This document shows positions 1 to 64,000 of a stretch of DNA of 64,000 bases, one piece after another. Under the pieces are notes generated by a model. It was given only the letters and a program-made list of their open reading frames with translations. It was not told the DNA's origin and ran no database searches. Numbering within the stretch: the stretch's first letter is position 1; each line of letters opens with the position of its first letter. Source of the DNA: Oscillospiraceae bacterium (GTDB taxonomy: Bacteria > Bacillota > Clostridia > Oscillospirales > Acutalibacteraceae); NCBI GenBank assembly GCA_910574935.1, contig CAJTCU010000002.1, positions 186,001 to 250,000 on the forward strand, read 5' to 3'. The translations under genes and the position numbers were made by a program.

Positions 1-91
1 GATTCTCCGGATCCTCTCCATTACAGTTCACACCAACGCTTTTTATGCTGGCCGCGCCCTTAATTTGCGCTTTTTTTGAGGTCTTTTTCAT
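1..91 (-). CDS. Partial hypothetical protein, cut by window edge
   Basis: An open frame starts at an ATG (91..89) and runs without a stop to the first base, giving about 30 codons of a Lys-rich N-terminus (MKKTSKKAQIKG...). A weak GAAGGGA box lies about 12 nt upstream. It reads in the same direction as the spoIIIA operon and lies beyond its 3' end, separated by two repeat elements. I do not recognise the product, and too little is visible to decide whether it is real. Confidence 0.35.
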   Translation of the reverse strand, partial: MKKTSKKAQIKGAASIKSVGVNCNGEDPEN

Positions 92-178
92 ATTTGCAGC
101 ACATCCCTTCTGGCAGAAAGTATGCCCGCAAAAATCCCAAAGATACCCGTGTTTATCTCAAAACCAGCTCCGCCCTCT

Positions 179-342
179 GAGACCCGTTTGAAAAATCGGA
201 GACATTGCTTTTTTGACCCTAAGCGGCCGCTTTTGGCATAGAAAATCCTTATGGATCCGAAGATTTCCTTGGCGCTTGCTCCCTAAAATGGAGCGCTTCC
301 GGTCAAAAATCCCTCCTGTCCTCTATTTTCAAACATGCTCTA
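179..342 (-). repeat. MITE family B, copy 1 (decayed)
   Basis: About 164 bp ending in inverted GTTTGAAAA-type termini: CGTTTGAAAAATCGG on the left, CTATTTTCAAAC on the right. The ends and spacing match the better copies at 42505 and 39734. The left TA and the outer TIR bases have drifted, so this is an old copy. Orientation is opposite to the copies at 39-44 kb. With copy 2 it fills most of the gene-free stretch downstream of spoIIIAH. Confidence 0.6.
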
Positions 343-545
343 TTCCGGCGTAAAGAATATTATAGCACTTATTTCCATTTTGGGCAAGGGCAAGGCGGCA
401 AGTAAAAAAATTCGTAAGAATTTTCACCTGCCGCCCAATGGGTTCTATCGACGATCCCTTTTAAACGCGTTTGAGCCCCTGAAAATAATGGGTTTCAAGC
501 GCCCGACTCCGCCGCAAATTGTTAGACGCGGCCTTTTCGCTTTCT
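343..545. other. Gene-free spacer between two repeats
   Basis: No convincing gene on either strand. Short ORFs crossing it read mostly into the flanking repeats. The only structure seen is an imperfect inverted repeat near 472-512, with arms GCGTTTGAGCCC and GGGTTTCAAGCGC. It may be a terminator-like hairpin or a relic of a third repeat copy. Confidence 0.4.
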
Positions 546-705
546 TTGGCTCGTTTAAAAAGTCGGAAACGCCGTCCTTTTCTTCAGAAGAGGCCACTTT
601 CCGCATGGAAAATCCTTGCTGTACAAGTAGCCTGCGATTTTCTCCTTGAAATTCACCGTTCTGGACAAAAAATTTGTCATCCCCCCTATTTTCAAACAAT
701 CCCTA
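546..705 (-). repeat. MITE family B, copy 2 (decayed)
   Basis: About 160 bp. The left end GGCTCGTTTAAAAAGTCGG and the following AACGCCGTC and CAGAAGAGGCC blocks match the reverse complement of the right half of copy 42505. The right end reads TATTTTCAAACAATCCCTA. It lies only 5 bp beyond the spoIIIAH stop codon, so it forms the transcript end of the spoIIIA operon. Confidence 0.65.
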
Positions 706-709
706 ATCT

Positions 710-1306
710 TCATTCATGATTCGACTGGCTCTCTTCCTTTGGCGCTGGCACAATCTTGATTTTCTCTGCCGAAAGCCCTGTCTGCTCCATAACCACCTCC
801 TGCACTACCAGCATGTCGCTGTCTCCCATATCGCCAGAGACCACCACGCTGCACTGGCCGTCCACTATGTAGGCCACGCATTCCTCATAGCCCTTGGCTT
901 TCAGTAGGTTTTCCACATTGGTCTCCTTCAGTATATTCTGGGCCATGGCCGAGGCCTGCTCTACCGCCACTTTTTTTGCGTCGCTGTCCGCGTCCACATC
1001 TTCCAGCACGCCGTCCAGCAGTTCCATGGCCTCGTCTCGAGAGTTCTGCCGGTTCATTCTGGCTTCCGCCAAAGAGCTGCCAGTGGCCGGGGCATTGGCT
1101 TGGGTAGAGCCCTGTAGGTCATCCGAAACCGTCTCCACATAAGCATTGTTCACCAGCTGCGCGGCCCCCAGCTGGCTGCTGGTGGTCCCCTCTCCTACAG
1201 GAAGCTTATTTGTCCCTGTGAACTGCCAGTTTAAATACACCGCGGCCCCCAGCGCCAGTACCAACGAGGCCAGTACCAGCTGTTTTCTACCAAGTTTTTT
1301 CATCAT
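710..1306 (-). CDS. spoIIIAH: Stage III sporulation protein AH
   Basis: 198 aa. An N-terminal basic stretch and one membrane segment (about residues 8-25) are followed by a low-complexity linker. The C-terminal domain (about 90-190) is of the SpoIIIAH/YscJ-like ring-building type, with the typical DEAMELL and VVQE blocks. In the family this protein sits in the mother-cell-derived outer forespore membrane, binds SpoIIQ across the intermembrane space and forms part of the channel needed for SigG activity. The start is the first of two ATGs, behind AAAGGTGGG. It is the last gene of the operon. No SpoIIQ gene is visible in this window. Confidence 0.93.
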   Translation of the reverse strand: MMKKLGRKQLVLASLVLALGAAVYLNWQFTGTNKLPVGEGTTSSQLGAAQLVNNAYVETVSDDLQGSTQANAPATGSSLAEARMNRQNSRDEAMELLDGVLEDVDADSDAKKVAVEQASAMAQNILKETNVENLLKAKGYEECVAYIVDGQCSVVVSGDMGDSDMLVVQEVVMEQTGLSAEKIKIVPAPKEESQSNHE

Positions 1307-1341
1307 GATTAACCCACCTTTATGATTGTTTTTTGTTGTGC

Positions 1342-1866
1342 TTATCCGCCGCTACTCACCACGCAGACACGGGAAGCCGAAACCCCCAGAGCTGTGCGGG
1401 CCGCGTTGATGAGCCTTTCCTGCACCATTGGGTCGGCGGCACTTCTGCTCACGATCACCACCCCTTTAATCTCTGGCTGTATATCCGCCAGCCGCAGCCC
1501 GCTTTGCGCCCCCTGGGCGTCTTCCAGAATCACGTGGGTGCTCTCGGTTTCCTCGCCGTTCTGCCGGCTGTCTGCCGCATAGACCCAGCGTCCGCTATTT
1601 TTCAGAGTTATCATCACCTCCGGTGCTTCCTCTCCTGTTATGGCCCTTACCACCCGGGTCAGGTCCTCTTCCAGGCGCTTTTGGCAGTCCTCCACAGCCT
1701 GTTCCTCTGTGGAGCGCTCTGGCCCGCTATCCGTCTCCTTGGAGAAACCCAGGGTGGATAAATAGATCAGCAGTATCCCCCCCATCCCCAGCAGCACGGC
1801 CAGACTGACCAATTTTTTTCCCGCAACAGCGTCTTTTAGACGGTCTATCCATTTTCTAAGCTCCAT
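1342..1866 (-). CDS. spoIIIAG: Stage III sporulation protein AG
   Basis: 174 aa. A short amphipathic N-terminus, one membrane segment (about residues 19-38), then a soluble domain ending in the conserved region DPMVQERLINAARTALGV. The family forms a large multimeric ring in the channel between mother cell and forespore. It overlaps spoIIIAF by 11 bp, which suggests translational coupling, and precedes spoIIIAH. Length and membrane topology fit the family. Confidence 0.92.
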   Translation of the reverse strand: MELRKWIDRLKDAVAGKKLVSLAVLLGMGGILLIYLSTLGFSKETDSGPERSTEEQAVEDCQKRLEEDLTRVVRAITGEEAPEVMITLKNSGRWVYAADSRQNGEETESTHVILEDAQGAQSGLRLADIQPEIKGVVIVSRSAADPMVQERLINAARTALGVSASRVCVVSSGG

Positions 1867-2326
1867 CCGTTGTTACCTCTATCAAGACATCGGGCCCCAG
1901 GGCGTTTTGCAGCAGTGCCCTGGCCCGCTGGGCCTCGCTCTCGAACTGGAACCAAGCCTGCGTCTTTGTTAATACTATGCGGGAATCCCTGTCAATATCT
2001 ACCTCCACCAGGATTTTTTTCGCCTGCATCCCCGCCGCCCCCAGCAGCCCCTGTAAATATCTTTCGGCCTCTTCCTGCGTGGCGGCTGTGTACTGGCCGT
2101 TTACATAGTCCTGAAGCTCCTGGTTTTCCCAATTCCCTTGCAGCTCTCCAAAAGAAGCCTCCCAGCGCAAAGAAAATACCTGAGCCAGTGCGCTGACCAA
2201 CAGAACCAGTACCACCAGCGCCTGGGTAAAGCCCAGCATCTTATTTTTGGGGCAGAGCTGGGCAATGAGTTCCACCCCTAAAATCACCGCGCAGACAATT
2301 CCAGTATGTTCCAGCAGTTCTTCCAT
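1856..2326 (-). CDS. spoIIIAF: Stage III sporulation protein AF
   Basis: 156 aa from the ATG at 2326, preceded by a strong AAGGAGGAG site. A longer open frame reaching 2392 has no such site and would overlap spoIIIAE heavily, so I prefer this start. Two hydrophobic segments (about residues 5-25 and 30-50) precede a soluble C-terminal domain, as in the family. It is a component of the SpoIIIA channel complex. Its end overlaps the spoIIIAG start. Confidence 0.9.
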   Translation of the reverse strand: MEELLEHTGIVCAVILGVELIAQLCPKNKMLGFTQALVVLVLLVSALAQVFSLRWEASFGELQGNWENQELQDYVNGQYTAATQEEAERYLQGLLGAAGMQAKKILVEVDIDRDSRIVLTKTQAWFQFESEAQRARALLQNALGPDVLIEVTTDGA

Positions 2327-2340
2327 GGACACTCCTCCTT

Positions 2341-3465
2341 CTATCCTCCCGCGAATACCACCGCCGCCGCACTGACTGCGCACACGGCCCACAGGCTGGC
2401 TAATATCCCCAGGACCATTTTCACTGTTCCTGCAAAGGCGTTCATCAGTCCACCGGCCTTTCCAACGTCAAAAAGCTCTCCCGCTGCCTGACCCGCCGCA
2501 CATACCCCTGACCAGAGGACGCACTCTAGAATGGCTGGCAGAAAAATGCACACCGCAGCCAGCACCCCAAAGGCCCCCACCCCTGATTTCACCATGTGCA
2601 CACTGTTTTGGATGGCCCCCAAAGCGTCCCCTAGAGCTCCACCCACAATGGGCACCCCAGTAGACAGCGCCAGTTTAGCGGCCTTGGCCGTAGCGGCGTC
2701 CGCTTGGCTGTTCACTGCCGTTTGCACTGACAGGATTCCTGTAAACAGCGTCACCGCCATGGCCAGCACCCATTTTCCTAGGCTGTATACCCACCCCGCC
2801 AGCTTGTTCAGTTTTGCCCCAGACACCGCCGTGGCCACCGACACCCCTAAGTACACCTGCACCAGGGGGAGCAAAAACCCGCAAATAACCACCGGGATGG
2901 CTCCCCCGGCGCCCATGGCCAGCAGACTATATCCGCTCCCTGTAATGGGGTTTCCCGAGGCAGCCAATAGGCCCGCATATACCGGTACCGCTGCCGTTAA
3001 AAAGCCAGCGGCCGCCTTTGCCACTGCTTGGCACCCGGAAATAATCCCCAGCACCGGCCCTGCCATGACAACCCCGCAGGCCGCTGCCCCAATTAGCTGC
3101 ACAATGCCCGCCGCCCCCTCCTCATCAAAACATCCGGCCAGCCGGCTAAGCACACAGATCCCCAGCAGCGCGGCCAAAGCCTTTAGGGGGGCGCTAAGCT
3201 TGTCCCGCAGCATCCGGGATACCGCTTGGAACGCCTCTGGTAAGTCCAACCCGCCGCCAGCTATTCCCTCTCCGGCTCCAGCCCTTTCCAGCAGGTCTTT
3301 TGCCTCTTGATCCAGTTGGCGGTAAACTTCCCCCGCTCCGCTGGCCCGAAGAAGCTCCTCCTGAGAGCATCCCTCATAAGCCAGGGCTCTGAGGGGCAGT
3401 GAAAACACGGTGAGCAGGATAAAAACCCCTACCCCCAGGTGCATAATTCTTCGTTTTATTTTCAT
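2341..3465 (-). CDS. spoIIIAE: Stage III sporulation protein AE
   Basis: 374 aa polytopic membrane protein. An N-terminal signal-like segment precedes a short extracytoplasmic region and then many hydrophobic helices, including the Gly/Ala-rich VVMAGPVLGII region. SpoIIIAE is the largest membrane subunit of the mother cell-forespore feeding-tube channel. The start overlaps the spoIIIAD stop as ATGA (3462-3465), a coupled start. Length is close to the Bacillus homologue (about 400 aa). Confidence 0.93.
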   Translation of the reverse strand: MKIKRRIMHLGVGVFILLTVFSLPLRALAYEGCSQEELLRASGAGEVYRQLDQEAKDLLERAGAGEGIAGGGLDLPEAFQAVSRMLRDKLSAPLKALAALLGICVLSRLAGCFDEEGAAGIVQLIGAAACGVVMAGPVLGIISGCQAVAKAAAGFLTAAVPVYAGLLAASGNPITGSGYSLLAMGAGGAIPVVICGFLLPLVQVYLGVSVATAVSGAKLNKLAGWVYSLGKWVLAMAVTLFTGILSVQTAVNSQADAATAKAAKLALSTGVPIVGGALGDALGAIQNSVHMVKSGVGAFGVLAAVCIFLPAILECVLWSGVCAAGQAAGELFDVGKAGGLMNAFAGTVKMVLGILASLWAVCAVSAAAVVFAGG

Positions 3466-3860
3466 AGGCTAATAATTTCCCCCAGATACTGGAACAGCTG
3501 GGCCAGCACCGGCATGCTGGCTGCCAGCACAGCCACCTTTGTAGCCAGCTCCACCCCATAGGCCAGAGCGGACTCTCCCGCGTCCTTGCACATTCTGGCC
3601 GCCAGTTGCCCTGTCACTGTAAGGCCCACCGCCTTTAGCATTACCCCTAAACACTCCCCTTGCAGCTGGCCCGATCCGGTGAGGGACGCAATTTGCTCTG
3701 CCAAAGGTCCCGCTTTTTCTAGTACATTGAGAATCATCAGCACCGCCGCGGCGGCAGTCAGCAGCAGGGCATACTCCCGGTTGCTCCGCTTCACCAGGGC
3801 TCCAAACACCGAGGCGCACAGCGCGCACACGGCAATGCCCACCAACGCCCCGGCACTCAT
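3462..3860 (-). CDS. spoIIIAD: Stage III sporulation protein AD
   Basis: 132 aa, very hydrophobic, with about four membrane segments, including LLTAAAAVLMILNVL and the C-terminal LATKVAVLAASMPVLAQLF. It matches the SpoIIIAD family in size and composition. SpoIIIAC and SpoIIIAD are thought to be small membrane components at the base of the channel. It overlaps both neighbours by ATGA (spoIIIAC at 3857-3860, spoIIIAE at 3462-3465). Confidence 0.9.
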   Translation of the reverse strand: MSAGALVGIAVCALCASVFGALVKRSNREYALLLTAAAAVLMILNVLEKAGPLAEQIASLTGSGQLQGECLGVMLKAVGLTVTGQLAARMCKDAGESALAYGVELATKVAVLAASMPVLAQLFQYLGEIISL

Positions 3861-4051
3861 AGCTGAAAAATAGACTTCACGGCCTGAAACAGGGCGTTGA
3901 TCTCTTGAATCAGCATCATTAATACTACAATGAGTCCGGCTAAAGTAGTCATCATAGCCTGTTCCTCCCGGCCCGAACGAATAAGCAGCTGATTCAGCAC
4001 AGCCACTATGATACCAATGGCGGCGATTTTAAAAATCAGATCTACATCCAC
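3857..4051 (-). CDS. spoIIIAC: Stage III sporulation protein AC
   Basis: 64 aa from a GTG at 4051 giving VDVDLIFKIAAIGIIVA..., which aligns with the start of known SpoIIIAC (MGVDVN-type) and follows an AGGAAAGGAAG stretch. The frame also extends up to another GTG at 4090 (77 aa), but that start has no visible binding site. Two membrane helices surround a short RSGREE loop. The stop overlaps the spoIIIAD start. Confidence 0.88.
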   Translation of the reverse strand: MDVDLIFKIAAIGIIVAVLNQLLIRSGREEQAMMTTLAGLIVVLMMLIQEINALFQAVKSIFQL

Positions 4052-4102
4052 TGTTTTGTCAACTTCCTTTCCTGCCGGAGCAATCGTCACACAGAACCGC
4101 TT

Positions 4103-4579
4103 CTATATTACCACAATACACACCGCCACTCCCGCAAACAGCCCCAGCGCGGTGTATAGCCGGTATTTTTCCCGGTACTCCCCCTGGGCTTGGGCCAGCT
4201 GTTCTTCTAGCAGAGCTCCATACAGCTGAAAGTGCTCCTGTTGCCCTTGGACCCCGCTAGCCCCCAACCCCTCCGCAAACTGGTTAAACAAATTCCTGTC
4301 CTTTTCGCTGGCTAAAATATCTTGTCCCGCTTGTTTTAAAGCCTCTAGAGGATCTCGGTCAAAGACCGCCTGCCGCCGGGCCTCTTGGCCAAACCGGCTC
4401 TCGTCCAGGGCCAACACCTGCCCCAAAGGCCGGGCAGCGTACAAAACCTCGGTCCGGGTTTGCTGTATAAACCGCTTTAGCTCCGCCAGGGCAGATACCC
4501 GGCTTTTCAGTTCCCAGGCACGGCCCAGTCCACAGGCCAAACCGCTGGCCATCAGCAATAAAGCGCCTAAAAGCTTCAT
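4103..4579 (-). CDS. spoIIIAB: Stage III sporulation protein AB
   Basis: 158 aa. An N-terminal hydrophobic segment (about residues 1-20), a helical middle with LAELKRFIQQTRTEVLY, and a C-terminal membrane segment. SpoIIIAB resembles type II secretion GspF-like inner-membrane proteins and is thought to contact the SpoIIIAA ATPase. It starts inside the spoIIIAA stop (ATGA, 4576-4579) and leaves a 51-bp gap to spoIIIAC, the largest gap among spoIIIAA-AF. Confidence 0.92.
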   Translation of the reverse strand: MKLLGALLLMASGLACGLGRAWELKSRVSALAELKRFIQQTRTEVLYAARPLGQVLALDESRFGQEARRQAVFDRDPLEALKQAGQDILASEKDRNLFNQFAEGLGASGVQGQQEHFQLYGALLEEQLAQAQGEYREKYRLYTALGLFAGVAVCIVVI

Positions 4580-5532
4580 GATCCCTCTCCGCCTTTCTTA
4601 AAAGGCCGCACTCGTTCAATGGAACACAGCTTTCCCGGGTCCCCCCTTCCGCTTAGAGTGACCAATGTGCCAAAGGCGCCGGTCTCCAGCAGCTGGCGGC
4701 AAAGAGGGCGACTGTGGGCCCTTTCCCGGTTTCCATGCACTGTGGCAACAAGCCCCACCCCGGCAAACACCGCTCCATGCACTGCGTCTAGGTCCTCTGG
4801 GGCTAGCTCGTCGCAGACAATAATCTCTGGGGACAGGGTGCGAATGGCCATATGGAAGGCTTGCGTTTTTGGGCAGCCTAGCAGCACGTCCGCGCAAGGC
4901 CCCAAATCAAATCCTGCCGAGTCCATCCCGGTCTCTCCAAAGCTCAGCTCCCCACGGTTGTCCAGCACCGCCACCCGCCGGCTGGGGCCAAAGCGCCCCA
5001 GGGACATAGACCGTGCCAGATCTCGAAGCAGGGTGGTCTTTCCGCTGGCAGGCTCGCCCACAATCAGCACGCCTTCCAGAGGGTCCACGCCCTCCAAAAA
5101 GAGCCTGTCCCCACAGCCTGGGGCGTCCCGAGGAATGCGGAACACCAGGGAGGTTACATCCCGCATTCCCCGCACCTGCCCGTTTTCCACCACCGTCGTA
5201 CCGCACACCCCTGCCCGGCAGCCGCCGCCCATATCCACATAGCCCTGGCGAATCTCCTCCTCGTGGCTAAACACCGAGTGGCCGCAGATGCCAATAAACA
5301 GCTGGCGCATCTCTTCCGGGCTGATCCGCACCAGCCCTGGGACCAGTCCCCGGGCCGTTCCGCCAGACTCTTTGAGAAAAAACACGCCTTCCCGGCCACA
5401 AACCGCCACCGGTTGTCCACTTTTAAAGCGAATATCGCTGGCCTGGGCCTTAAGCGACTGGTTTAGGGCCAGCAGCCTTTCCCCATGCAGTGGCAGCCGC
5501 GCCGCCACCCGGTCGAAACCTAGCTCCCGCAT
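4576..5532 (-). CDS. spoIIIAA: Stage III sporulation protein AA, channel ATPase
   Basis: 318 aa. Cytoplasmic AAA-type ATPase of the SpoIIIA complex, related to GspE-type secretion ATPases. The Walker A is GEPASGKTTLLRDL (about residues 159-172), a Walker B-like VAVLDNRGEL follows, and IIVCDELA is the second acidic strand. It is the first gene of the eight-gene operon. A SigE-like promoter lies just upstream, and the start ATG follows AAAGG at about 11 nt. Confidence 0.94.
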   Translation of the reverse strand: MRELGFDRVAARLPLHGERLLALNQSLKAQASDIRFKSGQPVAVCGREGVFFLKESGGTARGLVPGLVRISPEEMRQLFIGICGHSVFSHEEEIRQGYVDMGGGCRAGVCGTTVVENGQVRGMRDVTSLVFRIPRDAPGCGDRLFLEGVDPLEGVLIVGEPASGKTTLLRDLARSMSLGRFGPSRRVAVLDNRGELSFGETGMDSAGFDLGPCADVLLGCPKTQAFHMAIRTLSPEIIVCDELAPEDLDAVHGAVFAGVGLVATVHGNRERAHSRPLCRQLLETGAFGTLVTLSGRGDPGKLCSIERVRPFKKGGEGS

Positions 5533-5564
5533 TTTTGCACCGACCTTTCTTTTCCTGTTGGTTT

Positions 5565-5594
5565 ATGTGTATGGTCCAGCCGGGGAAAATAGAA
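5565..5594 (-). promoter_or_regulatory. SigE-like promoter of the spoIIIA operon
   Basis: Reading the minus strand, a -35-like TTCTATT (5588-5594) is followed after 14 nt by CATACACAT (5565-5573). This resembles the mother-cell SigE -10 consensus CATACAnT at an acceptable spacing. The spoIIIA operon is SigE-dependent in Bacillus, so the placement makes sense. The -35 lies in the T-rich tail of the dnaJ terminator. Confidence 0.55.
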
Positions 5595-5630
5595 CAAGCC
5601 CGCCCCCTCAGTTTTCTGAGAGAGGCGGGC
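5584..5630 (-). terminator. Terminator after dnaJ
   Basis: GCCCGCCTCTCTCAG and CTGAGGGGGCGGGC form a stem of about 14 bp (5598-5630), followed on the minus strand by TTGTTCTATTTT. It separates the heat-shock operon from the spoIIIA operon. Confidence 0.85.
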
Positions 5631-5639
5631 CTGTATGCC

Positions 5640-6785
5640 TTAGTCGCCAAACATATCCTTTAGCTTACCAAAAAAGCTCTTGCGCTTCTGATAGTTTTTC
5701 TCGTCGGTATTGTTGTCCAGCTCGGCCAAAATTTCCTTCTGGCGCTTGTTCAGGTTCTTGGGTACCTCCACCGTCACTTGTACATACTGGTCGCCCCGCA
5801 TCCGGCTGTGCAGGCTCTGAATGCCCTTGCCCTTCAGCCGAAACACATCCCCAGGCTGAGTTCCCTCGTGGACATGATAGCTCACTTTGCCGTCCAGGGT
5901 GGGAACCTCCACATCCGCGCCCAGGGCCGCCTGGGTAAAGGTGATGGGCATGTCGCACCACACGTCGCTGCCCCGGCGCTGAAAGATGGGGTGGGGCCGC
6001 ACCGAAACATACACGTGCAGGTCGCCGTTGGGGCCGCCGTTGGTCCCGGCGTTGCCCTTGCCGCCCACGTTGAGAATCTGCTCGTCGTCAATGCCCGCTG
6101 GAATGCTGACCTCAATGGTTTTCCGGCGGCGCACCCGGCCCTTGCCGTCGCAGGTCTTGCAGGGGGTGTCCACAATCTTCCCCGCGCCCCGGCAGCGGTC
6201 GCAGGTCTGGGTGGACTGCACCACCCCAAAGGGCGTGCGCTGGCTCACCCGCACCTGGCCGGTGCCGTGGCAGTGTTCACAGGTTCTGGGGCTGGTGCCC
6301 GGGGCCGCGCCGGTGCCGTGGCAGTCGGCGCAGGTCTCGATCTGCTGGTAGTCCACATTTTTCTTGCAGCCCTTCGCGGCCTCTTCAAAGCTGATGGCCA
6401 CATTGGCCTGCACGTCCCCGCCCTGCCGGGGGGCGTTGGGGTTGGCCCGGCGGGTGCCCCCGCCAAAGCCCCCAAAGAAGCTGTCGAAAATATCGTTGAT
6501 GTCGAAGCCCGCCCCCTGGAAGGGGTTGCCGCCCCCGGCCCCGCCGCCAAAGTTTGGGTCCACCCCCGCGTGGCCGAACTGGTCGTACCGGCCCCGCTTG
6601 CCGCTGTCAGAGAGGACCTCGTAGGCCTCGTTGACCTCCTTGAACTTTGCCTCCGCGTCTTTATCGCCGGGGTTCAGGTCCGGGTGGTACTGCTTGGCAA
6701 GCTTGCGGTAGGCTTTTTTGATCTCGTCGTCAGAGGCGGACTTCTGTACGCCCAGCACCTCGTAGTAATCTCTTTTATCTGCCAT
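5640..6785 (-). CDS. dnaJ: Chaperone DnaJ (Hsp40)
   Basis: 381 aa, co-chaperone that stimulates DnaK ATPase and delivers substrates. The J domain (residues 1-70) contains HPD, followed by a Gly/Phe-rich stretch (about 75-115). Four CxxCxGxG zinc-binding motifs follow ([32 protein letters not shown]), then the C-terminal substrate domains. The start at 6785 ([13 protein letters not shown]) is preceded by GGGAG; the open frame upstream to 6827 is not conserved in the family. It lies 208 bp after dnaK, so it is probably co-transcribed or has its own 5' structure. Confidence 0.96.
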
Positions 6786-6802
6786 CAAATCAACTCCCAT
6801 TA

Positions 6803-6908
6803 TGTGCTTTACAGCACAGATGGGCATTTTCTGTGAAAATGCCCATATTGTTGCTGTGCGCTAGACTGCCTCCGGCGGCTTAGGAAACTTTTTGTAAAAA
6901 GTTTCCTA
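6803..6908. other. Cluster of three hairpins between dnaK and dnaJ
   Basis: Three inverted repeats sit in the 208-bp gap: TGTGCT-TTAC-AGCACA (6803-6818), ATGGGCATTTT-N5-AAAATGCCCAT (6820-6846) and TAGGAAACTTTTT-GT-AAAAAGTTTCCTA (6881-6908). None has a clear T-tract on the minus strand. They may be mRNA processing or stabilising structures setting dnaK and dnaJ levels, or repeat relics. No separate promoter is obvious. Confidence 0.6.
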
Positions 6909-6993
6909 AGAACCTTCAAAAACTTTTACTTCGCCACCCTTGGTGGAAATTTTCACCTTAGTGCTCGATATTTTTGCGTGCTCCCGTTTCTTA

Positions 6994-8832
6994 TTACTCT
7001 ACGTCTTTAAAGTCGGCGTCGTATACGTTGCCGTCGCCGCCGGGAGCTCCCGCGCCGGGGTCTGTGGGGCCCTGGGGGCCGCCGGGGTTGCCCTGGGGCG
7101 CGGCCTGCTGGTACAGCTTTTCACTGACCGCGTACACGGCCTTTTGCAGGTCGTCCATACCGGTCTTAATCTCTTCGACAGTGCCATTTTGCAGCTTATC
7201 CCGCAGGGCGGCCACCTTTACGTTGACCTCGTTTTTGTCAGCCTCCTGCAACTTGTCGCCGCTGTCGGAGACCAGCTTTTCAGCAGAGTAGCACAGGTTT
7301 TCAGCGTTGTTCTTGGTGTCTACCTCTTCCCTGCGCTTTTTGTCCTCCTCGGCGAACTGCTCGGCGGCCTTTACGGCCCGGTCGATGTCCTCTTTGCTCA
7401 TATTGGAGCTGGAGCTAATGGTGATGTGCTGCTCCTTGCCGGTGCCCAGGTCTTTGGCAGAAACGTTTACAATGCCGTTTGCATCAATGTCAAAGGTAAC
7501 CTCGATCTGAGGGATGCCCCGGGGCGCGGGGGCAATGCCGTCCAGCTTGAACAGGCCCAGCTGCTTGTTGTCCCGGGCAAACTCCCGCTCGCCCTGTAGC
7601 ACATTGACCTCTACCTGGGTCTGGCCGTCGGCGGCGGTGGAGAAAATCTGGCTCTTCTTAGTAGGAATGGTGGTGTTCCGGTCAATAATCTTGGTCATCA
7701 CGCCGCCCATGGTCTCTACGCCCAGGCTCAGGGGGGTCACGTCCAGCAGCAGCAGCCCCTGGACCTCGCCGCCCAGCACACCGGCCTGAATGGCCGCGCC
7801 AATGGCCACGCACTCGTCAGGGTTGATGCCCTTAAAGGGATCTTTGCCGATAAATCCCTTCACCGCCTCCTGCACGGCAGGGATACGGGAGGAGCCGCCC
7901 ACCAGCAGCACCTTGCTGATCTCATTAATAGAAAGTCCGCTGTCTGACAGAGCCTGGCGCACGGGGCCCATGGTCTTTTCCACCAGGTCGGCGGTAAGCT
8001 CGTTAAACTTGGCCCTGGAGAGGGTCATGTCCAAGTGCTTGGGGCCGGAGGCGTCGGCGGTGATAAAGGGCAGGTTGATGGCTGCGGTGGTCACACCGGA
8101 CAGCTCAATCTTGGCCTTCTCGGCGGCCTCCTTAATGCGCTGCATGGCCATCTTGTCGCCAGAAATATCCACGCCCTGCTCCGTCTTAAAAGTGCTCACA
8201 ATATGGTCAATGATTCGTTGGTCAAAGTCATCGCCGCCCAGGCGGTTGTTCCCCGCGGTGGCCAGCACCTCCTGCACGCCGTCGCCCATCTCAATAATAG
8301 ATACGTCAAAGGTGCCGCCGCCCAGGTCGTAGACCATCACCTTCTGGTCGTTGTCTTTGTCTACACCGTAGGAAAGAGCAGCGGCCGTAGGCTCGTTGAT
8401 AATACGTTTCACCTCTAGGCCGGCGATCTTACCCGCGTCCTTGGTGGCCTGGCGCTGGGCGTCGGTAAAGTAGGCGGGCACGGTGATTACCGCGCTGGTA
8501 ACAGTCTCGCCCAGGTAGGCCTCGGCGTCGGCCTTCAGCTTTTGCAAGATCATGGCGCTGATCTCCTGGGGGGTGTAGCTTTTGTCGTCAATACTTACCT
8601 TGTGGGCAGTGCCCATCTCCCGCTTGATCGAAGAGACGGTGCGCTCGGGGTTGGTGATAGCCTGGCGCTTGGCCACCTGGCCCACCATGCGTTCGCCGGT
8701 CTTGCTGAACGCCACCACAGAAGGGGTGGTGCGGGCGCCCTCGGCGTTGGCGATAACTACCGGCTCGCCGCCCTCTATGACCGCCACACAGGAGTTTGTA
8801 GTGCCCAAATCGATACCAATCGTTTTTGCCAT
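6994..8832 (-). CDS. dnaK: Chaperone DnaK (Hsp70)
   Basis: 612 aa, ATP-dependent chaperone. The N-terminal nucleotide-binding domain starts [14 protein letters not shown]. The phosphate motif [13 protein letters not shown] and the adenosine motif [15 protein letters not shown] are present. The substrate-binding domain begins near residue 365 ([14 protein letters not shown]), followed by the helical lid and a Gly/Pro/Ala-rich tail. Length matches Gram-positive DnaK. It lies downstream of grpE and a broken mazG-like gene in the HrcA-controlled operon. Confidence 0.97.
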
Positions 8833-8901
8833 GATAGATTACCTCTCTTAGCTTTAAAATTAAGATACTGTGTTTATAAAGACAATGATTCTTTAAATCT
8901 T

Positions 8902-9230
8902 TTAGACATTGCGGGAACGTAGATAGTTTTCTTCGTCCTCTCTTGCTTCTATAAAAGCCTGTTCCAAATCAATCTGATAATATTCCGCCAAACGCATCAC
9001 CTGGGCGATCACGTCGGCCATTTCATTACCCAAGCGTTCCTTAACTTCCTTTTCATCGCCGGTCCAGGCGTAATACTTCTCTTTCAGCATCACCTGCTTG
9101 GCCAATTCCCCACCTGTTTGGTGAGTTCGATCATGGCCCCCTGCGCCTACCAGGGCTGCCCTTCTATTTTGTAAAACCGCTTGACAATGCCACTATACAT
9201 TTCCTGCATTTCCGCAAAGCTCAATCCCAT
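8902..9230 (-). pseudogene. MazG-like nucleotide pyrophosphohydrolase, broken
   Basis: An ATG at 9230, 16 bp after the grpE stop and behind GAGGAGG, opens MGLSFAEMQEMYSGIVKRF. It reaches an in-frame TAG at 9149-9147 (codon 28, directly after ...GQPW). Translation resumed beyond it gives AQGAMIELTKQVG. At the CCCC run 9108-9111 one base is missing, and the frame continues as GELAKQVMLKEKYYAW to the stop at 8902. Joined, these parts give an approximately 109-aa MazG-like protein with the ELTKQVGELAK helix and a C-terminal LEQAFIEAREDEENY block. One nonsense change plus one frameshift argue for decay, unless they are sequencing errors. Confidence 0.75.
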
Positions 9231-9245
9231 GGGGCCCGCCTCCTC

Positions 9246-9779
9246 TCAGTTGGCCACCTGCACCATCGCGTGGCGGACCACCCGGTCTCCCAGCGTATAG
9301 CCCTTTTGCAGCACCGCCGAGATCACGTTCTCTTCCAGGTTCTCGTCCTCCACGTGGGCCACCGCGTTATGCAGGTTGGGGTCAAAGGCCTCTCCTACCT
9401 CCCCCACTGGGGTAATGCCCAGCTTCTCAAACACGGCTTCAATCTGCGCCTCGATCATCTCCACGCCCTTGCGCATATCCTCCGCCGAGGCGTTCTCCTG
9501 GCCCAGGGCCCGCTCAATATTATCCGCAATGGGAAGAATGGCCTGAACCGTGTCGGAAACGGCGTTATGATAGATGGCGCTTTTTTCGGCGGCGGTGCGT
9601 TTGCGAAAGTTGTCATACTCCGCCAGCACCCGCAGGTGCCGCTGTTTATGGTCTTCAAACTCTGCCCGCAGCTTTTCCAGCTCTGCCTCTTGGTCCGAAA
9701 CCTCCTGGGGCTGCTCCGGTGGAGACTCTATTTCCGGCTGTTGCTTTTCCTTTTCTTCCGGAACTTTCTTGTCTTTCAT
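9246..9779 (-). CDS. grpE: Nucleotide exchange factor GrpE
   Basis: 177 aa. An acidic, Pro/Glu-rich N-terminus is followed by a long coiled coil (about residues 30-90, ELEKLRAEFEDHKQRHLRVL). The C-terminal beta domain has the conserved GVEMIEAQIEAVFEKLGI region and ends GYTLGDRVVRHAMVQVAN. GrpE releases ADP from DnaK. It lies between hrcA and dnaK, as in most Firmicutes, and is under the CIRCE-controlled promoter. Confidence 0.96.
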   Translation of the reverse strand: MKDKKVPEEKEKQQPEIESPPEQPQEVSDQEAELEKLRAEFEDHKQRHLRVLAEYDNFRKRTAAEKSAIYHNAVSDTVQAILPIADNIERALGQENASAEDMRKGVEMIEAQIEAVFEKLGITPVGEVGEAFDPNLHNAVAHVEDENLEENVISAVLQKGYTLGDRVVRHAMVQVAN

Positions 9780-9832
9780 TATACTAGACTCCTTTCGGAA
9801 TATTTTTCATCATTCTCTTTGGCCTCCAGTCG

Positions 9833-10858
9833 TTACTCTTCTCTTGCCAACTGGGTCAGCTGGATACTGATTTCATGGGTCAGGTGGTCCAGCACTGCCG
9901 TTAGCCGGGGGTAATCCATCCGCATAGGCCCTACCACGGCAACCGCCCCCGCGTCCTGTCCATCCACCCGGTAACGGGCCACCAGCATGGAAAAACCCTC
10001 CAGTTCCGGGCGGCCGCATTCTTTGCCAATTAGCGCAGTCACTCGGCCTGGCTTCTGGCGCAATAAATCCGCCAGCTCCTCCCGGCGCTCCAAAAAGCCG
10101 ATCATCTGCCGGGCTCCCATCATCCCCAGTTCTGGATATAGGAGTAAATTCATCTGCCCCCCCAGTATGGTCTCTGTGTGGGCTGTATCGTTCGCGGCCT
10201 CCAGCAAAGCCCGCAGCGGTGCGCCCACCAGGGCGTACATGCTTCCCAACGAGGCCCCCAGGCTTTGCAAAAAGGCAGGGGTTATCTCACAAACCGCTTT
10301 TCCCGCCACATTCTCATTAAGCACCCGAAAGAACACCCGCAAAATCTCATTGGTCAGGTCATAATCACAGTGAAATATCCTGCTCTTCATGGTGCCCGCG
10401 GAGCTCATCATCAATAGCATGGCCGTCCGCCGGCTGGTTTGTACCAGCTGTATGGCCTTTACTCGGGCCTGGGACCCGCCCGGAGTAGTCACTGCCGCCG
10501 CACACCGGCTAATGCCTGCCGCCGCCTGCACAGCCCGCAGCAGAAGCTGCTCGGGATCATATAGACCCGGGGCCAGCGCCGCGCCAATCTGCCGCGCCTG
10601 TGCTGGTTCCAACACCGGGACCACCATCAGCCGGTCCACAAACTCCCGGTACCCTCGTTGAGAAGGCACCCGCCCTGCCGAGGTGTGGGGCTGTTCCAAA
10701 AGACCCAGCTCTGTTAAGCTGGCCATTTCGTTGCGTACCGTGGCAGAGGAAACGCCAATCTCTTGTGCAATCGCCTTGCTGCCTATTGGCTCGCCGCTTT
10801 TGATGAAGCTGGTAACTACCGAGGCCAAGATCCTGTCCTTCCGCAGGGTCAACTCCAT
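9833..10858 (-). CDS. hrcA: Heat-inducible repressor HrcA
   Basis: 341 aa. The N-terminal winged helix contains the recognition region GVSSATVRNEMASL, followed by the GAF-like dimerisation domain of the family. HrcA binds CIRCE elements and is reactivated by GroE. The ATG at 10858 lies 8 nt after GAAAGGAG; a GTG two codons earlier is too close to that site. It is the first gene of the operon it represses (hrcA-grpE-mazG relic-dnaK-dnaJ). Confidence 0.95.
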   Translation of the reverse strand: MELTLRKDRILASVVTSFIKSGEPIGSKAIAQEIGVSSATVRNEMASLTELGLLEQPHTSAGRVPSQRGYREFVDRLMVVPVLEPAQARQIGAALAPGLYDPEQLLLRAVQAAAGISRCAAAVTTPGGSQARVKAIQLVQTSRRTAMLLMMSSAGTMKSRIFHCDYDLTNEILRVFFRVLNENVAGKAVCEITPAFLQSLGASLGSMYALVGAPLRALLEAANDTAHTETILGGQMNLLLYPELGMMGARQMIGFLERREELADLLRQKPGRVTALIGKECGRPELEGFSMLVARYRVDGQDAGAVAVVGPMRMDYPRLTAVLDHLTHEISIQLTQLAREE

Positions 10859-10887
10859 ATGCACGGCTCCTTTCCGTGGCTCTTAGT

Positions 10888-10914
10888 TTAGCACTCTTTT
10901 AGGTTGAGTGCTAA
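10888..10914 (-). promoter_or_regulatory. CIRCE operator for HrcA
   Basis: A perfect CIRCE: TTAGCACTC, 9 bp spacer, GAGTGCTAA. It starts 11 bp downstream of the -10 hexamer and lies in the untranslated leader of hrcA, the usual position for repression. Confidence 0.97.
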
Positions 10915-10925
10915 ACTGTATCTAT

Positions 10926-10954
10926 AATGTACCACGATGGTCAGAAAAAGTCAA
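10926..10954 (-). promoter_or_regulatory. Vegetative promoter of the hrcA operon
   Basis: On the minus strand TTGACT (10954-10949) is followed after 17 nt by TACATT (10931-10926), with TATAGA just beyond as an alternative -10. The CIRCE lies at the expected transcription start. Confidence 0.75.
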
Positions 10955-11000
10955 TACCGCAATTTGTAAATTGTTTGTTAACTGCCGCTCTCTTGAGCGC

Positions 11001-11046
11001 AAAAAAGCCGCCAGCCAGAAATTCCTCACTGGCGGCGGCCTTTTTT
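11001..11046. terminator. Bidirectional terminator
   Basis: GCCGCCAG and CTGGCGGC arms (11007-11036) are flanked by AAAAAA on the left and TTTTTT on the right. It ends the lipoprotein transcript on the minus strand and insulates the hrcA promoter. Confidence 0.88.
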
Positions 11047-11061
11047 ATATAAACTGAACGC

Positions 11062-11307
11062 TTACTCTTCCGGCCCGGGCGCATCCTCTGTCTGCGCATC
11101 ATATACGCCCGCCCATAGCTCCGGCGGCACATAGCTAATCTTGTTCTGGTCCTCCTCGGGCATGGCGTTAAACCACTCCAGCCACTCAATAGTCTCCTGG
11201 GACAGTTCCGCCTTGTCATAGGCCTGGCCCTGGTAATAGACTACGTCTGTGCCGCAGCCAGAAAGAACCAACAGAGCGGCTAAGAGGAAGATAAACCGTC
11301 TTTTCAC
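11062..11307 (-). CDS. Small lipoprotein, unknown function
   Basis: 81 aa. A lipoprotein signal peptide (KRRFIFLLAALLVLSGC) has a clear LSGC lipobox, so Cys18 is the likely lipidated residue. The mature part is acidic (QETIEWLEWFNAMPEEDQ...), with no domain I recognise. It is probably anchored on the outside of the membrane. It is transcribed alone, with a terminator directly downstream. Confidence 0.75.
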   Translation of the reverse strand: MKRRFIFLLAALLVLSGCGTDVVYYQGQAYDKAELSQETIEWLEWFNAMPEEDQNKISYVPPELWAGVYDAQTEDAPGPEE

Positions 11308-11362
11308 AGAGAATCCCCTTTTATCAAAGTCTAGAACGCTTCTTTTGAACAGCCGGAAAAGC

Positions 11363-14221
11363 TCATTTTTTAAAGAACCGCAGGGACTTTAAGGACGCCT
11401 GGCCTACAAAGCATACCCGCAGGTCCACCGGGCCCTCTGTGGAGAGGATGTCCCCATAAAGAGGCGCGAAGTCCGTCAAGCTGCCGGTGCCCTGGCCGCA
11501 CACACTCCCCAGAATTTTCCCTGTGGCGTTGTCCACCAGCATTAGCCGCACATTGCCCGCCGTAGAGGACACCAGAGCCTCCACGCGGTCGCAGCCGGTC
11601 AGGTCCACTGCCTGGTACACCGCGTAGCTCTTGTGGTCCTTGGCCTCCAGGTACTCCCGCCAGTCCCGCTTATCTGTCAGGAATTCCACTCCCCGGTAGT
11701 CCATCAGATCCAGGGCGTTCAGGGGCTTGCGGCCGTCCTTAGGCAGAACCTTTTCCCCCTCTATCTCAATGGAACCGCCCCAGCGGGTATCTTCCGAGGA
11801 GGCGCCTACCATTAGCCCATAGGTCCCAGACTCTACCACATAGCGCTCTTGCGAGGGGTCCCAGAACGCTAGGTCCTCCACCGGGAAGCGCAGCGCCACC
11901 TGGGCCTTTTGGCCCTTGGGCACCCGTACCCGGGCGAAGTCCTTCAGCATCTTCCGGGGCCGGGTGTACAGTGAATCCGGCGGCGTTACGTACAGCTGCA
12001 CCACCTCATCGCCGTCGTACTCGCCCACGTTCTGAATCTCCAGGCTAACTGTGACGGTTTCTCCCTGCCGGTACGTTTTCTTGTCTGTCTTGGCTTCCGT
12101 ATAGCCAAAGTCTGTATAGCTTAAGCCATAGCCAAAGGGATACAGAGGCTGGCCGTCAAAGTAGAGATAAGTGGTTTTGTTCTTCATGATGTCGTAGTCA
12201 TCCAGGGCGGGCAGGTCCCGCACCGAGCGGTACCAAGTAGTGGGGGTGCGCCCGGCAGGCACGTTCTCCCCAAACAAAGTGGACGCCGCCACATGGCCCA
12301 GGCAGGGCCCCAGGTGGCTGCTGCACAGCACAGCCCCAGCCTGCTTGCGCTCTTTCACAATGGCGAAGGGGTAACCGGTAATCATATAAAGAACGGTGTT
12401 CTTGTTTACTTCCCATACCGCGTCCAGCAGGCCGCCCTGGCTGGCGGGCAGGTTGATGTCCGGGCGGTCGTACTCCTCCCGGGCGTTGACCAGCGGATGG
12501 TTGCCGGCGCAGACTAGGGCGTAGTCCGCCTGCGCCGCCAGCTTGGCGGCACGCTGGGCCCCAGAAGAAACCACCTCCACCGTAAACTGCACAGCGGTTT
12601 CATTGCCCTTGGCCACCACGGCGGCTACCCTGCCATCCTTGTCCACTGCCACATTGCGGCCCTGCCAGGTCTTTAGGCGCAGGATGCCGTCCTCTGTCTC
12701 GGCGGTAAACAGCTCCATCACAAACCAGCCAAAGGCCTGGTCCGCCACGCAGTTGATGGCCGGGTCCAGCTCCATCTTCTCGGGTATTTCCGCGCTGCGC
12801 TGGTCCTTAAAGCCCTGGCCCTCGGTAGCGTATTTACTGGTTTTCAAGGAGCGCAGGGTCCAGGAGCCGTAGTCCCAGTCATTGCGCTCAAAAACCTCTG
12901 CCTGGGCGGCGGTGTCCGCGTCCGCTACCAGAGAGCCGTCCTTCTCCTGGCGCAGGTACTTGCCGGTCTTGACAGACTTTAATACAATATGGTCCAAACC
13001 CTCATCAAACAGCACCCGGCTCTCTCCCAGCTTCTGCCGCAGGCCCTCTACCACAGGGGTCTGATGTTCGGCGTAGCCGCAGTACCAGCAGGTGTAGTTC
13101 TCGTTAGAAAGGGGCCCCACCACCGCCACGGTGCACTTGCCATCGTCCTTTAGGGGCAGCAGGCCGTTGTTCTCTAAAAGAATCATAGATTCCTCTGCCG
13201 CCTTTACCGCCAGGCTCTTGTGTTTCTTGCTGGCCAGCAGGGACTGATCCATATGGGCGTAGGGATGGTTTTGGTCAAAGTCTCCCACCATAAAGCGGAT
13301 GGTGAACATATCAACCAGGGCCTTGTCCATCATGGCCTCGGTGAGATACCCCTTGTCCAGGGCCTCCCGCACCGCGGGGTCCACCATCTCCCGGCTGTCC
13401 AGCATCATGTCCGCCCCCACGCCCAGGATGTCGGCAATAGACCGGGCATGATCCGGGTAGGTACGGTGGTCGGCCACGTTCTGGCCAAAGTCGCCGCCAT
13501 CACTAAGGGCAAAGTCCATGCCCCACTCTTGTTTGCAGATGCGGCTCACGTCCGGGTTGTTCACGCCCTCCACACCGTTAATGCGGTTGTAGGCGGTCAT
13601 CAAGCCCACGGCCCCGCCCTGACGGACGGCGGGCTCGAAAGCTTTTAGATAATACTCCCTCTTCAGCCGGGGGGTAATGTTTGCATTGGTCGTCTTGCGC
13701 TCATTCTCATAGTTATTGGCGTAGAAATGCTTGAGCAAAGGCGCGCATTTAAGGTAATAGGGGTCGTCCCCAGCCAAGCCCTTGGTATAGGCAGCGGTCA
13801 GCTTGCCGGTCAGGCAGGGGTCCTCGCCATAGGCCTCCTCATTACGTCCCCACCGGGGGTCGCGCTCCATATCCACTGTGGGGCCAAACAGAGCCAAAGA
13901 GCTGGGCGGGTCCATCTGGCTGCTAACACGGACCTCGTCGCCGGCCATATCTCCCAGCTGCTCCATCAGCGCCGGATCGAACATGGCTGCCATGCCCCAG
14001 GGCTGAGGCAAAATGGTGGACTCCCGGCAGTTATTGCGCTGCACCAGGCCCCGGGCAATCTCCACACCAAAGTGGGTGGCGCTAATGCCCAGCCGGGGCA
14101 CCTCATCCAGGCTGTTGGTAAACATGCCTGTTTTTTCCTCCCGGGTCAGCAGGGCCACCAGCTCCTGCGCACGCTGGCGGGGGGATAGGGACGAATCTTG
14201 AAAACGATAAGTATGGCTCAT
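11363..14221 (-). CDS. Glycoside hydrolase family 3 with inserted domain
   Basis: 952 aa from the ATG at 14221 behind AAGGAG; the frame upstream to 14326 lacks a site. The N-terminal GH3 barrel has RDPRWGRNEEAYGEDP (about 121-136), KHFYANNYENER (about 164) and ALSDGGDFG (Asp241, the expected nucleophile). An extra domain of about 140 residues (about 408-550) with repeats such as LKSVKTGKYLRQEKDG resembles a fascin-like beta-trefoil and interrupts the start of the second GH3 domain. A fibronectin-III-like domain and a C-terminal jelly-roll (CBM6-like) module follow. With no signal peptide, it probably acts in the cytoplasm on beta-linked gluco- or xylo-oligosaccharides. Exact specificity is not decidable. 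Confidence 0.88.
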   Translation of the reverse strand: MSHTYRFQDSSLSPRQRAQELVALLTREEKTGMFTNSLDEVPRLGISATHFGVEIARGLVQRNNCRESTILPQPWGMAAMFDPALMEQLGDMAGDEVRVSSQMDPPSSLALFGPTVDMERDPRWGRNEEAYGEDPCLTGKLTAAYTKGLAGDDPYYLKCAPLLKHFYANNYENERKTTNANITPRLKREYYLKAFEPAVRQGGAVGLMTAYNRINGVEGVNNPDVSRICKQEWGMDFALSDGGDFGQNVADHRTYPDHARSIADILGVGADMMLDSREMVDPAVREALDKGYLTEAMMDKALVDMFTIRFMVGDFDQNHPYAHMDQSLLASKKHKSLAVKAAEESMILLENNGLLPLKDDGKCTVAVVGPLSNENYTCWYCGYAEHQTPVVEGLRQKLGESRVLFDEGLDHIVLKSVKTGKYLRQEKDGSLVADADTAAQAEVFERNDWDYGSWTLRSLKTSKYATEGQGFKDQRSAEIPEKMELDPAINCVADQAFGWFVMELFTAETEDGILRLKTWQGRNVAVDKDGRVAAVVAKGNETAVQFTVEVVSSGAQRAAKLAAQADYALVCAGNHPLVNAREEYDRPDINLPASQGGLLDAVWEVNKNTVLYMITGYPFAIVKERKQAGAVLCSSHLGPCLGHVAASTLFGENVPAGRTPTTWYRSVRDLPALDDYDIMKNKTTYLYFDGQPLYPFGYGLSYTDFGYTEAKTDKKTYRQGETVTVSLEIQNVGEYDGDEVVQLYVTPPDSLYTRPRKMLKDFARVRVPKGQKAQVALRFPVEDLAFWDPSQERYVVESGTYGLMVGASSEDTRWGGSIEIEGEKVLPKDGRKPLNALDLMDYRGVEFLTDKRDWREYLEAKDHKSYAVYQAVDLTGCDRVEALVSSTAGNVRLMLVDNATGKILGSVCGQGTGSLTDFAPLYGDILSTEGPVDLRVCFVGQASLKSLRFFKK

Positions 14222-14333
14222 GTTGCTTCTCCTTGTACCTTCAAATTTGTTGGAGTTGAATCCACAGACTGGCAGAAAAAACCTTCTGCCTGACGAAAGT
14301 CTACCATAAACCCGTATTATTTGCAACTATTTT

Positions 14334-15848
14334 TTATGATTTTGCCGAAACTTTTTCTTGCGCCCCCATCAACTTCTCCGAGCCAAAATACCCGCCGGCA
14401 AACACTGCCGCCGCAATGGCGGTTTGCAGGAACACCTCTCCAAAGGGCGGCAGGCCCCACCCCGCCGCCGGTGAGGCCGCCCAGGCCCCACATACCGCCC
14501 ACAACAGTGGAAGGATAACGTGCCTACTGACCGAGATATGCAGGTGGCTGACTTTCATCAGCCGGTGCAGGCTAAGGGCCGCGTTAAAAATGGTGCTGAA
14601 AAACAGGATATACACATAGCTTTCCATGCCAAAGAAACGCAGCAGGCACAGTACCAGGACCACCCGGATGAGAGAATCCGCAAAATTATATTTCATGGAG
14701 TTGAATTGTTCGTCCAGACCTTTTAAAAGACTGTCAACTACCACGTCCAGGTAGGTCAGGGGCACCAGCGGGGCCAGCACCCGCAGGTAGGCCCCGGCGC
14801 TTTCGCTGCGGTAAAAGGCCCGACCCCAGCTGCCCCCAAAAGCCATAAACAACGCCGCGAAAAACATCCCAAAGGCCAGCGCCGCCTGTACCGCTCTTCC
14901 GGAGATATAGGCCACTGCTTTCGGGTGGCTTAGCTCCCGCTCCCGGGCAATTTTGGGGATGAGCAGCGAGGCAAAGGAAGTGAGGAATGACGAGGGAAAA
15001 TACAGCATGGGCATGGCCATTCCCTGTAATAGGCCGTACTGAGACAGAGCGCTGTTATAGTTGAGCCCGTACCGCTGGAGCTCTCGGGGAATCAGCAGGT
15101 TCTCGCCAGTGTTCAGCATACTTTTGGCAGCGGAGCTCAAGGTACAGGGCAGGGCGATATGAGCCAGCCCCCGCAGCACCCCGGGGCTCTTCTCCCGACG
15201 GGCGGGGGTGTTCCGGCCCAGGCTCTTTCGATAGGCGCACCAGCTGGTGAGAAACGACGCGGCCTCTCCCAGGGTAGAGGCCGCCATAGCCCCCAGGCAG
15301 GCCGTCTCGATGCCCTGGGGGGCAAAGCGCCAGAAGATAAATACTGTGGCCGCTATGGTGAGAATCTGCTCCAGGGCGTCGGAAAAAGCGGTATTTACAG
15401 ACTCATCTACTGCCAAAAAGTATCCCTTCATACAGGTGCACAGGGACATAAAAGGCAGGCCCAGCCCCAAAATGCGCAGACAGGGGGCCGCGGCGGGGTT
15501 GCCCAGGAAAAAGGAGGCCGCAAAATCTGCCAAAAAGAAAAGACACAGGGCAATGCACAGGCTGATAGTCAAGCAAAAGGCAAAGCACCTGGCCACCAGC
15601 GACCGCACCCTTTGGCGCCGCCGGCCGGCAATGGCCGCGGTAACCATACGGGTCACCGCCAGGCTGATGCCGGAGGTGGAGAGGGTAACCGTCAGCATAA
15701 AGATGGAGAAAATCAGCTGGTACAATCCCATGCCCTGGGAGCCGATCTTTTGGGAGAGGTAGGAGCGGTAGCCCATATTGGTGACCCGAAGGAACAGTGA
15801 GACCGCTGTAAGCACAGCGCCCTGTAGGAAAAATTTTTTCTTTGTCAT
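14334..15848 (-). CDS. spoVB: SpoVB-like polysaccharide/lipid flippase (MOP family)
   Basis: 504 aa from the ATG at 15848 (MTKKKFFLQGAVLTAVS). About 14 membrane segments, with the N-terminal SRYLSQKIG-like block (YRSYLSQKIGSQGMGLYQ) and SLAVTRMV typical of SpoVB/YtgP proteins. Homologues translocate lipid-linked precursors, and SpoVB is needed for spore cortex. The symbol is by similarity; a general oligosaccharide flippase remains possible. It lies head-to-head with the promoter at 15876. Confidence 0.82.
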   Translation of the reverse strand: MTKKKFFLQGAVLTAVSLFLRVTNMGYRSYLSQKIGSQGMGLYQLIFSIFMLTVTLSTSGISLAVTRMVTAAIAGRRRQRVRSLVARCFAFCLTISLCIALCLFFLADFAASFFLGNPAAAPCLRILGLGLPFMSLCTCMKGYFLAVDESVNTAFSDALEQILTIAATVFIFWRFAPQGIETACLGAMAASTLGEAASFLTSWCAYRKSLGRNTPARREKSPGVLRGLAHIALPCTLSSAAKSMLNTGENLLIPRELQRYGLNYNSALSQYGLLQGMAMPMLYFPSSFLTSFASLLIPKIARERELSHPKAVAYISGRAVQAALAFGMFFAALFMAFGGSWGRAFYRSESAGAYLRVLAPLVPLTYLDVVVDSLLKGLDEQFNSMKYNFADSLIRVVLVLCLLRFFGMESYVYILFFSTIFNAALSLHRLMKVSHLHISVSRHVILPLLWAVCGAWAASPAAGWGLPPFGEVFLQTAIAAAVFAGGYFGSEKLMGAQEKVSAKS

Positions 15849-15875
15849 GGGACACCCCGTTTCCATTGATGATAT

Positions 15876-15904
15876 TTGACAGAAGAGCGTAAGTGTACTA
15901 TAAT
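15876..15904 (+). promoter_or_regulatory. Perfect consensus vegetative promoter
   Basis: TTGACA (15876-15881), 17-bp spacer, TATAAT (15899-15904), a perfect match on the plus strand. No start codon with a ribosome binding site follows until prmA at 16327, about 415 nt downstream. Confidence 0.85.
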
Positions 15905-15910
15905 GGATAA

Positions 15911-16326
15911 AACTTGCGTCAGGCGGCAAGGGCTTATTGGGATGGAGCTTCGGCAGGTCTGGTTGGGACGGCTACGCGGAGTTGAGCACATGTCTTTGAC
16001 TGCGGGGGTGGACGCTTTCTTAAAAAGCTTTGTGGTTGGTGGGCCGCTGTTTCGGCGGCTTTGCCAGCGAAAAGCGCTGCTTTTGGGGCGGCGCCATTCT
16101 TCTGCGCCCTCCTTTGTGGGTGGGCCGGGGCGGCCTTAGGGAACCCACTTTTTCTGGTTCGCGCCGCCAGGGACAAGGTCACGGGGCCCTGCCCCGCACC
16201 CCGCCAGGAGAGCAAGCTCCCCTGGACCCCTTTCTTAACTGGCGGCCCGCGGACCGGCCTTCTGGGTTTTTCCGCTATATGCCCGGTCTTTTATCTCTGT
16301 AATCTTTTAAAAAAGGAGCCTTTCCG
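15911..16326 (+). other. Long untranslated leader or ncRNA candidate before prmA
   Basis: About 415 nt between the perfect promoter and prmA. The ORFs crossing it lack binding sites and look like out-of-frame GC-rich noise. A small hairpin, CTTGC-N8-GCAAG, lies at about 15913-15930, and several GC-rich inverted stretches follow in 16040-16240. I do not recognise a known riboswitch, SRP RNA, 6S RNA or tmRNA in it. It may be a long 5' UTR of prmA or a separate small RNA. Confidence 0.45.
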
Positions 16327-17250
16327 ATGAGCGAAAACTGGACTGAAATCAAAATCACTGTCCCCGCACCCCAAGTGGACGCCGCCGGGGATATTGCCAA
16401 CATGACTGTCCCTCATGGTATCTATATTGAGGACTACTCCAATTTAGAAGAAGAGGCCATGGAAATTGCCCATATTGATCTCATTGATCAGGAACTGCTG
16501 AACAAGGACCGCACCCAGGCTATCATTCATATCTATATCAGTCCCGAGGACAACCCCGCCGAGGCCGTCTCCTTCCTGGAAGAACGTTACCGGGTCTGCG
16601 GCATTCCCTATCAAATCCACCAGGCCGGCTGCGCCATGGACGACTGGCTGAACAACTGGAAAAAATACTTTAAGCCCATCCCAGTAGGGGAAAAACTGCT
16701 CATCCGCCCCATTTGGGAGGAGGATTTCGACCCCCGGGGCCGGGTGGTGCTCAACCTGGAGCCCGGACTGGCCTTTGGCACCGGTACCCACGAGACCACC
16801 CGCCTGTGCCTGGAGCTGATGGAGAAATACCTCTCCCCAGGGGAGGATTTTTTGGATGTAGGATGCGGCAGCGGTATTCTCTCTGTAGCAGCGCTGCTGC
16901 TGGGGGCTCAGTCGGCTATGGGGGTAGATATTGATCCCTTGGCTGTGAAAACGGCGGCGGAAAATGCCCGGCTTAACGGCGTGGAAGAGAATTTCACGGG
17001 CATTTGCGGCAATCTGGCAGAGCAAGTCACTGGCCGGTACCAGGTGGTGGCCGCCAACATTGTAGCGGACGTTGTCATTGAGCTGAGCCGGTCTGTGGCG
17101 GAATTTATGGTCCCAGGCGGAGTATTCCTCATCAGCGGAATTATTGACGCCCGAGAGGACGATGTTCTGGCTGCGCTGGCAGGGCGTTTTACGGTCATAG
17201 ACCGCCAGGAAGAGCGGGGCTGGGTGGCCATGGCCCTAAAATTGGCATGA
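16327..17250 (+). CDS. prmA: Ribosomal protein L11 methyltransferase
   Basis: 307 aa. The N-terminal substrate-recognition domain precedes a SAM-dependent methyltransferase fold with LDVGCGSGILSVAALLLGA (about residues 178-196), GVDIDPLAVKTAAENARLNG and VAANIVADVVIEL. It methylates L11 in the cytoplasm. The ATG follows AAAGGAG at 8 nt. In many Firmicutes prmA sits next to dnaJ, but here it is 10 kb away and alone. Confidence 0.94.
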   Translation: MSENWTEIKITVPAPQVDAAGDIANMTVPHGIYIEDYSNLEEEAMEIAHIDLIDQELLNKDRTQAIIHIYISPEDNPAEAVSFLEERYRVCGIPYQIHQAGCAMDDWLNNWKKYFKPIPVGEKLLIRPIWEEDFDPRGRVVLNLEPGLAFGTGTHETTRLCLELMEKYLSPGEDFLDVGCGSGILSVAALLLGAQSAMGVDIDPLAVKTAAENARLNGVEENFTGICGNLAEQVTGRYQVVAANIVADVVIELSRSVAEFMVPGGVFLISGIIDAREDDVLAALAGRFTVIDRQEERGWVAMALKLA

Positions 17251-17303
17251 GCACACAAAACACCTGGCCAGTCTTATAAAAAAGGGGCTTGGAGGGCTGG
17301 GAT

Positions 17304-17465
17304 TAGGGCTTGTTTAAAAAAGCGAAACCACTGTCTTTTTGCCCAGAAGCGTCCCCTTTCCGCGTCAAACATCCTCGCCAATCGGAAGATTGCCTTGCGG
17401 TTTTTTCTTGCAATGGACCCCTTCTGGAGAATCATTCTATTTCCTCTATGTTCAAGCAAGCCCTA
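17304..17465 (-). repeat. MITE family B, copy 3
   Basis: About 162 bp including flanking TA on both sides (17304-17305 and 17464-17465). Ends are GGGCTTGTTT and AAGCAAGCCC. The interior has the CTGTCTTTTTGCCCAGAAG and CTTTCCGCGTCAAACATCC blocks in reverse orientation to the copies at 39-44 kb. It occupies half of the 350-bp gap between prmA and the cupin gene. Confidence 0.85.
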
Positions 17466-17598
17466 GGCTTTCTCCTGAACCATTGGCCTGCTATCTACTA
17501 CGGATATTTTGTGGGGATCCAGCAGTACAACCGCCCCGGCTGGCGACGGTTCCGCGGCGGGAAAACCATCCGCAATCTAAATACAAAAGGAGAATCCC

Positions 17599-17979
17599 AT
17601 GGAATTTATTCATTCTGATAGCATTGTGACCCTCTCCAACCCTGGGGTGCGCTCCCGGCAGCTGCTGTGCCCGGACAATTCCCAAGGCCGGCGGGTCACC
17701 ATCACCGAGGTGCATTTGGAGCCGGACGCCTGCCAGCCCCGGCACACCCACCCGGCCTCGGAACAGATTTGGTACGCGATCCAAGGGACCGGCGTTCTGT
17801 TGCTGGCGGGGAACCAGGAGCGGCCCTTTCAGGCCGGAGATGTGGCCCGCTTTGCCGAGGAGGACGTTCACGGCCTGCGCAACGATGGCGCGGAAGAGTT
17901 CGTGTATCTCTCCGTCACCGCGCCGCCCATCAATTTTACCTATGCCTATCAAAAGTCGGAGAAAGAGGAAAGCGCATGA
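17599..17979 (+). CDS. Small cupin-domain protein
   Basis: 126 aa, a single cupin barrel. Motif 1 is PRHTHPASEQIWYAIQGTG (HxH and the following Glu as metal ligands), and motif 2 is FQAGDVARFAEEDVHGLRN. Such proteins bind a metal and may act as isomerases, dioxygenases or small-molecule sensors; the substrate is unknown. The ATG follows AAAGGAG. The stop overlaps the acetyltransferase start (ATGA at 17976-17979), so the two are co-translated. Confidence 0.85.
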   Translation: MEFIHSDSIVTLSNPGVRSRQLLCPDNSQGRRVTITEVHLEPDACQPRHTHPASEQIWYAIQGTGVLLLAGNQERPFQAGDVARFAEEDVHGLRNDGAEEFVYLSVTAPPINFTYAYQKSEKEESA

Positions 17980-19025
17980 AACCCATTGAGACAAAGCGCC
18001 TTTGGCTGCGGCCCTGGCGCATGGAGGACTTAGAGGACTTTTACGGCTACTGCAAGGACCCCGTGGTGGGCCCCATGGCCGGCTGGAAACCCCACCAGAG
18101 CATGGAAGAGTCTCGACAAAAGCTGGCCGCCTGGGTGGACCGGGCCGGGGAGATGTTCGCCATTGAGGAGAAGTCCAGCGGCCAGGTGATCGGCTCTTTG
18201 GGGCTGGAGGAGGCCGGCCGCCGCCCAGGGGTGCCCGGCTGCAAAAGCCTGGGATATGTGCTGGGCCGGGCCTGGTGGGGCCGGGGCTATATGACCGAGG
18301 CCGTGCGCGCCGCCATGGACTACGCCTTCCGGGTGATGAAGCCCCGGCTGCTCACCGTGACCCACTATACCGACAACCCCCGGTCCCAGCGGGTCATTGA
18401 GAAGAGCGGCTTTGTGTATGAAGGTACCCTGCGCAGCGGCACGGCGCTGTTCAACGGGGAGGTCAAGGACCTGTGCTGCTACTCGCTGCGGGCTTGGGAG
18501 TACTGGGCCATGCGGGCCAAGGAAGCCGGGTTTTCCCTGGTGCTGCCCGAGGAGCTGGAGCGGGAGCCCCTGGAGGAAATGCAAAAAGAATTCGCGGTGG
18601 TGGACCAGGACGTGACCCCCTTTGGCCTGGACCCCAAGGACCTAAGCTTTGAGCGCTGGCTGGAGCGCACCGTGGCCTGGCGGCTGGTGGTACCAAAGCC
18701 CAGCTATGCCAAGAGCACCCTGTACATCCTTGAGAGCCCCCAGACCGGTCCCGCCGGAGCCCTGGACCTGCGGCACTACCTGACCCCACGGCTGCTAAAC
18801 GGCGGCGGGAACATTGGCTATGGCATTCGCCCCAGCCTGCGGGGCAGTCACTACGCCCCCTATATGCTGGGCCTGGGCATGGAAAAAGCCCAAGAGAAGG
18901 GCCTGGACCAGGCCCTGGTCTGCTGCGATGAGGACAACCCGGCCTCGGCCCGAACCATTGAGGACTGTGGCGGCGCGCTGGAAAACGTGGTGGAGGGGCT
19001 GCGCCGCTACTGGATCACTGTATGA
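17976..19025 (+). CDS. Tandem GNAT acetyltransferase
   Basis: 349 aa from the ATG at 17976; the open frame continues upstream but only as a shadow of the cupin gene. The first half (about 1-170) is a RimJ/RimL-like GNAT domain with TKRLWLRPWRMEDLEDF and GRAWWGRGYMTEAV (acetyl-CoA loop). The second half (about 190-349) resembles COG3981 acetyltransferases: LRHYLTPRLLNGGGNIGYGI and ALVCCDEDNPASARTIED. In the second domain the usual RGKGYA loop reads LRGSHYAPYML, so acetyl-CoA binding there may be weakened. The two domains are probably a natural fusion. Substrate unknown. Confidence 0.85.
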   Translation: MKPIETKRLWLRPWRMEDLEDFYGYCKDPVVGPMAGWKPHQSMEESRQKLAAWVDRAGEMFAIEEKSSGQVIGSLGLEEAGRRPGVPGCKSLGYVLGRAWWGRGYMTEAVRAAMDYAFRVMKPRLLTVTHYTDNPRSQRVIEKSGFVYEGTLRSGTALFNGEVKDLCCYSLRAWEYWAMRAKEAGFSLVLPEELEREPLEEMQKEFAVVDQDVTPFGLDPKDLSFERWLERTVAWRLVVPKPSYAKSTLYILESPQTGPAGALDLRHYLTPRLLNGGGNIGYGIRPSLRGSHYAPYMLGLGMEKAQEKGLDQALVCCDEDNPASARTIEDCGGALENVVEGLRRYWITV

Positions 19026-19058
19026 CCTGTGGCGGGGCCCGTATCCGCAAAAAGAAAA

Positions 19059-19087
19059 AGCCGGACCCTATGGGGTCTGGCTTTTTT
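19059..19087 (+). terminator. Terminator of the cupin-GNAT pair
   Basis: AGCCGGACCC and GGGTCTGGCT form the stem with a TATG loop, followed by TTTTTT, 33 bp after the GNAT stop. Confidence 0.88.
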
Positions 19088-19203
19088 ACTCAAAAAGACA
19101 AAGGGAAATACAATTGTTAGGCCTACGGTGCAGCTTACTTGTATAAGGAAGTGACAGCGCTTTTAGGCGTTTAGGCAGCCCGTCCACAGGGTGAACAGAC
19201 GGC

Positions 19204-20811
19204 TCATTCCTCCTCGTTGGGCCCCGCACTGACAAGGACTGTCACAGCAGTACCGTATTCCAGCGAGTCCCCGGGCTGGTAATCCTTATAACCGATCACA
19301 TAGCCCAGCTCTACCTCATCGTCAAACTGTTCCTCTTTTACGGGCGAAAAACCACTTTGTGTTAAAGCAGCCTGTAGTTCGGCAAAATTGGCCCCCTTAA
19401 AATCTGGAAGCTCCCGCATGGTCATGCCTCTACTGACAGTCACTGTCACCGTGCCGCCCGGCTGCACTGTCTCACCGGCCAAGGGCTCCTGGCTAATAAT
19501 GCTGCCTTCCGCTACATTGGGGTCAAAGTCCCGCTTGGCCTCTTTCAGTTTAAAGTTGAACTCGCCACTGTTCACCCGGTTCTGCCAGCGCTCAAAGTTC
19601 TGGTTTACCATATTCGGCACCTCAACAGGCTCTTCCTCTTGGCTGTTATTAAACAGATTTCCCAGGTCATTAAAAGACATCCCCTGCTCCCCCAGCCAGT
19701 GGGACGCAACTACAATTAGAATTCCCAGGGTGATCACTAAGGAGCCAATCAGCCACACCACTGGCGGCAGTCCCCGGCGATGCCTGGGCAAGTCCATAGA
19801 GGCCGGAGGTAGACGCCGAATCGCGTCGGTCTCCTCCACCTCGTCCACTAGGGCCGGGGCCGAGGTGAGCTCCGCCCTTAAGCTTTCAAAACTGCCGGTA
19901 CGGGCCGCCTGTTTGATTTGAAGCGAATTTGCAATGGCCGTTACCGCAAAAGGCGGCATCGTTTTTAAAATGTCCCGGGAGATCATCAGCCGCTGGTCCT
20001 CCAGACGCTGGCTGGCCTCGACGGGCAGCTTTCCGGTAAGAGCATACAGCATACACGCGCCTACCGCGTACACATCGCTAACTTCGCCGCAGGTCGCCTT
20101 AGCACTGTATTGCTCAATCGCCGCGCAGCCCGGGTACAGGTCAATGTCCAGCACGCCCCCCGCCCTGTGGACCGCGTTAATGTGAAAGCCGGTAATCAGC
20201 ATATTGCCGTCTCGGGTTACCCGCAGAGAGTCCGGCGAAATGGCCAAATGAGAAATCCCCAGGGAGCTAATCAGCCCCAAAGCAGTAATCACCGGGGTAA
20301 ACAGGCGGCTGGTCTCGTTCCAGGTTAGCCGCCCGCCGTTATCCGCCACATAGCGGCGCAAAGAGGAGGACGGTATTCCCTGATACACCGTATAAACCGT
20401 GCCGTTTTCCTCCAGAATATCTATCACGGACTCTACCACTGTAAGCTCCCTTAGGCGGCTAATGCCCTTAGCCAGGTCCATAAAATCGTTCCTATACTGC
20501 TGGAACACCCGGTTATGCTCCCGGCTGGACAACACTGCGCCGTAGTCATCCCGATGGGCAATGGCAGCGGGAAAAAACTCCCGTATTTCCACCGGCTTTT
20601 GGGTAGAGGTATCCAGCGCGCAGTATGTAATCCCCTCTCCATTGGCAGACCTGGCACGGCCCAGCACATAATGAGAGGCGAGCTCCGTCTGATATTTCAG
20701 CGTCCCCTGGGGCTGAGCCTTGCCGTTGTCCCAGCCGCACACCGGACATACACTGCCATCCTCCACGGGACGGTAGCTGGAAAAGCAATTCATACAGAGC
20801 TTACTGAGCAT
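19204..20811 (-). CDS. Membrane pseudokinase with zinc ribbon and PASTA domains
   Basis: 535 aa. N-terminal zinc ribbon (CMNCFSS...CPVCGWDN, residues 7-28), a protein kinase-like domain (about 45-300), one membrane helix (about 350-370) and two extracellular PASTA domains (about 395-535). Kinase key residues are lost: the beta3 lysine motif reads VEIREFFP, where relatives have VAIKEFFP-type sequences; the HRD loop reads HLAISPDSL (Asp to Ala, Asn to Ser); the DFG site reads ITGFH. It is therefore probably a catalytically dead relative of PknB/PrkC-type kinases that could sense muropeptides and act as a scaffold. It has its own promoter and stands alone, with no phosphatase gene nearby. Confidence 0.85.
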   Translation of the reverse strand: MLSKLCMNCFSSYRPVEDGSVCPVCGWDNGKAQPQGTLKYQTELASHYVLGRARSANGEGITYCALDTSTQKPVEIREFFPAAIAHRDDYGAVLSSREHNRVFQQYRNDFMDLAKGISRLRELTVVESVIDILEENGTVYTVYQGIPSSSLRRYVADNGGRLTWNETSRLFTPVITALGLISSLGISHLAISPDSLRVTRDGNMLITGFHINAVHRAGGVLDIDLYPGCAAIEQYSAKATCGEVSDVYAVGACMLYALTGKLPVEASQRLEDQRLMISRDILKTMPPFAVTAIANSLQIKQAARTGSFESLRAELTSAPALVDEVEETDAIRRLPPASMDLPRHRRGLPPVVWLIGSLVITLGILIVVASHWLGEQGMSFNDLGNLFNNSQEEEPVEVPNMVNQNFERWQNRVNSGEFNFKLKEAKRDFDPNVAEGSIISQEPLAGETVQPGGTVTVTVSRGMTMRELPDFKGANFAELQAALTQSGFSPVKEEQFDDEVELGYVIGYKDYQPGDSLEYGTAVTVLVSAGPNEEE

Positions 20812-20855
20812 TGTTTTTTACCCCACACAGCACAAATGTTTATCTTAATAGAGGT

Positions 20856-20884
20856 ATTATAGCATATTTCTATTTATTTTGCAA
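20856..20884 (-). promoter_or_regulatory. Vegetative promoter of the pseudokinase gene
   Basis: On the minus strand TTGCAA (20884-20879), 17-nt spacer, TATAAT (20861-20856). The -10 lies about 45 nt upstream of the start codon. Confidence 0.8.
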
Positions 20885-20944
20885 GGCTTGGTTTCAGGTA
20901 GAGAGTGTCCAAAGCAGAGATCTTTTTCCTTAACCAATAGAACA

Positions 20945-20985
20945 CAAAAAGCCACTCTGGTTTTTCTTCTCAGAGCGGCTTTTTA
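20945..20985. terminator. Terminator of the FeoB-associated gene
   Basis: AAAAAGCCACTCTG and CAGAGCGGCTTTTT pair with one mismatch. It can work on both strands and sits directly after the 20987 stop. Confidence 0.88.
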
Positions 20986-20986
20986 T

Positions 20987-21178
20987 CTATTTTTTAGATC
21001 CAGTGGCCTCTTTGCGATGACACAGCCTGCTATTTGGACAGTTTGAGCAGCCACATCCACAGCCGCTCTCTCCCCTCTTCCTCTTTATGATCCCCCGCAC
21101 CACCACAGCGATAAACAGGACCGCGACCACAGCGGCAATGAGCAGAGTGGGCAGGTTAACCGGCGTTTGCAGTAACAT
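20987..21178 (-). CDS. FeoB-associated Cys-rich membrane protein
   Basis: 63 aa. One N-terminal membrane helix (about residues 10-28), a basic KRKRG stretch and a Cys-rich tail (GCGCGCSNCPNSRLC). This is the pattern of the small Cys-rich protein usually encoded after feoB and thought to assist ferrous iron transport. Its partner genes upstream are decayed here, so it may be an orphan or serve another FeoB elsewhere. Confidence 0.85.
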   Translation of the reverse strand: MLLQTPVNLPTLLIAAVVAVLFIAVVVRGIIKRKRGESGCGCGCSNCPNSRLCHRKEATGSKK

Positions 21179-21216
21179 AAAAATCCCTCCTTATTTGCCC
21201 GCGGCCATGTCCGAAC

Positions 21217-21832
21217 TCACTGCCGCACGGCCGTCATCGTAGCGGTTGCGCCTTGCCAACGGATATTCCACGCCGGGATGCCGGCAAACATTTTGTCTTT
21301 TTCCAGATCACGCCAGAGATCATGATAGCGGCTGCACCAACAAAATATGCTAAGATGGCCACCCAGGTACTGCCGCCAAACAACGCTCCCGCGAACAGAG
21401 CAATAATAGGCATCTTTGCGCCACAGGATGCAAAGCAGGCCGTCATAATCGTCATGCGGCGGTCCCGCTTGTTCTCTACTATGGTGCGGGAGGCCATCAC
21501 CCCTGGCACACCACAGCCAGTCCCCACCAGCACGGCGCCTACACCGCCTATTATACCATCATTAATCAGCCCAGACAACCATTTGGCACAGTCAATTTTT
21601 TCCAGCCAGCTGTCCACTACCACCGGAATGCTTTCCACCCAAGTACCATAAGCCTGGAGGCTGGGCATACACCAAAAACATTTCCGCTATAAAAACAGAC
21701 AGAACCAGCACTCGGTTGGTGGCCCCCGGCCAGTCCTGTCGGATACGGAAAGGCTGTGCCGGGTACCTGCGCCTGACCAGTTATTTCGCGGATCAGTCCT
21801 GTGTTACCCAGGGCCCCCATTTTCAAAGGCAT
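21217..21832 (-). pseudogene. Decayed feoA-feoB ferrous iron transport locus
   Basis: The minus strand begins with a FeoA-like start, MPLKMGALGNTGLIREITG (from 21832), then changes frame to a FeoB membrane segment (NRVLVLSVFIAEMFLVYA). It changes again to a FeoB piece, YGTWVESIPVVVDSW...GLINDGIIGGVGAVL. There the family's next approximately 45 residues are missing and GAVL joins directly to VGTGCGVPGVMASRTI. The piece runs through RDRRMTIMTACFASCGAKMPII and shifts frame once more at KKTK/MFAGIPAW. No G-protein domain remains. Several frameshifts and deletions make it non-functional. Confidence 0.85.
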
Positions 21833-21944
21833 CCTGCCTCCTCCTTCCACATTGTATTAGTTTTTCCCAGCTCATAAATTATCCCACACTAACCACCAAC
21901 GTTTGTCCATAGCCTTTTGCAAAAAAATGCCACTTCTCCATAAA

Positions 21945-21986
21945 AGATGTACGGACAAAAAAGCCTTTGCTTTTTGTCCGTACATC
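21945..21986 (-). terminator. Terminator of rnpB
   Basis: A 19-bp hairpin, AGATGTACGGACAAAAAGC with its complement around a 4-nt loop, followed on the minus strand by TTTTATGG. It lies immediately after the RNase P RNA. Confidence 0.88.
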
Positions 21987-22358
21987 TCTGTGACCAAGTC
22001 TATAAGCCGAGTTCTGTCTTAAGCAGTCATCTATCTTGGCCTGCCGTTGCCAGCAGGCTCACGCCACCTCCATGGAACGCGCTGGGCTGCGCTGGCTGCT
22101 TGCGCTGCCTGTTCCAATGCCACGGTGTTGCTCCGGATAGGGTTTACAGGGCCGCACAGTCTCCTGTGCGCCGGTGAGCTCTTACCTCGCCTTTCCATCC
22201 TTACCAGAGAAGAAAAACTCCTCTGGCGGTATATCTCTGTTGCACTTTCCCTAGGGTCGCCCCCGGCGGCGGTTAGCCGTTATCCTTGCCCAGTGGAGCT
22301 CGGACTTTCCTCAGACGCGCGCTTTCGCCTCGCGCCCGCAACTGCCCGGCTTGCTCAC
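21987..22358 (-). ncRNA. rnpB: RNase P RNA, bacterial type A
   Basis: About 372 nt on the minus strand. It has the conserved 5' P4 strand GAGGAAAGTCCGAGCTCC (about 22325-22308), the GGCTAACCGCC and GAAAGTGCAACAGAGA blocks, the CTGTAAACCC segment and the 3' AGAACTCGGCTTATAGAC. It is the catalytic RNA for tRNA 5' maturation. Ends are set by its promoter and terminator and are approximate to a few bases. Confidence 0.95.
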
Positions 22359-22364
22359 CTTTTT

Positions 22365-22394
22365 ATTGTAAAAGATAAGCGCCCTCTCTGTCAA
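22365..22394 (-). promoter_or_regulatory. Promoter of rnpB
   Basis: Minus strand TTGACA (22394-22389), 18-nt spacer, TACAAT (22370-22365). The -35 overlaps the stop codon of pncB (22391). Confidence 0.85.
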
Positions 22395-23845
22395 TAGTTT
22401 TTTTCTGAAAGCATCCGGTTCTTTTCGTCCCACAGCCGCTGGGACAAATCCACATAGTAGTTATGAGGATTCTCAAACCGGGTTACCTCATCCCAAAGAG
22501 AATCCACCTGAGCCGCGCAATAGGCTTTAATGGCGTTCAACGCTCTGGGCGTGTACACACACTCGCCCTTTTTGAAAATCTGCGTTAGCAGGGGCACCGC
22601 GTGGAAGTTTTCCACTGTTTTGCGCTTCCAGGTATGGTTGGGGTCAAAGATCACATAGGGCTTCTCTTCGTCTATGGCCTCCTCGTGCAGGGTCACCACA
22701 TCAGCAATCGCCTTGTCGGTTTCCCGGTCAAACAGCCGCCATACGCCTTTGAAGCAGGGGGTAGTAATCTTCGCCACATTTTCACTAATCTTAATTTTGG
22801 GGGTCACCGTACCGTCCGGATTTTCCACACCCACCAGCTTATATACGCCACCAAATACTGGCTCTGAGGAAGAAGTAATTAACCGCTCACCCACACCGAA
22901 AGAGTCCACCTTAGCCCCCTGGGCCAGCATGTCCCGAATAATATATTCGTCTAGGGAGTTAGAGGCGCAAATGGGGCAGTCCTCAAACCCAGCGTCATCC
23001 AGCATTTTACGGGCTTTGCGAGAAAGATAGGTAATGTCGCCGCTGTCAATGCGGATACCGCCCGGCCGAAACCCCTTGGGTACCAGCACTTCGTTAAACA
23101 CCTTAATGGCGTTGGGGATACCAGACTTCAGTACATTATAGGTATCCACCAGCAGCACGCAGTTGCCGGGGTATGCCTCAGCATAGGCTTTAAAGGCCTC
23201 GTATTCGGTGTCGAACAGCTGTACCCAGCTGTGGGCCATAGTACCCAATGCCGGAACGCCAAAGAGCTGGTCGCTCACTGTACAGGCCGTGCCCGCGCAT
23301 CCGCCAATGTAAGCCGCCCGAGCCCCATACACCGCACCGTCAAAACCCTGGGCCCGGCGAGAACCAAATTCCATCACCGCGCGCCCTTGGGCCGCCCGGA
23401 CAATGCGGTTGGCCTTGGTAGCAATCAAGCTCTGGTGGTTGACGCACAGCAGTACCATGGTTTCGATAAACTGTGCCTGAATAGCTGGCCCACGCACTGT
23501 AACAATCGGTTCACCGGGAAAAATGGGCGTGCCCTCTGGCATAGCCCACACATCGCATTCAAACTTAAAATTCTCCAGATACTCTAAAAATTCTTTGCGA
23601 AAGATATGCCGGGACTCCAGGTACGCCACGTCCTCCTGGGTAAAATGCAGTCCCTTCATATAATCCACCAGCTGCTCCACCCCGGCCATAATGGCAAAAC
23701 CGCCGTTATCGGGAACCTTACGGAAAAACATATCAAAATAACAAACTGTATCTTTAAAACCGCCTAAAAAGTAACCGTTGGCCATAGTCAACTCATAAAA
23801 ATCTGTCAACATCGTCAGCTCACGCGCTGAAAAACACCTGCTCAT
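22391..23845 (-). CDS. pncB: Nicotinate phosphoribosyltransferase
   Basis: 484 aa. Converts nicotinate and PRPP to nicotinate mononucleotide in NAD salvage. Family signatures include MLTDFYELTMANGYF near the start, EFGSRRAQGFDGAVYGARA (about 155-173), CVLLVDTYNVLKSGIPNAI and GGIRIDSGDITYLSRKAR. It matches the Firmicutes-type enzyme in length. It stands alone, with rnpB directly downstream in the same direction. Confidence 0.95.
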   Translation of the reverse strand: MSRCFSARELTMLTDFYELTMANGYFLGGFKDTVCYFDMFFRKVPDNGGFAIMAGVEQLVDYMKGLHFTQEDVAYLESRHIFRKEFLEYLENFKFECDVWAMPEGTPIFPGEPIVTVRGPAIQAQFIETMVLLCVNHQSLIATKANRIVRAAQGRAVMEFGSRRAQGFDGAVYGARAAYIGGCAGTACTVSDQLFGVPALGTMAHSWVQLFDTEYEAFKAYAEAYPGNCVLLVDTYNVLKSGIPNAIKVFNEVLVPKGFRPGGIRIDSGDITYLSRKARKMLDDAGFEDCPICASNSLDEYIIRDMLAQGAKVDSFGVGERLITSSSEPVFGGVYKLVGVENPDGTVTPKIKISENVAKITTPCFKGVWRLFDRETDKAIADVVTLHEEAIDEEKPYVIFDPNHTWKRKTVENFHAVPLLTQIFKKGECVYTPRALNAIKAYCAAQVDSLWDEVTRFENPHNYYVDLSQRLWDEKNRMLSEKNY

Positions 23846-24135
23846 ATCACTTCATCCTCTCTTCCGGCAAGAGGCGCCTCGCTCCTCCCACATATTTTTT
23901 ACCCAAATATCCCCTATGTTTTTAGAGTTTCCCTTCTAAGTTATGTTGGGTACATGATCCTATTAAAATGAAATCCGATTGGAGAAAGCCGGTGCTTTTG
24001 CAACGCAAAAGCGCAGCGTTTTAGGCTTCAAGACTTCTCCGTGTGTTCGTCAGAACACATTATACCACATTTACCCAAAAAGTACAGAGCAATTTTCGTT
24101 TTGAGAAAAATGGAGATTTTTTTTACGCAAAAGGG
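23846..24135. other. AT-rich spacer between divergent genes
   Basis: No gene seen. It separates pncB (minus) from the XRE regulator (plus). An inverted repeat, GTGCTTTTGC-AAC-GCAAAAGCGC, lies at about 23991-24013. No clear promoter for pncB could be assigned. Confidence 0.4.
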
Positions 24136-24164
24136 TTGATTTTTAATAATTCTTGCACTATAAT
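24136..24164 (+). promoter_or_regulatory. Promoter of the XRE regulator
   Basis: TTGATT (24136-24141), 17-bp spacer, TATAAT (24159-24164). Confidence 0.8.
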
Positions 24165-24220
24165 ACTGAGTTAAAGGAGATATATTTCTGTGGTGTAAAA
24201 TATCATAGTAAGGGGGTTCG

Positions 24221-24493
24221 GTGAAAATGCGGCTTCGCGGTCAGCCTTTGGGGTGCAAGAACCTCATTGGTTCCAGGGTAGAAATTGCCAGGAAAAGCCA
24301 AGGTATGAAGCAAAAAGAGCTTCTGGCCCAACTACAGGTGCGCGGAGTAGACCTAAACGCCTCCGGCCTGTCCAAGCTGGAGGGACAAATTCGCTTTGTC
24401 ACCGACATAGAATTACTTGCTCTAGCAGATATTTTGAATGTCTCCGTTATGTGGCTCCTCACTGGTGAAGAGCCTGTAAAAAAAGAACCATAA
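24221..24493 (+). CDS. Small XRE-family DNA-binding protein
   Basis: 90 aa. The helix-turn-helix spans about residues 15-80, with NLIGSRVEIARKSQGMKQKELLAQLQ and the closing ELLALADILNVSVMWLLTGEE typical of Cro/C1-type regulators. A GTG at 24221 (4 nt after AAGGGGG) or the ATG at 24227 (10 nt after it) may be the start. A terminator follows, so it is a single-gene unit. Target unknown. Confidence 0.85.
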   Translation: MKMRLRGQPLGCKNLIGSRVEIARKSQGMKQKELLAQLQVRGVDLNASGLSKLEGQIRFVTDIELLALADILNVSVMWLLTGEEPVKKEP

Positions 24494-24501
24494 CTATTGA
24501 G

Positions 24502-24538
24502 TACCGCTTGATTTTGAAAAGAATCATGCGGTATTTTT
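24502..24538 (+). terminator. Terminator after the XRE gene
   Basis: TACCGCTTGATT pairs with AATCATGCGGTA (one bulge), followed by TTTTTGC. Confidence 0.82.
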
Positions 24539-24601
24539 GCATATTCCACCACAGCTCTTCCAAAATAAGACCTGTACAAATATCCCTTGGGAGGGCCTAT
24601 T

Positions 24602-25678
24602 ATGCTGAAAAAGGACGAGTTAAAGCGTCTGGCGCCTTTGGCTCTATTTTTCTCTCTATACACCCTAGCATTCATTGTTTGGGCCGGTACATTTTGGTAC
24701 ACCCTGCCCTTTCTGCTGGGCCTACTGATTGCCGCCGCCTTACAACCCCCTATCCGTTTTGCAAAAAGGCGCCTGGGCTGGAGCCACGGCTTGGCCTGCG
24801 GCATCATCACCTTTCTAGCCTTAGCCCTGCTCTTTGTGGGGCTGGCATTTTTAGCCTCCTTCGCGGTCCGCGAGATCACCGGGTTCTTGGTTAAGGCCGC
24901 CCAGGGCGGCTTTCCAGAATTTTCTCCAGTGGTGCAGCGGATCTTTGCGCAAATAAAAACTTTCTTTCAAAACCTAAATACAGATTTTTTCCAGCGCAAC
25001 CAGCAAGAACTGATGGATCTGCTGAAAAACAGCATGGACCTAGCCACCGCTCTGCTCTCTGGGCTACTGGGGCTACTCACTTCTCTGCCGGCCCTGGTTA
25101 CCCTGGTGCTCACAGCTTCGCTTTCCGCCTTCTTCATTGCCCGGGATTTTATTCCTCTACAGCGCTGGGCCAAAGGTCTGCTGACCACAGGTGCTGTGCG
25201 GCAGCTAAAGCTGGCCGCGAAAAGCTCCGCCGGTACAGGCCGACGTACCATGTTATCCTATGCGCTGATTTACTTTATTAGCTTTTGTGAAGCCTTTGTC
25301 ATTCTTTCGGTGTTGAATGCTCCTTACCCGCTCATCACCGCGTTAGCCGCTTGTATCGCCGATGTACTGCCTGTGCTGGGGCCTGGCATCGTATTTGCCC
25401 CTGTGGCTATTTACCAGCTATTCACCGGCGCCTACGGCCGCTCGGCGGGCATTCTGGTGGGATGGCTGGTCATGACCTGTATCCGCCAGGTAATCGAGCC
25501 CCGGCTGGTCTCCTCCTCTACCAAAATACACCCATTGGTCATGGTGGCCGCCCTGTATTTTTCTCTGGTGGCCGGCAGCCTGTGGGTACTGGTCTATGTG
25601 GTGGGTTTTTTTATGCTTTACTCCGTGTTCCGTGATACTGGCCTGCTGCCTCCTCTTGTACACCCCACAAAGCCCTAG
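24602..25678 (+). CDS. ytvI: AI-2E family permease, YtvI-like
   Basis: 358 aa from the ATG at 24602 behind GGGAGGG; the TTG at 24587 overlaps that site. About eight membrane helices, with the N-terminal pair separated by a basic cytoplasmic loop (RFAKRRLGWS) and the C-terminal LGPGIVFAPVAIYQLFTG and IEPRLVSSSTKIHPLVMV motifs of the AI-2E/PerM family. YtvI is the sporulation-linked member in Firmicutes; the subfamily assignment is inference. The last codon and TAG stop coincide with the start of a family C repeat. Confidence 0.8.
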   Translation: MLKKDELKRLAPLALFFSLYTLAFIVWAGTFWYTLPFLLGLLIAAALQPPIRFAKRRLGWSHGLACGIITFLALALLFVGLAFLASFAVREITGFLVKAAQGGFPEFSPVVQRIFAQIKTFFQNLNTDFFQRNQQELMDLLKNSMDLATALLSGLLGLLTSLPALVTLVLTASLSAFFIARDFIPLQRWAKGLLTTGAVRQLKLAAKSSAGTGRRTMLSYALIYFISFCEAFVILSVLNAPYPLITALAACIADVLPVLGPGIVFAPVAIYQLFTGAYGRSAGILVGWLVMTCIRQVIEPRLVSSSTKIHPLVMVAALYFSLVAGSLWVLVYVVGFFMLYSVFRDTGLLPPLVHPTKP

Positions 25679-25789
25679 AGTCTGTTTGAAAACTCCGAAA
25701 CAGGGTCTGTCTTGCCCAGAAATGGTGGCTTCAGCGTCAAAAATCCTGGAAAAGGCGCCAGCATTTCTCCCATTTTAAAACAGACTCTA
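25676..25789 (-). repeat. MITE family C, copy 1 (short form)
   Basis: 114 bp including flanking TA on both sides. Termini GAGTCTGTTTGAAAA and TTTTAAAACAGACTC. The interior has GGTCTGTCTTGCCCAGAAA and TTTTGACG-type blocks related to family B. The left TA is part of the permease's TAG stop codon. Confidence 0.9.
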
Positions 25790-25839
25790 AACAGCCACCA
25801 AAAAGAGAAAGGACCCTCCTGCCAGCACGGGTAAATACC

Positions 25840-25863
25840 AAAAGGGGGCATACTGGCCCCCTT
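25840..25863 (-). terminator. Terminator of the arginine operon
   Basis: On the minus strand AAGGGGGC-N6-GCCCCCTT is followed by TTGGT, about 88 nt after the argF stop. Confidence 0.7.
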
Positions 25864-25950
25864 CTTCGCAGGAAGTCCTTCTCATTTTGTCTAAACCGCC
25901 GCAATCCTTTGGGCTTATTATTATATAGGATCATGCGTGCGCGGTTTTTG

Positions 25951-26853
25951 TTATCCCATCACCTTGACCATCACCGCTTTCTGGGCGTGCAGGCGGTTTT
26001 CGGCCTCTTCAAATATATACTGAGCGTTGGCCTCAAAGACCTCTTCGCTAATCTCTTCTCCCCGGTGGGCAGGCAGGCAATGCTGCACCATGGCGTCTGG
26101 TTTGGCCTGGGCCATTAGGGCAGCGTCTACGCAGTAGCCTTTAAAAGCAGCCTCCCGCTTGGCCCGCTCTTCCTCCTGGCCCATGGAAGTCCACACGTCG
26201 GTAATCACCACATCCGCGTCCTTAGCAGCCTCCATCGGGGAATCCGTGAGGGTAAAGCGGTCATATTGGGCGGCAAACTCTAAAATTTCCTGGGGCGGGC
26301 GGTAGCCCTCCGGACAGGCCACAGAAACCGCCATGCCTACTTTCAGACCGCCGACAATCAGGGAGTTCATCATATTGTTTCCATCGCCGATAAAGCACAT
26401 TTTTAGCCCCTCCAAGGAGCCCTTGAATTCCCGAATGGTCATTAGGTCCGCCAGCACCTGGCAGGGGTGGCAGAAGTCGGTGAGTCCGTTGATCACCGGC
26501 ACACTTCCGTACTTTGCAAGGTCCTCCACCTCGTCCTGGCCAAAGGTACGGATCATAATTCCGTCTACATAGCGGGAGAGCACCCGGGCGGTATCCTGCA
26601 CCGGCTCGCCCCGGCCAATCTGGGAGCCCTCTGAGGCCAGCACCACGGCGTAGCCCCCCAGCTGATTAATACCCACCTCAAAAGAAACCCGGGTGCGGGT
26701 AGAGGATTTCTCGAAGATCATGCCCAGGCACTTGCCCTTGAGCAAGTGGTGTTTAATGCCGTGTTTGGTCTCATATTTCAGTTGGTCTGCCAGATTCAGT
26801 ACCTCAATAATCTCCTCGCCGGTCATATCCAGCAGCTTTAGTAAATGCTTCAT
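25951..26853 (-). CDS. argF: Ornithine carbamoyltransferase
   Basis: 300 aa. Makes citrulline from ornithine and carbamoyl phosphate. Motifs: SSTRTRVSFEVG (carbamoyl phosphate binding, about 49-60), HPCQVLADL (about 128), the ornithine-binding loop VWTSMGQEEER and HCLPAHRGEEI near the C-terminus. It is the last gene of the arginine operon, 11 bp after argD. Confidence 0.96.
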   Translation of the reverse strand: MKHLLKLLDMTGEEIIEVLNLADQLKYETKHGIKHHLLKGKCLGMIFEKSSTRTRVSFEVGINQLGGYAVVLASEGSQIGRGEPVQDTARVLSRYVDGIMIRTFGQDEVEDLAKYGSVPVINGLTDFCHPCQVLADLMTIREFKGSLEGLKMCFIGDGNNMMNSLIVGGLKVGMAVSVACPEGYRPPQEILEFAAQYDRFTLTDSPMEAAKDADVVITDVWTSMGQEEERAKREAAFKGYCVDAALMAQAKPDAMVQHCLPAHRGEEISEEVFEANAQYIFEEAENRLHAQKAVMVKVMG

Positions 26854-26864
26854 GCTACACTCTC

Positions 26865-28031
26865 CTATTCTTGAATGACCCGGGCGAAAATCTCCAGCCC
26901 CTGGTCGATATCCTCTTTTGTAATGGTCAGCGGTGGCAAAAAGCGCACCAGGTCCTTGGCGGTGAGCACCAAAAGGCCCTCTTGGGCGCAGCGCGTCAAA
27001 ACCTCATGGGCGTCGCCGCTTTTCAGCTTGATGCCCAGCATCAGCCCTTTACCGCGGACAAAGTCTACCTGGGGCAGGGCAGCCAGCTTTTCCCGGAAAT
27101 ACTGGCCCTTCTCCTCTACTTCCTTTAGAAAAGCTGGGTTTGCCACCCGCCGCACCACTTCTCTGGCCCCGGCGCAGACCACCGGGTTTCCGCCAAAGGT
27201 AGAGCCCTGCTGGCCGGGCTTTAGCAGGTCCCGCAGTTTCTCCCCCACCAGGCAGGCCCCAATGGGCAGCCCCCCGGCCAGGCCTTTGGCCGAGGTGGCC
27301 ACGTCCGGCACAATGCCAAAGCCCTGGTAGCTGTAAAAGCTGCCGGTACGCCCCACACCGGTTTGTACCTCGTCCATCATCAGCAGCACGTCCCGCTGGT
27401 CGCACAGCTGCCGCAGGCCCTGGACGAACTCCGGCTCCATGGGCACCACGCCGCCCTCGCCCTGAACGGTCTCCATCAGCACCGCGCACACCGAGCCGTC
27501 CAGCAGTTGGTCCACTGCCCTCAAGTCGCCGCCCTGAGCGTAGAGGAAGCCTTCTGTAATGGGCAGAAAGTCCTTATGAAAAGCCTCCTGCCCGGTAGCC
27601 GCCAGGGTGGTCAGGGTGCGGCCATGGAAAGAGTTCACCAGGGTAACAATCTTATTTGCGCCCCGCTTTTCTCCATACTTTCGGGCAATTTTGATGGCGC
27701 ACTCGTTGGCCTCGGCCCCGGAATTGCAGAAAAACGCCTGGGCCATTCCCGCCGCCGCGCATAGCTCCTGGGCCAAAGCCGTGTTCTGGGGCGAATAATA
27801 ATAATTGCACAGGTGTTGCAGGGTCCCAGCCTGTTCTGCCACAGCGCCCGCCCACTGGGGGTCGCTGTAGCCAAGACTGTTCACACCAATGCCTGAAGTG
27901 AAGTCAATGTATTCCTTGCCCTCCACATCCCAGGCCCGGGCATTTTTGCCCTTCACCAGGGCCGCGTCCACCCGGCCGTAGGTGTGCATAATATAGGCTT
28001 GATCTTGGTCTTTTATCTCTTGAAAGGTCAT
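26865..28031 (-). CDS. argD: Acetylornithine aminotransferase
   Basis: 388 aa from the ATG at 28031 behind AAAAGGAG; the open frame upstream to 28217 overlaps the DUF3795 gene and has no binding site. Class III PLP aminotransferase: FTSGIGVNSLGYSDP, NSGAEANECAIKIAR, NSFHGRTL, LLMMDEVQTGVGRTG and the lysine motif TSAKGLAGGLPIGACL. Converts N-acetylglutamate semialdehyde to N-acetylornithine. Confidence 0.95.
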   Translation of the reverse strand: MTFQEIKDQDQAYIMHTYGRVDAALVKGKNARAWDVEGKEYIDFTSGIGVNSLGYSDPQWAGAVAEQAGTLQHLCNYYYSPQNTALAQELCAAAGMAQAFFCNSGAEANECAIKIARKYGEKRGANKIVTLVNSFHGRTLTTLAATGQEAFHKDFLPITEGFLYAQGGDLRAVDQLLDGSVCAVLMETVQGEGGVVPMEPEFVQGLRQLCDQRDVLLMMDEVQTGVGRTGSFYSYQGFGIVPDVATSAKGLAGGLPIGACLVGEKLRDLLKPGQQGSTFGGNPVVCAGAREVVRRVANPAFLKEVEEKGQYFREKLAALPQVDFVRGKGLMLGIKLKSGDAHEVLTRCAQEGLLVLTAKDLVRFLPPLTITKEDIDQGLEIFARVIQE

Positions 28032-28123
28032 AAAACCGCTCCTTTTCTTCCTTCCATAGGAAGTCAACGTCTGCTCCGGCCACTCTTTGCGCCGTCCTGC
28101 CGCATTGAGCGGCAAAGCAGGTT

Positions 28124-28366
28124 CTATAAACGCCGCAGGTTGTCGATACGCTCCGGGTTTTCCGCCGCCGCCCATTCCTTCAGCTTGCCGCAGGGGAACT
28201 GGGGGCATTTGCCGCAATGCTCCTGCTCTTTTTCCGCATTGCAGGCGTACAGCTCACAGGCCCCCCAGAACACCTGGCCCTGAATGGCTTTGCACCCAGC
28301 GCAGTTTTGCTCTTCTCTAAATTTGCAGGCACCGCAGTCTATGCCGCAGACACTGCAATTTGCCAT
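28124..28366 (-). CDS. Small Cys-rich DUF3795 protein
   Basis: 80 aa with twelve cysteines, arranged as CSVCGIDCGACKF, CAGCK, CELYAC and CGKCPQFPC, the pattern of DUF3795 proteins, which are presumed to bind zinc or another metal. No function is known. It sits within the arginine operon between argB (11-bp gap) and argD, so it is co-transcribed. A role in arginine synthesis is not implied by the sequence. Confidence 0.82.
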   Translation of the reverse strand: MANCSVCGIDCGACKFREEQNCAGCKAIQGQVFWGACELYACNAEKEQEHCGKCPQFPCGKLKEWAAAENPERIDNLRRL

Positions 28367-28377
28367 TCTTTCTCTCC

Positions 28378-29229
28378 TTAATAAAACATGGTGCCTATGC
28401 CTTCGTCGGTAAACAGCTCCACTAAAATGGAGTGGGCGATGCGCCCGTCGATGATATGGGCCCGGCCCACGCCCCTGCGCACCGCGTCCACGCAGCAGTC
28501 GATTTTGGGAATCATGCCGCCTTTGATGATCCCTTCTTTTTTCAGGCGGCGCACGTCGCTGACATTAACCACTGGGATAATGCTGGCCTCATCCTCCTTG
28601 TCCCGCAGCAGGCCCCGGACATCGGTCATCAAAATCAGTTTCATGGCCCCCAGCTCGGCGGCAATACGGGCGGCGGCGATGTCCGCGTTGATGTTGTACA
28701 CCTCACCATGGTAGCCGGCGGCCACTGTGGAGACAATGGGTACATACCCGTTCCTGGCGGCGTCCCGGATAATATCCGCGTTCACCTCCCGGATCTCTCC
28801 CACAAAGCCCAGGTCCTCCTCCAGCCGGTCGGCCTTGAGCAGCGAGCCGTCCAGGCCGCACAGGCCGATGGCCTTGCCCCCGGCGTTTTCCAAAAGCTGC
28901 ACCAGGTCCTTATTTACCTTGCCGGCCAGCACCTGCTGTACGATATCCATGGTCTCCTGGTCTGTGTAGCGCAGGCCCCCCACAAATTTGCTCTCTTTGC
29001 CAATTTTGTCCAGCATGGCGTTGATCTCCGGCCCGCCGCCGTGGACCAGCACCACGTTGATGCCCACTAGCTGCATTAGCACAATGTCGCTCATCACGGC
29101 GCTTTTCAGCCCGTCGTCCAGCATGGCGTTGCCGCCGTATTTTACCACCACGGTGGCTCCGGCATATTTTTTGATATACGGCAGGGCCTGTACCAGGATA
29201 TTGGCCCGCTCACTATTGGATATTTGCAT
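28378..29229 (-). CDS. argB: Acetylglutamate kinase
   Basis: 283 aa amino acid kinase fold. Phosphorylates N-acetylglutamate. Motifs: VVVKYGGNAML (about 26-36), VLVHGGGPEINAML, GYVPIVSTVA, NINADIAAARIAAEL, LMTDVRGLL and GGMIPKIDCC. The upstream part of the operon is separated from it by a small membrane gene and two repeats. Confidence 0.96.
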   Translation of the reverse strand: MQISNSERANILVQALPYIKKYAGATVVVKYGGNAMLDDGLKSAVMSDIVLMQLVGINVVLVHGGGPEINAMLDKIGKESKFVGGLRYTDQETMDIVQQVLAGKVNKDLVQLLENAGGKAIGLCGLDGSLLKADRLEEDLGFVGEIREVNADIIRDAARNGYVPIVSTVAAGYHGEVYNINADIAAARIAAELGAMKLILMTDVRGLLRDKEDEASIIPVVNVSDVRRLKKEGIIKGGMIPKIDCCVDAVRRGVGRAHIIDGRIAHSILVELFTDEGIGTMFY

Positions 29230-29250
29230 ATCTGTCCACCTTTTCTTGAT

Positions 29251-29562
29251 TCATTCCATCCAAGCCATTACCAGTGCGGCCACAACTACAGCGTAAAGGG
29301 CCATCACTACCAAGTTGGCGGCCACTCCCCCCAAGAGCAGCCTGCGCCACAGCTTCGCCGTTTTCCGCCGGGTGACAAAATGACAGGCTATTCCCAGCAG
29401 CAGAAAGACCGCCGTGACGATTACAAAAGCGGGCTCTAGAAAAACCAGGCCCATAGCGACGATAAGCAGGACTACAAATGTCGCGAAATTCCCATACAGC
29501 AACACGGCCATCACCGCTGCCGGCAAGTCCCATATGCTTTGAATAATCGTTCTTTTGCTCAT
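29251..29562 (-). CDS. Small membrane protein, unknown
   Basis: 103 aa from the ATG at 29562 behind AAAGGAG. Four likely membrane helices (about 10-30, 33-57, 72-88 and 85-102) with a basic loop VTRRKTAKLWRR. No recognised domain. A broken paralogue lies 370 bp upstream on the same strand, beyond two repeats, so the gene was once duplicated in tandem between argJ and argB. Confidence 0.65.
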   Translation of the reverse strand: MSKRTIIQSIWDLPAAVMAVLLYGNFATFVVLLIVAMGLVFLEPAFVIVTAVFLLLGIACHFVTRRKTAKLWRRLLLGGVAANLVVMALYAVVVAALVMAWME

Positions 29563-29596
29563 GGCTGCTCCTTTCATTCAAGCCGCTTTCTATATC

Positions 29597-29761
29597 TAGG
29601 GCTTGTTTAAAAAATCGGAAATACCGTCTCTATGCCCCATACGGGCGGATTTCTGTGTCAAAAGTTCTCGAAACACAAAAGTATTCCTTGCGGTCTTCTC
29701 CTTACAGCCACCTCGTCTTAAGCAAAAATCCGGCACTTTCTCTATTTTCAAACAAGGCCTA
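29597..29761 (-). repeat. MITE family B, copy 4, part of a C-B dimer
   Basis: 165 bp with TA at both ends. Left terminus GGGCTTGTTTAAAAAATCGG, right terminus TATTTTCAAACAAGGCC. The right-hand TA is shared with the family C copy at 29760. Interior diverged from other copies. It lies inside the arginine operon. Confidence 0.85.
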
Positions 29762-29928
29762 GAGTCTGTTTGAAAAAGCCGAAACACGGTCTGTTTTGCC
29801 CAGAAACGGCGGCTTCGGCGTCAAAAATCCTGGAAAGGCGCCAGCATTTCTTGCGGTTATTTCCTGGAACCCACTTATTTCTGAGCATAAATAAATCCAG
29901 CATTTCTCCCATTTTAAAACAGACTCTA
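29760..29928 (-). repeat. MITE family C, copy 2 (long form)
   Basis: 169 bp with TA at both ends and the same termini as copy 1. It contains an extra 55 bp lying between two copies of the 11-mer CCAGCATTTCT. The short copies at 25676 and 43926 keep only one 11-mer, consistent with deletion between direct repeats. It cuts the 3' end of a small membrane-protein paralogue. Confidence 0.88.
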
Positions 29929-30189
29929 GGCCATCGGCTGCGAAAAAACATAGGAAGGAAGCCGAAGCCCCCATATTTACCGCGGCGCCGCCCAGCAGCC
30001 ACAGTTTCTCAGCCCGGCGCCGGCTTATCAGATCGACCAAAACACGCCCAGCGGGAAGAGAATGCCAGTTAAGGCAACCAATGACAGTAAGAAAGCACTG
30101 GTAAAAAGGGCGAGCACCGCAGTGATTGCGACTATATACAGCAGCGCGGCCATGATAATCACCACCGAGTCCCAGCCGCTAGGGCTTCT
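29929..30189 (-). pseudogene. Broken paralogue of the 29251-29562 membrane protein
   Basis: Minus-strand translation from about 30174 gives WDSVVIIMAALLYIVAITAVL and on to PLGVFWSI, then a TGA. In another frame it continues as DLISRRRAEKLWLLGGAAVN before ending in the family C repeat. This parallels the intact neighbour (WDLPAAVMAVLLYG... VTRRKTAKLWRRLLLGGVAAN). One frameshift, a missing start and a 3' end replaced by the repeat show that it is dead. Confidence 0.75.
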
Positions 30190-30193
30190 CCTC

Positions 30194-31411
30194 TCAGGTC
30201 CGATAGTCCGCGTTAATCTTCACATATTCATAGGTCAGGTCACAGCCATAGGCTTCGGCGCACACATCCCCCGCGTGCAGGTCGATAACGGAGACAATCT
30301 CCTCTTCCTTCAGCACCTCCAGGGCCAGCTCTTCCGAGAACTCCGCGCCCATGCCATCCTTCACCACCTGCACACTGCCCTTCGCGGACTGAAAGAGAAT
30401 GTCAATCTTCTCCACCTCCACCTGGGCCCCAGAGTAGCCCACCGCGCACATAGCCCGGCCTCCGGCGTTGGCGTCCGCGCCGAACATGGCCGCCTTGAAC
30501 AGGTTGGAGCTGGACACGCTGCGGGCCACGGTGCGGGCGGTTTGCAGGTCCTTGGCGTTCTGCACCCGGCAGGTCACCAGCTTGCTGGCCCCCTCGCCGT
30601 CCCGGGCCATCATCTTGGCCAGACTGCGGCCCACGGCCTCCAGCGCGGCCACAAAGGCGTCGTAGTCCTCCCCTTCGGCGGTTATTTCCGGGTTGCCGGC
30701 GGCTCCATTGGCCAGCACCAGGAAGGTGTCGTTGGTAGAGGTGTCCCCGTCCACGCTGATCATATTAAAGGTGGCGTCCGCCGCAGCCTTCACCGCCTTT
30801 TGCAGCAGCTCCGGGGCAATAGCGCAATCGCTGGTGACAAAACACAGCATGGTGGCCATATTAGGGTGGATCATCCCGCTGCCCTTGGAAATACCGCCAA
30901 TCTTCGCCTCCTTGCCCCCCACGATGAACCGTACCGCCGCCTCCTTGGCAAAGGTGTCGGTGGTCATAATAGCCGTGGCCGCCGCGTGGGAGCCCTGTGG
31001 GCTCAGGGCGTCCTTCAGGGCCTGGGCCGCGTTCTCAATGGGCTCAATGGGAATAGAGGGGCCAATCACCCCGGTAGAGGCCACCGCCACGTCCATGGGG
31101 GCGATGTCCAGCACCCGGGCGGCAATACCGCACATAGCCCGGGCCTTTTCTATGCCGTCGGGGGCACAGGTATTGGCAATGCCGGAGTTACAGATTACCG
31201 CCCGTGCCCTGCCATCGGCAATATTTTCCCTAGTCACGGTAATGGGGGCGCCCTTTACCAGGTTTTGGGTGTATACCGCCGCCGCCGCGCAGTCCCGGTC
31301 GCTGAAAATCAGGGCCAGGTCCGGCTTGGTCTTGTTTTTGCGGATACCGCAGTGCAGCCCGCTGGCGGAAAATCCCTCCGCGGCAGTCACGCCGCCTTCT
31401 ATAAATTCCAT
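30194..31411 (-). CDS. argJ: Glutamate N-acetyltransferase / acetylornithine deacetylase
   Basis: 405 aa from the ATG at 31411 behind GAGGAG; an upstream start at 31432 would overlap that site. Bifunctional ornithine acetyltransferase of the cyclic arginine pathway. The self-cleavage site is MIHPNMATMLCF, with Thr as the nucleophile at the new N-terminus. AVICNSGIANTCAP and SVDGDTSTNDT are further family motifs. No argA or argE is seen, consistent with ArgJ recycling the acetyl group. Confidence 0.96.
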   Translation of the reverse strand: MEFIEGGVTAAEGFSASGLHCGIRKNKTKPDLALIFSDRDCAAAAVYTQNLVKGAPITVTRENIADGRARAVICNSGIANTCAPDGIEKARAMCGIAARVLDIAPMDVAVASTGVIGPSIPIEPIENAAQALKDALSPQGSHAAATAIMTTDTFAKEAAVRFIVGGKEAKIGGISKGSGMIHPNMATMLCFVTSDCAIAPELLQKAVKAAADATFNMISVDGDTSTNDTFLVLANGAAGNPEITAEGEDYDAFVAALEAVGRSLAKMMARDGEGASKLVTCRVQNAKDLQTARTVARSVSSSNLFKAAMFGADANAGGRAMCAVGYSGAQVEVEKIDILFQSAKGSVQVVKDGMGAEFSEELALEVLKEEEIVSVIDLHAGDVCAEAYGCDLTYEYVKINADYRT

Positions 31412-31469
31412 GATAAATTCTCCTCGCTCCATAGCGTTAGATTTCTTTTTTATGCCTGTTATCCATCCC

Positions 31470-32510
31470 CTAAAACGCCGGGGGAACCAGCCGAAGGCCC
31501 ATAGTCTCTTCCAGGCCGAAAGCCAGGTTCATGTTCTGCACCGCCTGTCCCGCCGCGCCCTTGACCATATTGTCAATGGCCGAGATACCGATAAAGGTGC
31601 CGGTGCGGGGGTCTGTGAACAAGGACACATCACAGAAATTGGTGTAGCGCACATTTTTCACATTGGCCACCTGGCCCTCTGGCAGCAGACGGATAAAGGA
31701 CTCGTCCCGGTACTGGTCCTCATAGGCCTCTCGCAGCTGCCGAGGGGTGGCTCCAGGCTTCAGCCTGGCATAGCAGGTGGCTAGAATGCCCCGGTTGATG
31801 GGCAGCAGGTGGGGTACAAAGGTCAGCTTCACATCCTGGCCGGTAAGTTTGGCCACAGTCTGCTCGATCTCCGGGGTGTGCCGGTGGGCGGCCACCTTGT
31901 AGGCGGTAAAGCTCTCGTTAAGTTCTGGGTAATGGTTGGACTGGGTAGGCTTTCGGCCCGCGCCGGTGACCCCGGACTTACAGTCCGCGATAATGCCCTG
32001 GGCCTCAATCAGGCCCGCTTTCAGCGCCGGGGCCAGGGCCAGGGGCACCGCCGTGGTGTAGCAGCCTGGGTTGGCGATCAGCCGCTTGCCCTTCATGTTC
32101 TCCCGAAACAGCTCCGGCAGGCCGTACACCGCCTGGGCGTGCAAGCTCTTGTCCGTGTAAGAGCCGCCGTACCACTCTTGGTAGGCCTCCTCGTTCTCTA
32201 AGCGGAAGTCCGCGCCCATGTCAATAAAGACCTTGCCCTTTTCCATACACTCTGCCGCCAGATCTTGAGAGAGTCCATGGGGCAGCGCCGCAAAGACCAC
32301 GTCGCTCTTCTCTACCACCTGCTCCTGCTCCCCGCAGACCATATCGCAGATCTGATAATAGGCCGGGTATACTTGGCTAAGAGCCATGCCCTGAAAGCTG
32401 ACCGAGCTGACCGCCGCCAGCTGGGCCTGGGGGTGGCCCAGAATCAGCCGGCAGATCTCCGCCCCGGCATAGCCGGTAGCCCCCACAACCCCTACTTTTA
32501 TCTTCTCCAT
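31470..32510 (-). CDS. argC: N-acetyl-gamma-glutamyl-phosphate reductase
   Basis: 346 aa from the ATG at 32510 behind AAAGGA. The N-terminal NADP-binding motif is VGVVGATGYAGAEICRLI, and the catalytic Cys motif is ANPGCYTTAVPLALAP. The open frame reaching 32612 lies inside argH and is not used. The gene begins 2 bp after the argH stop, so translation is probably coupled. Confidence 0.96.
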   Translation of the reverse strand: MEKIKVGVVGATGYAGAEICRLILGHPQAQLAAVSSVSFQGMALSQVYPAYYQICDMVCGEQEQVVEKSDVVFAALPHGLSQDLAAECMEKGKVFIDMGADFRLENEEAYQEWYGGSYTDKSLHAQAVYGLPELFRENMKGKRLIANPGCYTTAVPLALAPALKAGLIEAQGIIADCKSGVTGAGRKPTQSNHYPELNESFTAYKVAAHRHTPEIEQTVAKLTGQDVKLTFVPHLLPINRGILATCYARLKPGATPRQLREAYEDQYRDESFIRLLPEGQVANVKNVRYTNFCDVSLFTDPRTGTFIGISAIDNMVKGAAGQAVQNMNLAFGLEETMGLRLVPPAF

Positions 32511-32512
32511 CC

Positions 32513-33898
32513 CTAATATTCCTTTCTCTCCAGCAGCTTTTGTACCAGCGCGGCCTGAGCCCGCACATTTTCTGGGGCGGGCCCGCCCGGCACTTTGCGA
32601 TCTCGGACGCACTTTTCTAAAGAAATTGCCTGATAAACTTCCTGGTCAAAGCGTTCGCACACCTTCTGGTATTCCTCCAGGGGCAGGGTCTCCAGGGTCA
32701 GACCACGGTCAATGCACAAGGCGACCAGCTCCCCGGTGATTTTATAGGCGTCCCGGAAAGGCAGCCCCTTCTCGGCCACCAGATAGTCGGCGCAGTCTGT
32801 AGCGTTGATAAAGCCTCCCGCCGCCGCCGCCCGCATATTGTCCCCCAGCACGGTCATGGTCTCCAGCATGGGAGTCAGTGGGGTTAAACAGAGCTTGAGG
32901 GTATCCACCGCGTCGAATACCGCCTCTTTGTCCTCCTGCATGTCCTTGTTATAGGCCAGGGGCAAACCCTTCATCATGGTCAGCAGGCCCATCAAGTCGC
33001 CAAACACCCGGCCAGATTTCCCTCGGATCAGCTCCGCCAGGTCCGGGTTTTTCTTCTGGGGCATAATGCTGGACCCCGTGCAGTAGGCATCGTCCAGTTC
33101 AATAAATTTAAATTCCCAGGAACACCACAGCACCAGCTCCTCGCACAGGCGCGAGAGGTGCACCATGGTCATGGACGCGGCAAACGCAATCTCCGCGCAA
33201 AAATCCCGGTCAGAGACCCCGTCCAGGCTATTCCGGCTTACCAGAGAAAATCCCAGCAGCTGGGCGGTGCGCTCCCGGTCCAGGGGATAGGTGGTGCCCG
33301 CCAGGGCCCCGCTGCCCAGGGGACACACATCCATGCGCTTCATAGCGTCCTGGAACCGAGACAGGTCCCGCAGGTACATCTCGGCATAGGCCATCAGGTG
33401 GTGGCCAAAGGTCACGGGCTGGGCGCGCTGCATATGGGTATAGCCGGGCATTACAATCTCGCTGTAGCACTCCGCTTTTTGACAGAGCATCCGAACTAGC
33501 CCTTCCAGCTGGCCCATCAGGCCGGCGCAGTCCTCCCGCAGGGTCAGGCGAATGTCCAAGGCCACCTGGTCGTTGCGGCTGCGGCCGGTATGCAGGCGCT
33601 TGCCCGCGTCCCCCAGCCGGGCGGTAAGCTCCGCCTCCACAAAAGTGTGGATGTCCTCGGCGTCCGGGTCAATGGCCAGGGCGCCGCTCTCAACATCGTC
33701 CCGAATCTTTCCCAGTTCCACACAGATCTTCATGCTCTCGCTCTCGTCAATAATGCCCTGCTTCCCCAGCATGGTGGCGTGGGCAATGCTGCCTTCTATG
33801 TCCTGCCGGAGCATCCGGCTATCAAAGGCAATGCTGGAATTAAAGTCGTTGGTCTTGGGGTCAGCCTCTTTCTTAAAACGGCCCTTCCACAGCTTCAT
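32513..33898 (-). CDS. argH: Argininosuccinate lyase
   Basis: 461 aa. Splits argininosuccinate into arginine and fumarate. It has the superfamily signature GSSIMPQKKNPDLAEL, the N-terminal KLWKGRF and HTGRSRNDQVALDIRL. Its start overlaps the Nudix gene stop by 4 bp (33895-33898). Confidence 0.97.
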   Translation of the reverse strand: MKLWKGRFKKEADPKTNDFNSSIAFDSRMLRQDIEGSIAHATMLGKQGIIDESESMKICVELGKIRDDVESGALAIDPDAEDIHTFVEAELTARLGDAGKRLHTGRSRNDQVALDIRLTLREDCAGLMGQLEGLVRMLCQKAECYSEIVMPGYTHMQRAQPVTFGHHLMAYAEMYLRDLSRFQDAMKRMDVCPLGSGALAGTTYPLDRERTAQLLGFSLVSRNSLDGVSDRDFCAEIAFAASMTMVHLSRLCEELVLWCSWEFKFIELDDAYCTGSSIMPQKKNPDLAELIRGKSGRVFGDLMGLLTMMKGLPLAYNKDMQEDKEAVFDAVDTLKLCLTPLTPMLETMTVLGDNMRAAAAGGFINATDCADYLVAEKGLPFRDAYKITGELVALCIDRGLTLETLPLEEYQKVCERFDQEVYQAISLEKCVRDRKVPGGPAPENVRAQAALVQKLLERKEY

Positions 33899-34449
33899 AC
33901 CCTGTCCTCTCCCATCAAAAAATCAAGCTCCCGGCTCTTTGGCCGGCCTATGAAATTCAGGAATGCCTCTCGGTAGTCTTGCAGATGGTCTGTTAGCGAG
34001 GGGGCAAAGGCCCCTTCCCTGGCCATTTGTACAAACTCCGCAAAGCTCGCCCACCGCGCCCCACAGGTCTCCCCCTTTTGAAAGCGCACCTGGTCCAGCT
34101 CCACTTCCATGCGCACGCCATAGTCCCGCCCCAGATAGGGCCAGAAACAAGAACTTCCCAAAAGGGTGATCTGTTCCTCTGTAACGGCCAAGCCGGTCTC
34201 CTCATGCAGCTCACGCACCACCGCATGAACCGGGGGCTCCCCCGCCCGCACATGGCCCGCGGGGTTCTCCCATTTTCCTGGGGCATATTTCTTTTTCAGG
34301 CTGCGGCGGGTCAGGAAAATCCTGCCGCTTTTGTCCACGATCCAGATTCCCACCGCCATTCGGTATTCTTCCGGGCCCAGGGGGGCGTCCTTGTCCCGGA
34401 CAGCGCCGGTGGGGACGCCGTTTTTGTCATAAATATCGATTTGTTCCAT
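33895..34449 (-). CDS. Nudix hydrolase
   Basis: 184 aa. A perfect Nudix box: GHVRAGEPPVHAVVRELHEE followed by TGL (about residues 65-87). The N-terminus (DIYDKNGVPTGAVRDKDAPL) resembles isopentenyl-diphosphate isomerase-like and YfcD-type Nudix proteins. The substrate is probably a nucleoside diphosphate derivative or a related pyrophosphate but is not evident. It lies within the arginine operon between a GNAT gene and argH, overlapping argH by 4 bp. Confidence 0.88.
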   Translation of the reverse strand: MEQIDIYDKNGVPTGAVRDKDAPLGPEEYRMAVGIWIVDKSGRIFLTRRSLKKKYAPGKWENPAGHVRAGEPPVHAVVRELHEETGLAVTEEQITLLGSSCFWPYLGRDYGVRMEVELDQVRFQKGETCGARWASFAEFVQMAREGAFAPSLTDHLQDYREAFLNFIGRPKSRELDFLMGEDRV

Positions 34450-34460
34450 GATAAATCCTT

Positions 34461-34973
34461 TTACAGCACTTTTTCAAACTCACAGCGGTAGGGCGAAAAA
34501 CCCAGTTTCTTATGCATTGCCAAAGAGGCCGCGTTCTTAAAACCCGTTCCAGCCCGAAGCACCGCCGCCCCCTGCTCCTTGGCCCAAGCCCCGGCATAAG
34601 CGTACAGCTCTCTGGCCAGTCCGATCCGGCGCAGTTCCGGCTCAATGTAGATCTCCCGGACCTCTCCAAAAGCGAATCCGGACTCGCAGTCCTTCTCAAA
34701 TACCGCCCAAAAGTAGCCGGCGCGCCGTCCGTCCTCCAACTCCAGTCTCTCGGCCAAAGCCCGCCCGTCCTGAACCGTTGTCTGTAGGGCCCAGTAGAAG
34801 CCTTGCACCTGGCTCTTCAGGCTAAACCATTGCCCGCGATAGTCCTCATAGCTCTTTTCTCTCATCCATGGGGTTTCACACGCATAGTTGACCCGGCAGT
34901 GGCATTCCAGCACGTACTCCCGATCTTTTTCAAAGTCGATCTTCCTGTGAATCAACCTACCGCTACTTATCAT
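34461..34973 (-). CDS. GNAT family N-acetyltransferase
   Basis: 170 aa. Motif A is [22 protein letters not shown] (split here as [10 protein letters not shown] and [10 protein letters not shown]) and motif B is [18 protein letters not shown]. The start overlaps the end of argG by 11 bp. Substrate unknown; its place in the arginine operon is not proof of a role in it. Confidence 0.85.
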
Positions 34974-36189
34974 AAGTCAAGCCCTTTTTGGCTTGGACTT
35001 TGATGGGCAGTCCGAACAGGTTGATGAACCCGGCGCTGTCCGCCTGGTTGTACACCTGGTCCTCGTCAAAGGTGGCGATGTCCTCGTCGTACAGGGAATA
35101 GGGCGAAGTCACCCCGGCATCGATAATATTGCCCTTATACAGCTTTAGCTTTACGTCGCCGGTCACGGTTTCTTGGGTGGAGTCCACAAAGGCGGACAGA
35201 GCCTGGCGCAGGGGGGTGTACCACTGGCCGTTATACACCAGGTCCGCGAATTTTAGGGCCACCTGCTGCTTGTAGTGATAGGTTTCCTTATCCAGGCAGA
35301 GCTCTTCCAGCTTATTGTGGGCATGGTAGAGAATGGTACCGCCGGGGGTCTCATACACACCCCGGGACTTCATGCCCACCAGGCGGTTCTCAATAATGTC
35401 CGCCAAACCGATGCCGTTCTTGCCCCCCAACTCGTTGAGCTTGGCCACCATATCTGTGCCAGAAAGCGTCTCTCCGTTCAGGCTGGTAGCTACGCCCTTC
35501 TCAAAGTGCAGGGTGATGTAGGTGGGCTCGTCCGGGGCCTGCTGGGGAGAGACACCCAGCTCCAAAAAGCCCGGTTTCTCATACTGGGGCTCGTTGGCGG
35601 GGTCCTCCAGGTCCAAGCCCTCGTGGGACAGGTGCCACAGGTTCTTATCTTTGGAATAATTGGTCTCCCGGTTAATCTTTAGAGGCACCTGGTGGGCCTC
35701 GGCGTAGTCGATCTCTTCTTCCCGGCTCTTGATGTCCCAAATACGCCAGGGAGCAATAATGGTCATGTCCGGCGCGTAGGCCTTGATGGCCAGCTCAAAG
35801 CGTACCTGGTCGTTTCCCTTGCCGGTGCAGCCGTGGCAAATGGCGTCGGCGCCCTCTTTCTTGGCAATCTCCACAATGCCCTTGGCAATAATGGGCCGGG
35901 CAAAGGAGGTGCCCAGCAGGTACTTGTTTTCGTACACAGCCCCAGCCTTTACCGTGGGGTATACATACTCCTGTACAAACTCCTCTTTCAGGTCCAGCAC
36001 GTACAGCTTGCTGGCCCCGGTCTTTTTGGCCTTCTCCTCCAGGCCGTCCAGCTCGGTGCCCTGGCCCACGTCCCCGGAGACCGCGATAACCTCGCAGTTA
36101 TTGTAGTTTTCCTTCAGCCAGGGGATGATGATGGAGGTATCCAATCCGCCAGAGTAAGCCAGTACAACTTTTTTGATTTCTTTTGCCAT
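34963..36189 (-). CDS. argG: Argininosuccinate synthase
   Basis: 408 aa. ATP-dependent condensation of citrulline and aspartate. The N-terminal PP-loop is [18 protein letters not shown], and [17 protein letters not shown] is the second family signature. It is the first gene of the operon. A sigma-A-like promoter and an ARG-box-like sequence lie 55-110 bp upstream of the start. Confidence 0.97.
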
Positions 36190-36243
36190 GATTCAGCACA
36201 ACCCTTTCTTTATCAATAATTTCCGCTTCATTTTCTTGCTCTT

Positions 36244-36271
36244 ATTATAGCGCAAAGTTTGGAAAAAGCAA
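36244..36271 (-). promoter_or_regulatory. Promoter of the arginine operon
   Basis: Minus strand TTGCTT (36271-36266), 16-nt spacer, TATAAT (36249-36244). The start codon of argG is about 55 nt downstream of the -10. Confidence 0.75.
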
Positions 36272-36277
36272 GAGAGA

Positions 36278-36297
36278 AAATGCATATTTATTCATTT
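36278..36297 (-). promoter_or_regulatory. Candidate ARG box (ArgR/AhrC operator)
   Basis: Minus strand AATGAATAAATATGCATTTT matches the bacterial ARG-box pattern TGAAT-W4-ATTCA with one mismatch (ATGCA). It lies just upstream of the -35. No argR gene is in the window. Confidence 0.6.
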
Positions 36298-36308
36298 TAT
36301 TCAAATAG

Positions 36309-36890
36309 CTATGCATTTCCTCCCCCAGCCCCCAGAATTTCAGGAAACTTGTTGTTTAAGAAATGCCTATATGTGGGAATACCAGCCGACTGCTCATACT
36401 CCCGCTTGATGGTGGCGTCGATCCAACTTAGCATACCCTCCGGCATTTCCTTATAGCGGCGAACCAGCAGCAGGCCTTCCTTTTCCGCCCGCAGAATGGC
36501 CTCATAAGCGTCGGGCACAAACTCGCAGCCGGAAACCGGCACCGGCTGGCTGGTGACCACCGCGCCCGGGATATCCTCCTGCTCCGCCCCGCCGGGGACC
36601 TGGTCCGCCCGGTAAATATAGCCGGAAACGCCCCTATAAGTGTCCTCCAAGGCGTTTGGATAGTATTCGTCCAGACGGAGCAGCCCCTGGTGAAAGCCGT
36701 AGCTGGCCCATTTATACCAGGGGCCGCCATGGGAAAAACCAGTCTCTTTACAGTACTTTTCCACCGCGTTGCTTAGATAGGGCAGCACGTTCTCTCGCTT
36801 TTTAGAGAGATACACGCTCGGCCGCTTATGGTTGGATATACGCGGTTCCAGTATATTTATACCTTCTACTGGGCTGGCATGGTAGAACAT
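36309..36890 (-). CDS. Hypothetical protein, possibly ADP-ribosyltransferase-like
   Basis: 193 aa, soluble. The N-terminus MFYHASPVEGINILEPR recalls the first strand of ADP-ribosyltransferase-fold proteins (YH-S...GI..L.P), but no full catalytic triad can be confirmed by eye. The next block, PSVYLSKKRENVLPYLSNAVE, is well formed. The start codon overlaps the hflX stop (TAATG), so the two are co-translated. The function is unknown and the fold assignment is a guess. Confidence 0.6.
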   Translation of the reverse strand: MFYHASPVEGINILEPRISNHKRPSVYLSKKRENVLPYLSNAVEKYCKETGFSHGGPWYKWASYGFHQGLLRLDEYYPNALEDTYRGVSGYIYRADQVPGGAEQEDIPGAVVTSQPVPVSGCEFVPDAYEAILRAEKEGLLLVRRYKEMPEGMLSWIDATIKREYEQSAGIPTYRHFLNNKFPEILGAGGGNA

Positions 36891-38167
36891 TAGGCCTCCT
36901 CCCCTTCCGCTATGGGATTCTGGTCAAATTCCCGCACCAGCCCGTAAAGCCGCCGGTCCACCCGGGCTTTCAGCAAAAGCCCCTGGGCCACATACTCTTC
37001 GCTTAGCACCGCGCCCTCTTCCCGCAGCTTTGCCGCCAGGCCGCTTTTGGCAAAGGGCAGCAGCAGCTCTACCTCAAAGCTCTTTTCCGGCAGATTATCC
37101 TCCACGGCTTGCAGCAGCTGGTCTACACCGTCGCCGTGCAGAGCGCTAATACGCACTGCCCCTGGCAGCCGGGGCGCGCTCTCCTTATCCTCCACCGCGT
37201 CCCATTTGTTCAGCACGGGAATCACCGGCCGCCCCGCCCCGCCCAGGCTATTTAGCAGCTCTTCGGTCACTTGCAGGTGCTCTCGGGCCTCTGGGCTGGA
37301 AGCGTCGCAAATATTCAGCAGAATATCCGCCGTGGCGGCCTGCTCCAGGGTGGATTTAAAGGCCTCCACTAAGTGGTGGGGGAGCCGCCGCACCAGGCCT
37401 ACCGTGTCGATGAGCATCACCGGCTTGCCCCCCGGCAGCTTTAAAGAGCGGGCCGTGGGGTCCAAGGTAGCAAAAAGCTTGTCCTCGGCCAGCACCCCTG
37501 CCTGGGTCAGGCGGTTCATCAGGGTGCTCTTCCCCGCGTTGGTATAGCCCACCAGGGCTACCGTGACCACGCCGTTTTTCTGCCGCCGCTTTTCTATAAC
37601 CCTCCGGGCCGCTTCCGACTCCGCCAGCTGTTCCTTTAGGCTGGCAATGCGCCGCCGGATATGCCGCCGGTCGGTTTCCAGCTTGGTTTCGCCAGGGCCT
37701 CTGGTGCCGATGCCGCCCCCCAGCCGGGACAGCGCCGTGCCCCGCCCGGTAAGCCTGGGCAGCATGTAGCGCAGCTGAGCCAATTCCACTTGCAGCTTGC
37801 CCTCCCGGCTTCGGGCCCGCTGGGCGAAGATGTCCAAAATCAACATCGTGCGGTCAATAACCCGCACACCGAACAACTCCTCCAGATTCCGAATCTGAGT
37901 GGGCGTCAATTCCCGGTCGAAAATGGCCAGATCCAGTTCCTCCCGCCGGATTAGCTGCGCGGCCTCCTCCGCCATGCCGGATCCCAGGCAGGTAGCGGTT
38001 TCCGGCGCGGGGCGCTTTTGGGTCAGGGTAAAGGCCGGATCGGCCCCGGCGCTCTCCGTCAGCTCGCCCAGCTCCTCCAAAGAGGTCTGTGCGTCGTATT
38101 CGCCCGTGTCCAAGGAGATCAGCAGCGCCCGCTCTGTCCCCTGCTCGTTCTCGATCAATTCTTTCAT
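36890..38167 (-). CDS. hflX: GTPase HflX
   Basis: 425 aa. The N-terminal HflX domain includes LTPTQIRNLEELFGVRVIDR and a Gly-rich RLGGGIGTRGPGETKLE, followed by a coiled coil and the GTPase domain: GYTNAGKSTLMNRL (G1), DTVGLVRRLPHHLVEAF (G3) and NKWD (G4). It is a ribosome-associated GTPase that splits stalled or hibernating ribosomes. It reads in the same direction as its downstream 1-bp-overlapping neighbour. Confidence 0.95.
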   Translation of the reverse strand: MKELIENEQGTERALLISLDTGEYDAQTSLEELGELTESAGADPAFTLTQKRPAPETATCLGSGMAEEAAQLIRREELDLAIFDRELTPTQIRNLEELFGVRVIDRTMLILDIFAQRARSREGKLQVELAQLRYMLPRLTGRGTALSRLGGGIGTRGPGETKLETDRRHIRRRIASLKEQLAESEAARRVIEKRRQKNGVVTVALVGYTNAGKSTLMNRLTQAGVLAEDKLFATLDPTARSLKLPGGKPVMLIDTVGLVRRLPHHLVEAFKSTLEQAATADILLNICDASSPEAREHLQVTEELLNSLGGAGRPVIPVLNKWDAVEDKESAPRLPGAVRISALHGDGVDQLLQAVEDNLPEKSFEVELLLPFAKSGLAAKLREEGAVLSEEYVAQGLLLKARVDRRLYGLVREFDQNPIAEGEEA

Positions 38168-38249
38168 GTCATTCCTCCCTGTTCTGGTCCAGCGGCTTAC
38201 GCGGATGTCTTTTTGGAAAACAAAGCGCCATCTTAAAAAAAGGCCGCCG

Positions 38250-38666
38250 CTACCGGCCCCGGTGCTTTTGCTTCCGCTTTTCCCGTTTCAGCTGATAGAT
38301 CCGCTCCTGTTCCGCCTGGCGCTGTTCCCGGCTTTCCGTCCGGGCACAGGCTTTTCGCCGCTCCCGCTGAAGCTGCAGCGCCTGCTGGGACCGGGTGCCG
38401 GCGCCGGCCTCTTGGGTTTGCTTTCGTGCCAAGCGCTGGGCTCTTTTGGGGTTGGCGGCCTCCCGGGGAGGCTTTGTCTCCACACCCGGACTAAAGCGCA
38501 GCCTGGACCAATTTTGCAGCAAAAATTCCCACACCATGGGGTCTGTGGGCTCTGGCCCAAAGGTCACTTTGCTAACATAAAGCCTGCCCCGCTCTGTGCG
38601 CTGAAAAACGCCCACCCAAAAGGGCGCTTCAAAGAACACCGCCAATTTTGCCGTCACTTCGTTCAT
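38250..38666 (-). CDS. yjdF: YjdF family protein (DUF2992)
   Basis: 138 aa. The N-terminal part, AKLAVFFEAPFWVGVFQRT and LYVSKVTFGPEPTDPMVWEF, is the YjdF signature, followed by a long basic, Arg/Gln/Glu-rich helical tail as in the family. Function unknown. In Bacillus subtilis the homologue is controlled by a riboswitch binding azaaromatic compounds, and a structured leader is present here too. The ATG follows TAGGAGG. Confidence 0.88.
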   Translation of the reverse strand: MNEVTAKLAVFFEAPFWVGVFQRTERGRLYVSKVTFGPEPTDPMVWEFLLQNWSRLRFSPGVETKPPREAANPKRAQRLARKQTQEAGAGTRSQQALQLQRERRKACARTESREQRQAEQERIYQLKREKRKQKHRGR

Positions 38667-38689
38667 GGAAAACCCTCCTAAAAAGTTAT

Positions 38690-38804
38690 AAACAAAGAAC
38701 GGACGACCCGGAGGGGAGGGTTACTTACCCCGCCAAAAGGCTGGCGGGACGGCCGGGCTACCTACCGGCTCTGGCGCAAATGCGCGTTGCGTTTTTATCT
38801 TTGT
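38690..38804 (-). promoter_or_regulatory. Probable yjdF riboswitch
   Basis: The leader of yjdF is about 138 nt and highly structured. ACAAAGA (38804-38798) pairs with TCTTTGT (38698-38692) as a closing stem. Inside are GCGC-ATTT-GCGC, GCCGG-N7-CCGGC, CCCGCCA...TTGGCGGG and GGGT-AAGTA-ACCC. I assign it to the yjdF class mainly from the gene it precedes; I cannot align it to the consensus here. Confidence 0.65.
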
Positions 38805-38810
38805 CCTTAT

Positions 38811-38839
38811 AGTATAGCGCACGGAATTCTTTTTTTCAA
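38811..38839 (-). promoter_or_regulatory. Promoter of the yjdF leader
   Basis: Minus strand TTGAAA (38839-38834), 17-nt spacer, TATACT (38816-38811). It places the transcript start at about 38804, exactly at the closing stem. Confidence 0.8.
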
Positions 38840-38871
38840 GGAGCGGCAGCCGCGCGTTTGGACCTTTCCAC

Positions 38872-38930
38872 TAGACTTTGTTTGAAAATAGAGAAAAAGA
38901 CGGCGTTTTCGATTTTTCAAACAAGGCCTA
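38872..38930 (+). repeat. MITE family B, internally deleted copy (59 bp)
   Basis: TA-flanked. It consists only of the left end (TTTGTTTGAAAATAGAG) fused to the right end (AAAGACGGCGTTTTCG, then TTTTTCAAACAAGGCC). It is an internally deleted derivative that keeps both termini. Confidence 0.85.
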
Positions 38931-38996
38931 AAACCCAACCCGCTTGCTTTTTCTTTTACGCCGTGTTACCATATCTCAAAAAAAGGAGCTGACTTT

Positions 38997-39584
38997 ATGC
39001 CAAACCAGCATAGACCCTATCTTGTAGGCATATCCGGCGGCACTGCCAGCGGAAAATCCACCTTTGCGGACTGGCTGTTTCAGCAGCTGGCCGGCCTGCG
39101 GATCAAGCTGTTCCACATGGACCACTACTTTAAGCCCGACACCACCCGCCCCAAAGCCGCCGCCCATGTGGGCGGCAAGGTCTACTTTGACGACAATTGC
39201 CCCGAGACCATTGACCACGGCCAACTGCAAAAAGATGTGAAAGCGGCTGTCTCCTCTCAAGAATATGACGTGATTCTGGTGGAAGGGCTTTTTGCCTTAT
39301 GGTATGACTGGCTCTATGAGCAGCTGGACCTAAGGCTTTTCATAGACTGTCAGGCCGACGAGCGCATTGTCCGCCGGCTCCGCCGGAACATGGCTCAGCG
39401 GGGCCTGAGCTTTGACGAGATTGCAGAGGTTTACCTGGACATGGTCCGCTACCGGCATGAACAGTATATTGAACCCACCAAGTGGCGCGCAGACCTGATT
39501 CTCAACGGCTCCACCCCCTCGGAACTCACAGGCCGGATGTTGGCTGGGTATATCCGTGCCCAGGCAGAGCAGCATGCTAAGTAG
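38997..39584 (+). CDS. udk: Uridine kinase-like P-loop kinase
   Basis: 195 aa. P-loop GISGGTASGKSTFADWL (about residues 12-28), HMDHYFKP with the substrate-binding Asp/Tyr, VILVEGLFALWYDWL and a lid region VRRLRRNMAQRG. It fits the uridine kinase/phosphoribulokinase superfamily, and nucleoside phosphorylation is the likeliest activity. The start follows AAAAAGGAGC. The symbol is provisional. Confidence 0.8.
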   Translation: MPNQHRPYLVGISGGTASGKSTFADWLFQQLAGLRIKLFHMDHYFKPDTTRPKAAAHVGGKVYFDDNCPETIDHGQLQKDVKAAVSSQEYDVILVEGLFALWYDWLYEQLDLRLFIDCQADERIVRRLRRNMAQRGLSFDEIAEVYLDMVRYRHEQYIEPTKWRADLILNGSTPSELTGRMLAGYIRAQAEQHAK

Positions 39585-39733
39585 CCAGGAGTTTTGCCGC
39601 CTTTGAAATTCCTTGATTATAATACAGAATCATGGAAAGGTCAAGAGAAACCGTAAAACGGGGCGCACCACATATAATTATTTAAAGATACTAAGATGCA
39701 GGAAAATTAGGATGTTGGAATTTATTGCAGGCT

Positions 39734-39919
39734 TAGGGCTTGTTTGAAAATAGAGGAAATGACGAATTTTGGGCCAGAAGGGGACAATTTCAAGGAGAAG
39801 AACCGCTGTAGTTAGCTGCGCTAACTACGTCACTCTGGCGATTGACGAGGATTTTCGACGTAGAAAGTAGCCTCTTATGGCAAAAAAGACGACGTTTTCG
39901 ATTTTTCAAACAAGCCCTA
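39734..39919 (+). repeat. MITE family B, copy 5
   Basis: 186 bp, TA at both ends, termini GGGCTTGTTTGAAAATAGAG and TCGATTTTTCAAACAAGCCC. It carries an extra perfect palindrome, GTAGTTAGC-TGC-GCTAACTAC (39808-39828), absent from other copies. It abuts a serine recombinase remnant. Confidence 0.9.
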
Positions 39920-40077
39920 GCCGTGATGACGAAAGAACCGGGGAGTCCGTGTCCATAGAGCACCCAAAAATCATGCTTGGCCGGTATGTACAGGAGCAGG
40001 GCTGGAGCCGCTACGCCGCCTATTGCGATGAGGGAGTCTCAGGTACGACTTTCGAGCGCCCCATGTTTAAGTCAGAT
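39919..40077 (+). pseudogene. Fragment of a large serine recombinase
   Basis: The frame starting inside the repeat reads SRDDERTGESVSIEHPKIML, then YAAYCDEGVSGTTFERPMF. This matches roughly residues 10-60 of resolvase/invertase N-terminal domains (SRDD...ESNSIENQ..., DDGYSGTNFDRP). The start, the catalytic-Ser-bearing N-terminus and everything after the FERP block are missing. It is a relic of an integrated element; the family B repeat replaces its 5' end. Confidence 0.8.
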
Positions 40078-40099
40078 AATTACCACCGCTCCTATCCCC

Positions 40100-40128
40100 T
40101 TGCCAAAGTGCTTTCTTTCGGGTATAAT
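40100..40128 (+). promoter_or_regulatory. Promoter of the SprT-like gene
   Basis: TTGCCA (40100-40105), 17-bp spacer, TATAAT (40123-40128), 24 bp before the start codon. Confidence 0.82.
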
Positions 40129-40151
40129 GTCTCCAAAGGAGGCATATTCCC

Positions 40152-40640
40152 ATGAATCAGGCCACACTAGACCAGCTGATGGCCCAGCTGCACCAGGAGC
40201 TAAAGGACCTAGATATCCCGGTTTCCAACAAAATAGATCCCGCCCCCCGGATAAATACTCGGGCCAAGCGCCGGCTGGGCTGCTGCATTTATAATGAAAA
40301 GGGATTTTTGATCGAGGTCTCCGCCCGGGTGCTGGAGGATCCCGCTCTGCTGCGCCAGACCCTAATTCACGAACTGCTGCACACCTGCCCTGGCTGCCGG
40401 AACCACGGCCTCCGCTGGAAAACTTACGCCCAAAAGGCCGGTGAGGCCCTGGGGTGCTCCATTACCCGCACTGTACCCATAGAGGAAGAGGCCCAGCCCC
40501 TGCGCCACGAAGAAGTAAAGTATGTTCTGGTATGCAAAAGCTGCGGGACTCGTGTGGAACGGATCCGCATGTCAAAGGCTGTGCGGCGCCCCTGGCTCTA
40601 CCGGTGCAGATGCGGCGGCCGGCTGGAACGTATCCGTTGA
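40152..40640 (+). CDS. SprT-like zinc metalloprotease domain protein
   Basis: 162 aa. The HELLHTCPGCRNHG motif (about residues 74-87) is the HExxH zinc site of SprT/WLM-type proteins. A C-terminal zinc ribbon (CKSCGTRVE... CRCGGRLE) follows, as in SprT. The ATG lies behind AAAGGAGG. Possibly a protease for DNA- or protein-bound substrates; biochemical function is unproven in bacteria. The stop lies inside the next promoter's -35. Confidence 0.88.
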   Translation: MNQATLDQLMAQLHQELKDLDIPVSNKIDPAPRINTRAKRRLGCCIYNEKGFLIEVSARVLEDPALLRQTLIHELLHTCPGCRNHGLRWKTYAQKAGEALGCSITRTVPIEEEAQPLRHEEVKYVLVCKSCGTRVERIRMSKAVRRPWLYRCRCGGRLERIR

Positions 40641-40665
40641 CATTCTTAGAAAAATCGGGTAAAAT
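40637..40665 (+). promoter_or_regulatory. Strong promoter at the end of the SprT-like gene
   Basis: TTGACA (40637-40642), 17-bp spacer, TAAAAT (40660-40665). The -35 overlaps the SprT-like stop codon. Confidence 0.78.
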
Positions 40666-40671
40666 AATGCT

Positions 40672-40931
40672 GGATCGTACCCATATAGGGAGTTATTCCT
40701 GTGATGCCGACTAGCTTACGCCAGCACAGGCCTTAAGGCTTTCCGTTTCACCATATCGTTTTGGTCAAGTTGGCAGACGCTCAACCCAACTTCTACGTCC
40801 GCCGATAACATCATGCCAAAGCGAATCCGTTACTTGGCCGTGTCAAGCAACCGGCTATCTTCCCTGCATATAGACTACACAGCAGATCCGCTTTTAGGGT
40901 TATTTTTATTTTTTCCACGAAAGGGGCTTCT
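40672..40931 (+). other. 260-nt untranslated leader before a lipoprotein gene
   Basis: Between the promoter at 40637 and the lipoprotein start. A long-range pair, CCTGTG (about 40697) with CACAGG (about 40724), encloses a 21-nt loop; GCCTT-AAGGC follows at once. The last part is U-rich before AAAGGGG. I recognise no known riboswitch. It may be a structured 5' UTR or a small RNA. Confidence 0.4.
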
Positions 40932-41318
40932 ATGAAAAAACTGATTCCCGCCTTGCTGCTGGTCCTTGCGCTGGCCGGCTGTTCTCGGCCCAACTCTCTA
41001 CAGTTGGACCTATATCAGGGCTATGGAGCCCAGAAAAAGCTGCTGCACCTAAACGCCAGCACCCAGCTAAAGCGTCAGCGTATTGACGCCTTGGCCGGTA
41101 TTACCCAGGATGCGAAGCCCCTGGGTAAAGACCTTTCGTTATTCGCCTACTATCCCGACTACTTGCTGGAGATCAACCGGGAGGGCGTAGTCCAACAGGC
41201 CGTGGTGGACCTTAACGGCGACTTTGTAGACTTCCATTTTCTCGGCGAAGAGCAGCTATACCGTTCTGCCATGACTGCGGCGGACTTTAAAAAGCTGCTG
41301 CACCAGCGCACTAACTAA
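40932..41318 (+). CDS. Lipoprotein, unknown function
   Basis: 128 aa. Signal peptide MKKLIPALLLVLALAGC with an LAGC lipobox (Cys17). The mature domain (about 110 aa) has no motif I recognise. It has a distinct strand-rich pattern, FAYYPDYLLEINREGVVQQAV and VDLNGDFVDFHFLGEEQLYR, suggesting a small beta domain. It is transcribed alone, between a promoter with a long leader and a strong terminator. Confidence 0.8.
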   Translation: MKKLIPALLLVLALAGCSRPNSLQLDLYQGYGAQKKLLHLNASTQLKRQRIDALAGITQDAKPLGKDLSLFAYYPDYLLEINREGVVQQAVVDLNGDFVDFHFLGEEQLYRSAMTAADFKKLLHQRTN

Positions 41319-41325
41319 TTTGTAC

Positions 41326-41367
41326 AAAAACCCCCGGCAAGCTCGCTCTAGGCTGTCGGGGGTTTTT
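41326..41367. terminator. Bidirectional terminator
   Basis: AAAACCCCCGGCA and TGTCGGGGGTTTTT arms around a 15-nt loop. It serves both the lipoprotein (plus) and the flavodoxin gene (minus). Confidence 0.9.
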
Positions 41368-41388
41368 AAGGCCGCCTCTACCGGGCGG

Positions 41389-41910
41389 CTATTTTTCTGC
41401 CCGCAGAAAATCGATTAGCGGCGTGGCATACTCTTGGGAAAAAATATCGTGGGAATGAGTAAAGGCGTGCTGGAACGCGGCCTCTTCCGGGGCCGTTGGC
41501 CTTTTCCGGGTGACAAAGGCCCCGGTTATCTTCATCATTATGCGGTCGGAAAAAGGCATTTTTTCATAGCAGAGCCCGCTCTGCATATAGAAATGAGGCA
41601 GGTCCCGGCGCTCCTCTGGGGTAAGGTTCTGCTGCCACAGAGCGTCCACCGTCTCCTGGGCCTGGTTGGGGGTGGCCCCGGTGACGAACAGCACCAGCTT
41701 TTTGCCGGAAAAACGGGTCCGGGCCTTTTTCCAGCCATCAATACGCCCCGCATGGGCCCGGGTGCCAAACACCACTGTATCGCATCCGGCCAGCCGCTCT
41801 TCCGCATCGTCATAGGGAACCGCTTCGCAGCCTAGTTTTTGGGCGATAAGCTCCCCATAGCGTTGGGTAAAGCCTGTCTTACTTTTATATACCACAATTA
41901 TCTTACTCAT
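41389..41910 (-). CDS. Flavodoxin domain protein
   Basis: 173 aa from the ATG at 41910, which overlaps the tetR stop (41905-41903). The N-terminal FMN phosphate loop is VVYKSKTGFTQRYGEL, followed by DTVVFGTRAHAGRIDGWKK and LVLFVTGATPN. It resembles protoporphyrinogen oxidase-like (HemG-type) single-domain flavodoxins. It is co-expressed with the TetR regulator, which probably controls it. Confidence 0.85.
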   Translation of the reverse strand: MSKIIVVYKSKTGFTQRYGELIAQKLGCEAVPYDDAEERLAGCDTVVFGTRAHAGRIDGWKKARTRFSGKKLVLFVTGATPNQAQETVDALWQQNLTPEERRDLPHFYMQSGLCYEKMPFSDRIMMKITGAFVTRKRPTAPEEAAFQHAFTHSHDIFSQEYATPLIDFLRAEK

Positions 41911-42478
41911 CGCTTTCAGCCTCCTTTTGGTTGAGCGCCTGGGCCAAAAAGGCCTGGTAGCCCTGCTCTTGCCAGGCAAAAATTTCCTGGGGCGAAATAT
42001 CCGTTATTGCGCACACGGCCCCCAAGCCCACGGTGTACAAGAGCATGTTCAAGTGCAGGCGGCGGGCGCCCTCCAAAGAGAGCCCCAGTTCCTGGGCCAG
42101 CTGTTCCGCCAGGCAGGGGTCCGCCTGGGTTTGCCGCAGGTCCTCCAGGGACTGTACTCCCACCCTCCGGTGCAGGACGAAAATACGGAACAGATTTGGC
42201 TCCTCCCGAGCCAGCTGAATGTAGGCCCGGCCTGTGCTGCTAAAGGGGTTGCCAGGGTCCGCCCGGGCGGCGGCGTACTGCCGTACAAAGGCTTCGGTCA
42301 TGACCTCCACCTCCCGGCGCAGCGCCTCCATGTTCTGGCAATAGCTGTAAATAGGCTGCACCGAGCACCCTAGTTTTTCAGCAATGCTCTTCACCAGCAC
42401 CCGCTCCATGCCTCCTTGGCGGGCCAACTGAAAGGCGGCCTGTAGCACCTGGTCTTTTGTAATACGCTGCTTTGGCAT
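41903..42478 (-). CDS. TetR/AcrR-family regulator
   Basis: 191 aa from the ATG at 42478 behind AAGGAG; the frame upstream to 42565 runs into a repeat. The N-terminal helix-turn-helix is DQVLQAAFQLARQGG, then VKSIAEKLGCSVQPIYSYCQ. The C-terminal ligand domain is less conserved. It forms an operon with the flavodoxin gene. A perfect palindrome at its promoter suggests autoregulation. Confidence 0.88.
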   Translation of the reverse strand: MPKQRITKDQVLQAAFQLARQGGMERVLVKSIAEKLGCSVQPIYSYCQNMEALRREVEVMTEAFVRQYAAARADPGNPFSSTGRAYIQLAREEPNLFRIFVLHRRVGVQSLEDLRQTQADPCLAEQLAQELGLSLEGARRLHLNMLLYTVGLGAVCAITDISPQEIFAWQEQGYQAFLAQALNQKEAESDE

Positions 42479-42504
42479 AACTCGCTCCTTATCTTGGATT
42501 ACTC

Positions 42505-42672
42505 CTAGGACTTGTTTGAACATAAAGGAAATGGCGAATGATTTCCCAGAAGGGGTCCATTGCAAGGAAAAAGCCGCAAGTCAATCTTCTCCGATTGGCG
42601 AGGAGGTTTGACGCGAAAAGGGGCCTCTTCTGGGCAAAAAGACGGCGTTTTCCTTGTTTCCAACAAGCCCTA
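42505..42672 (+). repeat. MITE family B, copy 6, inside the tetR leader
   Basis: 168 bp, TA at both ends, termini GGACTTGTTTGAACATAAAGG and CCTTGTTTCCAACAAGCCC. The interior is well preserved (CCAGAAGGGGTCCATTGCAAGG, split CCAGAAGGGG / TCCATTGCAAGG). It sits between the tetR promoter and its start codon, 27 bp from the ATG. Confidence 0.9.
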
Positions 42673-42792
42673 AACAAAAAAGCAGGAAAAGGCCGTGGTA
42701 CCGGGTCAGAACCAGGCGGCAGACAAGCCAAGACGCAAAGCTCCTTAGGGGCGTAAGTCCCAATCCAGTATTTCCCACCTTAAGTCCAAAGA

Positions 42793-42813
42793 TTATATAA
42801 ACCATTTATATAA
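42793..42813. promoter_or_regulatory. Perfect palindrome, likely TetR operator
   Basis: TTATATAAA-CCA-TTTATATAA, two perfect 9-bp half-sites. It covers the expected transcription start of the tetR promoter, the usual place for an autorepressing TetR protein. Confidence 0.75.
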
Positions 42814-42817
42814 CCTT

Positions 42818-42846
42818 ATTATATATAAGCTATAATCGTTTGTCAA
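42818..42846 (-). promoter_or_regulatory. Perfect consensus promoter of tetR
   Basis: Minus strand TTGACA (42846-42841), 17-nt spacer, TATAAT (42823-42818). Confidence 0.88.
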
Positions 42847-42872
42847 TAGACCTTTCTCAAAAAATGATTTAT

Positions 42873-43031
42873 GGCAACCCCGCACAATTCTAAGTACCGT
42901 ATTGGGCAGTCAGATTTTTCTTCCGAGTGTACAGATTGAGCGCCGTCCATCTCACCATTGACCAGCGAACGCTGTGCGCTATCACGGAAAATCTGCAAGC
43001 AAGACGGTACTTAGAATTGTGCGGGGTTGCC
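42873..43031 (+). repeat. MITE family A, copy 1
   Basis: 159 bp. The first 28 bp (42873-42900, starting GGCAACCCCGCACAATTC) and last 28 bp (43004-43031) are perfect inverted repeats. The inner arms also pair imperfectly (GTCAGATTTTTC with GGAAAATCTGC), so the whole element can fold into one long hairpin. Flanks are TTAT and TGAT. Small ORFs inside are by-products of the repeat. Confidence 0.92.
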
Positions 43032-43097
43032 TGATATACCGTAGACCACTTCCAGGCGCCCCGCCCCAAATACCCGGAATATTTTAACAAAAAACCG

Positions 43098-43126
43098 TTT
43101 ACCTCCATGGAAAAATGAGGTATAAT
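43098..43126 (+). promoter_or_regulatory. Promoter of the YdcF-like gene
   Basis: TTTACC (43098-43103), 17-bp spacer, TATAAT (43121-43126), 40 bp before the start. Confidence 0.7.
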
Positions 43127-43166
43127 ATTTCTAAACTACATTCTACCAACGGGAAAAGGAATTGGC

Positions 43167-43928
43167 ATGGTTAAGAAAATATGGAAAACCGCCTGTGCCG
43201 CCCTGTGCGGGCTGGGAATTTTATGGTTCTGCCTGCCTGCGCTTCACGGGGGCTTTGCCGAAGGATCTGTTTTTGGCATCTTTGTCTGCGGGCTGGGGTT
43301 GGGCTTGATTTTTGGCTATAAAAAGATGGTGGCCCGGGGCGGCTGGCAAAGGTACGCTGTGCGGGCCTTGGTGGTTTTCTATGCTCTTGGTCTGGGCTGG
43401 GCCGGTTTTCTTACCGGGCTTATCTTCTCTTACCAGGCTGCTGTGCCGCCCCAAGGTCTAGACGTGGTGGTGCTGGGGGCCCAAGTATACAGCGCCGAGC
43501 GCATGGGCGTTAGCCTGAGCAGCCGGGTGGACAAAGCCTATGAATATCTCTGTGCTAACCCGGAGGCGCGCTGTATTGTCACCGGGGGTCAGGGAGGCAA
43601 CGAGCCCTGCCCCGAGGCCTTGACGGAAAAAAACGCCTTGGTTCGCCTGGGGGTGGACCCGGGGCGCATTTACATGGAGGACCAGTCCCGAAACACCCGG
43701 CAAAACCTGGACTTCGCCATGGAGATTGCCCAAAAAGAGGACCTGGGGCCCCAGGTGGTGGTGGTTTCTCAGGGGTTCCACCTGTACCGGGCGGTGCAGC
43801 TGGCCAAAAGCGCGGGCTTTGAGGCCTATGGTCTGGCCGCAAAGACGGACCCTGTCATTTTTCCCCAGTACTATGGCCGGGAACTTCTCTCTCTCACCAA
43901 GTGGTGGATAGAGGAACTCTTCCACTAG
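43167..43928 (+). CDS. YdcF/ElyC-like DUF218 membrane protein
   Basis: 253 aa. Three N-terminal membrane helices (about 8-25, 30-50, 65-90) precede a DUF218 domain (about 97-240): LDVVVLGAQVYSAERMGVSL, CIVTGGQGGNE, RIYMEDQSRNTRQNL and VVVVSQGFHLYRA. Relatives (SanA, ElyC, YdcF) affect envelope polysaccharide metabolism; the exact reaction is unknown. Its TAG stop is formed by the TA of an inserted family C repeat. Confidence 0.87.
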   Translation: MVKKIWKTACAALCGLGILWFCLPALHGGFAEGSVFGIFVCGLGLGLIFGYKKMVARGGWQRYAVRALVVFYALGLGWAGFLTGLIFSYQAAVPPQGLDVVVLGAQVYSAERMGVSLSSRVDKAYEYLCANPEARCIVTGGQGGNEPCPEALTEKNALVRLGVDPGRIYMEDQSRNTRQNLDFAMEIAQKEDLGPQVVVVSQGFHLYRAVQLAKSAGFEAYGLAAKTDPVIFPQYYGRELLSLTKWWIEELFH

Positions 43929-44038
43929 AGTCTGTTTTAAAATCGGAGAAATGCTGGCGCCTTTCCAGGATTTTTGACGCCGAAGCCACCATTTCTGGGC
44001 AAAACTGACCGTGTTTCGGCGTTTTCAAACAGACTCTA
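43926..44038 (+). repeat. MITE family C, copy 3 (short form), part of a C-B dimer
   Basis: 113 bp with TA at both ends, termini GAGTCTGTTTTAAAA and TTTTCAAACAGACTC, in the opposite orientation to copies 1 and 2. It shares its right-hand TA with the family B copy at 44037, and its left TA forms the stop of the preceding gene. Confidence 0.9.
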
Positions 44039-44205
44039 GGCCTTGTTTGAAAATAGAGAGGATGACAAATTTTTTCACCGGAGGAGGTCCATTACAGGGA
44101 GAATCCCGCAAGCCCCCCCCCAGCGGTTGACGAGGATTTTCCACGCGGAAAGGCCCCTCTTCTGGGCAAAAAGACGGCGTTTTCGATGTTTCATACAAGC
44201 ACCTG
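44037..44205 (+). repeat. MITE family B, copy 7, part of a C-B dimer
   Basis: About 169 bp. The left end GGCCTTGTTTGAAAATAGAG follows the shared TA. The interior has the TTTTCCACGCGGAAAGGCCC and AAAAAGACGGCGTTTTCG blocks. The right end (ATACAAGCACC) has lost the perfect TIR and TA. Confidence 0.82.
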
Positions 44206-44418
44206 GCGTCTCTTTAAAACCAACGGGACAACATAGGAAGCTGTACGGGCTGTTGCCAGGATTTTTCACAGGGAAGTTGGCTTGTTTATGGGCAAACGTC
44301 TCCCCAGCGAAAGACCCGTACCAGCCAACATTCTTTTATACCAAGAAGGGCCCCTCTCCCTGGGGCCGAGAAATTTTCTACTATTTGCAAGCAAACCCCA
44401 AACACAGGAGGAGAGCAA
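44206..44418 (+). other. Leader of dihydroorotase, no clear element
   Basis: No gene. It contains a GC hairpin, GGCCCC-N7-GGGGCC (about 44347-44365), but no T-tract. I could not find a PyrR-type attenuator or a convincing promoter. Confidence 0.35.
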
Positions 44419-45675
44419 ATGGGCTACTACTTGAAAAACGTTAGAATCATTGACCCCTCCCAAGGGCTGGACGCCCTGGGGGACATACTGCTCCGGGAGG
44501 GCGTCATTGTCCAAGGGTCCCCGGGGCCAGAGGACCAGGAGATAGACTGTGGGGGCCTGGTGGCCGCGCCGGGTCTGGTGGACCTGCACGTACACCTGCG
44601 GGACCCTGGCCAGACCCACAAGGAGGACCTATTTTCCGCCTGCCGAGCTGCCGCTGCCGGAGGAGTAACCAGCCTTTTAGCTATGCCAAACACCCAGCCA
44701 GCTATGGATTCTCCCCAGCTGGTGGCAGACCTGCTGGAAAGAGCGCGCTCTGCCGACTGCACCGTGTATACCGCCGCCTGCGTAACCAAAGGCCTTTTGG
44801 GCCGGGAATGCGCGGATTATGCAGCCCTAAAGGCCGCAGGAGCCATTGCCCTGAGCGATGACGGTAAGCCCGTGGCCAGCACCCGCTGTCTGTTAGAGGC
44901 TCTCTCCGCCGCCCAAGGCCTGGGCCTGACTCTGGCCGCCCACTGCGAGGACCTGGAGCTGGCCCAGGGCGCACTGATGAACCAGGGAGAAACCGCCCGG
45001 CGGCTGGGAGTGCGGGGAACGCCTCCCGCAGCGGAGGACTGCGGCGTAGCCCGAGAGATCGCCGCGGCGGCCAGCATTGGCGCACCGGTACACATCTGCC
45101 ATGTAAGCACCTGGGGCTCAGCAGCGCTGATCCGCGACGCAAAGCGCCGGGGGGTAGCGGTCACTGCCGAGACCTGCCCCCACTATCTGCTGCTGACGGA
45201 CCGGGCCCTGGAAAGCATGGACGCGGACTACCGCATGAACCCGCCCCTGGGCAGTGAAGCGGACCGCCAGGCCCTGCTGGAGGCCCTTTGCGACGGCACC
45301 CTGGACGCCATTTCTACAGACCATGCCCCCCACGCACCAGAAGAAAAGGCCGACTTTATCACCGCGCCCAACGGGGCTATTGGCATGGAGACCTCTCTGG
45401 CAGCGGCATGGACTGCCCTGGAGGACCGGCTGCCCCTCTCTCGAGTGGTAGAACTGATGAGCTGGAATCCCGCCAAAATTTTGGGCATTCCGGCGGGCAC
45501 CCTGGCCCCTGGGGCAGTGGCGGACGTCGTTCTGTTTGATCCAGAGCGCCGATGGACCGTGAACCCGGAGAAGCTCCACGGAAAAAGCCGCAACACGCCC
45601 TTTAAGGGCATGGATCTAAAAGGCAAGGTGGTTATGACCTTCTCCCGAGGGAGGTTGGTCTACCGGGAAGAATGA
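44419..45675 (+). CDS. pyrC: Dihydroorotase
   Basis: 418 aa, zinc-dependent amidohydrolase of pyrimidine synthesis. The metal site is LVDLHVHLRDPGQTHKED (about residues 53-70), followed by MPNTQPAMDSPQ, CHVSTWGSAALI, the conserved histidine region TCPHYLLL and STDHAPHAPEEKAD. The ATG lies behind AGGAGGAG at 5 nt. It is separated from other pyr genes, none of which are in the window. Confidence 0.95.
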   Translation: MGYYLKNVRIIDPSQGLDALGDILLREGVIVQGSPGPEDQEIDCGGLVAAPGLVDLHVHLRDPGQTHKEDLFSACRAAAAGGVTSLLAMPNTQPAMDSPQLVADLLERARSADCTVYTAACVTKGLLGRECADYAALKAAGAIALSDDGKPVASTRCLLEALSAAQGLGLTLAAHCEDLELAQGALMNQGETARRLGVRGTPPAAEDCGVAREIAAAASIGAPVHICHVSTWGSAALIRDAKRRGVAVTAETCPHYLLLTDRALESMDADYRMNPPLGSEADRQALLEALCDGTLDAISTDHAPHAPEEKADFITAPNGAIGMETSLAAAWTALEDRLPLSRVVELMSWNPAKILGIPAGTLAPGAVADVVLFDPERRWTVNPEKLHGKSRNTPFKGMDLKGKVVMTFSRGRLVYREE

Positions 45676-45965
45676 CGGCACAAAGCTTGCCGAAAGGACC
45701 CATGGCGGGCTTTGGAAGGGAGACCCCCCCCTCCTCTATGCCGCTATACTATATGATATTGACTACCAGAAGCAAGGGCTATGGGCAAAGGGCACTGCCC
45801 CTGATCGTCCGGCAGATCTGTGCCCAGCGCCAGTCCCGCCGGGTCTATGTCACGCTGGAAAAGGAAAACCAGCGGGCGGTGCATTTATATAAAAAATTTG
45901 GCTTCCATACTACCGGCGAGATGGACGAGGACGAGACTGTCTATGCCTTTGAGATGGAGGCCTGA
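45676..45965 (+). pseudogene. GNAT acetyltransferase remnant, frameshifted
   Basis: One frame gives KLAERTHGGLWKGDPPLLYA and on to YDIDYQKQ; after a single extra C near 45779 the neighbouring frame continues YGQRALPLIVRQICAQ and VYVTLEKENQRAVHLYKKFG. Joined, they form the C-terminal two-thirds of a GNAT domain, with the N-terminus absent. The intact ATG-led frame from 45672 is not a proper GNAT N-terminus. It is wedged between pyrC and the fucosidase gene. Confidence 0.7.
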
Positions 45966-45990
45966 TTTACATTTTGAAAGGAGCAAAATA

Positions 45991-47313
45991 ATGTATCGTT
46001 TTAACCGTAAAGATTACGAAGCCCGCATGCAGTGGTACCAGGATGCCCGGTTTGGCATGTTCATCCACTGGGGGCTTTACGCCATCCCCGCCCGGGGCGA
46101 GTGGGTGCGCAGCACCGAACAGATGCCAGAGGAGGAGTACCTGCCCTTCTTTAAGGAGTTCAACCCTGTGGACTTTGACCCCAAGCAGTGGGCCCGGGCC
46201 GCAAAGCAGGCCGGCATGAAGTACGCGGTGCTTACTGCCAAACACCACGACGGCTTCTGCCTGTTCGACAGCCACCTGACGGACTTTAAGTCTACCAACA
46301 CTCCCTGGGGCCGGGACATTGTCCGGGAGTTTCTGGACGCTTTCCGGGCCGAGGGCCTGAAAGTAGGGCTATACTTCTCCCTTCTGGACTGGCACCACCC
46401 GGACTATCCCCATTACGGCGACCTGCACCATCCCATGCGGAATCATCCCGAGTGCGGCAATGAGGGCCGGAACTTTGACCGCTACCTGGACTATCTCCAC
46501 GGCCAGGTGCGGGAACTGTGCACGGGCTACGGCCAGTTGGACATTCTCTGGTTCGACTTCTCCTACGGCGATGGTCCTGATGCCATGCGGGGCGAGAAGT
46601 GGCGGGGCACAGAGCTGGTGAGTATGGTACGGGAGTTGCAGCCGGGCATCATCATTGACAACCGGCTGGAGGTTAGCGGCGAAGGCTTTGGCTCCCTCTG
46701 GGAGGGCGACCCCAAGCCCTACCACGGAGACTTTGTCAGTCCCGAGCAGATTATCCCCCCCAACGGCCTGCTGGACAAACAAGGCCGGGATCTGGCCTGG
46801 GAGGCCTGCGTCACCATGAACGGCAACTGGGGCTACTGCCAGCTGGACCACTTCTACAAACCCGCCTCCATGATGATCAAGAAGCTGGTGGAGTGCGTCA
46901 GCAAAGGCGGCAACCTGCTGCTGAACGTGGGCCCCGACGCCCGAGGGAACATCCCGCCCCAGTCTCTGGAGATTTTAGCCGGCATCGGCCGCTGGATGGA
47001 CAAAAACAGCGAGAGCATCTATGGCTGCAGCAAGGCCGGCATGGCCAAGCCCGATATGGGCCGCATCACCCGCAAGGGCAATACCTTGTATTATCATCTG
47101 TTTGAGAACACCATTGGCTGCATGCCCCTGATGGGACTTAGCAGGGAGCAGATCGCCTCCATCCGATGGCTGGCTACCGGAGCCGAAGTACACATCGCAA
47201 AGGGGTGGATCTACGACAACTACCCGGACGTGGTGTTCGCCGACCTGGGTCCTGACCCTGTGCTGCCCGACCCGGTGGACACTGTACTAAAAGTGGAGCT
47301 GAAAGGGGACTGA
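45991..47313 (+). CDS. Alpha-L-fucosidase, glycoside hydrolase family 29
   Basis: 440 aa from the ATG at 45991 behind GAAAGGAG; upstream in-frame ORF sequence is a shadow of the GNAT remnant. GH29 signatures: DARFGMFIHWGLYAIPARGE (about 12-31), YAVLTAKHHDGFCLFDS, LKVGLYFSLLDWHHPDYP and LDILWFDFSYG, where the Asp is the likely nucleophile. No signal peptide, so it acts inside the cell on imported fucosylated glycans. It is followed at 2 bp by the transglutaminase-like gene. Confidence 0.92.
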   Translation: MYRFNRKDYEARMQWYQDARFGMFIHWGLYAIPARGEWVRSTEQMPEEEYLPFFKEFNPVDFDPKQWARAAKQAGMKYAVLTAKHHDGFCLFDSHLTDFKSTNTPWGRDIVREFLDAFRAEGLKVGLYFSLLDWHHPDYPHYGDLHHPMRNHPECGNEGRNFDRYLDYLHGQVRELCTGYGQLDILWFDFSYGDGPDAMRGEKWRGTELVSMVRELQPGIIIDNRLEVSGEGFGSLWEGDPKPYHGDFVSPEQIIPPNGLLDKQGRDLAWEACVTMNGNWGYCQLDHFYKPASMMIKKLVECVSKGGNLLLNVGPDARGNIPPQSLEILAGIGRWMDKNSESIYGCSKAGMAKPDMGRITRKGNTLYYHLFENTIGCMPLMGLSREQIASIRWLATGAEVHIAKGWIYDNYPDVVFADLGPDPVLPDPVDTVLKVELKGD

Positions 47314-47315
47314 CC

Positions 47316-49694
47316 ATGTTTTCTGTTGATTTGGCCCGGTTCGCCGAAGCGGGCTGGCAGCGGGTTCTGGGACTGCTGAAAGAACGCTCTCCCCAGACCG
47401 CAGGAGCCCTGGAACAGGAGCGGACCGCCGGAACCCCAGAGGAGCAGCTGCTCTTCGCCTACCTGGTTGGCACCCTGCCTATTACCGACCTAGGAGACTA
47501 TCCCCCCGCCCTGCTGATGGAGCACGTACGCCACGGTTTAAAGCTGCAAGAAGAGTTCTCCTGGTGCCAGGCCCTGCCGGAGCCTATCTTTTTAAAGGAC
47601 GTGCTACCCCCCCGGGTGAACACCGAAAGCCTCTCTCCCTGCCGCCCGGTATTTTATGAGCAACTGGCTCCCCGGGTGCGGGGGCTTGGCTTGCCAGAGG
47701 CAATTTTGGAAGTAAACCGCTGGTGCGCCGAAAATGTGGTCTATCGCTCCACCGACCAGCGTACCGCCTCGGCCCTGGCCGTATACCGCTGCGGCTACGG
47801 GCGCTGCGGAGAGGAATCTACCTTTGCGGTAAACGCCCTGCGCAGCGTGGGCATTGGGGCCCGGCAGGTGTACGCCCCCTGGTGGTCTCATTGCGACGAC
47901 AACCATGCCTGGGTAGAGGCCTTTGACGGGGAAACCTGGCGATTTTTAGGAGCCTGCGAGCCCGAGCCCCGGCTGGACATGGGGTGGTTCACCCGGGCGG
48001 CAGGGCGGGCCATGCTGGCCCACACCCGGGTCTTTGTGGGAGAGGGGAACTGGGGCTTTTTGTTCCCCGGGGTCTCTCCCCTGGACCTGGACGTTCGGGA
48101 GGGCGTGGCCTATGAGAGCGTCACCGCCCGGTACGCCCCGGTGCGGCCCTTTACGGTGGAGGTCACCGGCCCTCTGGGCCAGCCCGCCGCCGGCGCCCGG
48201 GTGGAGCTGTACATTCTCAACGAGGGTGTCCTGCGCTCCATTGCCCAGCGAACCACTGGCCAAGACGGCGCCGCCCGGCTAAATCTGGGCCTGGGCAGTC
48301 TATGGGCAACCGCCGAGGATGGAGACCTGTGGGCCGAAGCCCTGGTAGACGCCACCCAGGATGACCGGGTGGAGCTGACCTTATCCGCCAAAGAAAGCGC
48401 CGCCTGGGGGGAGGACTTCTCCTTTACTCCTCCGCCAGACGGGAACCTTACGCTGCCCAGCCTGACCTTAGAGGAAAGGCGCGCTAAAGCAATGGATCTG
48501 GACCGGGCAAAAGAGCGGCGGGCCCAACGCCCCCAGGCCTCTCAGCCCCAGCCAGCAGATGAGAAGCAGCGGCAGGCCCTGCTTACCCTGACGAAAAAGG
48601 ACTGGGATCAGGGTGTACGCCCTGAGGTCCTGGCGGACTGCCAAAACGCCTTTGCCCATCAGGCTGGTCTGCCCCCCCAGGTGTTTGAGGCTGGGCTTTT
48701 AAGCCCCCGGGTGGGCCTGGAACCTCTGGCTCCCTGGCGGGTACGCCTACAGGAAGCACCCGTGGACGGCGGACCTGAGGAGATTTTTTCTTGGCTGCAA
48801 GAGCATATCCTCCCCACCGGCAGCTACCAGGACCTGCCCCAAACCCCAGCCGGAGCCTGGAAGCTGAAGCTGGCCAATAACAGCGGGGTGCTCTTCTGCG
48901 CCCTGTGCCGGGCCAAAGGTATTCCGGCCCGCATAGGCCCCCATGGAGAGCCGGAGGTCTGGCAAGAAGGGCGATTCCGACTGGTGGGAACAACAAGCGC
49001 CGCCCTGACCATTGGGCCCGCAGCGGCCAGCGGCCAGCTAGGGCTGATGAAGTGGAGCTCTGGCTGGCGGCAGGTCGAGGGTGCGGCCCCTGGCGCCGAA
49101 CTGGCCCTGCCTCCAGGGCGCTACCGGCTGATTACCTCTACCCGGCTGCCCACTGGGGCCCAACTGGCCCGCCGGTGGGACTTTACCCTAAGTCCCGGAC
49201 AAAAGATGGATCTGGCTCCCAGCTTTCGCCAAGGCAGCGGCCAGGAGCTTTTGCAGTGCCTGCCCCTGCCGGACTTTCGTCTGGTGCAAGGAGGCCGAGA
49301 ACAAGCGGGGCGGCAGGTTTTGGCCCAGGCCCCAGTAAGTCTATTATGCTGGGTAGAGCCAGGCGCCGAACCCACCGAGCACCTGTACAATGAGCTGGCC
49401 ACAGGCCTGGCTGCCCTAAACGAGGCGGGTTGTCAGGTGCACATGATTGGTCCCCAGGAGCCGCCGGTTCCCAGCGGAGCCCAAGCCTGGCAAAGCCCCG
49501 GAGACGAGGCCGGGCAGCTGGCCCGCCGTCTGTATTTAGAGCCTGGCCTGCTGCCCCTGGTGGTACTGGCGGACCGGGCGGGAAACGCCCGCTTTGCCTG
49601 CGCTGGATACAACGTCGGTCTAGTGGAGCTAGCCGGCGCATGCGCTGGAATGCTCGTCGCGGAGCCGCTTGCTCCAGCTTCCTCGCCGGTGTGA
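47316..49694 (+). CDS. Large transglutaminase-like domain protein
   Basis: 792 aa, no signal peptide. A transglutaminase-like fold lies at about residues 120-240: GRCGEESTFAVNALRSVGIG (Cys about 163), DDNHAWVEAF (His about 197), then LGACEPEPRLDMGWF, where the usual catalytic Asp position is replaced. A beta-sandwich module follows (about 275-345, VEVTGPLGQPAAGARVELYI). A second, degenerate transglutaminase-like region (about 485-565) has LFCALCRAKGIPARIGPHGE. The C-terminus has a thioredoxin-like look (LLPLVVLADRAGNARFACAG). It starts 2 bp after the GH29 stop, behind AAAGGGG, so the two genes form one unit. Role unknown. Confidence 0.8.
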   Translation: MFSVDLARFAEAGWQRVLGLLKERSPQTAGALEQERTAGTPEEQLLFAYLVGTLPITDLGDYPPALLMEHVRHGLKLQEEFSWCQALPEPIFLKDVLPPRVNTESLSPCRPVFYEQLAPRVRGLGLPEAILEVNRWCAENVVYRSTDQRTASALAVYRCGYGRCGEESTFAVNALRSVGIGARQVYAPWWSHCDDNHAWVEAFDGETWRFLGACEPEPRLDMGWFTRAAGRAMLAHTRVFVGEGNWGFLFPGVSPLDLDVREGVAYESVTARYAPVRPFTVEVTGPLGQPAAGARVELYILNEGVLRSIAQRTTGQDGAARLNLGLGSLWATAEDGDLWAEALVDATQDDRVELTLSAKESAAWGEDFSFTPPPDGNLTLPSLTLEERRAKAMDLDRAKERRAQRPQASQPQPADEKQRQALLTLTKKDWDQGVRPEVLADCQNAFAHQAGLPPQVFEAGLLSPRVGLEPLAPWRVRLQEAPVDGGPEEIFSWLQEHILPTGSYQDLPQTPAGAWKLKLANNSGVLFCALCRAKGIPARIGPHGEPEVWQEGRFRLVGTTSAALTIGPAAASGQLGLMKWSSGWRQVEGAAPGAELALPPGRYRLITSTRLPTGAQLARRWDFTLSPGQKMDLAPSFRQGSGQELLQCLPLPDFRLVQGGREQAGRQVLAQAPVSLLCWVEPGAEPTEHLYNELATGLAALNEAGCQVHMIGPQEPPVPSGAQAWQSPGDEAGQLARRLYLEPGLLPLVVLADRAGNARFACAGYNVGLVELAGACAGMLVAEPLAPASSPV

Positions 49695-49872
49695 GCTCTT
49701 AGCCCTGCCAGTACGCTCTTCCGGATATTCCCGCCAGCGCTTGCGGCAATGTAACGTTGCGTCCAAGGGTCGCGGGAGCCGGGCAAAACGTCTCATCCGT
49801 GTAAGAAATCAGCAGACGGGGCCGGCAGAGTCTTATCCCTTGGTCTCTGTGCGGGACCCGCAAGAAACATAT
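49695..49872. other. Gene-free spacer after the transglutaminase gene
   Basis: No gene, promoter or terminator recognised in these 178 bp. GC-rich, ending at the family A repeat. Confidence 0.35.
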
Positions 49873-50031
49873 GGCAATACCGCAGAATTCTAAGTACCGT
49901 ATTGGGCAGTCAGATTTTTCTTCAGCGTGTACAGATTAAGCGCCGTCCATCTCACCATTGACAAGCGAACGCTGTGCTCTATCACGGAAAATCTGCAAGC
50001 AAGACGGTGCTTTGAATTGTGCGGTGTTGCC
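49873..50031 (+). repeat. MITE family A, copy 2
   Basis: 159 bp, the same length and orientation as copy 1. Ends GGCAATACCGCAGAATTC and GAATTGTGCGGTGTTGCC, with several mismatches between arms, so it is older or less constrained than copy 1. Flanks ATAT and ATAG. Confidence 0.9.
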
Positions 50032-50162
50032 ATAGATAAGCCCTGTGAGAAAAATGCAGAACAAGCCCCAAAAGTCAGGCCGTATTGGAAAAAAGGTAAA
50101 GAAGGAACTCGCCCGGCGGAAAGACCTTCTCAAGTTATATTAAAGAAACGAGGTATCGTCTT

Positions 50163-50684
50163 ATGGAAAACCAAGTGATCAACGCCCTGCTAACCCGGCG
50201 GAGCATACGGAAGTATCAGCCAAAGCAGCTGGAGCCTGAGGTCTTAGAGATGATCTTAAAGGCCGGAACTTTCGCGCCCACAGCAAAGGGGCTACAGTCC
50301 CCCACCATTGTGGCCGTGCAGGACCCCAGCGACCGGGCAGCCATACAGGCCCTGAACTGCCAGGCCCGGGGCATGCAGGGGGATCCCTACTATGGCGCTC
50401 CCACCATCCTGCTGGTCTTTCGGCCCGAAAACTTCGGCACCGGCATAGAGGACGCATCCTGTGTGCTGTCCACCATGATGGTGGCCGCCCACGCCCTGGG
50501 CGCAGCCTCCTGCTGGATTCACGGAGAGTACGAGATGTTCCAGCTGCCAGAGGGCAAGGCCCTGCTGAAAAAATGGGGCCTGCCCGAAAACCTAGTGGGC
50601 GTGGGCTCTTTGGCCCTGGGCTACGCGGACGGCCCCGCCCCCGCGCCCAAGCCCAGGAAGGCAGACTATATTATCAAGATTTAA
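50163..50684 (+). CDS. Nitroreductase family protein
   Basis: 173 aa FMN-dependent oxidoreductase fold. The N-terminal flavin-binding TRRSIRKYQP (about residues 12-21), APTAKGLQSP, PTILLVFRP and the C-terminal GVGSLALGYADG are typical. Probably an NAD(P)H-dependent reductase for quinones or nitro compounds. It begins a new transcription unit (GAGGT before ATG) and is followed 17 bp later by an esterase. Confidence 0.9.
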   Translation: MENQVINALLTRRSIRKYQPKQLEPEVLEMILKAGTFAPTAKGLQSPTIVAVQDPSDRAAIQALNCQARGMQGDPYYGAPTILLVFRPENFGTGIEDASCVLSTMMVAAHALGAASCWIHGEYEMFQLPEGKALLKKWGLPENLVGVGSLALGYADGPAPAPKPRKADYIIKI

Positions 50685-50701
50685 TTTAGGGAGAGATCGA
50701 A

Positions 50702-51568
50702 ATGGTTTTAAAAATGAATTTCCTATCCAAGCACTTGGGTATGCAGACCAATGTCACGGTATGCCTGCCTTCCTTTTCCTTTGCTGACATTATGGAAAAA
50801 CGGGAAAACGTGTACGTACAGGGCATGAAGTACCAGACTCTGTACCTTTTGCATGGGGGCAGCGGGGATGACTCGGACTATGTAAATTTCTCCAACATCG
50901 TCCGCTACGCCGACGACCATAAGCTGGCGGTAGTTATGCCCTGCGACTTTAACGCGGACTATACCGACGCCCCCAGGGGCCCCCGGTACCTGCGGTATAT
51001 CACCGAAGAGCTGCCCACCATGATGCAGGCTGTGCTGCCTCTTTCTGACAAGCGGGAGGACAACTTTATTGGCGGGCTCTCCATGGGAGCCCACGGGGCC
51101 ATGAAGATTTCCCTGCTGCATCCCGAGCGCTTCGCGGCAGTGCTGGTGATGTCCGGCGCGGCCCATAGCGCGGACAACATTGTGGAAACCCGGGACACCC
51201 GCAGGAAAAACGCTGGCTCCGACGCCATGCCCATGCCGGACATGGAGAGCTATTACGGCGACCTTAGCCAGTTCCGGGGCAGCCAGCATGACGCCTATGC
51301 CGCCGCCCAGCGGGCCGTGGACCAGGGCAAGCCCCTGCCGGAATATTTCTTTGCCTGCGGGAGCGATGACTTTGCCCTGCCCCGGTGCCGGTATGGCTAT
51401 GAAGCCCTGACCCAACTGGGATTTAAGACCCATTTTCTAGAGGTGCCGGGCTACAAGCACGAATGGGACTTTTGGGACATGATTCTGCGCAAAGCGTTTG
51501 CGGAGTGGCTTCCCATCCGGCATAAGGTTCTCTATCCGGACGCCCCAGAAGGGACTGATCCGGCATGA
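50702..51568 (+). CDS. Esterase, alpha/beta hydrolase (CE1/esterase D-like)
   Basis: 288 aa. YQTLYLLHGGSGDDSDY (oxyanion region), the nucleophile elbow GGLSMGAHGAMK (Ser about 127), ACGSDDFALPRC (Asp) and VPGYKHEWDFWD (His) complete a triad. Close in pattern to putative tributyrin or acetyl-xylan esterases of gut Firmicutes. No signal peptide. It probably removes acetyl or related groups from imported glycans. Overlaps the MATE gene by 4 bp. Confidence 0.87.
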   Translation: MVLKMNFLSKHLGMQTNVTVCLPSFSFADIMEKRENVYVQGMKYQTLYLLHGGSGDDSDYVNFSNIVRYADDHKLAVVMPCDFNADYTDAPRGPRYLRYITEELPTMMQAVLPLSDKREDNFIGGLSMGAHGAMKISLLHPERFAAVLVMSGAAHSADNIVETRDTRRKNAGSDAMPMPDMESYYGDLSQFRGSQHDAYAAAQRAVDQGKPLPEYFFACGSDDFALPRCRYGYEALTQLGFKTHFLEVPGYKHEWDFWDMILRKAFAEWLPIRHKVLYPDAPEGTDPA

Positions 51569-52956
51569 CGGATGTCAAAGCCCGCCGGTTTGACAAATAC
51601 TGGGTGAGAGACAAAAGCTTTTACAAAAAAGTACTGTTGATCCTGGTGCCCATCGTCCTGCAATCTATCATTAACCAGGGCGTGAACATGATGGACACCA
51701 TTATGGTGGGCAGGCTGGGCGAGGCCTCCATTTCCGCGTCCAGCCTGGCCAACCAGTTTTATAACATCTTCGTGTTCCTGTGCATGGGCATCAGCGCCGC
51801 GGGGCTGGTACTTTCCAGCCAGTATTTTGGCGCGAGAGATCTAAAAACCGTAAGAAAAGTTTTTGACCTGGTGCTGCAAATTGTTCTCATAGGCGGAACC
51901 GCTTTTGCAGTGGCTACCTTTCTGCTGCCCAGCCAGATTATGCGTATTTTCACCAATGAAGCGGACGTGATCGAACTGGGCGCCCAGTACCTGCGGGTTA
52001 CAGCCCTGATCTACCTGCCCCACGGGATCAGCCTGGTACTCAGCAATGTGCTGCGCTCTATTGGCAACGCCAAGCTGGGGCTGTATGTGTCCATTGCCTC
52101 CTTTATCGTGAACATTGGCGCCAACTATGTATTTATTTTTGGCAAGCTGGGCGCTCCGGCCCTGGGGGTCATGGGCGCGGCAGTGGGCACTCTTATTGCC
52201 AGGGGGGTAGAGTTCCTATTCTGCGCCCTGTACCTGCTGAAATATGAAAAAGTACTGCGGTACCAGGCGCGGGGACTGCTACAGGCCCCCACCAAAGAGC
52301 TGTTTGGCGAGTTCCGCCGGTTGGGCCTGCCCGCCATTATCTCCGACTCCCTGCTGGCCCTGGCGGCCAGCGCCATCTCCATTATCCTGGGCCATATGGG
52401 CAAAGAAGTGGTCTCTGCCTATGCCATCGTCACAGTGATGGACCGCATGGCCACGGTGGCCATACAGGGCATATCCAGCGCCTCGGGGGTGGTCATTGGC
52501 CAAACCGTAGGCGAAGGGGAGTTCCAGCGGGCCCAAAAGGAAGGCTGGACGTTCCTAATTCTCTCGGTAGCTGTGGGTCTTATCGGCGGCGTACTGGTGC
52601 TGGTTTTGGGAGAGTGGTCTATCGCCCTGTATGAAATTGCCCCCTCTACGGTGGAGATCACCATACATATGATGGAAGCCAGCGCTATTGTGGTGTTCTT
52701 CCAGGCCATTCAAAGCGCCCTGTCAAAGGGTATTCTGCGTGGGGGCGGCGACACCAAGTTCCTAATGGTGGCGGATATCATCTTTCAGTGGGTGGCCTCG
52801 GTGCCCTTGGGGGCTCTGGCTGGACTGGTGCTGGGCTTTCCGCCCTTTGTGGTGCTGATTGCCCTGCGCGTGGACTTTATCATTAAATCCGTCTGGCTGG
52901 TGTTCCGGCTGAAAAGCGGGAAGTGGATTCACAAGGCCAAACGAATGGCCGGATAA
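51565..52956 (+). CDS. MATE family efflux transporter
   Basis: 463 aa, twelve membrane helices in two bundles. The N-terminal QSIINQGVNMMDTIMVGRLG and ISASSLANQFYN, and the second-half ATVAIQGISSASGVVIGQTVG (split as ATVAIQGISSAS / GVVIGQTVG), are MATE signatures. Exports cationic or aromatic compounds with Na+ or H+. Translationally coupled to the esterase (ATGA). It could remove toxic aglycones released by the neighbouring glycosidases; this is inference. Confidence 0.93.
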   Translation: MTDVKARRFDKYWVRDKSFYKKVLLILVPIVLQSIINQGVNMMDTIMVGRLGEASISASSLANQFYNIFVFLCMGISAAGLVLSSQYFGARDLKTVRKVFDLVLQIVLIGGTAFAVATFLLPSQIMRIFTNEADVIELGAQYLRVTALIYLPHGISLVLSNVLRSIGNAKLGLYVSIASFIVNIGANYVFIFGKLGAPALGVMGAAVGTLIARGVEFLFCALYLLKYEKVLRYQARGLLQAPTKELFGEFRRLGLPAIISDSLLALAASAISIILGHMGKEVVSAYAIVTVMDRMATVAIQGISSASGVVIGQTVGEGEFQRAQKEGWTFLILSVAVGLIGGVLVLVLGEWSIALYEIAPSTVEITIHMMEASAIVVFFQAIQSALSKGILRGGGDTKFLMVADIIFQWVASVPLGALAGLVLGFPPFVVLIALRVDFIIKSVWLVFRLKSGKWIHKAKRMAG

Positions 52957-53171
52957 GACCCCCTCGATAAAGAGAGGCCCCTAGGGCGCGAAAGAAAAGC
53001 ATGGTTGTAGTTTTGAAAAGAGAGGTCCTACTTTTTTGTGGGATTTCGGTGTAGACTATTGGAAGAGAGCCGAAAATGCGGACAGATTGTGGGGCTGGGG
53101 CCACACAATTGCTATTCCCTTACCTAAAAGCGCTCTCTGCTTCACACAACACGGAAAGAAAGGTGTATAAT

Positions 53172-55907
53172 ATGAAACTGACCCACCTACGTACCAACCA
53201 CATCGTCCGGCCTCTAGGGCTCTCTATGGACCGCCCTGTGTTCTCCTGGGTGGCCGAAGAGACCCCGGATAAGGCCCAGGCCGCTGCCCAGATCGTGGTT
53301 TCCACTGGTGGCAAGACTGTGTTTGACAGTGGAAAGAGCGGCGCGCCCTCTTCCCTGGGTTTTGAGGCTCCCGTGGAGCTGCTGCCCCGCACCCGCTACG
53401 ACTGGACCGTTACTGTCTGGGGCGACGGGGGCGACACGGCCAGCGCCTCCTCCTGGTTCGAGACCGCCAAACAGGACGAGCCTTGGCAGGCACAGTGGAT
53501 TACCGCCAGCGGCGGGCCCTTTGCAGACCCAGAGCGCCAGCCCTTATTGGCAAAAGATTTTTCCCTAAAAGGCCAGGTGGCCAGCGCCCGGGCTTATGTG
53601 TGCGGGCTGGGCATTTACGAGCTGGAGCTCAACGGCCAAAAAGCTGGAGACGAATACCTGCTGCCTGGCTACCACTGCTATGACCATGCCCTAGAGTATC
53701 AGACCTTTGACGTTACCAGGCTGCTGAACTGCGGCGAGAACACCATTGCCCTGGCCCTGGGTCCTGGCTGGTACATGGGGGACCTGATCTTTGACCGCCG
53801 CCGCCACGTCTATGGCGACGCCATGAAGGCCATCTGCGAGCTGCGGGTCACCCTCACCGACGGCAGCGAAGTGGTGCTGGGCACAGACGGCAGCTGGAAA
53901 AGCTACCCCTCCCCCGTCACATTTAGCAATATCTACGACGGCGAGCGCCTGGACGCCCGGCTGTTTATCCCTGGCTGGTCCCGGCCAGGCTGCGCTGCCC
54001 AGGGCTTTGGGGCGGCGGTGTGCGAAGAAAGCGCTCCCCTGGTGGCCAGACGTGGGCCGAAGATTGTGAAAAAGCAAGAGTTCGCCCCAGTGGAGATCTT
54101 CCACACCAAGAAGGGCGAGACTGTGCTGGACTTTGGCCAGAACATCACTGGCTGGGTGGAGTTTAATACCAGCGCTCCCGCCGGACAGACCGTAAAACTC
54201 AGCTATGGTGAAGTGATGCAGGACGGCTGCTTCTACCGGGACAACCTGCGCACCGCCAAGGCCGAGTACCTCTATATCTCCGACGGCACTCCCCGCCGGA
54301 TTCGGCCCCACTTTACCTTCTACGGCTTCCGCTTTGTAAAGGTGGAAGGCGTAGAAAACGTGCTTCCCCAGGACTTCGCCGCCTGCCACATCCGCTCGGA
54401 CATAGACCCCATTGGCCGCATTGAGACCAGCAACCCCCGGGTAAACCAGCTGTTCCACAACGCCATGTGGGGGCAGTTCGATAACTTTCTGGACCTGCCC
54501 ACCGACTGCCCCCAGCGGGACGAACGTTTGGGCTGGACCGGGGACGCGGCGGTGATTAGCGCAACGGCCTGCAAAAACCTCTACATGCCCGCCTTTTTCC
54601 ACCACTTTGTAGAGAACGTCCGCCAAGAGCAGAAGTTCTACAGCGGCTCGGTGCCCTTCTTTGTGCCCGCGCCCAAGACCTTTGCCAAGGGCCCCCGGTT
54701 CAAGATAGACCCGGCGGACTTTATCAGCCTGGACCGGAATGATGAAGAAGCGGTACGCCGGCTCTTGGCAGAAAAATACCCGGAGCTGGCTGCTGCCGCA
54801 GACGCCCAGCCCCCCGAAGCGCGGGGGAAATTTCTGCGGCAAGCCATAGAGGAAAATTTCAGCTTTGAGGCCAGCAACGGGGCGGGCTGCGCCATTTGGA
54901 GCGACGTGGCCACCATGATGCCCTGGGCTGTGTATGAAAACTACGGCGACATCCACCTGCTGCGCCAGGAATACCCGGTGATGAAAGCCTGGGTGGAGCG
55001 CATGCGCCAAGACGACCGGCTGGACGGGGACCGGGGCTTGTGGCTGCGGGGGCACCAGCTGGGGGACTGGCTGGCCCTGGACAAGCCCGACCCCAAGGAT
55101 GCTGAAAACCCCTTTGGGGCCACGGATCTACAGTACACTGCCAGCTGCTTCTACTTCTACTCCACCCACCTAACGGCGAAAGCCGCCAGAGCACTGGGGC
55201 TTGAGGAGGATGCCGCCCAGTATGATGCTCTATGCGACAAAATCAAGACCGCTGTCTGCGAGGAGTATTTTAACAGAGACGGCTCCTTTAAGATTGAGGG
55301 CACCCAGACTGCCTGTGTGCTAAGCCTGTTCTTCGGCATCTACCCTCCGGGGGGACGGAATCTAGTGCTGGACCAGCTGAAAACCCGGCTGGCCGCTAAA
55401 AACAACCACCTAGACACTGGATTCTGTGGTACGCCTTTCTTGTGCCGGGCCCTTTCGGACAACGGCGCCAACGACCTGGCCTATACCCTGCTGCTGAACG
55501 ACGATTTCCCCAGCTGGCTGTACGAGGTGAAGCTGGGGGCCACCACAGTGTGGGAGCGGTGGAATTCTCTGCTGCCGGACGGCACCATTAGCGGTACAGG
55601 CATGAACAGCCTAAATCACTATGCCTATGGTTCCATTGTGGACTGGATGTACCGCAACCTGTGCGGCTTTAACCCAGTAGAGGCGGCCCCCGGCTACAAA
55701 CAGGCCGTTCTGCGCCCCATGCCGGACCCCCGCATTCACAGCGCAAAAATGGAAATGGACACTGCCTCCGGCCAATATAAGCTCAGCTGGCGGTACGACG
55801 GGCAGGACCTGCATTATGAGGTTACTGTGCCCTTTGACTGCACTGCTGATCTGATGCTGCCGGATGGCCGCACGGAAAAGCTAACGGCAGGCAGCTATAT
55901 TTTCTAA
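53172..55907 (+). CDS. Alpha-L-rhamnosidase, glycoside hydrolase family 78
   Basis: 911 aa from the ATG at 53172 (MKLTHLRTNHIVRPLGL) behind AAAGG; the open frame upstream to 53076 has no site. N-terminal beta domains include YICGLG-type ARAYVCGLGIYELELNG and SYGEVMQDG. The (alpha/alpha)6 catalytic domain has DCPQRDERLGWTGDA (about 445-459), with the catalytic Asp/Glu. SAMWGQFDNF-like FHNAMWGQFDNF and the C-terminal GATTVWERWNSL are further GH78 marks. No signal peptide. Releases alpha-L-rhamnose, for example from plant flavonoid glycosides or pectin fragments. Confidence 0.93.
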   Translation: MKLTHLRTNHIVRPLGLSMDRPVFSWVAEETPDKAQAAAQIVVSTGGKTVFDSGKSGAPSSLGFEAPVELLPRTRYDWTVTVWGDGGDTASASSWFETAKQDEPWQAQWITASGGPFADPERQPLLAKDFSLKGQVASARAYVCGLGIYELELNGQKAGDEYLLPGYHCYDHALEYQTFDVTRLLNCGENTIALALGPGWYMGDLIFDRRRHVYGDAMKAICELRVTLTDGSEVVLGTDGSWKSYPSPVTFSNIYDGERLDARLFIPGWSRPGCAAQGFGAAVCEESAPLVARRGPKIVKKQEFAPVEIFHTKKGETVLDFGQNITGWVEFNTSAPAGQTVKLSYGEVMQDGCFYRDNLRTAKAEYLYISDGTPRRIRPHFTFYGFRFVKVEGVENVLPQDFAACHIRSDIDPIGRIETSNPRVNQLFHNAMWGQFDNFLDLPTDCPQRDERLGWTGDAAVISATACKNLYMPAFFHHFVENVRQEQKFYSGSVPFFVPAPKTFAKGPRFKIDPADFISLDRNDEEAVRRLLAEKYPELAAAADAQPPEARGKFLRQAIEENFSFEASNGAGCAIWSDVATMMPWAVYENYGDIHLLRQEYPVMKAWVERMRQDDRLDGDRGLWLRGHQLGDWLALDKPDPKDAENPFGATDLQYTASCFYFYSTHLTAKAARALGLEEDAAQYDALCDKIKTAVCEEYFNRDGSFKIEGTQTACVLSLFFGIYPPGGRNLVLDQLKTRLAAKNNHLDTGFCGTPFLCRALSDNGANDLAYTLLLNDDFPSWLYEVKLGATTVWERWNSLLPDGTISGTGMNSLNHYAYGSIVDWMYRNLCGFNPVEAAPGYKQAVLRPMPDPRIHSAKMEMDTASGQYKLSWRYDGQDLHYEVTVPFDCTADLMLPDGRTEKLTAGSYIF

Positions 55908-55908
55908 A

Positions 55909-56080
55909 GGTAATACCGCAGAATTCTAAGTACCGTATTGGGCAGTCAGATTTTTCGTGAGAGGGTACAGATTGAGCGCCGTCCATCTCACCATTGACCA
56001 GCGAAAGCTGTGCTCTATCACGGAAAATCTGCAAGCAAGACGGTGCTTAAGGCGCCACCCGCGAATGGTGCGGGGTTGCC
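55909..56080 (+). repeat. MITE family A, copy 3
   Basis: 172 bp, same orientation as the other two. The left arm GGTAATACCGCAGAATTC is normal. The right arm carries about 13 extra bases (around 56050-56062) before GGTGCGGGGTTGCC. Both sides are flanked by TAAA, a perfect 4-bp target duplication. It starts 1 bp after the rhamnosidase stop. Confidence 0.9.
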
Positions 56081-56355
56081 TAAAGTATAGTGGGAATCGA
56101 CCGTGTATTGCCAGCTCTCGGTCCGTTGTGGGCGTGGCGTACTGATTCCCAGTGGCAAAGAGCAGTTCTTTGCTCTTATCCAGCACGTAAAGTTTTCTTT
56201 TCCCACTCAAGCGAACCGGGGAACCACTCCTGTGGGGAGCACAGTAACCGGCCAAACCTGCAAGCGGGATTAGCAAGACTGGTTCTGTGCGCAGAGACCT
56301 GCTACTGCTAAAGAAGCCTTGGACAAGACATCATATAAAAAGGACGGAGCCTGCT
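56081..56355. other. Gene-free spacer before a nucleotidyltransferase gene
   Basis: No clear gene. A minus-strand frame (about 56100-56220) reads KRKLYVLDKSKELLFATG, which looks protein-like, but it has no start signal and runs into the repeat; it could be a remnant. No promoter identified. Confidence 0.3.
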
Positions 56356-56979
56356 GTGACAGAAAAAATTATTGAATCTATTAAAAGCAAATATCACCCG
56401 CTAACTCTCATTGTCTACGGTTCCTACGCTGATGGCTCCCAGAACGCCCACAGTGACTTTGACGCCCTGGCTGTGGCCGACTGCCCCGCCTGTCACGACG
56501 TATCTTTTGTGGAGGGGGTGCAGCTGGACCTGTTTGTGTATCCGCCCTCCCATTTTCAAGGAGCGGTGGACTGTGATGAGATTTTGCAGATTTTCGACGG
56601 CCAGGTATTGGTGGACACCAACGGCCTGGGGGCAGGACTAAAAGCCCAGGTGCTGGCCTATATGGACCAGCTGCCAGTGAAAACTCCGGCAGAGGCCGCC
56701 CAGGGGGTAGAGTGGTGCCAAAAGATGCTGCTTCGTACCCGCCGGGGAGATCCCGAGGGGCTATTCCGCTGGCACTGGCTGCTGACAGAGAGCCTGTCCA
56801 TCTTCTGCGACCTCATGGGCCAGCCCTACCTGGGACCCAAAAAGACTTTGCGGCGGATGCGGGAACTGCACCCGGAAGCTTTCGCCTGCTATAGCAAGGC
56901 CCTGGAAACCTTTGAGGCCAGCACATTAGAGGCATGGGTGCTTTTGCTGAAAAGTACAAAGGAGAGCACCCTCATATGA
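56356..56979 (+). CDS. MNT-type nucleotidyltransferase domain protein
   Basis: 207 aa from a GTG at 56356 behind CGGAGC; a longer frame to 56287 has no site. The nucleotidyltransferase motif is VYGSYADGSQNAHSDFDAL (about 20-38), the GSxxxG...SDxD pattern, with a third Asp in VQLDLFV. A helical C-terminal half follows. It may modify small molecules such as aminoglycosides or be an MNT-HEPN-like single protein. It ends overlapping the GNAT start. Confidence 0.82.
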   Translation: MTEKIIESIKSKYHPLTLIVYGSYADGSQNAHSDFDALAVADCPACHDVSFVEGVQLDLFVYPPSHFQGAVDCDEILQIFDGQVLVDTNGLGAGLKAQVLAYMDQLPVKTPAEAAQGVEWCQKMLLRTRRGDPEGLFRWHWLLTESLSIFCDLMGQPYLGPKKTLRRMRELHPEAFACYSKALETFEASTLEAWVLLLKSTKESTLI

Positions 56980-57419
56980 ACATAGCCCGCAAAAGCCCAA
57001 GCAACCCAGAGGTTTTAGAGCTTTTCTCGGAACATGACGACTTTATGACCGACTTTTTAAGCCATGACATTCCCAGCACAGACAACTGGCAGTACGCCCG
57101 CTATAGCCAAGCGGAAGCTATTGAGGCTGTGTGGGTAGCCTACCACGATGGCCAACCCGCTGGGTGTGTGGCCTACCGGGGCAAAATGGATGGCGTTGGA
57201 GAGGTAAAGCGGCTGTTTATCCGCCCAGAGTACCGGGGACGGGGGCTTTCGAAGGAACTGCTAAACACAGTGCTAAACCACGCAAAGGGCCAGGGCTGCC
57301 GTGCCCTTTACCTGGACACCCGAATTACCCTGGAGCCCGCCGTCTCCCTTTACCGGGCCTTTGGATTTCAAATTATCTTCCAAGCGGGTGCGTATATCCA
57401 GATGGAGCTGCCGCTGTAG
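56976..57419 (+). CDS. GNAT family N-acetyltransferase
   Basis: 147 aa from the ATG at 56976 behind AAAGGAG. Acetyl-CoA loop: VKRLFIRPEYRGRGLSKELL (about 85-104). LYLDTRITLEPAVSLYRAFG is motif B. Co-translated with the nucleotidyltransferase (ATGA-type overlap). Together the pair resembles small-molecule modification cassettes, but no resistance gene family is recognised. Confidence 0.88.
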   Translation: MNIARKSPSNPEVLELFSEHDDFMTDFLSHDIPSTDNWQYARYSQAEAIEAVWVAYHDGQPAGCVAYRGKMDGVGEVKRLFIRPEYRGRGLSKELLNTVLNHAKGQGCRALYLDTRITLEPAVSLYRAFGFQIIFQAGAYIQMELPL

Positions 57420-57431
57420 CCGGTTTTTCAC

Positions 57432-57483
57432 AAAAAAAGAACAGAAGCCGCAAGCAGACGCTTTGCGGCTCCTGTTCTTTTTT
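57432..57483. terminator. Strong bidirectional terminator
   Basis: AAAAAAAGAACAG-A-AGCCGCAAGC and its complement GCTTTGCGGCTCCTGTTCTTTTTT pair over about 20 bp. It ends the plus-strand GNAT transcript and the minus-strand ATP synthase operon. Confidence 0.93.
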
Positions 57484-57492
57484 GCAGGTCCT

Positions 57493-57914
57493 TTAGTGTT
57501 CCATATGCCCGGTGGAAGACTTTACTCTTAGGCGGTTCAGGGCTCGGGCCAAAGTAGCCTGGGCCATCTGGTATTCCTGGCGGCTCTTCATTTGCAGCAT
57601 GGCCTCCTTGGCCTCGTCCGCCTCCCGGCGGGCCCTGGCCTCGTCGATCTCCTCCGGCCGCTCCGCTGAGTCTACCAGTACCAGCACCTCGTTCTGCTCC
57701 ACCTTCACCATTCCCGGAGAAACCGCCGCCACATGGGAACTTTCTCCTGGAACCCGGTAGCGCAGGGTGCCTGGCTGGACCGCCGCAATCATACTGCTGT
57801 GGTGGGCCAAAAAACACTGCTCTCCGTCGCTGGTAGGGATGGTCAGGCTGATGCAAGGGCCTTCGTAAAAAGTCCGGTCCGCCGCCAAAATATGCACCTG
57901 AAAGGTCTCTTCCA

Positions 57915-57915
<1 letters not shown>
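57493..57915 (-). CDS. atpC: ATP synthase epsilon subunit
   Basis: 140 aa. The N-terminal beta sandwich includes FQVHILAADRTFYEGPCISL and HHSSMIAAVQPGTLRYR, followed by a C-terminal helical hairpin (about 90-135) that in the family can inhibit ATPase activity. Last gene of the operon; its start overlaps the atpD stop by 1 bp. Confidence 0.94.
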
Positions 57916-60209
<2,294 letters not shown>

Positions 60210-60223
<14 letters not shown>

Positions 60224-61985
60224 GCTGGGCACCACGCTTTCTGGGGTGGAGGAAGTCCTCCTGATATTTCTTCGCCAGCTCTACCAGCTCCGCCCGGTCA
60301 TCGGCGGAAAGCTGCCCGCTCTGGTCAATACGGTGGCAAAGGTCCGGGGCCTGGGCCTCTACATAGGTCAAAATTCCCTTTTGGAAAGCCCCAAGCCGGT
60401 CCAGGGGAACGTCCTGCATCACATGCTCCATAGCGGCCACCAGCAAAACCACCTGCCGGTGATGGGAAAGGGGCGCGTACTGGGGCTGGCGCAGCAGGCG
60501 CATCAGCCCTTGGCCATAGGCCAGCTGGCGCTTGGTAGCGTCGTCCAGGTCGCTGGAGAACTGGGTGAACACCTCCATTTCCCGGTACTGGGCCAGTTCC
60601 AGGCGAATGGCCCCAGCGGCGGACTTCATGGCCTTGGTCTGGGCGTCGCCGCCCACACGGGATACGGACAATCCCACGTTAACAGCTGGGCGCTGGCCTG
60701 AGAAGAACAGGTCGCTCTCTAAGAAGATCTGGCCGTCGGTAATGGAAATGATATTGGTCGGGATATAGGCAGACACGTCTCCGGCCTGGGTCTCTACAAT
60801 GGGCAGAGCGGTCATGCTGCCGCCCCCCAGCTCGTCAGACAGGTGGGCAGACCGCTCCAAAAGCCGGGAGTGCAAATAGAACACGTCCCCAGGGTAGGCC
60901 TCCCGGCCAGGAGAACGCTCCATCAGGAGGCTTAGGGCCCGGTAGGCAATGGCATGTTTTGAGAGGTCGTCATAGACAATCAGCACGTCCCGGCCTTGGT
61001 ACATAAAGAACTCAGCCAGGGCACAGCCTGCGTAAGGGGCGATATATTGCAAAGCCGCCGAGGCGCCCGCTGGGGCACTGACCACAGTGGTATACTCCAT
61101 GGCCCCTCGACGGCTAAGGTTCTCCACCATCTGGGCCACAGAGCTGGTTTTTTGGCCAATAGCCACATAGATGCACACCACGTTTTTGCCCTTTTGGTTT
61201 AGGATAGTGTCCAGAGCAATCGCGGTTTTACCGGTCTGGCGGTCGCCAATAATCAGCTCCCGCTGGCCCCGGCCAATCGGAAACATGGAGTCAATGGCCA
61301 AAAGGCCGGTCTCCATAGGGGTGTTTACTGGTTGGCGGTCCAGAATACCTGGAGCCGGGGCCTCGATGGGCATATGGGTCTCTGCCTCAATGAGCCCCTT
61401 GCCGTCCACTGGCAGGCCCAGGGCGTCCACCACCCGGCCCAAAAAGCCCTCCCCCACTCGCATACCCGCGGTTTTTAGGGTGCGGCGGACCATACTGCCT
61501 GCCACAATTTCCTCGCTGTCGCCGAAGAGGATGCAGCTAAGCTCTCCTTGGCGCAAGTCCTGGACCATGCCCTTTACCCCAGAGGAGAACACCAGAATCT
61601 CCCCATACTGGGCGTGCTCCAGGCCACCCACCGTGGCAATTTCGCTGTCCACGGTAAGCACCTCGCCCATTTCTTCAGGCAATACAGAGAGCTGCCACTG
61701 CTCCATGGCCTCCCGCATTAGGGGCAGCAGGTCCTCTTGGCCTGGCCGCAGCTGGCGCAGGTAGTCTTGAAACTGCCGCACCCGGCCGTGGGGGGTCCAG
61801 TCGTACACGTCCGAGCCCACTTGCAGACGAAAGCCGGTTTTCAGCGCCGGGTCATACTCCCACTGCATGGGCACAGTGCGCTGGTACTTATCATTAAGAA
61901 ATTTTGTAAAGCGCTGAAGCTGCTGGTCGTTGGGTTCTCTGGCGCTGCGCAGCGTCGCGGTTAAATGCCGTCTATCGGCCCTCAT
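60210..61985 (-). CDS. atpA: ATP synthase alpha subunit fused to a delta C-terminal domain
   Basis: 591 aa, about 85 longer than usual. Residues 1-75 match the C-terminal domain of the delta/OSCP subunit: LTATLRSAREPNDQQLQRFT, YQRTVPMQWEYDPAL, then GFRLQVGSDVYDWTPHGRV. From about residue 78 a normal alpha subunit follows: GDRQTGKTAIALDTIL (P-loop), YDDLSKHAIAYRALSLLM and PAVNVGLSVSRVGG (alpha signature). The start overlaps atpF by 14 bp. There is no room for a separate atpH, so the N-terminal helical domain of delta seems absent from the operon. This could be lineage-specific; it is intact and in frame. Confidence 0.92.
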
Positions 61986-62463
61986 GCTCCGCGCCTCCCT
62001 CCGCCAGATTCAAGAACTGGTCGAAGGGGTCCGTGTCTGGGTGGAAAGCCAGTTTTTCCACCGCCTCGGCGGCAAGCCGTTTCAGCTCCCGCTGGGACTC
62101 CTTCAGGGCGCGCTCCTGGCTGTGCTCCGCCTGGGCCCGGGCCTGGGCTATGATATGCTGGGCCTGCTCCTTTGCCTGGGCCAGCTGGGCCTCGGCAGAT
62201 TCCTGCACAGCCAGCTGGGCCTTTTGCCGGGCCTGGCGCACCTCTTCGTCGGCCTGGTCCAGCTTCTGCTGGTACTTGGTCTTAATCTCCTCGGCGGCTT
62301 CCAGCTTGGTGGCGGCCTGCTGCTCCAGCTCGCGGTAGTGGTCCTCCCGCTTTTGCATAAAGCTTTTTACAGGCTTGAAGAGCAGAAAGTACAGCCCGCC
62401 CACCAAAATAGCCAGGTTCATCCAGTGCAGCAGAATCTGCTGCCAATCAATATTCAGAGGCAT
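61972..62463 (-). CDS. atpF: ATP synthase b subunit
   Basis: 163 aa. One N-terminal membrane helix (about 12-30), a basic QKRED stretch and a very long Gln/Ala/Glu-rich coiled coil, the peripheral stalk. The tail is PFDQFLNLAEGGAEHEG. It normally binds the C-terminal domain of delta, which here is part of AtpA. Confidence 0.93.
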   Translation of the reverse strand: MPLNIDWQQILLHWMNLAILVGGLYFLLFKPVKSFMQKREDHYRELEQQAATKLEAAEEIKTKYQQKLDQADEEVRQARQKAQLAVQESAEAQLAQAKEQAQHIIAQARAQAEHSQERALKESQRELKRLAAEAVEKLAFHPDTDPFDQFLNLAEGGAEHEGR

Positions 62464-62477
62464 ATCTACACCCGCCT

Positions 62478-62846
62478 TTATAGTACGAAAATAATGAGGA
62501 TGACCACCAGCAGGGCGTAAATAATGGCGGTCTCAATAAACACCAGGCCCAGCATCATGGTGGTACGGATCTTGCCCTCTGCTTCGGGCTGGCGGGCAAT
62601 GCTCTCCGAGGCCTTGGCAGTAGCCAGGCCCATGCCCACCCCGCCGCCGGCCGCGGCAATACCCACGGCAATGGCGGCGGCCAGCGCCTTCAGGCCAATG
62701 GTGTTTCCGGCCTCCTCGGCGGCCTCTTCAGCGGCCGGGGCCTGGTCGGACCCGGCGGCTAGGGCGGGCACGCCCAGGGCGAACAGGATGGACAGCGCCA
62801 AAATAATAGCGCAGAGAATTCTTCTATGGCGAAAAAGTTTTTTCAT
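62478..62846 (-). CDS. atpE: ATP synthase c subunit with signal-like extension
   Basis: 122 aa from the ATG at 62846; typical c subunits are 70-90 aa. Residues 1-30 look like a cleavable signal peptide (KKLFRHRRILCA...VPALAA), followed by an acidic linker (about 31-46) and the two-helix hairpin. The loop ESIARQPEAEGKIRTT and VFIETAIIYALLVV, with Glu as the ion carrier, are standard. The position of the Na+-binding Gln in the first helix is Met (GGGVGMGLA), so proton coupling looks more likely; this is inference. Confidence 0.92.
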   Translation of the reverse strand: MKKLFRHRRILCAIILALSILFALGVPALAAGSDQAPAAEEAAEEAGNTIGLKALAAAIAVGIAAAGGGVGMGLATAKASESIARQPEAEGKIRTTMMLGLVFIETAIIYALLVVILIIFVL

Positions 62847-62941
62847 GAGAGGATGCTTCCTTTCCAGTGAAATTTGTGAGAATATCCATGGTATAATCAA
62901 ATCCAGTTTTTAGGATCTCGCCTGTCAAGGCAAGGAAATCT

Positions 62942-63769
62942 TTACTGTCCGCCGGCCTGGCCCTTCTTGGCCTTAGGATGGGCGGGCTCACTGACCTCGC
63001 CGTAATACAGCGCGGTCAGCATGGTGAGCACGTAGGTCTGAATAAGAGCATGCAAAAGGGTGAACAGCACCCCCACCACCACCGGCAGCACAAAGCTGAG
63101 GGTGACAAAATAATACACAAGCTCTGTCACCAGCAAACCGCTGAGCAACGCGCCAAATAGGCGGAAGCTCATGGAAATGGGCAGGGAGAATTCCTTTAGG
63201 GTTTTGCCAATGCCCTTTACCCCGTTGCCCGCCACACCCCCGGAGAGGATGATCAGGTACGAGAGCACCCCCAGGGCAATGGCGGCGTTTACGTCTGACA
63301 AGGGCGCGGGCAGGGTAATGGCATGGCCCGCCGTGGTAGTGGCCTGAATGCCCAAGAGCTCAAACAGGGTACCCACAAAGATGTATGCCCCAACCCCAAA
63401 AATATAGGCCCCCAAAAAGCCGTTGCGATGGGGGCTGTTTGTTTTGGCCATATGGTCGAACAACCCCACCGCCTCTTCCAGCGCCAGCTGGAACTTTCCC
63501 GGCGCCAGCCGGAACCTTGGGATAACGAAGATTCGGATACACGCGGCGGCCGCCAGCAAAATGGCCGTTACGGTAAAAGCGGAGATTAACCCTGGGTTCA
63601 CGGCTTTTCCGCCCAAAAAGTGGATCTGGTTGGTATTGTGCAGCACGGCGTCCCGCATAGCCTCCTGCACGCTTTCAGACCGGCTGCCGGTACCCACCGC
63701 CACCGAGCCCACAAGCAAAAGCAAAACCACCGCAAGCCACAGAACCAAACCTTTTTTGTGTTGCTTCAT
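62942..63769 (-). CDS. atpB: ATP synthase a subunit
   Basis: 275 aa from the ATG at 63769 behind GGAGGAAAGGAAG; the upstream in-frame ATG at 63790 overlaps that site. Several membrane helices; the essential Arg lies in SMSFRLFGALLSGLLV (about 213) and the last helix contains LLHALIQTYVLTML. Forms the ion half-channels. First gene of the operon atpB-E-F-A-G-D-C; no atpI is seen in the window. Confidence 0.94.
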   Translation of the reverse strand: MKQHKKGLVLWLAVVLLLLVGSVAVGTGSRSESVQEAMRDAVLHNTNQIHFLGGKAVNPGLISAFTVTAILLAAAACIRIFVIPRFRLAPGKFQLALEEAVGLFDHMAKTNSPHRNGFLGAYIFGVGAYIFVGTLFELLGIQATTTAGHAITLPAPLSDVNAAIALGVLSYLIILSGGVAGNGVKGIGKTLKEFSLPISMSFRLFGALLSGLLVTELVYYFVTLSFVLPVVVGVLFTLLHALIQTYVLTMLTALYYGEVSEPAHPKAKKGQAGGQ

Positions 63770-63900
63770 CGCGCACTTCCTTTCCTCCATAAAAATTATA
63801 AAATGCTTCTGACGGTGTTCGAACCCGCATTCAAAACCGGAAACCGCAGGAGCAAAAACATTTCTCGGTTGTGAATACAGGTTCTATCAACATCATGCAG

Positions 63901-63929
63901 ATTATAGCAATTTTCATGGGCAATGTCAA
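63901..63929 (-). promoter_or_regulatory. Perfect consensus promoter of the atp operon
   Basis: Minus strand TTGACA (63929-63924), 17-nt spacer, TATAAT (63906-63901), leaving a leader of about 125 nt before atpB. Confidence 0.9.
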
Positions 63930-64000
63930 GTTCGCCGGGGTAAAGGAGGACGGTGAAAAATTCACAATTTATATATATTTTGACAAAACTCCAGGGTTAC

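Follow-up and report, generated by a model that had tools for sequence, protein, structure and literature searches.

What can a protein do that combines the fold of a Hanks kinase with a membrane helix and PASTA domains, when the residues of phosphate transfer have been replaced? This question is raised by a gene at 19204..20811 (minus strand, as are all features of the gene given below) of the window, the 64,000-nucleotide stretch of an Oscillospiraceae genome that was analysed here. The gene encodes 535 aa followed by a stop codon, and its product comprises a zinc ribbon, a pseudokinase domain, a membrane helix and two PASTA domains. A sequence-only reading had taken it for an intact gene without decay and had proposed that its product acts at the cell wall as a sensor or scaffold, without catalysis.

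Architecture and catalytic residues of the window protein

The open reading frame 19204-20811 is uninterrupted, with zero internal stops. The order of parts that had been read from the sequence was borne out by Pfam and by an AlphaFold model with a mean pLDDT of 89.1, in which a kinase fold (about residues 45-320), a membrane helix and two PASTA domains are predicted and the kinase and PASTA parts mostly exceed 90. The zinc ribbon (residues 1-38, C6xxC9 ... C22xxC25; 20698..20811) is indicated by Cys conservation and by pLDDT block means of 81-93. Its four Cys are kept in 72, 80, 81 and 81 of 81 aligned rows, and the remaining rows are gaps, mostly from a start codon chosen further in. The pseudokinase domain (residues 45-320; 19852..20679) has pLDDT block means mostly >90 and is followed by a juxtamembrane linker (residues 321-349; 19765..19851) with pLDDT <50 at 321-347. 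By eye, this linker is of low conservation except for an LR.ELS..PT stretch at its start, and we infer it to be a candidate phosphorylation region. A single helix in the model (residues 350-375; 19687..19764) would cross the membrane, and PASTA domain 1 (residues 396-460; 19432..19626) and PASTA domain 2 (19228..19413) complete the protein. Pfam matched both PASTA domains (3.2e-21), and its Pkinase model matched below threshold (25.4 bits versus a cut-off of 31.7). The closest solved fold to the pseudokinase domain is PpkA (Z 30.7, rmsd 3.2, 277 aligned), and the PASTA kinase PknB gives Z 26.7 and rmsd 2.9 over 250 aligned residues. Hence the predicted model and the fold matches place the domain among proteins with a Hanks kinase fold, as is expected of a protein pseudokinase.

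Residues were assigned by reference to the genome's own PrkC and to 38 relatives that are catalytically intact by sequence, of which 36 carry K-E-D-N-D and two carry one mild change each. The four replacements named by the sequence-only reading stood in the alignment: R77 for the beta3 Lys (20581..20583), A190 for the HRD Asp (20242..20244, also by the family census below), S195 for the catalytic-loop Asn (20227..20229) and G208 for the DFG Asp (20188..20190). The claim that all key catalytic residues are replaced thus held for those four, but it had overlooked the loss of the alphaC Glu, which is L113 here (20473..20475) and is Glu in 37/38 and Asp in 1/38 of the intact relatives. Further replacements are L189 for the HRD Arg, H210 for the DFG Gly, E59 for the glycine-loop Phe and A231 for the APE Pro. 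All three residues whose loss defines a pseudokinase, the VAIK Lys, the HRD Asp and the DFG Asp, are therefore replaced. Judged by its sequence, the window protein is presumably devoid of catalytic activity, as we infer.

Upstream of the gene, a consensus scan found an extended -10 promoter-like site (TTGCAA-17-TATAAT with TG; 20856..20884, minus strand) whose end lies 45 bases upstream of the ATG. Motifs like it (TTG...TATGNTA or TGNTATAAT) were seen by eye upstream in 5/8 aligned near relatives (L115-L118, L120). The gene had been credited with a good promoter of its own; the match and its recurrence favour this, but the same scan gave 3 promoter-like sites in the region versus a mean of 1.1 in shuffles, which weakens it. 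Among the neighbours of the pseudokinase gene at 78 loci (L061 and L087 were dropped since no focal ORF was found), none is widely conserved. The best gene family occurs at 16/78 loci and is presumably YebC-like, by its sequence features. An operon partner was accordingly rejected. A defence gene was also considered; the PADLOC matches are to generic kinase models (PD-T4-6, E 7.8e-22), and the role was rejected because this is a solitary gene with vertical inheritance. The adjoining part of the window (20987-21850, minus strand) holds a 63-aa ORF (20987-21178) without NCBIfam match and short ORFs. A 144-aa ORF at 21234-21668 (minus strand) matches about 80 FeoB positions (E 3.9e-17), and since it covers only these, feoB looks like a remnant beside the gene.

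Distribution, conservation and origin of the losses

The pseudokinase gene, whole or partial, was found in 135/150 genomes of the window's family (f1). Two of these genomes have fragments only (G050 and G013), and one has a C-terminal match only, with the kinase part unread (G144). Two more matches lie outside the motif reading (G140, E 1.1e-61; G096, 2.1e-32). In 13/150 family genomes no recognisable orthologue was found, including six genomes that are >=90% complete (G033, G041, G046, G056, G086 and G107), and three of these six good assemblies are about 1 Mb. The raw presence count of 146/150 (115/115 good genomes) overstates the distribution, as PASTA or PrkC matches are included in it. 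In good genomes without the pseudokinase we also observed frames of 183-238 aa that match just the PASTA and membrane-helix region, possibly kinase-less versions of the protein: G046:C18:15128-15715 and G107:C53:47392-47943, where the match contains a stop, and G033:C38:14828-15343 and G056:C7:15263-15877.

Beyond the family, a subset of matches was read in surveys of the order and the class, and matches starting at model position >=81 were taken as PrkC-like by range alone. Among the matches read in 245 genomes of the order, pseudokinases belong to f1, f26 and f23 (G171, L300), and the other kinases (f1, f2, f7, f9, f14, f16, f20 and f26) are intact zinc-ribbon kinases. Among those read in 291 genomes of the class, one pseudokinase lies outside f1, f26 and f23 (L289).

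The decisive column is that of the HRD Asp. The 171-172 "dead" sequences used for other comparisons were selected by HRD not being Asp, and because this defines the set, the absence of Asp is not provable from it. Unbiased counts come from the best match per genome, from the census, from 80 named loci taken whole and from a tree built without the catalytic columns. Taking the best match in each of 81 genomes including the window's, the column is Gly in 66, Ala in 13, Cys in 1, Ser in 1 and Asp in 0. The family census, resolved at 131 of 135 loci, gave Gly 106, Ala 21, Ser 2, Glu 1, Cys 1 and Asp 0; the column is unresolved at L195 (G128), which reads HLG in another reading of the locus, L198 (G050) and L199 (G013), and L205 (G144) is without a kinase match. 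The 80 named relatives (Acutalibacter, Neglectibacter, Scatolibacter, Caproiciproducens, Anaeromassilibacillus, Ruminococcus bromii and uncultured kin) gave Gly 60, Ala 20 and Asp 0. An orthologue with an intact catalytic triad, which would have refuted the sequence-only reading, was thus sought and not found among the 131 same-family loci or the 80 named relatives. The alphaC column behaves similarly, with Glu in 0 and Asp in 1 of 130 resolved family loci. The beta3 Lys is retained in 8/131 family loci and the DFG Asp in 13/131, and both together in 5/171 pseudokinase sequences (L260-L263 of f26 and L034 of f1), some of which may bind nucleotide, judging from these two residues. The pseudokinases mostly read GF[SCA] at the DFG motif, and the window protein reads GFH. 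The orthologue alignment therefore upheld part of what the sequence-only reading suggested: losses of the HRD Asp and the alphaC Glu are constant, but the full combination of replacements varies. Since most examined species of the family are broken at the same key place, the protein probably signals without being an enzyme.

Other positions are under evident constraint. PASTA and Pkinase models both matched in 81/81 family proteins, and the HRD His, DFG Phe, APE Glu, Glu78, Arg87 and Arg304 are invariant in 81/81. The invariant residues of kinases have well-established structural roles. In the alignment, then, the residues that hold the fold are kept and those of the chemistry are lost. Moreover, several residues are conserved in the pseudokinases only, namely W164 (166/171), R215 (153/171), F171 (152/171) and N57 (144/171). 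Together with A231, these pseudokinase-specific positions are 84-97% conserved; the window protein has His at the R215 position. Conservation of residues in pseudokinases only suggests an acquired surface rather than decay.

The origin of the losses was traced with 71 kinase domains in a tree from which seven catalytic columns had been removed. It sampled random rows (20 from f1 and 20 intact), seven chosen f26 rows and additional loci; rows with <180 filled columns were dropped, and the long-branch or divergent intact L231, L287, L288, L290 and the second frame of L226 were omitted, as was L289. In this tree, 34 pseudokinases drawn from three families fall into a single clade (bootstrap 99, SH-aLRT 97), which is sister to the 32 sampled intact zinc-ribbon kinases, and a single switch of state is enough to explain the pattern. 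The f1 and f26 pseudokinases (49 rows, SH-aLRT 100) were also united in a quick tree with 102 rows. The f1 sequence L258 (G319) groups with f1, and the place of L303 is unsure because of its long branch (1.73). By these trees, the pseudokinase family is ancient and vertically inherited, with a single ancestral loss. All 34 clade members are without the HRD Asp and the alphaC Glu, and some keep the Lys or the DFG Asp; the former two were hence most simply lost in the common ancestor. This suggests an order of loss, in which the HRD Asp and the alphaC Glu went first and were followed, in some members of the clade, by the beta3 Lys and the DFG Asp. L289 (G631), from a different family within the class, is a zinc-ribbon pseudokinase with beta3 Asp and HRD Asn that lies outside the main clade, and is a second, separate loss.

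Selection was estimated from 92 pairs with dS <1.6, with values taken from the 15 pairs of lowest dS. For the two pairs whose proteins are most alike, dN/dS is 0.06 and 0.10. The 13 further pairs (dS 0.54-0.85) have 0.30-0.50, all <1, and codon bias may have made their dS too low. The closest sequence pairs are under strong purifying selection. With the uninterrupted 535-aa frame, this agrees with the earlier view that the gene is intact and not in decay.

Possible partnership with PrkC and other readings

A search for a catalytically active paralogue found that the window's genome has two Pkinase matches only, the window gene and a PrkC that is catalytically intact by sequence. The PrkC gene adjoins a PP2C-like gene (by eye). 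PrkC matches with E <= 1.0e-98 are present in 114/115 good family genomes, the exception being G144 (1.9e-7), perhaps through a broken contig. An ancient shared loss, purifying selection and an intact paralogue make a sensing or scaffolding role likely, and the non-catalytic role at the cell wall proposed by the sequence-only reading is supported to this extent.

A non-catalytic cell-wall receptor that modulates PrkC is the best explanation that we can offer, and we hold it tentatively. PASTA domains are regarded as binders of cell-wall material, and some Hanks kinases pair through their N-lobes. In the proposed mechanism, peptidoglycan fragments or lipid II of the cell wall would be bound by the two extracellular PASTA domains, and the cytoplasmic kinase-shaped domain, with the zinc ribbon at its N-terminus, would act as a binding module without phosphate transfer. 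The most likely target would be PrkC, the sole intact Hanks kinase found in the genome, and it might be reached by N-lobe-to-N-lobe pairing, by the pseudokinase being a PrkC substrate or by competition for the same ligand. As a result, the pseudokinase would alter how strongly, or on what, PrkC acts. Ligand binding, the partnership with PrkC and the sign of this partnership are conjectural.

The surface that would serve in N-lobe pairing can be compared with that of PknB, whose R10 and D76 have roles in dimerisation. Model residue 47 aligned with PknB residue 10 in the fold comparison, D76 is mutated in one listed PknB structure entry, and we take positions 47 and 131 to be the equivalents of R10 and D76. 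Position 47 is basic (R/K) and position 131 acidic in 141/171 pseudokinases and in 26/38 intact relatives; residue 47 of the window protein itself is His. The position aligned with PknB Leu33 is Thr in the window protein and variable in the family. On these residues, the surface appears compatible with pairing and is not diagnostic of it. PrkC matches also occur in six good genomes without the pseudokinase, and thus PrkC does not need the pseudokinase. Co-occurrence of the two is weak evidence because PrkC is near-universal. No physical or genetic link to PrkC was seen, as the pseudokinase gene stands alone, and this counts against the PrkC reading.

The absence of a sequence link to PrkC equally leaves room for a PrkC-independent scaffold that senses the cell wall, in which the ribbon and the pseudokinase would hold another cytoplasmic or divisome partner at the membrane. 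Strong conservation of the zinc ribbon and of several pseudokinase-specific residues accords with such a scaffold, and the membrane pseudokinase EssB/YukC is a precedent (PMC12599244). However, no widely conserved neighbour suggests another partner, and the ribbon is common to intact kinases and so need not serve a pseudokinase-specific task; we regard this scaffold as possible but rather doubtful. Decay or an assembly artefact would be the simplest account of the lost catalytic residues, and the apparent feoB remnant adjoins the gene. This account is largely refuted and very improbable in view of the intact frame, the PASTA and kinase matches in 81/81 proteins, the low dN/dS of the closest pairs and the presence in 135/150 genomes.

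Two more specific readings are unlikely. In one, PrkC would phosphorylate a Thr of the pseudokinase and an FHA protein would bind it, for which MviN is a precedent (PMC12599244), and the single FHA match of the window's genome lies in a frame with FHA and FTSW_RODA_SPOVE. However, FHA matches are absent in 27/115 good family genomes, the pseudokinase is present in at least 11 of these (G001, G004, G023, G027, G032, G037, G038, G042, G053, G055 and G058), and G056 and G086 have FHA matches and no pseudokinase. An obligatory FHA reader is thereby ruled out at family level; with the linker poorly conserved, such a switch could hold for a subset only. The FHA match of the window's genome is an FHA-FtsW/RodA-type multi-membrane fusion (L314 1-1902, minus strand, G000:C3), and FHA-matching frames of similar size (about 560-640 aa) occur in many family genomes. 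The other reading, to which we give an equally small chance, is a kinase-fold enzyme with another activity (e.g. AMP transfer, as SelO) or an ATP-binding switch. SelO and SidJ are indeed enzymes without the HRD Asp, and five relatives of the window protein retain the Lys and the DFG Asp; yet SelO and SidJ retain a Lys and an Asp at those motifs (PMC12599244), and in the window protein both metal-binding positions and the alphaC Glu are replaced and the glycine-loop tip is acidic.

We think it possible, on somewhat less than even terms, that the window protein represents an undescribed receptor pseudokinase family, near-core in a large family of gut bacteria, that sets PrkC output by non-catalytic pairing or ligand competition. 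If true, it would be a bacterial counterpart of animal receptor pseudokinases. In common gut Clostridia (Acutalibacter, Neglectibacter, Caproiciproducens and Ruminococcus bromii) this receptor-type pseudokinase is near-universal, and the window's genome, with PrkC as its sole other Hanks kinase match, offers a clean system in which to study the function of a dead kinase at the cell wall.

Comparison with known systems

A pseudokinase family with zinc ribbon and PASTA domains is not described in the literature searched, a scope that excluded most subscription literature and preprints. A 2025 review of bacterial pseudokinases counts seven families with functions largely unknown, four of which (ActPs1-3 and GLW) are mainly actinobacterial or proteobacterial (PMC12599244); the 42-family kinase classification cited there may contain the present family under another label. 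The sequence comparisons confirm and extend the original observation, lend support to its interpretation and point to a broadly conserved, apparently new family of bacterial pseudokinases.

The window protein shares kinase fold, membrane helix and PASTA domains with the PASTA kinases Stk1, PknB and PrkC. Unlike them, it scores 116.6 bits against the cut-off of 450 with NCBIfam NF033483, its catalytic residues are not intact and it belongs to a separate clade; the PrkC of the window's genome has no zinc ribbon and intact catalytic residues. The nearest intact relatives in the tree are the zinc-ribbon Hanks kinases of Clostridia (VAIKEYFP...HRDISPDN), which share the four-Cys ribbon and the beta3 E-[FY]-x-P stretch. 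They form the sister clade, unmixed with pseudokinases, and differ in length, in C-terminal parts and in keeping K, E, D, N and D in 36/38. Neighbouring intact zinc-ribbon kinases were seen at L294, L295, L306 and L307; the long ones (frames about 1240-1530 aa) have a membrane helix and, by eye, PASTA-like repeats, and beside them lies a shorter kinase with a tail that, by eye, is similar to a solute-binding protein.

DYD pseudokinases resemble the window protein in the change of the beta3 Lys to Arg (R77), in lacking the alphaC Glu (L113), in membrane association and in occurring in firmicutes, but they preserve HRD and/or DFG and have a DYD motif (PMC12599244), whereas the window protein reads HLA and GFH, and Phe follows the DFG Asp position in 81/81 family proteins.

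The MviN pseudokinase domain (ActPs3) of mycobacteria is presented in the same review as membrane-bound, active in cell-wall control, phosphorylated by the PASTA kinase PknB and forming a back-to-back dimer (PMC12599244). The likeness lies in a membrane-bound pseudokinase in cell-wall control. MviN differs in that its pseudokinase domain is within a membrane protein needed for peptidoglycan synthesis, is mainly actinobacterial and works through FhaA, and the description there mentions neither PASTA nor zinc ribbon (PMC12599244). An activation-loop deletion is the ActPs3 hallmark; from the DFG position to the APE Glu there are 25 residues in the window protein versus 28 in PrkC, the only protein with which this length was compared.

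CD2148 of Clostridioides difficile is, by its published description, also a clostridial membrane Hanks protein with replaced D and N. It has Ser at both positions (PMC9674922, PMC8262956), no autophosphorylation was seen and it was phosphorylated in vitro only with PrkC. Its mutant showed >4-fold more phosphorylation at a PrkC-dependent CwlA site, and its authors regard it as a kinase controlling 41 phosphoproteins, allowing only that it may be a pseudokinase (PMC9674922, PMC8262956). It differs in having no PASTA domains, its kinase domain was cloned as residues 1-278, and the text of the paper makes no mention of zinc. By analogy, the window protein might act in the manner of MviN or, perhaps, of CD2148.
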